From NCBI GenBank assembly GCA_033439255.1, contig CM065883.1, positions 2,480,001 to 2,544,000 of the forward strand: 64,000 nucleotides of DNA. The letters run 5' to 3'. The position numbers were made by a program, and so were the translations under genes. Below are positions 1-64,000 of the stretch, one piece after another (the stretch's first letter is position 1; each line of letters opens with the position of its first letter). Below the pieces are notes generated by a model. It ran no database searches. It was given only the letters and a program-made list of their open reading frames with translations, and was not told the DNA's origin. This DNA is from Hericium rajendrae (Eukaryota; Basidiomycota; Agaricomycetes; Russulales; Hericiaceae).

Positions 1-928
1 CGACGCTGGAGGGCGTACTCACCTCGGTACGCGCGATTTCGAGACCTTCTTGGTACCCATACCACCTCCCTAGTTCATACCCGTCCTTCCACGCTCGCTC
101 TCTCTGCTGCTCCTCGACCCTCGCTTCTCTCTTCGTGTGCCTCTTTCCTTCCTCAAACCCTTCTCTCCAGCCTCGCTCTTGGCCCTCCTTCAGGGCCTTC
201 ACTCGCACCTCACATCGCGCCTCTATTCGCATCGCGTTCTGCGCGTCCTCGATTATGTTATCGAGGAGGTCCTCGTCGATCTCCTCGACGGACATGGCCG
301 GGCTCGTACGCGGTGCGAGCGATTCGGGTTTGCGGCTGTGGACATTGACGCGGTCGAAGTCGTGCACGGGGCACTGGAAATACGCGTCCGGTGGGCCTGC
401 GCGATCGAGAGCAGTCGCGAGATCCGCGAGAGCTGCTGCTGCAGGGGCAGATAGGGCGGGAAACGGTGGGCGTAGCGTGGTAGGCGTGGTCTGGTAGGTG
501 CTGACACGCGTTCGTTGCGCGATGATGTCGATGGTGTCGAACGGGTCGCTGGTGGGCGTAGTCAATGCCGGTGGTGTGTCGCGGGGCTCGGGACACGAGT
601 CAAGCTCGTGGGCTGCGTGCGTTTGCGGTGTTGCTATGGCAACGGGCTCCTCTGCGTGTGTATCGACGATGGCCGGCTCGCGAACGAGCGTGGTGTCGAT
701 GGTGGGATACGCGGGGGTTGTTGCACGAGGCGCGCGAGTCGCGTCTGCCTCGTGGCTATCGCGCGGTTGCGGTGGTGCTTTCGCGAGGGGTTCCTCAGCG
801 TCGCATGCGGTTGTCGTATCGACTGGGGCACTGTGTGCGTCGAGTGGAACTGCGGGGCTCGGGGTAGCAGCTAAGGCTGCTGCTGCTGTTGCTGCAGCTC
901 GGCGCGCGGCTGAGCGCTTCTTGCCCAT
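1..928 (-). CDS. Partial gene, Ala/Pro-rich protein with C-terminal GX3G repeats
   Basis: An uninterrupted minus-strand frame runs from the ATG at 926-928 to about 23, where a GTGAGT donor follows a Glu codon; the rest of the gene lies outside the window. The roughly 302 visible residues start MGKKRSAARRAAATAAAA and continue as a Pro/Thr/Ala-rich, probably disordered stretch. An acidic segment (SVEEIDEDLLDNIIEDA) follows, then a charged helical region. The last 50 residues hold two glycine ladders, GWREGFEEG and DGYELGRWYGYQEG, that is Gly every fourth residue. Such deca-GX3 ladders are known from Yae1/Lto1-type proteins, but the rest is not recognised and I do not assign that function. The start is the first in-frame ATG. 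Confidence 0.7.
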   Translation of the reverse strand, partial: MGKKRSAARRAAATAAAALAATPSPAVPLDAHSAPVDTTTACDAEEPLAKAPPQPRDSHEADATRAPRATTPAYPTIDTTLVREPAIVDTHAEEPVAIATPQTHAAHELDSCPEPRDTPPALTTPTSDPFDTIDIIAQRTRVSTYQTTPTTLRPPFPALSAPAAAALADLATALDRAGPPDAYFQCPVHDFDRVNVHSRKPESLAPRTSPAMSVEEIDEDLLDNIIEDAQNAMRIEARCEVRVKALKEGQERGWREGFEEGKRHTKREARVEEQQRERAWKDGYELGRWYGYQEGLEIARTEVSTPSSV

Positions 929-983
929 ACCGGGTAATCGCGCGAACGGTGTCGAACGCGGGTGCGAGTGTTGAACTACGAGC

Positions 984-1130
984 ACGGGGGACACTTGATG
1001 ATGGCCTAGGACACGAGAGACACGGGATGAACACGAGACACGGGGTAGACACAGGAGTGTGTGAGAACACGAGAAACGAGCGCAACACGGGGCGCGAGAA
1101 CGGGACACGAGGCGCGCGAGAGAGACAACG
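984..1130. repeat. Degenerate ACACGAG/ACACGGG purine-rich repeat
   Basis: Just upstream of the 926-928 start codon, a tract is built from many imperfect copies of a GACACGAG/AACACGGG-like octamer. It lies in the likely promoter or 5' leader of the partial gene. No coding potential is seen. Confidence 0.55.
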
Positions 1131-2906
1131 AAAATGATGCGAAAAGGCCAGAAAAAAGCCAGAAAAGCCAGGAGTGACTCAACCCAAAGCTGTGGTGGGT
1201 CGAATCACACTCTCATCACCAAGATGGAGTGGCCTAAGGGCGAGAGCTATGCCCAAGGTGATGACAGTGCAGACGAGGCTACTCTACATGAGGTGAGACT
1301 AGCTATGGACATGCTGACTAAGCCTCGGCATCCTCCGAACCTCTGCATGCAGGGAGCCACAGGCTCCCTAGTCCAACGGACATACGACCTTCTCTCCCAT
1401 GCCTCTCACTATTTATCAGTGCTTTCAACTCACGCGTGCCACCAATATTGCGCCGCCAACGGCATGTCGATGCGTGTTATGACCCCGCATCCACCATGTT
1501 ACACGCGTAGTACCGAGCTGCTTGCGCACAGTCCCTAAGTGCTGTCGAGAGTCCTTGGTACTGCACCAGGCAGTTGGGTGATTATCTATGTAGTCTTACT
1601 TACAATGTAGTAATAAAATAGTATATTTATCATGCTGCAATTACATTGTTGCCTGATTGTTAACAACTGACCTGCGAGTGACCTGCTGCTGTACGAGTAC
1701 CTGACCCGCAAGTCCGAATCACCCGGTGGCTGAAACCCGGACGGATCCAGGTCAGCCCTTGCGCTGGGTGAGAAACCCGCAGGTTCGGATCCGGGTCACC
1801 TGTGAGTGCACTCGTGTCGAACCCTACCTACCATCTCTTGTCCTTAAAACTCGAAAATTTTGTAAGATTAGAAGGCTATTAGACTCAGTCAGACCTATTG
1901 AATACTTACAGCCATTTGGAAAAATGATGACAGTGTCCGTCCCGTAGGAATTCTCGTGGCGTCATCGGAATCCTGCCTTTGCCAAATTGGGCGCGATGTG
2001 TGCATCGTGTGCTGGGGCCTCTCGCTTTTGTTCACTACTATTTACCTCTTACTAAGCTTATTATTATATTTTCTGAATCCACTAGCTGAAATCAGGACAG
2101 TCATAAACTAGATGTACAAGGAATAGTGCAGGGGGGGTGTACAGTAAAAGGCAGCAAGAGCTAATCTGAGGCACGCCGCCCCCAATTCGGCGAAGGACCG
2201 ATGACGCCACGGCAAGTCTTCACGCAGCGTGGACTGTCATCCTTTCTGCAAACAGCTGTAAAAATATGTTAGATAAAGATGATTTTATCAGACATCCAAT
2301 AAAAATCAGATAATTGTTACTATTCAAACAAAGTCAGGTAGGTCTCTATCATCCAGATGCTGTCAGATATGTCAGATCTTTGAACTTTTGTTAGATACAA
2401 GTAATTTTATCAGATAGTCAATAAACATCTGTTGCAAGACTGGGGTTCGCACAGGAAGGGTAGGTTTCGACTTCACGGAACTGCATTGTCCGCGGCTGCA
2501 CACCCACCTCCGACCCCGACCCGCTCGCGCCATGAGCTCGCACGGGAATGCGTACACCCGCAGGCACTGATTGTCAATCGAACTATGAGTATCGTGGCGT
2601 GTGACGTGTAAGAGTACCCTTGTGGGCGCATACAACGGCGTAATGCGGCTCGAGCTCGACATGTGCGAGCACCGAACATATAGGCTCTGCGAAATGACAG
2701 GTGAGATCGGTCAGCTCTTATCATTCACCGCAAATGCAGGCACGCGGTGCAAGACCCGCGCGAACGCCATAGATAAGAACGGTATGCGATCGACGGGATG
2801 CGATTGCATAGTCCAACCAATAAATGCAAATACGTGCGCGCGTGCAGTCGGAAACTCAAAGCTCAAAACAGAAATACGACGCAGAGTTCCTATGCCTTCT
2901 TTCGCC
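1131..2906. other. Intergenic region without a supported gene
   Basis: About 1.8 kb between the partial first gene and the end of the UPRT gene. It contains a GC-rich patch of repeated CCCG-type words (about 1690-1820), AT-rich sequence, and a two-copy direct repeat of about 44 bp (2267-2310 and 2389-2432). The open frames here have no recognisable domain and no splice logic. Confidence 0.5.
2267..2432. repeat. Two direct copies of a 44-bp AT-rich repeat
   Basis: The segment beginning TGTTAGATAAAGATGATTTT at 2267 recurs as TGTTAGATACAAGTAATTTT at 2389. Both continue with ATCAGA- and CAATAAA-like words. The two copies are 122 bp apart and about 80% alike by eye. Confidence 0.5.
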
Positions 2907-5085
<2,179 letters not shown>

Positions 5086-5129
5086 TGGCTACGGATGGTG
5101 TTTGGTGTTTACGGATTCTTGCAACTGTC

Positions 5130-5365
5130 GTCTGGACTCTGAACAAGTGAGCCCGTCGCGCTGCACGTCGACATCATAAACGAATGAAACGTTGACCTCA
5201 CACGTTAGAGACGTCCTCAGACTATGACTATGGACAGATATATTTTGCTCTGTGAATCAACGCTGGACCCTCACCCCCCCCCATTTTCGAAATGACGAGG
5301 GAAAATTAGGATCCTGGTCCGGACTCCGTAATGGTGAGCTTGTATTATAATTGGAGCTCGCTGAC
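5130..5365 (+). repeat. Dispersed repeat, copy 1
   Basis: About 235 bp, including CACGTTAGAGACGTCCTCAG and TCAACGCTGGACCCTCACCC, recur in the same orientation at about 14395-14605. The two copies are highly similar with small indels. No ORF or terminal inverted repeats are seen. It ends where a diverged copy of the FUR1 promoter begins. Confidence 0.65.
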
Positions 5366-5369
5366 CTCG

Positions 5370-8240
5370 GTCATGGCGCGATGGTGAGGAGACAATGAGG
5401 AGACTCAGCAGATGTCGAGCACGCGATGGGCGCTCGCTCGTTCGCTATCGACGATCGTGATGTCATCTTACCTGCGAAGTTCAGTGAAGCTCGACTCGGA
5501 GCCAGCTCAGTGCTTCAGCTTCAGCTTCAGCTTCAACACGCTCCTTATTGTATTGACCCATGAACTCCAGGAGGTAGCTGAATCTCCAACCTTATATCGT
5601 CACCCCCACGACGCGTCTGCGTACTCAAACACAAGTATTTTTTGCAGCTCGCTGTCAGAATCCTCGATGGCGGCCATGTAAGGATCGCTCCACCTGTCTT
5701 TGCCATCTGGCCTTTATGGGACGTCCGTCTTGACACACGAGCGGATGTCCACAGGAATGACGGCCAATTTATGCAGATGCGGGCCTATGACTCCAGTCTC
5801 GTCGCCTCTGGTGAGATCACCGATTCCCTTGATTGTTCGCAAGGAATCTATTGACTTTCATTAGGTGTACTTCCGCAGGCGATTCGCTCTCTACAGGCAT
5901 GGACGACAACGTCGCATCTAGTGGGCCTACGTGCAGCCAAGGCATTTCGAGGTGCCCGCAGGAGCTCGAAAAACTGGACAAATACCGGACATCCGATGCG
6001 GCTACATCTCGTAGGCTCATAACCGACCCACTCTCGCTTTAGTAGCTGTCGTCTACTACCCAGACACGATCTGCAGGTGTGCCCCTACGTCTCCCCTCTC
6101 TAGCAAATGCCGTCTCACGCTGCACTATTCCAACAGGATGCATGAGCAGGCCGCACTCTCTTCCATGTCAGTGCGTCAGCATCCGCCTGCCATGTGAGGG
6201 TGGAGGATGAGGACAACTTGTGGAGGACCCGCGCTGGTCAACTTTCCCGGTGACGAACGCCCTATGACGAGAGCGGCATGAGATGGGACCTATTCCATAC
6301 CAAGGCTTAAGGCCTGTCGCCGAAACCGCTGAGATCCGGGATGTTGCGCGAGGAGCCATGTACGGTCCGAGGAGCAGAAGCACGGCCGGCAGCTGAAAGC
6401 AGCACAAATCTGGCCTCCAATTCCCGTGATCGCCTTTATGTCCCTCATTTCAGCCCGTTTTCGTCTCGCTACCCATCTTCTGGCCATTTCCGCTGATGCT
6501 CTTGATGAAACGGTCTCTGGAAGGTCAGCCCGACGCCAAATGTTTTGCGTGACTCGTCTATTGGAACGCCGCATCCAGTGCGCGGGCAAGAGAAATACAA
6601 TGGTGTCAAACTGGACGTGGATATCTCGCTGGAGAACGCGCGGACGATGAAGGCAAGATGTCCAAGAGATGAACTTGCAGGACGAGAACGGCGGGCTGGT
6701 ACGTCAGATGGGCTGTTCGGATGCAGGAAGGACGATCGTAAGGAGACAGGTTTGTCCACGTTCTGTTACCGCGGGAGAATTGTCTACTTTCACGGGTCGT
6801 ATGCTAGCGATTTGAACGGATCCAGGACACGACATAAGAGCTGCATGGAAATCGCCAGCACACGCCGGCACACGACGCCTTTGGCAGATGTGGCAGCCAC
6901 GACCTGGCTATCCCACTACCTCATTGCTTGAGCCAGCTGTTGCTCGGATGTCAGACTATCCTCGATGCAGTTCGGAGCCTTATCGTCAACATTTCAATCG
7001 TTTAGCGACGTGATCACCCAAACCACCAACGTCCTCTGCCCGCAGCCTGCCATAAGAGGACGGAAATTTTCGGCACTGCACCGGCCATGACCGTTTGTAT
7101 TGACACCCAGCACAGTTTATAATACATCACATGCGCGTTCACAGATATTAACAAGAAGCTGCACGCAGATGCGATTCCCAAGTGCTGTCCTCACCACTGA
7201 CGCCCACGAGTCCTGTGCGCTAGGTCGTCTCGCCCTTCAGGCTAGGATCCAATCGACACTCACCGACGATTCGCGCAGAGACACTGCACATCACAAGATG
7301 GTACTCGAAGCCGAGACGGCGTATCATCGAGGACGCATCAATTCAGCCTTCCCTGGCGTATGGCCCTGATGTCCTTGATGTACGGCGTGCAATGTCAGGC
7401 TTTCTCAACAACAATAACTTTGACATCCACATCTTGACAAAAGGGATCGGACATACAACGTGAGAATTGTCTCCACCCTCGACGTCTCGGGCCTCACTTT
7501 GCCTCCATTGCTGGAGGCTTTTCCAGGAGATATGTGCCAATGCAGATGACAAATTTTCCCTCCCTGCAGACAGACGACTGTGGATAATGGTCTGCCAGCT
7601 AGCGCGACGACCCCACGATATCGACAACTGTCTCTGTTGAATCACTCTGCTACATCCCTTCATCTGCATACGACCACGGTACCCCCTGAGCCGACCTCCA
7701 GCTCCTCCCCCTCCGCATACGCCCATTTCATCGCGAATGGCTTACATCTTCCCTATATCGCAGTCCGTCTCCGATTCCGCAAGTTGCTATACGATATCGC
7801 CCAGTCTGGAACCACAGGGCGAGCGCGCTGCCAGGACTCAAGACCACCCAGTTCGAAAGCACAAGGCCGGTCAACGCGCGCAGTCTCCTGTTCGTGCCAA
7901 ATGACGTCGACCTTGACCGCAAAAGCGACGTATTGTGGTTCGTCCGGCTGCATGGAGGACGACAGCGAGCGATCATCGTCTTGGACAGAAACGCGATAGC
8001 GATTGCCTTCGACAACGCGGCGACAGACTGGACCTCTCTATCTCGATTCAAGCTGCATCGGGCGTGCCATCACCAATCGCAAGGGCGCTGAGCCCAATGC
8101 GGGGCAGGAAGCTTGCGGAAGCGGTGGCTCGAGAACTCCTTTTCAGCCGTAAGAGTTCGCCATTCTACGAAGACTAAGACCTGTGTCGGGAAGTCTCTGG
8201 CGAGGTGCATGTGAAGACGTTTGGGTCGGTGAGTGATTTT
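5370..8240. other. Coding-like fragments, no supported gene
   Basis: This 2.9-kb stretch has GC content like coding DNA, but no reading chain holds for long. On the plus strand a plausible spliced piece runs about 5647-6038 (frame GGHVRIAPPVFAIWPLWDVR, an intron from 5820 to 5865, then SLQAWTTTSHLVGLRAAK). Other frames open at 6545-6931 (KYNGVKLDVDISLENAR) and 7741-8091 (LFVPNDVDLDRKSDVLWFV). They lie in different frames with stops between and match no family I know. It may be a decayed gene or genes, or unusual intron-rich coding sequence. 5370-5510 is a diverged copy of the FUR1 promoter. Confidence 0.35.
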
Positions 8241-8815
8241 GACCCATGACTTATGGGGGCCGGGCCGTGCACTCGATGTTCCTTTTGGATCTGGCTCGCG
8301 TGCATCTTTCTACCGTGGCATCTCATTCGTTATGTGTCGGTTTTCTGTTGAATATCACACAGGATATGAGTGTTTTCGTGATTGACATATCGTATTTCTT
8401 TCGTGTCCTATTGTACATGACCTTTGCTGATACCATTTCAAAAACTGGTTTCATCTCTTGCGTATACAATCAATTTATTAGATCTCATTCCACTTTTTGT
8501 GAAGTCCTCTACAAAGCAAGCCAAAGATCACTAGAGATTCTACCACAGGGTGTTATTATTACAGGTAGATTGAAAATATTGCTTTGCTTCTTTTTCTAGT
8601 ACATAATGTTATGTGTCAGTTGATAATCATTCTTAAAGTCTTATCTCTAACAACTTACTTCTGCTCTGGCTTCTCTTACTGTCAAGCTTTTAAGCTCTAT
8701 CAGGATTAATCTTGTATATCAGAGAGTTTTTGACTACATGAAATTTGATCTAAAAAATAACTTAGTAGCATACTTAGATGAGATATAAAAAAATTAGCAT
8801 ACAAAGTGAAAGACA
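8241..8815. other. AT-rich region 3' of the NLR gene
   Basis: Base composition drops to AT-rich here, continuous with the 3' part of the NLR gene. One plus-strand frame (8246-8599) is open but has no recognisable feature. It probably holds the NLR 3' UTR and terminator. Confidence 0.4.
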
Positions 8816-11800
8816 TCAAGATAAGATGGGTGATCCACATTTAGTCCATTCTTCTCCATATTGAAATTTACTGAAATCAAGAGTGACTTTATTTTGTGCA
8901 ATGATGATAGCATTTTGTGGCCAGTGGATATGAGAAAGGTAATGATTAGGAATCCAGAGTAAAAGCTCAGAATTAGAGCCAAGAATCCATTGCTTATCAT
9001 AATCTTCATCAAGAACAGTGTTCTTAATCACATAGTCAATAGTGTCAAGTGCTGCTGACTTCACAATACTTGTATCTTCCTCTATAGACTTTCTCACAGG
9101 TTCACCAGTGTCTGATCTCCATAGTCTAATACTTTCATCATAAGATCCAGACACAATATATTTTCCATCTGATGAAAAGGCCACTGACATTACTACATCA
9201 GTATGTCCTAGAATAGGATGTCCTACAGCCTCTCCAGTGGCTGATTTCCATATTCTAATAATGTTATCAAAAGCTCCAGACACAATATATTTTCCATCTG
9301 GTGAAAATGCCACTGATGCCACTGGAGAATTATGTCCTTTCATAGGATTTCCTATAGCTTCACCAGTGTCTGATTTCCAAAGTTGGATAGTATAATCAGC
9401 AGAGCCAGAGACAATATATTTGCCATCTGATGAAAATGCCACTAATAGTATAAAACTAGGCTGTTCATTTGTTGGCTGTCTTACAGCTTCACCAGTATCT
9501 GATCTCCATAAACCAATGGTACAGTCATAAGATCCAAACACAATATATTTCCCATCTGGTGAAAATGCAACTGATGAGACCCAACCAGTATGTCCAATTA
9601 TAGGCTTTCCAACAGCTTCACCAGTCTCTGATCTCCATAATCTAATAGTATCATCAAAACCTCCAGACACAATATATTTTCCATCTGGTGAAAACATTAC
9701 TGAGCTTATCATTTTTGTATGTCCCTTGATTGATGATCCTACAGCTTTGCTAGTATCTGATCTCCATATTCTAATAGTTTTATCCCAAGAGCCTGATACA
9801 ATGTATTTTCCATTTGGTGAAAATGCTACTGATGTTACAATTTTAGTATGTCCCTTTATAGGATGTCCCACAGCTTCACCAGTATCTGATCTCCATAATC
9901 TGATAGTTTTATCTTCAGATCCAGATACAATGTATTTTCCATCTGGTGAGAATGCTACTGATGTTACTTTATCAGTGTGTCCTTCTGTCACCTCTTTTAC
10001 AGCTTCAGCAGTATCTAATTTTTGTAATTTGACAGTATTATCATCAGATCCAGATACAACAAATTTTCCATCTGGTGAAAATGCTATTGATGTGACTGAT
10101 TTGGTATGTCCTTTTATAGGATTTCCTACACTTTTACCAGTATCTAACCTCCACATTCTGATAGTTTTATCTTTAGAGCTTGACACAATGTATTTTCCAT
10201 CTGGTGAGAATGCTACTGATGTTACTTGTTCAGCATGTTCTTTTATTGGTTTTCCTATAGCTTTAGTAGTATCTGATCTCCATAATCTAATAGTTCTATC
10301 TTCAGATCCAGATACAATGTATTTTCCATCTGTTGAAAATGCTACTGATGTTATAGTCTTTAAATGTCCTTTTATTGGCTCTCCTACAAGTTCTTTAGTC
10401 TCTGATTTATATAATCTGATAGTTCTATCAGCAGATCCAGATACAATATATTTTCCATCTGATGAAACTGCTATTGAGGTTACTGTACTATCATGTCCCT
10501 TTAGTGGCTTTTCAATAATTTGTCTAGTATCTAATCTCCATTCTCTAATAGTATTATCACCATATCCAGATACAATGCATTTTCCATCAGATAAAAGTGC
10601 AATTGATGTTACTTTAACATATTCTTTTTTTGTTATAGGAATTCCTTTCCATAGTCCCATAATTTTTTTATCATATCTAGATCTGACATACTTTTTATTA
10701 GGTGAGAATGGTATTGATGCTGGTATATCATCATGTGCCTTCATAGGATTTCCCACAGCTTCACCAGTATCTAATCTCCATAGCCTAATAGTGCCATCAA
10801 TAGAGCCAGATGCAATTTCTTTTTCATGTGGTAAAAAGATCACTGATGTCACTTCATCAGTATGTCCTTCTATTGGCTTTCCTATAGCTTCACCAGTATC
10901 TGATCTCCATAGTCTAATTGTATGATCTTTAGATCCAGATGCAATATATTTTCCATCTGGTGAAAATGTCACTGATGTTACACCATTAGTATGACCAATT
11001 AAAGTCATAATTGTAGCATGTATAGCAGGTTTAAAATTCCTATTCATAGTGAAAATTCTAGGAACTTGCTTTGCATAAATTGCAAAGCTATCAAAATCTG
11101 ACATGCCAAAAGCTAAAGCTGAGATATAGATGTGAGGTATACTTTGTGATATAGGCTCTTGATATACATCTAAAAAGTGAAGTATATCATTGAATAGTTT
11201 CATTACATTTATCATCATGCTAGACTGATACTAATATATAAAAATATGAGTTCTTATTAAAAATAAAATAACTTTGACAATTTACACACCTTTTGAAGAA
11301 TTTGATAGATCTTTCTTAACATAATTATGCATTCAGGTACTTTTTTAGTCAAACTAATTACTTCTAGCCAATACAAAAACTGATGTTGTATCCAGTTTAT
11401 AAAGTATCTTATTGACCAAGATACTTGTGAGCATCTGAGAAAATGCTCTGACCAGCATATACAGGCATATTGGAGGTTTTCTGCTAGTTTAGCACAATCT
11501 TGTTTATCATTGGAAAGATAAGATGTTTTGTACTCTGAAATATTGAAATGAAGATTTTTGATCATAATATTAAAACAGATACCTGACATGTGCAAATGTG
11601 CTACATTTATGTCTATATACCAGTAACGTTGAGAAGCTTTAAGCTTTTTGTTAGATAGATAATCCTCAAAAGAGGCATGAAAGATAGCAACATATCCTAC
11701 ATCATTATCAGATGGAATATCAAGCACAGAATGAAATCCAGCCATGATAGCCTTCATTGCATCAATTTCTACTTGAAGATATTTACTAATAAATCGGATT

Positions 11801-14125
11801 GACATTGGCCTACATTGTGTCAAAATGCAATAAAGAAAAATCAAACGAAGAAGCTTTTCACGTGAATTCAGATCTTTAAATGCATCTTCTAGTATAAAAT
11901 GATATAATTCAACAAGCTGATCTGACATGTTTTGTTTAACACCAAGTGTATTATCACTTGTTAATATTTTCAGACGGTCCTGAGGATCAGCATTCTTCAT
12001 TTGAATGTATTGCAAGCAAGTGAATGCATATATAAACAGTTTGTCAGATAAGTCTGTCAATATTGCAATCTCTTTATCTGATGCTCTATGGCCTGCTGGT
12101 CCATAGTATTTTCCAAAAATGACATCCAACTGCCTTGTCAAATATTTTTTAATGTCAGATCTGACAAATGTATCTTCTATTTTATGCAAGTACAACATTT
12201 GGCTAGGAGACAATTGCCCAAACTCTTGCTTAAGCTGATTTTCTGGGCGACTGGTCATAAATATTTTAACATTCAGAGACTCAGCATGCTGAAGGAACAG
12301 CTGAACAAGTGCAAGTGCTCTGTCATCATCGTCGCATTCATCCAAAGCATCTATCATGAGCACACGGATCGAGGATGCATCAAAAGATTTAGCATTGAGA
12401 GATCTGAGCAACAAGTTATCAAATTGCTCATCCAGAGAGAGCTGTGCAGCATCAGGAGCTTTATCAAGCCTCTTCAGTAAAGCTTCTGCATATGATGGAG
12501 ATGCTCGAGCTAGCATGCATGCAAGTGTGGGAATGATATAGTGCACATCCCTTTGTTCCAAAGTAGCTTGTCGCGAGCAGAAGAAGCTGCCACCAAGAAG
12601 ACCAGCACCATTCAGAAGCCTGCAGAAACTATAGGCAATAGCAGATTTCCCAGTCCCAGCAAGACCAGTAAGCCAATAGACCTTCGAAGCAGTAGGGTCA
12701 GCAGCCCACGACATCAGATTCCCAAGAACGGACACCCGAGTATCTGTCATGCATCCTTTGTTGAAAGAGTGAGGACCGTTGAACGCAGCGCCTGCAAAGT
12801 AATGAAGCTTGCCGAATTTGGCTGCAAGAATGTCAGAATCGTAGTCTTTATATGAAAGACCCAGCTTACCGTCCTATATGATGCAGGTCCGCGAGTCAAC
12901 ATTGAGTCATCGATCACTGATCATCAGAGAATTGAACTCATACCTTCAGTAGCGCCTCAACGTTGGCATCTGTATTGAGGGCAGTGGCCATCTGCAAGGA
13001 GCGAATGAATGCCGTCACCATGCCGCTGAGAAAGACGCCATACCATGAATTGCTCCACCAGATATCCGACAGTACGGAGATGGCGCACAATCTCCATCTG
13101 GTCATCCGAAGCCTCGATGGTACGTTTGATGATGCCGCGATTTAATTTGTCCTCAATGGATGACTTCTGCATATCAAGAGCTCTATATTCCGCGCATTAG
13201 TGATTAGCATGGGATTGAGAACTAAGCCAAGTACATACGTTGCAAAGCCATTCAGTCGGCTGCAAACCTCCGTGGACGCGTTGTCGTCGAGGCCTTGATA
13301 CTTCCGAATCATCTCTGCGAAGCCGTTGATCTTATCCTTGACACCTGCAAGATCCTCTTGAGCATCCTGCACCATCTAAAGGTCGATAAGTTATTATGTC
13401 GAGTCAAGCGCCACCGAAAAGACGTACATCGATGCGATCAAGAACAGTGTTTAAACCAGATACGACCGACTTCAAAGGGGGAAAGCCGTCCGCAAAGCTC
13501 TCGGTGATTTTGAGAGCTTCCTTGATCCCCGTCCATGCAGTACGAGCCACAGACTTAGCGCGTGCCGAGGAAGGACTGGCTAAATCCTGATCTATGCCAT
13601 CGGCCGACACATCGTCCAGAGGTGTGAGCGGTTTGTCTTCAGGCATCAATGGGTTATCTGTCGGACACATTGGGAACCGGGTTAGTCCTTGTGTTGTCCA
13701 TATACAGATCGACATTTCTTACGAGAGCGATCTTCACGAAGATTGTCAGTCGGACTCCCTCCGTGAGGCGGATTGATGGTCTGACGTGACGCCGCTGTAT
13801 GGTTGTGCGGACCGGCGTCCAAGGACGTCGAAGCAATCCCCAAAGTATCGGCGGGTTCAGAGTTGGGGCTTATCGACCCTGGCGCATGAACGTGGTCGCT
13901 GGGCTGAGCTGCGGTCATATTCTCTGCGGCCACGTCGACGTCTTCGTTTTCCTGCTCTACAGGCACGACATCGACGATTCGGTTGCGCGATGGAGAGGGT
14001 GGCGCAGAGGCCGATCTTCTGGATGGTGAAGGCTCCGGTGTAGTTATGAGGGGGCGACATAAGAACACATCGCCAATGAGTCGCCAGACGCGACGGCGAG
14101 GTCTGCCACGAGGTTCGTCGGACAT
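8816..14125 (-). CDS. NLR protein: helical bundle - NACHT - WD40 repeats
   Basis: This is a STAND NTPase of the fungal NLR type, the class that senses non-self and triggers cell death. Eight exons: 14125-13723, 13657-13428, 13375-13239, 13182-13044, 12991-12944, a 4-nt exon 12873-12870, 12821-11290 and 11230-8816. Together they give about 1635 residues. Residues 1-160 are Arg/Pro/Ser-rich and disordered. About 165-320 is a helical bundle (FPPLKSVVSGLNTVLDRID to LRTVGYLVEQFM) resembling fungal MLKL/HeLo-like domains. The NACHT domain has Walker A GLAGTGKS near 373-380 and Walker B VLMIDALDECDD near 474. The linker SIPHIYISALAF leads into about 15 WD40 repeats (about 910-1555). The frame is fully open. 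GC-rich exons 1-6 contrast with the AT-rich 3' part. Expression has not been shown; the domain call is firm, while the role in defence or self-recognition is inferred from the family. Confidence 0.9.
9070..11000 (-). repeat. Array of about fifteen 129-bp WD40-coding repeats
   Basis: Units of 43 codons follow the pattern GHT..VTSVAFSPDGKYIVSG and end TIRLWRSDTGEAVG. About twelve are close copies. The third unit from the N-terminus is degenerate and short, and one (QPSFILLVAFSSDGKYI) has lost its GH start. Fifteen blades suit two seven-bladed propellers plus one. The low divergence suggests recent duplication or repeat-to-repeat conversion. Confidence 0.9.
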
Positions 14126-14908
14126 TGCTGGAGAAACTCGCTCAGTGAAATCATCGGTGAAGTGATAACTGACATTCTTACTATGTTGGCAAAAACTGGG
14201 TGGAACGTGTGACCTGTTGCGATTGTGCAATGCCAGAAAACTCAAGAGCGAATAGAGCAGTGTGTGATGAGAGCAAAAAGTGAGCTGGCGATACAGTGAG
14301 AAAGGACAATTTGCTATTGATATCGATCAACACGAGGCGTCAAGCTAGTCAAGCTTCAAGCGCCTGAAAGATGGAGGCGCCCGCGGAGCTAGTCGTCTGG
14401 AGTCTGAACGTTCTGAACAAGTGCCCCACGTCTCACACGTTAGAGACGTCCTCAGACTATGGTTATTGACAGATATATTTTGCTGTGAATCAACGCTGGA
14501 CCCTCACCCCCCATTTGTTGAACATGACGGGGGAAAACTAGGATCCTGGTCCGCACACTGTACTGGTGAGCTTCAAGTATTACGATTGGAGCTCGCTGAC
14601 CTATCGCTAAACTTGAACTTGATGTAAAGCATACTCTACTTATAAATCCTGCCCTTTGCGCCATAAAGAATTGTCCATCGGATTCCTTCCAGGCCTCTAA
14701 CTGAATGTCCCCTAGATTATTGCCGTCATGGTCATCAGATTTCCTGGTCACGGAAGCAAATCGGCTCTCACGGCTGTACAGTGCGCAGACATCCATCCGG
14801 CCGGATTGAATCAAAGAACTCGGACTCGGACGTCTCAGTCGAGCAACATCTTATTTCCTCCCATCATTCACATCACTCTCCTCGCCCACGATAGCTCTCT
14901 TCCCCAAC
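14126..14908. other. Intergenic region between the NLR and MYND genes
   Basis: This is the shared upstream region of two divergently transcribed genes. About 14395-14605 is the second copy of the dispersed repeat seen at 5130. No gene is supported. Confidence 0.55.
14395..14605 (+). repeat. Dispersed repeat, copy 2
   Basis: Same-orientation copy of 5130-5365, sharing long blocks such as GTTAGAGACGTCCTCAGACT and GCTGGACCCTCACCCCCC. It lacks the roughly 35 bp around CGACATCATAAACGAATGAA present in the first copy, and lies in the NLR/MYND promoter interval. Confidence 0.65.
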
Positions 14909-15994
14909 ATGTTTTCGGGCCTATATGAGTTGCTACACGAGCAGGTTGCCGGCAGCGCATCTGCAAAAGCGGAGACGTCTGGGCACACGGCGAGCTTGCG
15001 GGATCGTACATGCTCGACGTGCTTCAAGACCATCCCCACGTCCGATATCCACCGGTGCAAGGGCTGCCAAATTGCTGTGTACTGCGGTAAGCCTTTCTCC
15101 CATGGCAGTCCACATTGCTTATATCTGAATATCCACCGCAGGGCGCGAGTGCCAGAAAGCGGATTGGGAGCGTCATAAGTACAATGCCTGACTTCTCGTG
15201 CCAGACGCGTTGTTCAAGCCGTGGTCTACAGACAGGTATGCTCCAAGGCCACAGGTTTCCGAAGCCAGTGGGACGAAGACCACAAAGTCGTCTTCGACCA
15301 CCTGTTGCAGCAGCACCCGCGCACCTCCAAAAGCGGCCTACGCCGGCGCGAACACGAGCTCGCACGCGCGTGGTTCGACGTGCACCTCCTCTCGATCCAA
15401 AAAGCGGTCATCGCAGCCATACAGGAAAAAACGGACAGCAGCAACATGCGCGCGTTCCGGCACTACAACCGCTGCCTCTTCATCATGACGATCCGCCCGC
15501 GCAAAGACAAGGGCGACAACCCCGCGACCGCATTCTACGTCGCGAGCGCGAATCTGGCGCCCGTCATGGACCCCGTGTCGATGAAGGCGCTCGGCATCGA
15601 GGCGCCGCTCGACATGAAGCCGCGCATGTACCACGTGTGGGCCGCCGCGCACGGCGCCGCGACGCGCTACCTCGCGCTCGTCCCGATCATCTGCACCTAT
15701 ACGGACCAAACATTGTACAACGGCGCGCCCGTGTTTGACCCGTCGCCGCGGGCTGCGACCGTTCTGCAGGCGCGCCAGAGACAGCCCGCTACACGCAATC
15801 GGTGGCTTCCGACGCTGAAGGCGATGGTGTTGCGCGGACACATGCTCGGCCCTACGGAGGAGGTGGGCGATGTGGATTTCGACGCGAAGATGGGCGAGCT
15901 AGTCAAGGTCGGGGCTAATTGGGAGTGGGCTGCTCTTGAGCCGGAGGATGCCAAGCGGCTTGGGTACGTGGAGCACCCGGGCGTAGTTGGATGA
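14909..15994 (+). CDS. MYND zinc-finger protein, paralogue 1
   Basis: Exons 14909-15086, 15142-15178 and 15232-15994 give about 325 residues. The MYND finger spans residues 35-72 (CSTCFKTIPTSDIHRCKGC, then IAVYCGRECQKADWERHK) with all expected Cys/His ligands, split by two introns. Such fingers bind Pro-rich peptides. The remainder (HYNRCLFIMTI, RYLALVPIICTYTD, ending NRWLPTLKAMVLRGHMLGPT and WEWAALEPEDAKRLGY) matches paralogue 2 at 22376 and has no named domain. The 3' splice site of intron 2 was chosen because it alone gives a normal-length intron and keeps the frame. Likely cytosolic or nuclear; partner unknown. Confidence 0.88.
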
Positions 15995-16506
15995 AGTGCA
16001 ACAGCCGCTTCGTTGCTTTCTTTTTCTATCGCATGTTCTGTACATTGTTGTTGGGTCATCGCTATCGTTGTTATAGGTATCAAGGTAATCTGTGTATCTC
16101 TACCATCTTCTCCCAACATTTTCGCGCTTCTGAGAAGTGAGAACGGCGGCTTGACGTCAACAAGCGCCCTTGTAAAGTCCCGACGTTTCCCTCGGTCCTC
16201 CGTTCTCAACTGTGCACATTGCCATCCGATTCCCAGTTATGTAGACGTTCTCTGCACGATCCGCAACGTCGCACAGCGACAGACTTGCCTGGAATCCAGA
16301 CGACAGTCGACACCTGAGAACTTTGTGCCTTCATTTTCTCCCGTTATGGGCATAGGTGACGCGAACTAGACGTCCCTGATCCCTCTCCTGCACCATAACC
16401 ATCTCCCCCTCCCCCACATTTCTCCGCCTACTATATCCTCCAGACCCTAGAAATTTCAGCGACACCGTGCCACTCGTTTCCTGAACAGAACATAGAAATT
16501 AGAACG
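15995..16506. other. Intergenic region between MYND and SEC14 genes
   Basis: 512 bp holding the MYND 3' end and the SEC14 promoter (pyrimidine-rich tracts at 16370-16430, common in fungal promoters). Nothing else is recognised. Confidence 0.5.
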
Positions 16507-17596
16507 ATGCCCGCGCCCATAGCGATACCCGCAAGCACTGTAACCACCATCAAGAATGCCAGCTACAAGCCTCTGCCCGGCCGCCTGGGAAATCTCGCGG
16601 CGTCGCAGCAGCAGGCACTCGACAGGCTGAGGAGGGAGCTGCAGGAGGAGGGCAAGTTCGTGCCCGAGCGGATGGACGACCCAGCGCTGCTCAGGTGCGT
16701 GCTCCACCGCTGGCGTCTCGTCTTCCCGACGGGCAGAGCTGATCTTTTCTTGCTTTTCGAACACTAGATTCTTACGCGCACGGGGTTTCAATGTGGACCA
16801 GGCCAAGGCTATGCTCCTCGCAGCAGAAGAATGGCGGGAGGAGTTCGGGGTCGACACTACCTTGCTGTGCGTGAGTTGTCTCCCGCACCCCCCGGAGCCC
16901 ATCTCAACCGGAGCATCTGTTCAGGGCCTTTGACTACAAGGAAAAGGCAGAGGTCGACAAATACTACCCGCAATACTACCACAAAATGGATAAAGTACGC
17001 GCCCCTCCTCCCCCTCTACCGCTCCACCGCTGACGCGCGCTGCCACACAGGCCGGCCGCCCGCTCTTCATCCAGAAGCTCGGCCAGCTCAACGTCAGCGC
17101 GCTCTACGCCGTCACGACGCAGGAGCGCCAGCTGCAGCGCCTCGTCGCCGAGTACGAGAAGTTCCTCTACGAGCGCGCGCCCGCCTGCGCCGCCGTCGTC
17201 GGCCACCCCGTCGAGACGTCCTGCACCATCCTCGACCTCCACAACGTCTCCCTCACCAACTTCTACCGCGTCAAGGACTACGTCTCCGCCGCCTCCGCGC
17301 TCTCGCAGGACCGCTACCCCGAGACCATGGGCCGCTTCTTCATCATCAACGCGCCCTGGGCGTTCAGCGCCGTCTGGGCCGTCATCCGCCCGTGGCTCGA
17401 CGAGGCGACGGTTGCGAAGGTCGATATCCTCGGTAGTGGGTACAAGGAGAAGCTGTTCGAGCAGATCCCGCAGGAGAGCCTGCCGAAGGAGTACGGCGGC
17501 ACGTGCGAGTGCGAGGGCGGCTGTCATGCCAGCGACGCCGGCCCCTGGAATGAGCCTGCGACGGAGAAACTGGGCGCGTTGAAGGAGCGCGTGTAG
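16507..17596 (+). CDS. SEC14: Sec14-type phosphatidylinositol/phosphatidylcholine transfer protein
   Basis: Sec14 proteins exchange PI and PC between membranes and support Golgi secretion. Exons 16507-16694, 16768-16866, 16925-16994 and 17051-17596 give 300 residues, the usual length. The CRAL-TRIO N-terminal helices read LLRFLRARGFNVDQAKAML. The lipid-binding domain includes YYPQYYHKMDKAGRPLFIQK, the signature CTILDLHNVSLTNFYRV, YPETMGRFFIINAPWAFSAV and VDILGSGYKEKLFEQIP, then LPKEYGGTCECEGGC. All introns are GT-AG and in frame. The gene is intact, with typical GC-rich codon use. Confidence 0.95.
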
Positions 17597-17999
17597 AGGT
17601 GGCGTGTGTTTGCGCGATGTGGTGTGCAACATCGAGGCTATGATTATACCATGTATAGACGTCTAGACCATATCTTTGCTTGTCTATCTCTCGAGGCCCG
17701 GCTTCAAATGTCTTGCAAAGATCAAAATTAAGTTGATCTCAGATGAGATATTCTACGCACTGGGTTTTGCATTGGAGTGGTAGATCGAGGATGAGACAGC
17801 AGTCATATCTGACCACGCTCCTTGAAGCTTGAACCCCCCAGGCTGTCTACAAATGACATGCATAGCGCGTACTTTACGCATCAATTTCAAAACTTGGGAA
17901 CCATATGCTTCGCGTGATTGTCGCCCAACTTTCGACTCGGAGTTGGTTCGGGATCGGAATGGCGTCTTCACCAGACGCTCCCGTTCTCGCTGTGTCAGT
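17597..17999. other. Intergenic region up to the edge of segmental copy A
   Basis: SEC14 3' region and unassigned sequence. Similarity to segmental copies B and C begins near 17985-18020. Confidence 0.45.
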
Positions 18000-18317
18000 T
18001 TTTCTGCTGATATCCATACACAGTCACTGGACATCGGACGTCTGCAATGCTCTGAACAAAGTACGACGCGCGTTCCTGTCGTATAGCGATCACATGGACT
18101 CGTACTGGTCGACAGACCCAGAGTACAGGCCGCGGCGGATGCGCAAGGCATTCTCGCATCCTGCAGCTTCGGTTACATCGAAGGGCTTGTGCGTGTCTGC
18201 ATGATCATGGTCGGATAGCATTGATCAATACCTGATCAACGCAGGACTGAGAAGCGGGGCTTCTACATACAATTCATTCCTGGAGATTTCGAGCATTCTG
18301 TCGAGACTTGCAAATGA
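18000..18317 (+). pseudogene. 3'-end fragment of an MLKL-like gene (copy A)
   Basis: The frame YSDHMDSYWSTDPEYRP..RRMRKAFSH, an intron, then TEKRGFYIQFIPGDFEHSVE and a stop at 18315-18317 match the last two exons of the intact gene at 27395-30340. The remaining upstream exons are absent, so this is a truncated remnant carried along with the duplicated module. Confidence 0.75.
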
Positions 18318-18811
18318 TTTGGCGCACTGTCTGGCCTTGAGACTTTACATGGTTCCTGTACATGTCCTGCCAATGAGGAAGCAGAATGATGATACTCGAC
18401 ATACCATGTTCGAGGTGCTGAGCTTTTCAATGCGATAGTTCCCTCTTCGTAAGTACGAGAGAAGACAGACGTGCTTCCTGCGCTGAAGCGAGGTATAAAT
18501 TTACAAATAACACTTCCATTGGTGCGCATTGCGCAAGGTACCGTGCATCAGGCCACAAAGCGAGCAACTGGTACTACTATCCGACTCGGAGACACTGACA
18601 AAAGTGTAAGGCATAGAGGTAAGGACGAGGCATAGTACAAATCACAGAGACAATGAAATAGAGATAACTATAAAGTCCGAAGCCCGCGCAGTGTGTCGCA
18701 GGGCTAGTCGCTCAACGCTCGGGGCGTGCAAACAGATAAAGAAAGAAATTCGGGGGTCGTGGGGTCGCGTCGCACACTATCGGGCGAGGGTTTGGTCAGC
18801 GGACTAGCAGA
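18318..18811. other. Convergent 3' ends in copy A
   Basis: Non-coding tail between the MLKL-like fragment and the zinc-finger gene. It is conserved in B (26926-27394) and in part in C (37110-37442), and should hold 3' UTRs and terminators in both directions. Confidence 0.45.
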
Positions 18812-20147
18812 TCACTGCGTGTAGAACGCAGGAGTAGCCTGGTCCATCTCGGCGAGCCAAAGAGCCATCTGCTGCTCGACTTGAACGGGCGCGTACTGGT
18901 CGTAGGTCGCGTTGAAATCGAGCTCCGGCATCGAAGGCAGAGCGAAGTCCATCGATTGGGAGACGAAGCCGTTGTAAGAGACCGGCGCATCTTGGAACAT
19001 GGCAGCGTGGAAGTTGGCCTCGGGGGCGGAAGCGGCCTGGACAGCGTTGCAGAGCGTCTGGGAGTAGACGTCCGCGCCAGTCCAGTTCTGCGCCGGGATG
19101 GGCGCAGACGAGTTCATGCCGTAGTAGTTGTTGTCTACTTGCTGGACAAACGAGGCCCAATCGCCGTCGGTAAGGCTGACCTCGAAGCCGCACATGGGGT
19201 CGCTGTCCAGGAAAGGCGGGCCCTGGGGCATCGGAGCGTCCAGCATGCTCACATCCAAGTCGTACCAGCTAGACGAGGCAGGGCTGCTGGCAGCGGTCGA
19301 CGAGCTCGAAGAGTACGACAAGCTCGGGGCATCAGAGCTCGGGCTGAGAGGCGGAAGAGTGCGCAGGAGTTCCGAGAGATCCGAGAGGGCGGAGGACGAG
19401 AAAGCATCGTTGGACGGGGCGTAAAACAGCCCGGCGTCGGCGAGGGCGCTCGAGCTCTCCTTCGCGGTTTTCTTCGCCCTCGCAGCGCTCCTCGCTGCCG
19501 GTGCAGGTACACCGTATGGCGACGCACGCCTCTCATCTCGCTTCTTTGTGCGTACGGCAGTCGATGGGGTGGCCTTGGATGCGCCCTTCTTGGATGCGCT
19601 CTTCTTGCCGCCCTTGATGCCTTTGATTTCCAAGTAAGCTTCGGTGTGGTAGGGTACATGCCCATGTTCATTCTGCCTGTGACGGCTCAGAGACGACGCG
19701 TCGGCGAACGACTCAGTGCAATCCAGGCAGTGCTCGGTCTTCAACTTAGAACTACATATCATCGCCAAAGTCAAACAATGTCATAGTCGCAGAAACGAGA
19801 AAGCGTACTGCGTGTTGCCGTGAGGCTTGAGCCCAGACTTCTGCAGACACGAGAAATCGCACCCGGGTTCCTCGCAGTAGTATCTATTGGGACGTCAGGG
19901 TGAAGCGAATCAACGAAAAGTCAAGGCGGCGTACCGAAAGGCGCGGGGCTCATGCGTCTTCATGTGACGAGGTAGGTCAGTCTTGCGATTGATGGTCGTG
20001 CCGCAGGTCGGGCAGGGAACTCTTTCCGCCGCGAATGGCTTCGGGGAGATCCTCTTGGACTCGCGCTTGAACCAAAGTGATCAGTCCAGTGAAGGACAAA
20101 GATAACCTTGGGAAATGAGCTACCTTCGATGTCCGGGTAGGAGCCAT
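18812..20147 (-). CDS. C2H2 zinc-finger transcription factor, copy A
   Basis: Exons 20147-20124, 20065-19935, 19883-19809 and 19751-18812 give 389 residues. There are three C2H2 fingers: CPTCGTTINRKTDLPRHMKTH (about 26-46), one starting CEEPGCDF whose last His is made at a splice junction (about 55-78), and CLDCTESFADASSLSRHRQ..NEH (about 86-107). A basic Lys/Ser/Ala linker follows, then a Ser-rich acidic region (LSDLSELLRTLPPLSPSSDA) and aromatic/acidic patches typical of activation domains. The C-terminus ends MALWLAEMDQATPAFYTQ. Compared with B and C it lacks about 17-25 residues before this end. Likely a nuclear DNA-binding regulator; targets unknown. Confidence 0.85.
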
Positions 20148-22375
20148 GGGAGTAGATTGCGTTGGGATGATGAGGTTCAGAGAGGTAAGATGGGATGCAA
20201 AAGCGAGGAGATGTAGTCCTTGGAGATGTGTGCTCAAAGGGGGGGAAGTTGTCAATGCAATCCCTCCCTGTCGAGGCAGCCCATTAAATACATGGACGGA
20301 CTTTGCTTCTCGCAATGCCACTCAGCCTCTCCTCCAGGCCACTTTGATTATACTCACTTTGATGCCCTAATGGGGGAAACGGAAGAAGAAGCGTTGCCTC
20401 ACTTAGCACTTTTGCCATGATGGAAAACACGAGGCGTGGCGCCCACTAGGACCGCTTTGCCATCCACAGCATCGGCCTACTGAATATGGCGCGTACGATC
20501 GCTGGGCAAACCCCGGGGAATCGGCTGGTAACGGTGTAGTCAGGGGCATGCAAGGAGGACAAAGCAGAAGAAGGGACGGACTCTTCCATCAGGTACATGC
20601 ATCCGGGGCAAGCGCCCGCAATCATGGCTCCGGGTCGTGTGGTGGCAAGCCGATGTCCGCGCGGACCCGCCGGCCAAATCGTCGATACCAACAAGGGTAT
20701 CGAGGCATCATTGGACAAAGGACGCCCACACGGCAAGACGCGACCGAAGCATCGTATCGGCATCGCCCTCGAACGCAAACGGAGCTTGGACCGTCAATTG
20801 TCGCGCTGGCTTCGCGGCGCACTGAACACGTGACCGCGTCATCGCGTTGCGATTGGCCATTGGAGGGTAGTATGCGTACACCTGGCACGCTGAGCACCGC
20901 CCTCCGTCAACGCAGGGAAGCAAGAGCACAAATACGCATCGAAGTATGGCGGAGTCATGGAAGTCTGCGTGCGAAGCGTCAGTTCAAATCAAATGATTAT
21001 ACATACCTGCATCTCGAATGGGCCAAATGTCCGTGGACACCCTAAACGTTTCATTTTCGAGGACTTCTGAGCACAGGAAAAAGCGCTGCGTATGAGTTTA
21101 ATCATGGCCAGGGCGCTTCCCTGCCAGCGCGAGGAGAAGTATCCAGATGCACCGTCAGGATATCCGGTACACGCCTTTCCGCCGCTCTTCGCAACGGGTA
21201 AGTCCGCATGAGAACAACAGGGTCTCACTTACCTGCGCTTCTGATGGCCCATCGGATATCTGGCTCAGTTTGAAGCTCGTACTACGTATCTGAATCTAAG
21301 TTCAATCAACGGTATTCATTGACCTGCCTTGGTTTGGTCTGCCTCGCGTCCAAAATATTCTGATCGATTCATGCTGACATTCCTCAGCATGAATATCGCG
21401 ACATAAGCTGGCCTAGAGAGTCCTGGAGAATTGGAGGTCGCTGAACGTCGAGTGTACGTTGAACGTTGGAGTAGGAGAGCGAGGGGGCCTTAGGGGCATT
21501 GATCACGTGATAGCACCACCAGAGAGCGAGGATTAGTCAGCATAGAGATAGATCAGAGGCGGCATGTAGTAGCAGACTCATCCAAGACACACCAGAGCCT
21601 CTCTGGGTTTCCTCTCCTCTGGGCCTGCTCCAACGTAGAAGTAGAACGACCCAAGTCGACGTCTTCCGGGATCTGGTGTCCAGGGTACGACCACGTGTCA
21701 GAGAAGGACCTCGAGAACACATATTACATAACAACTGTTAGCGCGTTGCGTGAGATCACTGATGAGATAATTTTTTTTTGAAACATAGAACATCTTACAT
21801 GCTCGAATGCCGTTATGGTATTCCCCCAGTACTATTGCAAACAAGAGTTAAGGAAAGAGGGTTTGAGGAAAGAATAGCTTGAAACGTGAGTCAGCAGCTC
21901 GCTAAACTTGAGTGGTGGTGGGCGGCCCGCGGGCAGGATCCCCGAATATCCCAGCAAAGTTCACTATCTTGCGTTCTGGACAAGTAATATTTAGAGAGCG
22001 AGTACATTATACAAGGAGAATCATAGTTTATCACGACCTCTGTTAACTCGAGCTCCTTTAAAACCGCTTCGAGTGTCGTGCCTCGCAAACAGCGCAGACG
22101 ATCCGAAACAGCCATGTTGGACCACGCTACTTGACCTTTTGAAACTTAAAGATGATGTATATAGCGCCGCATACTCCATGCTCATGGTTTTCGAGGTCAA
22201 AAAACAGGTTTAAAAGTAAAAGGCAAAGGCACCAATAGCCTGTATATCGTCTGCAGATTCGGATGACATGAGAGCCACAAGCCCCTAAACCACTGATGTG
22301 CTCGCGCCGCAGTGGGCAACGAGAGCATTTGACTTCGTTCCATATCCCCAGACTGGTTATTCGAACATCGACGCC
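20148..22375. other. Upstream region of copy A and spacer
   Basis: 20148-21930 is the long non-coding upstream block of the zinc-finger gene, conserved in B and C, with a private insertion at 21467-21632. From about 21930 to 22375 the sequence is unique and holds the MYND2 promoter. Several overlapping frames exist but none is conserved in all copies. Confidence 0.5.
21467..21632. mobile_element. 166-bp MITE-like insertion in copy A
   Basis: The segment begins TGGAGTAGG and ends CCTGCTCCA, an imperfect terminal inverted repeat, and is flanked by ACGT on both sides (21463-21466 and 21633-21636). Copy B has the uninterrupted site GTTGAACGTAGAAGTAGAAC, so this is a clean occupied/empty pair. 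It has no coding capacity and would need a transposase from elsewhere. Family not assigned. Confidence 0.65.
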
Positions 22376-23457
22376 ATGAGTGCCTTCGACACGCTAGCTG
22401 AACGGTCCAGCGACAAAGAGAAGATGCTTTTGATGCCCGCCAAGGACCTCACCTGCCACTACTGTCTCAAGCAGATGCCGAAGAAGGAAGACCTTTCCAG
22501 GTGCAAAGATTGCAAGCTTGTGGCATACTGCGGTCAGTTCCCCTCTCCTTGGAGCAACATCATCGCGTACTGAGCCCGTGAAAGGTCGAGCATGTCAAAA
22601 GGCCGATTGGGGTCATCACAAGTAGGCATGTTGACGCCTCGTCCTTCACAAACTCATGAAGTCAATCCCACAGAGACAACTGCTGGCGCGCACGGAGCAA
22701 AAGGAAAGAGTACAAAGCCGATCACAAACTCCTCAAGAGCCAGCTCTCGCAGAGCGGCAGCAGCTCCAAGGAGGTACGGCTGAAGGAGTATGAGCGGTTC
22801 AACGAGTGGGTCTCCGTCAACCTCGCCACCATCTACTGGGCCTCGATCTGCGCGGCGCGGGTCCAGCACGGCAGCGCCTCGCTGTGCGGCATGCCCCTCA
22901 ATCGATTCACGTTCATCCTCGCCGCGCGCCCGCGCATCACGGGCACCGACGACCCGAGCACCACGTTCGTCGTGTCGAACGCGATGCTCAGGCCGCTCGA
23001 CGTGCAGCGGGAACCAGTCCTGTGCGACATAACTGGGACAACCCAGAAGCTGGAGGACATTTCCGTGATGTGGTACGCGTACGTTGGCGAGCAGTGGCAT
23101 GCACTGGACCGCTTCCTGGGCGTCATGCCCGTGCTGTGCTCCTACGCGGAGGCCGCCATATACAATGGCACGCCAATGCTCGAGCCGTTGCCACAAGTGG
23201 CGCCCGCCCGGGCGCTTCCAGAAACACATGTGGGCATGAGCCTGTGGGAACGCTGGCTCCCGATTATGCAGGCGATGGTGCAGCGGGGACATGTGCTGGG
23301 GCCGATGGAAGCATTGGAGGACATCGACACGAAGATGCGGGTGGGCACGATGCAGAAGGTCGGGGAGAAGTGGGAGTGGGTGCAGATGAGTGACGAAGAC
23401 GCACGGCGGTTCAACTACCCGGAGTTTGCCAGTGACGCTTTTGCTAGTGGCACTTAG
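22376..23457 (+). CDS. MYND zinc-finger protein, paralogue 2
   Basis: Exons 22376-22532, 22585-22621 and 22674-23457 give about 325 residues. The first two introns fall at the same MYND positions as in paralogue 1 (after YCG and after the final HHK). The finger reads CHYCLKQMPKKEDLSRCKDC then CGRACQKADWGHHK. The C-terminal half (FNEWVSVNLATIYWASICAA, VGEQWHALDRFLGVMPVLCS, WERWLPIMQAMVQRGHVLGP, WEWVQMSDEDARRFNYPE) matches paralogue 1 along its length with substantial divergence. It sits in the unique spacer between the inverted segmental copies A and B. Confidence 0.88.
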
Positions 23458-23556
23458 AGATTCGTCGTAGTGGCTTTGGTTCTGCGCGGTCGTCTACCAG
23501 TTTAGAGTTGGTTTCACGCATGTCCTCTTGGATCAATAACAGGAAAAAGAAGTGCG

Positions 23557-24045
23557 CTACAATGATGCCGCCTCATTTGTCTCCTGCTGCTTCTGCTTCG
23601 AGAGGATCTTCATCCGGCGAATGTAACTAGAACACACGTTGTAAGATAGATCTCCGATAAATTGAACTTGAGGGAACATACTCGTCGTATTGGCACCTAC
23701 ATAGTCGCTGTTCAGCACAGCACACAATATACGTAGAAAGTGAAACATACTTCTCATATGTATGCCGTTCGTTCTCGCACTCCCACGGCAGATAATATTT
23801 GTCCTTTCGGCAGACATTCAATGGAAGTAGCAGGCTAGTTCGCGTCCCCAGGTCCAGAAAACGGTAGCCGGAGGGTGCAAGTAAGGCAGCGAAGCAGTCG
23901 GTAGCATAGGCAGTGTCGTAGACACATGTTAGAGAGCTTCGGGATACATTCGGAGATAGACATACGCAGAGCACTGGTCTCTCCAAGCAATCGGCACTTT
24001 GTTAGCCTTGAGCTCAGTCTGCGACGCCGTCGTCGATGAGGCCAT
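23557..24045 (-). CDS. NDUFB7: NADH dehydrogenase (complex I) subunit NDUFB7/B18
   Basis: An accessory subunit of mitochondrial complex I. Exons 24045-23966, 23834-23751, 23696-23682 and 23626-23557 give 82 residues, typical of fungi. The joined protein shows VPIAWRDQCSALLLPLNVCR, YYLPWECENERHTYEKCQYD and YIRRMKILSKQKQQE. It contains the family's twin CX9C helices (C..C pairs, here CSALLLPLNVC and CENERHTYEKC), imported by the Mia40 pathway. The first intron is 131 nt. Its promoter is the outer edge of segmental copy B, and pieces of that promoter appear in A and C. Confidence 0.9.
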
Positions 24046-25541
24046 GATTGTAGAAGACGTATGAGAAAGGACGCTGCTCGCTGTTGGCAACGTTGCGCGC
24101 AAGTTGGGCCGTTACGTGTTCTCGAGGTCCTGCTCTGACACGTGGTCGTACCCTGGACACCAGATCCCGCAAGGCGCCGACTTGGATCGTTCTACTTCTA
24201 CGTTCAACGTACACTCGAGTTCAGCGACCTCCAATTCTCCAGGACTCTCTAGGCCAGTCTATGTCGCGATATTCATGCTGACATTCCTCAGCATGAATCA
24301 ATCAGAAAATCCTGGACGCGAGACAGACCAAACCAAGGCAGGTCAATGCATACTGTGGATTGAACTTAAATTCAGATACGTAGTACGAACTTCAAACTGG
24401 GCCAGATATCCGATGGGCCATCAGAAGCGCAGGAAAGTGAGACCCTATTATTCTCGTGCGGACTTACCCGTTACATGCAGCAACGGAGGGGCGTGTACCG
24501 AATATCCTGACGGTGTGCTACATAGTATCTGGGTTCTTCTCCTCGCGCTGGCAGGCAAGCGCCCGTGGCCATGATTAAATTCATACGCAGCGCTTTTTCC
24601 TGTGCTCAGAAGTCCTGGAGAATGAAACGTTTAGGGTAGCCACGGATATTTGGCCCATTCGATGCAGGTGTGCCTAATCATTTGATTTGAACTGACGCTT
24701 CGCACGCCAGGCTTCCATGGCTCGCGCCATACTTCGATGTGTATCTGTGCCATTGCTTCTCTAGTACTACGTCGACGGAGGGCGGTGCTCAGCGTGCCAG
24801 AGTGTACGCATACTACCCTCCGACGGCCAATCACAGCGCGAGGACGCGGTCACGTGTTCAGTGCGCCACCAAGCCAGCGCGACAATTGACGGTCCAAGCT
24901 CTGTCTGTGTATGAGGGCGATGCCGATACAATGCGTCGGCCTTCTCTTGCCCTTTGGGCGTCGTTTGTCCAATGATGCCCCGCTCCCTTTGTTGGTATCG
25001 ATGTCAGAAATCTGGCCGGCGGGTCCGCGCGGACATCGGCTTGCCACACACATGCCGCCGGAGCCATGATTGCTGGCGCTTGCCCCGGATGCATGTACCT
25101 GATGGAAGAGTCCGTCCCCTTCTTCTGCTTTGTCCTCCTTGCATGTCCTGACTACGCCGTCACCAGCCGATCCCCGGGGTTCGCCCAGCGATCGTAACGC
25201 GCCATATTCGGTAGGCCGATGCTGTGGATGGCAAAGCGGTCCTAGTGGGCGCCACGCCTCGTGTTTGCCATCATGGCAAAGCTGCTAAGTGAGGCAACGC
25301 TTCTTCTTCCGTTGCCTCCATTAAGGTATCAAAATGAACGTACAATCAAAGTCGCCTGGAGGAGAGGCTGAGTGGCATTGTGAGAAGCAAAGTCCGTCCA
25401 TGTATTTAATGGGCTGTCTCTACAGGGAGGGATTGCATTGACAACCCCCCTCTGAACACCCATCTCCAAGGACTTCATCTCCTCGTTTTTGCATCCCATC
25501 TTACCTCTCTGAACTTCATCATCCCAACGCAATCTGCTCCC
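24046..25541. promoter_or_regulatory. Long divergent upstream region between NDUFB7 and zinc-finger copy B
   Basis: About 1.5 kb between head-to-head genes. Most of it is conserved in copies A (20148-21760) and C (38865-40330), although no common reading frame is kept. Words such as ATTCATGCTGA..TTCCTCAGCATGAAT form an inverted repeat (about 24272-24300). Such conservation may be recent duplication alone or may reflect regulatory content. Confidence 0.5.
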
Positions 25542-38864: not shown

Positions 38865-41023
38865 GGAGTAGATTGCGTTGGGATAATGAGGTTCAGAGAG
38901 GTAAGACGGGATGCAAAAGCGAGGATGTGAAGTCCTTGGAGACGAGTGCTCGGAGGGGGATAAGTTGTCAATGCAATCCCTCCCTGTCGAAGCGACCCAT
39001 TAAATAGACGGACGGACTTTGCTTCTCACAATGCCACCCAGCCTCTCCTCCAGGCAACTTTGAGTGTACGTTCACTTTGATGCCCTAATGGGGGCAACGG
39101 AGGCAGAAGCGTTGCCTCCCTTAGCAGCTTTGCCATGATGGCAAACACGAGGCGTGGCAGCGACGAGGACCGCTTTGCCATCCACAGCATCAGCCTACCG
39201 ATTATGGCGCGTACGATCGCTGGGCGAACCCCCGAGGGATCGGCTGGTAACGGCATAGTCAGGGACATGAAAGGAGGACAAAGCAGAAGGACGGGACGGA
39301 CTCTTCCATCAGGGGGCAAGAGCCAGCAATCATGGCTCCGGGGCGTATGTGTGTGGCAAGCCGAAGCCGCGCGGACCCGCCGGCCTGATCTCTGACGTCG
39401 ATACCAACAAACGGATCGGGGCATCACTGGACAAAGGACGCCCACAGGGCAAGAGAAGGCCGACGCATTGTATCGGCATCGCCCCCATACGCAAACAGAG
39501 TTTGGACCGTTACTTGTCGCGCTGGCTTCGCGGCGCACTAAACACGTGACCGCGTCATCGCGTTGTGATTGGCCGTTGGAGGGTAGTATGCGTACACCTG
39601 GCACGCTGAGCACCGCCCTCCGTCGACGCAGAGAAGCAAGGGCACAGATACGCATCGAAGTATGCCGGAGTCATGGAAGTCTGACGGTGCGAAGCATCAG
39701 TTCAAATCAAATGATTATGCCCACCTGCATCTCGATTGGGCCAAATATTCGTGGACACCCAAACGTTTCATTCTCCAGGACTTCTGAGCACAGGACAAAG
39801 CACTGCGTATGAGTTAAATCATGGCCACGGGCGCTTTCCTGCCAACGCGAGGAGAAGAACCCACATACACGGTCAGGATATTCGGTACACGCCCCTCTGC
39901 CGCTGCGTGTAACGGGTAAGTCCGCATGAGAATAACAGAGTCTCACTTTTCTGAACTTCTGATGGCCCATCGGATATCTGGCCCAGTTGAAGTTCGTACT
40001 ACGTATCTGAATTTAAGTTCAATCAACGATATTCATTGACCTGCCTTGCTTTGGTCTGCCTAGCGTCTAGATTTGCTGGTCGATTCATGCTGATATTCCT
40101 CAGCATGAATATTGCCTAGCCTAGGAATCCGGAACCATTGGAGGTCGTTGAACGTTGAGTGCATGTTCAAGCTTCAAGTTGAACGTATACGGAAGTAGAA
40201 CGACCCAAGTCGGCATCTTGCGGGATCTGGTGTCCAGGGTACGACCACGTGTCAGAGCAGGACCTCGAGAACACGTATTACATAACGGCATCGGTCGAAA
40301 TTGCGCACGACGTTGCCAACTGTAAGCGCGTGCATGAGATCACTGATAAAAGCATAGAACATCTTACAGGCTCGAAGACGTTATGGTTATCTCTCAGTAC
40401 TGTTGCAAGTAATACTAAGAGTCAAGGGAAAGGACTTGAAGAGTTGAGGAAGAACAGCGTCGGCAGTTCGCTAAACTTGAGAGATGGCGGGCCGGCGGGC
40501 CGGTGTTATCCAGCCATCGTTTCTGCAAGCTGCCAGTTCCTCTGGCAATTGTCTGTCACTGCGCATGCTGAGCCTTATCGATTTGTTAACTTTCTATTCA
40601 TGTACGCCATTGAATCTTCAAATCCTATAGCAATACTGTTATCTGACGGCTCGAGAGTCGGACTTGTCCAAGTGACGTCTACCATCCCCCGTGCACGGTG
40701 GTGATGTAGGCGTACATACTTACTTCAATATCATGTTTAGTTCAACATCATCCTGAAAACAAGTTGGGCCTCAGTCTCGAAGTCTAGGATTTTTCTTCCA
40801 CTGGTGCTGACCCATTTAATGACGCTCAAGCTTGCTTACAGGGGAATGCTCGGTGTACTCAATCTCCATGGGCGTCATGCTGCCGTATCAATGTCGTATT
40901 GTAAGTCACATATGTTCGAGGCCTGCCCTCCTTGTTCTTATATCGGCAGGGTCACTACCCAGCAGTCTCAGCGTCTCCTATTGTTGGTGCGCATAGCTCA
41001 GACCAGCATTCCGCACTGCCGCC
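38865..41023. other. Upstream block of copy C and intergenic region
   Basis: 38865-40490 is the conserved upstream block, including a near-palindromic word around 40086-40110 (TTCATGCTGA..TCAGCATGAA). 40491-41023 is unique and holds the promoter of the next gene. Confidence 0.5.
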
Positions 41024-42042
41024 ATGAGGCCCAAGCACGCCCTCGGGTACAAGGGCTTACGCTCACCAACGAATATTTATGTAACTGCCCCGCCTGTCCT
41101 ACCCCACCCCCAACGCTTCTTACTCAAATTCATCGATGCCAACGCGCTGATCCTTACTCCTTATTTCACCATGGAGCTCGTTTTTGCAGTGAGTCTGTCC
41201 GCGCATGTTTGCCACGCCCGGAAAACTGACATCGCATCCTCCATCTTCGCTCGGACATCTGACCCGCTCACCGTCCATAGCACACCTGGCCTTCCCCAAG
41301 AATCATTCGCATCATCTCGCTCGCGGTTCTCCTCGCCACATCCCAATATCTGACCACCGCCTCCAGCCTCCCGCGCACCTATCTCCTCGCCCCGCTCAAG
41401 TCCTCCGCCAACAAGGCCGCCACATGGCTTTCATCCCACTACGCACCGCCACATCTCTTCCTCCCCCGCCTCGCCCTGCCGCGCTGGCTCCAGGATCTCT
41501 GGCGCCGCAGGCCGTACGGGCACTACAAGACGCCCGAGGACGAGCAGCGCTACTGGAGGACCGCCGAAAGGTGGCGCCGCGCACTCGCTGCGTCCGATGC
41601 GCGACTGGGCGGGCTAGTGGGCGGGGTCGGGCTGTCCGCGGGCAGGATCCCGCTCATCATGTCCTACGTGCCGCGGCTACTGCCGCGGTACAGAGATCCA
41701 GTAACCATCGATGAAGAATGCACGGAGTACACCCTAGCGCCGTCGGTATATCGCAAATGGCACCGGATGGTGTACCCCAGGAAGGTGGGCTCGTCGCCAC
41801 ACTAGCTACGCGCGATCAATCCAACGTGGTTGAATTTGCAGGTACACCCGAGCGCGCGCCAGGCCGCGCGCGAGATCAAAAACTACAGCAGCAGGGACCG
41901 GAAGGAGATCTACCGCATCGCGCGCATGCTCCCGGACGAGGTCGTCTTCCGCGATACGTTTGTCTGGACACCTACTTACAGGGACATCTGGACGCGCTGG
42001 CTTGATACGAAGGGGCCGGACATTGCGATCGTGTTTGAGTAA
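41024..42042 (+). CDS. Unknown protein with a probable membrane segment
   Basis: Exons 41024-41188, 41281-41745 and 41842-42042 give 276 residues. After an N-terminal part (FLLKFIDANALILTPYF) a hydrophobic helix IIRIISLAVLLATSQYL may span or dip into a membrane. Arg-rich and charged segments follow (YGHYKTPEDEQRYWRTAERW), then SYVPRLLPRYRDPVTIDEEC and a C-terminal globular-looking part (QAAREIKNYSSRDRKEIYRI, DTFVWTPTYRDIW). No family recognised. The open frame through GC-rich sequence and clean introns support the model; the last intron (96 nt) could be placed slightly differently. Confidence 0.7.
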
Positions 42043-42603
42043 CACTTAGACTGGCCGCAACTGAATCTGGATGCGAAATACTCGTAGAAGTTCGTCTTGT
42101 GCATTATCCTGGCCATTCGTCACCACTTCTGTCCATGTCACCACCGTTGTCCATATGTCACCACCATTGTCCATATATCACCACTACTGTCCATAGGTCA
42201 CCACTACTGTACATACTGTATGTACCTCAATGTAATTCTAGATGCATCCACCATGTTGGCGTCGCAGACAATGCTCCCGCACAGAATTGTGGGGTATTCG
42301 CTCCCTTGTACGCCCCTCCGGATGTGCGGAGCATCTTGACCGATTTGTCTCCCTCAGGGCTACCTAATCTTAGGTCCTAAGACAAGTCTATCAGGTACGC
42401 ATTCTCAGTCCAAGCGTTCGGATGCCCAAAGCACAATATGAAGAGTTACAGACGACGTGTTGAACGCATATTACGTTAGAGTACAACATGCTGATATAAA
42501 CGTACATTGATCTATCAAGTATAGTATCGGTGTTGAACCTTGACGCTCGTCACAATCCCGAGAACATACATGCCGCCAGTGTACCGCCGACACCACAGCG
42601 CAC
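42043..42603. other. Convergent intergenic region with a short tandem repeat
   Basis: 3' ends of the unknown gene and the halogenase. It contains the 20-bp tandem array listed separately. No gene. Confidence 0.5.
42119..42216 (+). repeat. 20-bp tandem repeat, about five units
   Basis: Units of the form GTCACCACYRTTGTCCATAT follow each other five times, the first one shortened and the last degenerate. Confidence 0.85.
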
Positions 42604-48861
<6,258 letters not shown>

Positions 48862-51800
48862 CTACGCCTTCGCATCCGGATAGAGCTCATGCCGAACATG
48901 GTCCGCCGCTGCATCCTCCGCATCAAGCGGGCCTGCAGTCTCATGGCGGGCCGACTCAGTCGCCTGCGACTCCGCAGCAGAAGACGACGCGTCGACCGAC
49001 GATGCAACAGATACAGATGACTCGGCAGACGCAGATGCAGACGACGCAGCAGAAGCGGACGACGCCGCAGAACCCACCGACTCAGCCCGCTGTACCTCCG
49101 CCTCCGACTTCTGCACACTTTCGCTCGCCGCACCCGCCACACTCGACTGCACAACCCCCACAGAACTAACCACCTTCTCGCGCACCTCCGCCGACTGCAC
49201 CCGCGCCTCACTATCCACCGCCTTCTTCTCATCATGCGCAAACACATCGCGCCCGGGCTCCGCGAGGCGCGGGTCGACGAGCGTCGTCTCGGCGGGCGCG
49301 GGCTGCCCGAGCTTGTCCTCGACGACGATGGCGCCGCGGCCGCCGGCTTCGCCGCCGATGGTGGCGACGGGCACGGTGGACTGGTGCGGGGTTGCGAGGA
49401 TGTTGCCTGCGTATTGCGAGTACTGTTTGGAATGAAATAAGTATCGGCGGTTCTGTGGACATCGAGCTACTCACGTCGTCGTAGAAGTCGTTACTGGCGA
49501 CGATGGAAACAAGTCAGCATAAACGATACGTGGAGAATAGTGGTACTGACCAGCCAAAGTCCCATGTCTTCAACCATTTAGCATGCCTGCACTGGCTCTT
49601 CGTCCACGGATTGCCATACGTAAGCGGGCTGAAGATCGAGAAGTTCCAGACGGCGAGGACGATCAGCACAGCCGCAACCTGCAGACGTATCCTCGGGCGC
49701 AGCGTCGACGTCAAGAAGTCGAATACGCTGCAGAGCAGCAGAATGGCGAAGTAGAGCGCGGGGAGGTAGTGGTGCAAGAAGAGCTGGCGGCCCATGATGA
49801 AGAAGGGGAAGTAGTGCATGCTCCAGCCGATGAACAGGAAGCCAAGGAGGGTGTCGTACTTGACGACTTTCGCTGTATGGCTGTTTGAGTATCTCGATGA
49901 TGCAAAGAGGGGAAGGATGCTTACTGTTCTCGAAATCCCTGTATCCTCGCTTGGCACGTAAGATGAGCAGGGCACGGACAGCAACATACGCGAGGACGGC
50001 AGCCGTGCTCGACCACCAGATCATAGGGTTGCCGAGAAGGTAGATCTGACGGTGGTCCTTCACCCAGAAGTTCTGCACAGAAATCGTTTCAGTTAAGTAC
50101 GAACAGTTGACTGATAAGGACACTCACAATACCACGACGGAGGCGAGGCCATGATCCCGGCCGGGAATCGTACGTATGTCTGTCCGTGAGCCCCGCATTG
50201 GTCTTATACATAACTTGCTGCAGCTCCCAGAACTTCTCCAAGAAGCTAGGCTTGCGATAGTTAACCTTCGGCGCGTCCTTGGGAACTGCACCCCACAAAA
50301 CAAATCAGTCACCCATCCAACATCGCAGACAACGACACTACGTACTGTGCGGATGCTCGTTCGTCTCAATAGTCCAGAGCGAGTTCGGCCGCTTCGCATT
50401 CTTATTGCACGTCACCTCCTGCTGCTCAAAGCCCCACGCCGGGAGCTTCACCTTATGCGAGAACAAATAACACCCCGTCAGCGCGTGCCGCAGGCGAAAC
50501 ACCGTCCGCAGCGTCCGCACGCGCGTCCGCGACACGGCATCGCTCCGCGCGCCCCGCTCGATCTCCACATACCAGTCGTCGTTGCCGTCGCCCGCAAAGT
50601 CGGGCAGGCCGTACGCGGACACCTCGTTCTGGAAGTCGACCTCGGACACGGGCGGGCGGAAGTCGTGCGCGTGCAGCGCCTTCTCGGTGATCGTGTGCCG
50701 CAGCTTGATGCGCGCGCCGTCGGCGAGGTAGTGCAGGCTGTCGTAGTTCTGCCAGCCGTGCCAGACGTCGCCGTCCTGCGTCGCGTTGACGATGCGCCAG
50801 TTGTTGTTGGAGTCGCGGTGCGGGTACAGCGTGACCTGTTGTTCTGCAAAGGGAATCAGACGACGGATGCTTATAGAGTCAAGGGTCTGACGCACGCTGG
50901 CTGCCACCGGGGTAGTTGTGGGCATGCGAATGCAGATAGCCTCCTTGCGTGTTGACATGGCGGATGGTGACCGTGGAGCCAAAAGCGACGTCTAGTTCGA
51001 GTATACGTTAGACGCACCCGGACAAAGCTGCTTCATTGCACACCTGCAAAAGTATCGAACATGGTATGCCCGCCCAAAGTATGCTGAAACTCCGCGCTCA
51101 TGAACCCATCGCCCTCTCCCGAGTTCTCCAGGATCAAAAAGTGGATCTGGAACATAGTCATGTAGAACAAAACCGGGACTGCAATCAAGCACAGCGCGCG
51201 CGCCCAGAAGTGTTTGATCCACAACTTTGGCGGAACGCGCATGTCGCCCAACAGAATCCAGAGCTGCTTGATCGTCCCGAGGCCGATGGTAGCGATCGTC
51301 AAAAGGCCAACCCATTTACAACTGGCCACGGCGCCGAGCGAGAGGCCGGTCAGCGTGAGCCACGTCCACCATCGATTCGTGAACGGCTCGTGCTTGTCCT
51401 CGTTCGTGAAGCCGGTCCATAAGAATACGGTCAGGGCGGTGAAGAAGATGAGCGGGGAGTCGAGGAGGATGTGCCGGGACTGCGTGATGAGGCCGTTTTC
51501 GAAGGTGATGAAGAGGGCGGCGAGGAGCGCGGTCGTTGCGCGGCAGTCGCAGCCGCGGAGGGTCAGGTATGAGAGGGGGACAGTTGCGATGCCGAGGATG
51601 GCCGGAAGCATGCGCATCGCGACGTACGGCGTATTTTCGTAGACTCTGCGGGGGCACGAAGATTAGATGGTGCTGTAGAGTGACAAGCAAGTGTAGTACG
51701 CACTTTCCGATGTCCTTGAAGTCGAAATTCCCATCAAAACCGAACAGAAACGCAGTCAAGGTGATGAGCAGCTTGGCTAAGGGAGGATGCACATCGACGA

Positions 51801-52196
51801 AGTAGCGTGTCTTGATGTATCGACCGGCGAATTTTCCAAAATGGACCTCATCGAAGCTGCATACCACAACACAACGCAGCGCACGAACCAAGGTCAGCAT
51901 ACACCCAATCATGCTCCCATAGAAAGCAGCACGTACACAACGCTATTCGGCTGAGATATCCGGAACAGACGCACTGCCGATGCAACTAGCGTGATGCCAG
52001 CGAGCAGCTTCCACTCGCCAGACGTGATGTGCAGTCCGCCTGAAGGGAATTCAGACTTGCGCGACGGGCCATAACCGCGCGACGCAGCTGCTCGACGTTC
52101 ATCTGCATCGAGGTGGCCTTCTCGGGGGGTGGGGAACCGCTGGGAGGTGTAGCTTGGAGGCGGTGAAGCTGGGCGCCGCGCACGGACGCTCGCCAT
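48862..52196 (-). CDS. Protein O-mannosyltransferase (PMT4-like)
   Basis: PMTs transfer mannose from dolichol-phosphate-mannose to Ser/Thr of secreted proteins in the ER lumen. The N-terminal cytosolic tail leads to a first membrane segment (WKLLAGITLVASAVRLF), then luminal loop 1 with the catalytic Asp-Glu in FDEVHFGKFAGRYIKTRYF. Several membrane helices follow (LSLGAVASCKWVGLLTIATI, ALCLIAVPVLFYMTMFQIHF). The MIR domains begin VTIRHVNTQGGYLHSH and contain QQVTLYPHRDSNNNW. C-terminal helices include FLFIGWSMHYFPFFIMGR and end FSPLTYGNPWT. The FDEVHFG loop and C-terminus suggest the PMT4/POMT1 class, not certain. About ten exons. Oddity: a Ser/Ala-rich tail of about 170 residues (QSAEVREKVVSSVGVVQSS onward) beyond the last helix. 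Confidence 0.9.
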
Positions 52197-52592
52197 GGGG
52201 TATGAGGGACAAGCCTACGCTTGAAGGAGTCGAGGAGACACGCTAGACTGAAGCAATAAGAGACAAGAAGATGTAAAACAGATGTAGAGTAAGAGGGAAG
52301 CGCGTAAGAGACTCGTGGAGGTCGAAGGAAGGTCGACGTATCACGTTGTTGCAGTCAGAGATGCGTTTGCGGCTGCGCAGACTGTGCGCTTGTTCGACAG
52401 TGCCTCTGCATCATTCGCTGGACTGTGCCCTACACGTCTGTACAGTCCTCCTGCGGAGTGCATCATGTCGTGGCATCGCACCGAGTTAACCCATTGATTA
52501 TCCCGACGCAGGTGACTTCTGGAAACATGTCTTTTATGTGGGTAATGCCTAAATGCGAATATGCTACACTAGTCTTTAACGACACTTCCTTT
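52197..52592. other. Intergenic region between CCT2 and PMT
   Basis: About 400 bp with the PMT promoter and the CCT2 3' end. Both genes are on the minus strand. No gene seen. Confidence 0.55.
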
Positions 52593-54658
52593 CTATGCTC
52601 CCTCCCGCCTTCTCGGTGCTGCGCGCAAGATGTCGTCCACGCTATACAGGAAACAATCAGCTTGCCTGGTAAAGATATGCATGCGAGCATGACGTACCGA
52701 ATGATCATTTCTGCAGCCTCACTCGCGCTAAGCACAACCTGCCGCTTCAGCTTATAGCTCTCCGTGACCCCAAGGCTCCTCATCGACCCAATCGTGCCAA
52801 GGTCCATGTCTGTAACATATACATCAATCACCCACATCAACGCGTAGCCAAAGAAAATCCTCACCAAGGCCCGCATCAGCCTGGCCCTCATAATGCGCCG
52901 CCCTCAGCCTCGCCACGAGATCCGACGAATCGTACCCAGCATTGTCCGCGAGAATCGTCGGGATCTGGCGTAGCGCGTGCGCAAACGACTCGGCCGCGAT
53001 CGCCTTCTTTCCCTGCACGCGCTTCGCCGCGTCCTCGACCGCGACGGCCATCAGCATCTCCGCGCAGCCGCCGCCGAGCGTCACGCGCGTCTCCTTCACC
53101 GTCTGCGAGAGCACGGACAGCGCGTCGTGCAGCGAGCGCTCCGCCTCGTCCACCATCTGGTTCGTCGACCCGCGCAGCACGACCGTGCACGCCTCGCCCG
53201 CCGCGACGCCGGAGAACTTGATCAGCTGTGCGTATGCAGTACATCAGTGGGTGATGGTGGTGGCTTTCAGAGAATGGAGACGCACCTTGTCCTCGCCGAT
53301 CATGATCTCCTCGATGAGCTCGCACCGGCCGAGCTTGACGAGGTCGGGCCGGTCGAACGTGCTCGCGATCTCGCCGCCCGTGACGAGCGACAGCCGCTCG
53401 ACGCCTTCGAAGTCGGCGTGCTCGATAACCATGATGCCCTTCTCCGACAGCAGGGACTCGGGATAGTTGTAGATCAGCTGTCGGTTCACGAAGACATTGA
53501 TGCCGTGTGCAGCGATAGCTTCGACCTTCGCTTTCATTTTTTCCTGGCGGCTCGGTGAGATTCTGATACATACAGTCGCAAAATTGTGGCACGTACCCGC
53601 TCGGCGCGCTCGAGCTCCGCAAGCTTGCCCGTGCTATCTACCTTGACACGGGCGCCGAAGACTTTGATTTTGTCGGTATCCATGGCTGGTGGAGTAGATC
53701 AGCGAAAGTATCAGACGAAATCGCAAAGTCATACAGGTGTTGGCAATCAAGATTTTAGCATTTTCAATGCGCTTCGGGCTGTTGGAGCTGATGGATTTGT
53801 CGAGGATGAATCCTACAGGATGCTCTCAATAAGTTGTCATGGTTGTATCTATGTTGAAAGACGTACCCTCATCTAGATATGAATCCGTCAGCTTTCCGCC
53901 GACCTTTTTGATGATTTGGATATGCTCCAGATCTGTTGAACCCTGCGATCCGCGGAACAAGTCAGTCATGAGAGTAATAATTGTACGCAGGATAGATAAT
54001 CACCTTTAACCGCAGGACAGCATCCACGGCAAGGTTGGCGAAATAATCCTTATCTTGCGACAAGACTTTCGACGATAGCGTTGTCCGTGCGATGTTAAGC
54101 AGATCCTGACGGAATGTCTCAGGGTCAGATCTGCATTCAAAGGTCAGACTCCTGCCTAAACACCCATGATCAGACAGACGCACGCATGGTCCACCGCCGC
54201 ATTCTCCAACGCCTTCAGCGCCGCAACACTCGCAATCCGATACCCCTCCACAATCGTCTGCGGATGTATCTTCATCCCAATGAGCTTCTCCGCCTCGCGC
54301 AGCAGCTCCGCCGCGAGCACGCACACGCTCGTCGTGCCGTCGCCGACCTCGTCGTCCTGCACCTTCGAGATGTTCACGAGGATCTTCGCCGCGGCGTTGT
54401 CGAGCTGGATCGCCTTGAGGATCGTCGCGCCGTCGTTCGTCACGTTGATGTCCCCCGTCGACATCGACTGCAGGATCTTGTTCATCCCTTTCGGGCCCAG
54501 TGTCGATTTGACGAGGTCGCCGAGCGCGAGCGCGCCGACGAAGGAGGAGAGGCGGGCGTTCTCCGCCTTCTCCTCTGTTGCCTGGAGATATCGATGAGCT
54601 CGTTAGATGTAACGACTGGGTTTCGTCTTACCTCTTCGTTGAAGATGTTCATAGACAT
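52593..54658 (-). CDS. CCT2: T-complex protein 1 subunit beta (CCT/TRiC chaperonin)
   Basis: A subunit of the cytosolic chaperonin that folds actin and tubulin using ATP. The start at 54658 gives [20 protein letters not shown] after one intron, then the ATP-binding [19 protein letters not shown] and [11 protein letters not shown] with catalytic [20 protein letters not shown]. The middle has [32 protein letters not shown] and [20 protein letters not shown]. The C-terminal equatorial part has [33 protein letters not shown] and [14 protein letters not shown], ending [15 protein letters not shown]. The length fits the usual 525-530 residues over about eight exons. Intact. Confidence 0.95.
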
Positions 54659-55290
54659 GGTGGATGAGAATGGGATGCTTCAGAAATTGCGAGCGCGACG
54701 CGTCCTCAGCAGTAATACCCGTGGGAAAAAGAGGAGGCATATGCCGTCCGCGTCAACTGTTACTGCAACTCAGTGACGACGACATCGACCAGAAGCAGTC
54801 CACAACTCTTGTGCTCTTGTGCTGTTCTTCAACGACATGTCGAGCTTATATATGGCGCCTCTCCTAGCTTCATTGTAACACTTTTTCTGCTCAGCGCAAT
54901 TTCACTCACATCATGCATTTTTCTGGGGCGCTTTGGGGCGGAAACGACCGTGGTTCAATACGAAGTTGACAGAACGCAAGCAACAACATAGGAAGGTCAG
55001 TAACTTGCGTTAGACCATCTTTATTGATGATTATGTCTATAGCTTGCATCATAGGCCACGGGTGTATCCTTCTACGAAATGCATCCTTGATCTGGCTTTC
55101 CTCGAACCACTAGACAGTATCAGACACTGACAGCAGTACCGGTCCTTAGCAGCGCGTCAGAGTGCTGTAATCATTCCGATCATGTCAGCGTGCAATACAG
55201 CTGAAATAAATATCAACATACGTGCTCATCCATGCTCGAGAATGGCTCACCCAACGACAACTCCAGATATGGTGACGGGCTGGTTGTGCT
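54659..55290. other. Intergenic region upstream of CCT2
   Basis: CCT2 promoter and 3' region of the next minus-strand gene. No gene supported. Confidence 0.5.
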
Positions 55291-55688
55291 TCATGCAATT
55301 GCTGGTACCGCCACCGACGAAGCCACAGGGACAGAGCTGTCGATCGCTATGTCTCCCGGAGCACCTCCAGTCGGCATACCCATCCCGGCCAGCTGAGGGT
55401 CCATATAACCAGACGGTTGTGCGGACGAAACAGTCATCGGCTCGACTCTTCGGAACCTGGCGAAACATCCAAATGAGCACAAAGTCGGCTATCTGAAGAG
55501 ACCGTTCTAGCCTCACATGGGAGCATCGCTTTCGACAAACGGGAGAGAAGCGTCAAGGTGAGTGCTATACGGATTATCTGAAGGGCTCACGCTGACATGG
55601 GATAACCGCCGCTCCTCAGACTTCTAGCGAACGGTGCTGCATGCGCTGTGGCAACCAACATGCTCAACGCGACTACGAAGGAGTGCAT
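55291..55688 (-). CDS. Small secreted protein candidate, 91 residues
   Basis: Exons 55688-55591, 55528-55517 (12 nt) and 55456-55291 join in frame. The protein starts MHSFVVALSMLVATAHAAPF, a clear signal peptide with cleavage expected after AHA. It continues through Arg-containing spots (ARSLRSGG, MFRRVE) to a Met/Gly/Pro-rich segment (MDPQLAGMGMPTGGAPGD), ending VASSVAVPAIA. There are no cysteines in the mature part and no CAAX motif, so it is neither a hydrophobin nor a classic basidiomycete pheromone. The model rests on splice logic plus the signal peptide. The hydrophobic C-terminal tail is short and lacks a clear GPI site. Confidence 0.6.
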
Positions 55689-57059
55689 AACGAAGAGTAA
55701 AGCGTTCTGGGTCGTTCAAAAGTGAAGTGTAGAGACCAGCTCTTACAGTGAAATCAAGGGGGCAACCAGGCTGCCGCACTATGTTCCTCTTCGCCTGGCT
55801 TTTGTGTGTCCCCGCAGCATGCTGACTCGCACTGATTTAGTCGTCACAGGTCGTTGCCATGTCATGATATAGCTCCACAGATCTAGAACTGAATTTATGG
55901 TGTTCAGCCAGACGGCTGTTCGCAAGCGCCACAGGTATAGACCCTGATGCCTGTGCACGGAGTAGCAACGTTTCTGTTACAGCGCCCTCGCTCATCATCG
56001 CTGCGCTAGCCGACTTCCCCATGCGTTGCAGCTCACTGCCCTGTTCCAGCTCGTCAGTCGGTTGCTCGGCTTGATCGCATCATGATATTCTTGGAGATTG
56101 CGTTTCGGCGCTCTCAATGCTTAGAGCTCCCATGTCGGAGGGTGAATCCCCGTGAAAGGCTTTCTCGGAACATATGAAGGGTCGCCACGTCTGTTCCTGG
56201 CACAAGTTACCAAGGCTCCTCACAACGTCTTCCTCGTGATATTAGAGTTGGACAGTAACTGCGGAGGTGGGAGACCATAGCATTTTGACATATGGATTTG
56301 AGCTAACGAACTCAGTCAGATATGGTGTGGGTGTCCAATTTTGTCGGATCAGGACAGATATTTGGACGCATGAACTGAGTCTCAAGTCTTTTTTAAGATG
56401 GCACTCTGTTACTCGATAAAGCACAAAGATTGGCTCTTTCGTCATATTTTAACGCCGTCTCTAGTATCGAGAACAGGGCGGTGACCCATGATGCAATCCA
56501 AACACTTCCTCTTTAACGCTATCCAGGGTTTTTCTGTTCTCGTTTAACACGGTGAACACATCCGACAGCACGGTTTATTCATTTTGGTGAAACCACCGTG
56601 CCCCTTCTTGCATGGTCGTGACTCAACTTCACGGATGCGCTGGCATTTTATGTCCATTTCTCGTGCACAGCGCTTTCTTTAGTTTCGATGTGCAGGCTGA
56701 TAAGCCTCTTCTGCCTCGCTTTTGCCTCATGCGCTGCCTCTGTATGTCATTTAGATCTGCAAAAAAAGCTTGTGATGCACTAACCCAGAGCTGGACGTCA
56801 GCCATGATCATGAAACGTTCTTTGGACATATTCCGCGGCATCCCTTGCTCGGAGAGCAGGCTCTCCAGTCTCACAATGTTGCGTGAAATCGTGCAGGCAC
56901 AGCGTCCTCGAACAAACAAACGCCTTATTAGGATAAAATTTCTATTTTGGCTGGCAATGACCTCAGTCGTGATCTCATGTTGAAGTCATCGTGCTGCGCA
57001 CCGAGCTAGCCTTCCAGCTGAACTCGAACTCGAACTCGAACTCGAACAATACTCGAACT
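55689..57059. other. Intergenic region left of the mobile element
   Basis: 1.4 kb without a supported gene, containing the promoter of the small secreted protein and ending in a microsatellite and the target duplication of the element. Confidence 0.45.
57018..57059 (+). repeat. GAACTC microsatellite
   Basis: Four to five tandem copies of the hexamer GAACTC, followed by an imperfect copy. It abuts the GGAACTCCG target site of the element at 57060-57068. Confidence 0.8.
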
Positions 57060-57068
57060 GGAACTCCG

Positions 57069-57180
57069 TAGGCTGGTAGGATTCGGAGTGGCGCATTAGG
57101 ACCGGGCCATGTTGACTCAGCTCGCACGTGAAACGTACTCACCTGACCGCGACTCATACTATGGTCGCCGCGCCGCGTCG
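57069..57180 (+). repeat. Left terminal inverted repeat
   Basis: About 112 bp matching the reverse complement of 62890-63069 with scattered substitutions, apart from a hairpin present only on the right. It includes ATTCGGAGTGGCGCA and GCACGTGAAACGTACTCACC. It directly precedes the DUF6589 gene by 65 bp and probably contains its promoter. Confidence 0.85.
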
Positions 57181-57245
57181 GTCTTTTGTCTTCCGTCGTC
57201 CTGTCGTTGTATCCTACTGCCTACCTTTTGCATCTCTTAACTACG

Positions 57246-60200
57246 ATGAATCCTGCAGAGAAAATTTCGAGTGAGAGTGTCCCTAATGAATCCCCCTTCT
57301 CACGATATATACCTGCAGACGAAACGTTCTGCCCTACTGAGCCACCTCGTCGCGTTCGAGTAGCGCATTCAACACCATGGCGCAGCAAGGTTCCCTTGTC
57401 GACCGTAACCGCTGAGCTCACGAGCACTCCAGAAATATCATTAGCGACCCTTGCTAGAGCCCAAATGCCGCCGCCCGGTGGATTCATTTCGGCCAGTCTG
57501 CCGTTCTCACCAACCCCGTATCATTCATCTCGGCGAACTAAGTATGGAACCGGACAAAATTTTCAGCGATCCACAAGCACCCCATCCTCCCTGTCTCAAC
57601 TCTCATCCAGTAGCGGCAGCAGCTCGGACCTTTCATTCAGTTTGAATGCTGCCGAGCGCACGCTTCCCTCTGCCCAACACGAATCAAGACGGAGCGTGGA
57701 TTATCATAGCATGGCTACCTGGACAGACCACATGCTGGTTGATGAAACCCACAGCGAGACAAACATCTCACGCAGCGGCAATATCTCAGCTCATCCGCCC
57801 GCACTTTCCCCCGACCAAGACACACCGATGTCAGATTTTCATGATGCCGCTACCGGCGAGACAAACCTCCCACGTAACGGCAATCTCCCACCTCATCCTC
57901 CCAATATCCCCTCACTTTTACCTTGGCTGAAGGCTGCTGGCCTAAAGCTTGTGCCCGACGATACATCGGAGAGAGAACGTAGCCGCAGCGCTCCCATGAG
58001 TATGGACGAACGTGTTGCCAAGACGCTCGAGCTGTTTGATCACCGAGGAGGCTCAGGCGCATTTCTCGAGCACCTCTTCACGACAGACAATCCCGATCTT
58101 AAACGTGCAGCTTCCGGCTTTTTGTCTAGCAAGCACTTCCAAAAGGTGCTCGATCTTTGGTGGAGCAGCAATGATGGCCACAATGCTTTCGAGGAGTGGA
58201 TGGGATCGAAGACCGATGACCTCGTAATGCAGCGCATCTCGGACGAGATGGACGCGCTTGCCATATGTTATCGATTTCGAGTCGCAGACGCAACTCCTCA
58301 ATATCTTCTCGATTTCGACCTGGAATCAATAATTGAACCCCTGGTCGAGACCTGTGCCCCGTTCACCTACAGTGTCCTTGTTCGGGCACTTCAAAGCGAT
58401 CGCGCTGCGCGCGAGAACACGCACAAGTCGCCTAACAAGGTCAGCAAAGTGCTCGACATGGTCGCTTCATCTTCTGACTGGTCTTACCTACCAGATTGCC
58501 CTTGTTATAATTTCGCAGCTGGTCAAGCACCGAACGCAAAGGGCAAATCTCTTCGCTGTGCCATATGCTCTCACTCAGTGGGCAGCAGGCGCACCTCGCC
58601 AGATCATCGACGCAAGCGCGAAGATCGCTCTTTCGATTGACTATTCGTCGGTCAATACTGCCCAGGCCGCAGTTTCGGATGGATGCATGGTGCTTGCATG
58701 CGAAGCTGTCAAAAAAGGGAGAACTGGTTTCTGTTACGATAACCTGCAAGTCTGTACATCTCAACATGTCGAGCAACGCCCTGGAGCCGCTCGAAAAGTC
58801 GTACTCGGCACCGCCATGATCCTTTATCCTCTGCGCAATGCCACAGATCAGGCCTGTCTACTCGAGCCCATTCTCGAGCGCCGCAATGCTCTTCACAACA
58901 TTTCATTTGCGGAGCACATTCAATTATCACCAGAGCTGATCTCGCGCATTCAAGCGCATCAGGATATCCATATCGTAGAGGTCTTACTCAAGTACAGCTC
59001 TGAATTTGCGTCAAAGGCTGAATCCTATCTATCCCTGCCTATATTAAAGCATGCCGCTCGGCGCCCACCACCATCCGGTCATCGGACTGAACAGTTCCCT
59101 ATACGTGTTACATCAACCCCGGAACACTCTATTGATGGGAACATCGAAGTTTGGTGAGAGGCCTATGAAGAGCAGCTCAAGATGAACCCAACAGAAGACA
59201 TTGGCAAATTTGCGATACCCACTATAAATGACCAGTCAACCAACGCGAATATTCGGGGAGCGCAAAAAAAGCGCAAGTTTGACAACTCAATATTTAATCG
59301 TCTCGACGCTGCTCAGCCTGCACCAGGCATGTTCCATGTTCTGCTTAACACCTCCTGGTACCTGCTCAATCTTCACCGTGGGGATGCTCGTGACCGCGGT
59401 AGTCTTCAGTCTTTCATAACGCTCCTTGAGAAGAAACGTCATGGTTCCGAACATCCAGATTATCATGCGCTTAAAGCAACAGAGATGCAAGTACTCGATG
59501 GACTCATCCTTCATGCATGGGAGCTAGAATGTGGCTCCGCATCCCTACAGGAGTTTGCAAATTCTGAACCGACCCCTCAGCGTCTTCTTGAGGTTGCGAA
59601 AATAATTCATTGCAAGCATGGATCAACTCCAAGCAAGGAATGCCTTACAGATGATATCCGGCGTAATACAAAACTGCTTATGCGCGACCTTCTTGACTTT
59701 CGTACCCTGCATGATGCCGTAAAATCTGGAGACTTCGGTCGAGTTGAAGATCTTCTCGGCCAGTATACCACCTTTTATTGCGGAGTCGGTGCACGGAACT
59801 ACTGTACCGAGTTCCTGCACTTGATTCAGAATCTTCAGCTAGTATGGACACCTGAGTTTGCGTGAGTACGTGCTAATTCTCGCATTGATAAGCTAATGAA
59901 CTGCTCTATAAAAGGGATGTGATGCGTGATAACATGCTCGTTAACATGAGTGGGCGCGATGGCCACTGGATAGGAATTGATCAAAATATCGAGCATAACA
60001 TTAACATCTTAGAGGTGCGTGCTCAATAGTTCCATTAGTAACTGCTGTTGACAGTGTTTTGTGTTCTCAGAAAATGCATACAGCACGTGGCGTTCACGCT
60101 GACTTTCGCCGTCTATCATCGCTTTCACCTGCAACTCACATCTGGCGTCGGTTGATCAGAATATTCGGTCCAACCCTTGGTGTTCTATACAAGGGGGTCT

Positions 60201-60481
60201 CACATACGGAAGTTGACACCAGCGCTCTTGTCTTCGCAGTCAAGGACAAGAGCATTCAATGGAACCTCCTCGAGACAAAGCCGGGCCGTGAGGTGCATAA
60301 GCGCACAGTAGACGCAATTGCTCTAGGGTCTGATAAGCTCAGCGCAGATGCAGTTGGGCGGGGTCCACTCGTTGAGTTCCACAAGCGTCGCAAAGCATGG
60401 ATCAAATCAGGTATTAAATTTGAGGATGATGGCTCAGACTCGTCAGACTCTGAAGCAAGTATCAGTTCTGACATTGAGTAG
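57246..60481 (+). CDS. DUF6589-domain protein of the mobile element
   Basis: The ATG at 57246 (MNPAEKISSESVPNESPF) starts a 240-residue Ser/Pro-rich disordered region, then MDERVAKTLELFDHRGGSGA. An intron (58441-58498) joins HKSPNK to IALVIISQLVKHRTQRAN, the DUF6589 core: FAVPYALTQWAAGAPRQIID, LSIDYSSVNTAQAAVSDG and CYDNLQVCTSQHVEQRPG. The C-terminal part carries the typical DNMLVNMSGRDGHWIGID with NIEHNINILE across two more introns, and an acidic end. A TGA at 59155-59157 interrupts GNIEVW from EAYEEQLKMN in the same frame, and I found no intron that removes it. DUF6589 is common in Agaricomycetes and of unknown function; a recombinase or transposase-related role is my inference from the element context. 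Confidence 0.8.
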
Positions 60482-60508
60482 ACATAGTTTACGGTAATGT
60501 AACTATAT

Positions 60509-62825
60509 CTAGTCATATACAGGCAGAAGAAGTGTGAGCCCTGGTCCCAACCGGAGGCGCTTGAGTGCCGGCTGCTCTGGTGGTTCCTGCTCGGTGTCCA
60601 TGACATCTTCTTCGGAGTCATTGCTTTCCTCATCGCCGTCTGATCCACCACTATGCCCTGCCTTAACAGCAACTTTTTCTACCCCCACTGGTTTCACCTT
60701 CGTTGCTTTCTTCCGAGGTGGACGAGCAGCTTTGTAAGCAGCATCCCACGTAGTTTTCTCTACCTTGACAGTATGCTCAAATCCTCGAATAGCAGCAAGA
60801 AGATCATCCGCAAAGAGTGCTGACCAAGCCGCAGTCTGACCAAGAGATTTCGTGAGCACAGCCGTAGAGACCTTGATCTGCTCATATGGAATGCGGACAA
60901 GCGTGGCGATTGCGGTGTTCGTCAAGACGAAGCAGACAGGCATGCCTTCCGGAATTTTGCCATTCCACACGTAGGATTCGCGCCAGTCCTCTAGCATCTT
61001 GGTCATGTGAGCACGCTGGAATTTTGGCCTGTACACGTTCTTCTTTCCCGCAGGGCGTTTTCGTGCTGTTTTATTAGGCGGTGGAGCTACATGTAACGCA
61101 GCAGGAAAGTACGATTGCAAGTCGAAATCTGGATTGACACGATGTGCATGATAGCTGCAGCAGTGCGGGCCAGTGAAGTCGAGCGCTGGAATAGATTGTC
61201 AAGGAGAGCACCAAATAGGCATAAGTCGAAGGTCACAGTACCTTCCGGTGAGTCGTCATCAGCATAGCTTGCAAGATATTCACGCAGGCAAGTATTCAAT
61301 CGTGGATAGCACTTCATCGCATCGGAAGTCCGTTTCTCTCTCTTAGTTGGTTTCGCTGACGGTTGCACAGCCCAAGCGTCGTACACCAGCAAGGATAAGC
61401 CCTGAATGTCATTGCGGCGTGAATTGCGACCGAAGCGTTGTAAGAGGTCCTCGACAGTTTGACACAGTCCATACTGAATAACATATTGAATGTCCGAGAT
61501 ATTGATTCCCTAATATAAAAGAAAGTTGTATCAGCTTCGCATATATTTGTTTCGAGTGGAATGTCAAACCAGAGAAAAGGCACTAGTAGCGAAAAGAATC
61601 CGGCAGTGTTTATCGTCGTTTTCAGCAAAGCTCAAGTACGTTTCGTTGAGATAGCTCTTAGACATCCCCGCATGGTAGAATCGAATGAAACCCAGTCTAA
61701 AAAGCTCAGACCGCAGCGACAAAGGAGTGAAGTTGTACAGAGCAACGTGCGCGTCGACCATGAGATCAGCATCGTCAACAAAGACGATCGTTTTTGGGGT
61801 CTGCGAGATATATTCTTCAGTAGAGAGAGTCCTAGTCTGGCCATCCAAAGTCACAGTTGTCGCTTCGTTGATGAGCATGCGAAGGTTCCGAAAATCTTTA
61901 AGGCTGCCAAAGATAGGGTACACCGCATAGACTTGGTTCACACGATTGATCGAAGACTTCAAAATGACAGGATTATCCAAAGCAAGAGAGTCACATAGTG
62001 AGTCCAAGACATGCGATGGCGCCGTGGCCGACAGACAGAGCATCGGTGTTCCGTCTCGAAGTGCAACGCGCAGATCCCAGAGCTGACCGTAGGCCGGTCG
62101 AAAAGCCTCCTGGTTGCCAAGAGCGAGTCCCCATAGTGTTATCATATGAGCCTCATCGCATACCGTCCCTGCAATGCTATGAGACCATGGCTTATTCTTG
62201 AGAAGCAAATCGTGCAGCGGCGTCGAGTGACCTTCGATTGTCTTACACTGTTCCGGAGACGTTATGATGATATTATATGCGCCTTGTTCTATGGCCTGCG
62301 GGCTATTTTAGACAAGTAAAGGTCATGAAACATTGGCACTTGCCTTCCACGTTGCGGTATCATGGCGTAGCTCATGGTTGATCGCAATCGCGTTGATGCC
62401 GGCGAAGTCGCTATTGAGCTCGGCGACCTACGATCAAGTCAATGAAGAACAGCGGCGCAAGGCCAGCAGAGAAAGATTACCATTGAGTCTTGGAGCTTCG
62501 TAAGGGGAGATAGAACGAGTATCATATGGCGCGGATTCATCAAAGCCGCGATAACAATTTGCATTGTCTTCCCTGAGCCTGTTCTTGCGACTTTGACGAC
62601 ATCTCGGCCTTCGTGAAAATGTACAGCAGCAAGAAGTTGATCTTCCCGAAGAGTAATCTTGCCTTGAGTCGACGAGTAGACAAGCGCATAAGAGAGTAGA
62701 GCATTGTCGATAGCCGTTTCAGATATTGTTCCGAGAGCTTGAAGAAATCCCAAGGAGAGAGGTGGTATAAGTGTATTATTGTTGATTACAGTCAATAAAT
62801 TGCTTCGACTTGATCCAGGATCCAT
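60509..62825 (-). CDS. RecQ-like superfamily 2 DNA helicase of the mobile element
   Basis: The ATG at 62825 starts MDPGSSRSNLLTVINNNT. Motif 0/I region LREDQLLAAVHFHEGRDVVK leads to Walker A ARTGSGKTMQ. Motif Ia is LVLSPLTKLQDSM, motif Ib-like IIITSPEQCK, motif II is CDEAHMITLWG, motif III CLSATAPSHV. Motif IV-V regions are KTIVFVDDADLM and ILFATSAFSLGINISDIQYV, and motif VI is LLQRFGRNSRR. After an intron the frame gives LDFTGPHCCSYHAHRVNPDF, a possible zinc-binding segment, then a basic region (NKTARKRPAGKKN) and acidic tail. One intron (after HDTATWK) is GC-AG. All frames join cleanly and the gene is intact. Accessory unwinding during mobility is inferred. Confidence 0.85.
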
Positions 62826-62889
62826 AGAAGAAGAATAAAACAGGTATAACTACATAAATAGGGACTGCAGGATGGGAGGAGGGAGACAA

Positions 62890-63069
62890 GGACGCGCCGC
62901 GGCGAACTCATAGTACAGCGATCAGAGACGCGTCGCGGTCAGGTGAGTACGTTTCACGTGCAAGCTGAATCAGCATGGCTCGCTCCTATTGCGCCACTCC
63001 GAATTCCACCAGTCTCTATACACAACCCCTCCCCCCCTCGTTGTGTACTAGAGACTGGTCACCAGTCTA
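62890..63069 (-). repeat. Right terminal inverted repeat with nested hairpin
   Basis: Reverse complement of the left TIR, extended by a private palindrome at 63008-63059. It precedes the helicase start codon (62825) by 65 bp, mirroring the left side. Confidence 0.85.
63008..63059. repeat. 52-bp hairpin (perfect except one base)
   Basis: ACCAGTCTCTATACACAAC (63008-63026) pairs with GTTGTGTACTAGAGACTGGT (63040-63059) across a pyrimidine-only loop of 13 nt. The word ACCAGTCT also forms the terminus of the element (63061-63068), so the palindrome partly repeats the end of the TIR. Confidence 0.9.
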
Positions 63070-63111
63070 GGAACTCCGAGCAAGGGCTCCGCCGCCCCCG
63101 GCGGCACTCGA

Positions 63112-64000
63112 GTGATTGAAAGCCTATCGTATTCCGAGGCCAGATCAGAGGAAAAAATCTACGGCGCGCCGCCGAGTTATCTCATCCCGATCCAAAGCCG
63201 AGCAAGACAGACACATGTACCACGCGTTCAATTGCTCATCGTTGGGATGGCTATATTAGCTGGCCATTCGTCCACTGAGTCGCTGCTCTACAATCTGACC
63301 GGACTCACGAAGCATGGTGAGCATGATCATCTCCTATGTGCACTAGCAGACTGATGACTTTCAATTCTTGGATATAGCCGTATAACATCGCCATCGTTGG
63401 CGGCGGTATCGCTGGTCTCTATTCAGCCCTTCTGCTACAGAGAGAAGGGCACAAGGTCCACATATTCGAGGCCAGCAATCGCGTTGGCGGGCGCATTTTC
63501 ACGCACTACTTCACCGGCGAGAAAAACCAATTCGTCGATGCAGGCGCCATGATCATACCTGGCACCAATCTACACCGCATTGTCTCCAGCCTCACATCGT
63601 ATATCAACTCGAGCCCTAGCCTTCCCAGAGATATGCAGCTCTCATTTCTGAAGTATCCCGAGACCTGGTGGCGCGTGCGTACGCTTGTCAATGGATACCG
63701 ACAGGACTGGTGGAACCCAGGCATTTTGACCCCTTCGATGGTAAATTGGCCAGTCCCTGACACCTGGGAATCCGAGAGTGCAGACGACCGTCTCACTCAG
63801 GCCACGGACAGCTACATCGCAGATCTCTACAAGAACTTCGACGATACGTTCGACACCCTCCTCACACTTGACGCGCAGTATGGCTCTTTCCGCAAGTTCG
63901 TCGGCTCAACGCGCGGGAGCGACCGCGCCTGGCCCGATGCTTTCATTGACTTCGTCGAGACCGTCTGTTTTGAGACTAATGCATTTGAATTGAGCTGCGC
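63112..64000 (+). CDS. Flavin-containing amine oxidase, partial
   Basis: The main exon begins near 63378 with [20 protein letters not shown], the dinucleotide-binding GxGxxG motif. It continues with [37 protein letters not shown] and helical substrate-domain sequence, and runs off the window. L-amino-acid/monoamine oxidases of this family oxidise amines with FAD and release H2O2. An upstream piece (63112-63216, [20 protein letters not shown]) fits the N-terminal lead of fungal homologues and can be spliced as THPYNIAIV, but its true start is not visible. It begins only tens of bases after the mobile element, so promoter or first exon may have been separated. Confidence 0.8.

What the first reader, a model, noticed from the sequence alone, without database searches (positions are those of the whole stretch)
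57060..63078. A DUF6589 plus RecQ-helicase element with long TIRs and a 9-bp target duplication
The sequence shows 9-bp direct repeats GGAACTCCG, TIRs of more than 100 bp and exactly two convergent genes filling the interior. DUF6589 is abundant in Agaricomycetes without known function, and RecQ-like helicases occur near fungal subtelomeres. Their pairing inside one bounded TIR unit suggests that DUF6589 is the recombinase or a core mobility protein of a two-gene transposon family. I know of no named superfamily with this pair.
Basis: partly seen in the sequence, partly recalled or inferred. Interest (0 to 1): 0.88.

Follow-up and report, generated by a model that had tools for sequence, protein, structure and literature searches.

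The report
Fungal jumping gene carrying RecQ helicase
A 6-kb stretch of a mushroom-type genome looks like a real jumping gene: it encodes a probable cut-and-join enzyme, until now a protein of unknown function, and a DNA-unwinding partner, probably belongs to a known but little-studied group (AcademH), and its hairpin tip is scattered alone through the genome as tiny insertions.

Summary
Window 57069-63069 is a 6.0-kb DNA transposon flanked by GGAACTCCG, with two convergent genes: DUF6589 (one in-frame TGA) and an intact 699-aa RecQ-family helicase. Seven two-ended copies were read in this genome; all seven carry exact, different 9-bp duplications. Of 34 DUF6589 loci, 22 have a RecQ-like gene within 4.3 kb, always on the opposite strand (0.52 expected within 10 kb). 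AlphaFold2 gives DUF6589 relatives an RNase H-like core with a helical insertion; the best structural matches are the Hermes, P-element, ISCth4 and RAG1 transposases, and a D-D-E triad is conserved. 'No named superfamily' is probably wrong: AcademH is described as encoding a helicase, making 9-10-bp duplications and occurring in fungi. Homology to Academ could not be tested. Unexpected: only one end carries a ~54-bp hairpin cap, and that cap occurs alone at about 40 other sites. Of 43 counted, 21 are flanked by 9-bp duplications with at most one mismatch (0.64 expected), with a fixed outer and a ragged inner end: one-ended insertions or excision scars.

The parts
57060..57068 (.). left 9-bp target site duplication GGAACTCCG
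57069..57168 (+). left terminus TAGGCTGGTAGGATTCGGAG... and left TIR (no hairpin cap)
   Evidence: a second copy (C18:242393) starts at the same base, 89% identical over 240 bp
57246..60481 (+). DUF6589 transposase gene; proposed exons 57246-58460, 58495-59861, 59915-60014, 60071-60481 (first intron, 34 nt, is tentative). One in-frame TGA at 59155-59157. Proposed triad: D of CYDN, D of TINDQ, E of DQNIEHN
   Evidence: triad
60509..62825 (-). RecQ-family helicase gene, 699 aa without stop, proposed exons 62825-62481, 62427-62344, 62295-61570, 61509-61242, 61185-60509 (second intron has a GC donor); GSGKT and DEAH motifs present
62918..63015 (-). right TIR proper (86% to left TIR)
63008..63059 (-). 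terminal hairpin (stem arms 63040-63059 / 63008-63026), single-strand DNA fold -16.6 kcal/mol, z -5.6
   Evidence: related stems in other copies
63016..63069 (-). right terminal cap TAGACTGGTGACC... absent from the left end; also found alone at other sites in the genome
63070..63078 (.). right 9-bp target site duplication GGAACTCCG

Best explanation
It is a two-gene DNA transposon of the AcademH kind. DUF6589 is a DDE transposase with an RNase H-like core and an all-helical insertion, like hAT/Hermes, P element and RAG1. It binds the TIRs, cuts at TAGG.../...CTA and joins both 3' ends to a target with a 9-nt stagger, which is filled in as the 9-bp duplication. The RecQ helicase acts in the same reaction, most likely unwinding the ends, the gap or a replication intermediate. 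The right end carries a hairpin cap that is kept in other copies. Copies of this cap alone, with a fixed outer end, ragged inner end and 9-bp duplications, most simply record reactions in which only the hairpin end was joined and the rest was lost at the hairpin, then sealed by host repair. Shown: two-ended copies, 9-bp duplications, gene pairing, predicted fold and conserved triad, solo caps. Inferred: DNA binding and cutting, the role of RecQ, the route to solo caps, and homology to Academ.
Confidence: 0.82

Rival explanations
1. The DUF6589-RecQ elements are a separate, unnamed superfamily that only resembles AcademH in carrying a helicase and making 9-bp duplications.
For: No sequence link between DUF6589 and Academ was shown; DUF6589 occurs in no paper of the held library and PF20231 only in an unrelated one. 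[quoted passage not shown]
Against: Helicase + DDE transposase + 9-bp duplication + fungi is the combination reported for AcademH. A Marasmius genome paper reports widespread putative non-autonomous Academ elements in an agaric (PMC8290104, passage).
Confidence: 0.14
2. For the solo caps: they are excision scars, not one-ended insertions. A full element with 9-bp duplications left; the left end was cut at its terminus, the right end inside the hairpin (compare the staggered cuts of the P element, recalled), and the flanks were sealed, leaving the cap between the two duplications.
For: Explains the duplications on both sides, ragged inner ends with a few filler or lost bases and more solos (43) than full right ends (9). 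The model also matches the P-element transposase. L113 looks like a remnant with a 22-nt left tip joined to a right cap.
Against: In 20 of the 21 solos with a duplication of at most one mismatch, the duplication starts within -2 to +3 bases of the cap's inner end (L105: +8), so no left tip is left; a cut with the same chemistry at both ends should leave one.
Confidence: 0.38
3. For the solo caps: a tiny independent MITE family (~55 bp) that became fixed at the end of the larger elements.
For: The cap alone has 9-bp duplications, and its inner border falls exactly at an internal repeat of the terminal motif (GACTGG) in 9 of 43.
Against: Inner ends vary from site to site instead of being fixed, and more than one cap class matches the ends of larger elements.
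Confidence: 0.15
4. KolobokH: a fungal lineage with a RecQ helicase in the Kolobok superfamily.
For: RecQ helicase, fungi-only (PMC9587614, passage).
Against: Kolobok makes TTAA-specific 4-bp duplications (same passage); here 7 of 7 are 9 bp and none is TTAA.
Confidence: 0.02

Closest known systems
AcademH (Academ superfamily, Kojima 2020; known here only through citing papers)
   Same: DDD/E superfamily with a helicase, 9-10-bp duplications, fungi incl. Basidiomycota, low copy (passages)
   Different: Sequence homology untested; the asymmetric hairpin cap and solo caps are not mentioned in the passages seen (the founding paper was not seen)
hAT (Hermes) and P-element transposons
   Same: Predicted transposase fold: RNase H core with all-helical insertion before the catalytic E
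   Different: 8-bp duplications and no helicase gene (both recalled); GxxH in place of C/DxxH
KolobokH
   Same: Fungal DDE transposon with RecQ helicase (PMC9587614, passage)
   Different: TTAA 4-bp duplications; helicase encoded downstream of the transposase domain, versus genes on opposite strands here (22 of 22 pairs)
Helitron (Helraiser)
   Same: Works alike in two respects: a helicase, and a hairpin near one end that acts there as terminator (PMC4778049, abstract and passages)
   Different: HUH/SF1 chemistry (passages); no TIRs and no 9-bp duplications (recalled); not a member

Membership tests
AcademH | encodes a DDD/E transposase | tested here: met
   predicted fold and triad of DUF6589 relatives; the window copy has all three acids but one in-frame stop. 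Prediction only, no assay
AcademH | encodes a helicase | tested here: met
   699-aa RecQ-family helicase
AcademH | 9- or 10-bp target site duplications | tested here: met
   7 of 7 two-ended copies exact 9 bp; definition from PMC10045372 (passage)
AcademH | transposase homologous in sequence to Academ transposases | not testable with these tools
   no Academ sequence or HMM held; founding paper not held; a fungal TE survey said to hold an Academ HMM was asked by a recalled DOI and not held
AcademX | nuclease instead of helicase, and 3-4-bp duplications | tested here: not met
   9-bp duplications; of 8 XPG_I hits in the genome none lies at a DUF6589 locus (that the nuclease is XPG-like is recalled)
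KolobokH | TTAA 4-bp duplications | tested here: not met
   definition
hAT / P superfamilies | RNase H core with helical insertion | tested here: met
hAT / P superfamilies | C/DxxH motif between second D and E | tested here: not met
   invariant GxxH (G297, H300) in the 66-row alignment; window PGMFH; definition
Helitron | HUH Rep nuclease with helicase | tested here: not met
   eight ORF pieces covering both genes show only DUF6589 and DEAD/Helicase_C/RecQ-type domains; the full helicase likewise

The most novel reading that the evidence does not exclude
The hairpin cap is a functional stop signal in a one-ended reaction. A DDE transposase joins only the hairpin end to the target with a 9-nt stagger, RecQ peels or copies the strand inward, and the process breaks off in the hairpin. 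About 40 solo caps are fossils of such half-finished events. This would make AcademH-type elements partly replicative DDE transposons that resemble Helitrons in behaviour but not in chemistry.
Probability: 0.3. Interest if true: 0.82.

Novelty: new variant of a known kind. Interest (0 to 1): 0.62.

Why it matters
Here it becomes a probable DDE transposase with a testable triad, so many 'hypothetical proteins' could be recognised as transposons. The conserved RecQ partner makes the open question of what a helicase does in DDE transposition testable. The solo caps give many natural products of incomplete or imprecise reactions to read the mechanism from.

Tried and rejected
KolobokH was rejected on duplication length. 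AcademX was sought through XPG_I: none of 8 hits at a DUF6589 locus. Helitron was rejected on domains. The helicase as a chance passenger was rejected by the pairing count. Literature: DUF6589 in 0 papers; PF20231 only in one unrelated paper; AcademH in 7 listed papers, none the founding paper and one an unrelated intensive-care paper; other searches. The third protein search, meant to reach animal relatives or fusions, listed 120 of 569 hits (only 8000 candidates were scored); the 120 listed carry PF20231 alone, none is labelled Academ, and the species names that I recognise there are mushroom-forming fungi. A search for LEFT ends (20-base pattern, up to 2 mismatches) found 15 matches (control 2): 7 belong to two-ended copies, 1 is a truncated copy, and the 7 orphans (5 distinct sequences) were read over about 150-190 bases; none is a short insertion with a duplication. 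Left tips shorter than the pattern would be missed. I first took the E of NYCTE as catalytic; it is not conserved in all groups and gave way to the E of DxxxExxN. In one search exon 3 was started one base late, which gave a false frameshift; one search corrects it. On the second model only VIA-align was run. Stem covariation of the caps was judged by eye from four classes; no pair count was run.

Full report
THE ELEMENT. GGAACTCCG stands at 57060-57068 and 63070-63078, flush with termini TAGGCTGGTAGG... (left) and, read inward, TAGACTGGTGACC... (right). The TIRs match over 99 bp at 86%. Outside the TIR, the right end has a further 54-bp cap that the left end lacks. The cap takes part in a hairpin (-16.6 kcal/mol as single-stranded DNA; 200 shuffles -6.0 +/- 1.9; z -5.6).

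OTHER COPIES. A pattern for the left end gives 15 matches (2 for the reversed control). I compared 8 candidate end pairs. Seven are two-ended, with sizes from 576 bp to the 6,001-bp window copy; all 7 have exact and different 9-bp duplications: GGAACTCCG, CAAATAAAG, GCATGTACA, TACTGTAAG, CTTGACGCC, TTAGGCTCA, GAATCTTCT. The eighth (C1:918181 with C1:919631) is not a pair: its right member is a solo cap with its own near-duplication. Of the 9 full right ends the two not in this list are L064, whose left tip is broken by another repeat, and C3:1737864, for which no left end was found. The six two-ended copies besides the window's are 576 bp to about 2.0 kb and so cannot hold both genes. L064 (C11:1912500-1920500) holds a second DUF6589-helicase pair (65-68% DNA identity over the two longest matches). 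C18:242393 is a copy whose identity ends after 240 bp. This supports the borders without an empty site; no second assembly was available.

THE GENES. DUF6589 scores E 6.7e-55 on window 59158-59865. Splicing gives one continuous gene except for an in-frame TGA at 59155-59157, so the window copy is probably not autonomous as it stands. The helicase gene splices into 699 aa without a stop: DEAD 1.3e-16, Helicase_C 4.2e-13, recQ_fam 1.5e-33 but below that model's cut-off (116.3 against 219.8 bits); best solved relatives RecQ and WRN, about 1e-16.

THE PAIR IS GENERAL. DUF6589 gives 68 matches, which I merged by hand into 34 loci. Helicase loci: 19 from a search with a 247-aa piece of the window helicase and 28 from the RecQ family model (31 of 92 candidates were scored); the union is 36. 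Of these, 22 lie within 10 kb (in fact within 4.3 kb) of a DUF6589 locus, at 22 different DUF6589 loci; 0.52 would be expected. Orientation is opposite in all 22 (18 convergent, 4 divergent). Against: 12 of 34 DUF6589 loci are unpaired and 14 of 36 helicase loci have no DUF6589 within 10 kb; some of the latter are probably host RecQ genes.

KNOWN KIND. [quoted passage not shown] PMC8290104 (passage) reports widespread putative non-autonomous Academ elements in Marasmius oreades. The founding paper (Kojima 2020) was not held. I therefore call the element AcademH-like: three defining features met, the decisive one (sequence homology) not testable here. That AcademH is the nearest name was recalled first and then checked in these citing papers.

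SOLO CAPS. The word TAGACTGGTGACC occurs 54 times in the genome (reversed control 1). All 54 places were held; identical 85-base stretches were merged to 52 distinct sites: 9 continue into the TIR, 43 do not. At least two of the 43 (L085, L107) match hardly more than the word itself, and L109 keeps the whole hairpin; they were kept in the count. Of the 43, 8 have an exact and 21 an at-most-one-mismatch copy of the abutting 9 bp 25-80 bases downstream; swapped flanks predict 0.06 and 0.64. So 22 of 43 have no good duplication. Of the 8 exact ones, read by eye, 5 are exactly 9 bp, 2 can be read as 10 and 1 as 11. In 42 of 43 the match to a full end stops at or before the inner repeat of GACTGG (+1; L109 +7), most within the second hairpin arm. 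In 20 of the 21 good cases the duplication starts within -2 to +3 bases of that stop (L105: +8). No comparable solo left end was found. L123 is a further solo cap outside the 43 (one mismatch). Stem arms of four cap classes differ in sequence yet stay largely complementary, which suggests that the hairpin is selected; this was read by eye, not tested with a pair count.

MECHANISM. Shown: borders, duplications, pairing, predicted fold, conserved acids, solo caps. Inferred: the DUF6589 protein cuts and joins; RecQ unwinds in the same reaction; the hairpin marks one end. For solo caps I weigh one-ended joining (transposase joins only the hairpin end, host repair seals the other side), excision scars, and a separate MITE family at about 0.45, 0.38 and 0.15. 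One-ended joining has been proposed for Dada elements (PMC3706591, passage), and hairpin-limited transposition by other chemistry is known for Helitrons (PMC4778049, abstract and passages).

VERDICT. New here, as far as the searches named go (no mention of DUF6589 in the held library), are the evidence that DUF6589 is the DDE transposase and the asymmetric cap with its solo copies; the AcademH founding paper was not seen and may hold part of either.

Noticed in passing
L062, L063, L052, L072, L076, L078, L105, L111: Solo hairpin caps of about 45-57 bp with exact 9-bp duplications, a genome-wide family of micro-insertions or scars.
   Followed up: yes
L113 (C5:36590-36870), L116 and L117 (C17, C18): A 19-22-nt left tip joined directly to a hairpin cap, in both orientations; the C5 and one C18 site lie near contig ends.
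   Followed up: partly
G000:C16:255258-268923: Two DUF6589-RecQ pairs in mirror image about 5.7 kb apart, both divergent rather than convergent.
   Followed up: no
window 63008-63069 versus L064 and L018: The hairpin cap sits on the helicase side in the window but apparently on the DUF6589 side in L064 and L018, so the cap may change ends.
   Followed up: partly
L064 about 6031-6427 and 7580-7976: A ~400-bp repeat with CATCAGGAACCTTC termini occurs twice, once apparently inside the DUF6589 gene of the second pair; a similar-looking repeat interrupts that element's left end (by eye).
   Followed up: no
L004 about 2135 onward: After 240 bp the second left-end copy gives way to a sequence that looks like a Tc1/mariner element (by eye only).
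   Followed up: no
window 63385-64000: Right of the element starts an ORF that by eye reads like an FAD-dependent amine oxidase; not scanned.
   Followed up: no
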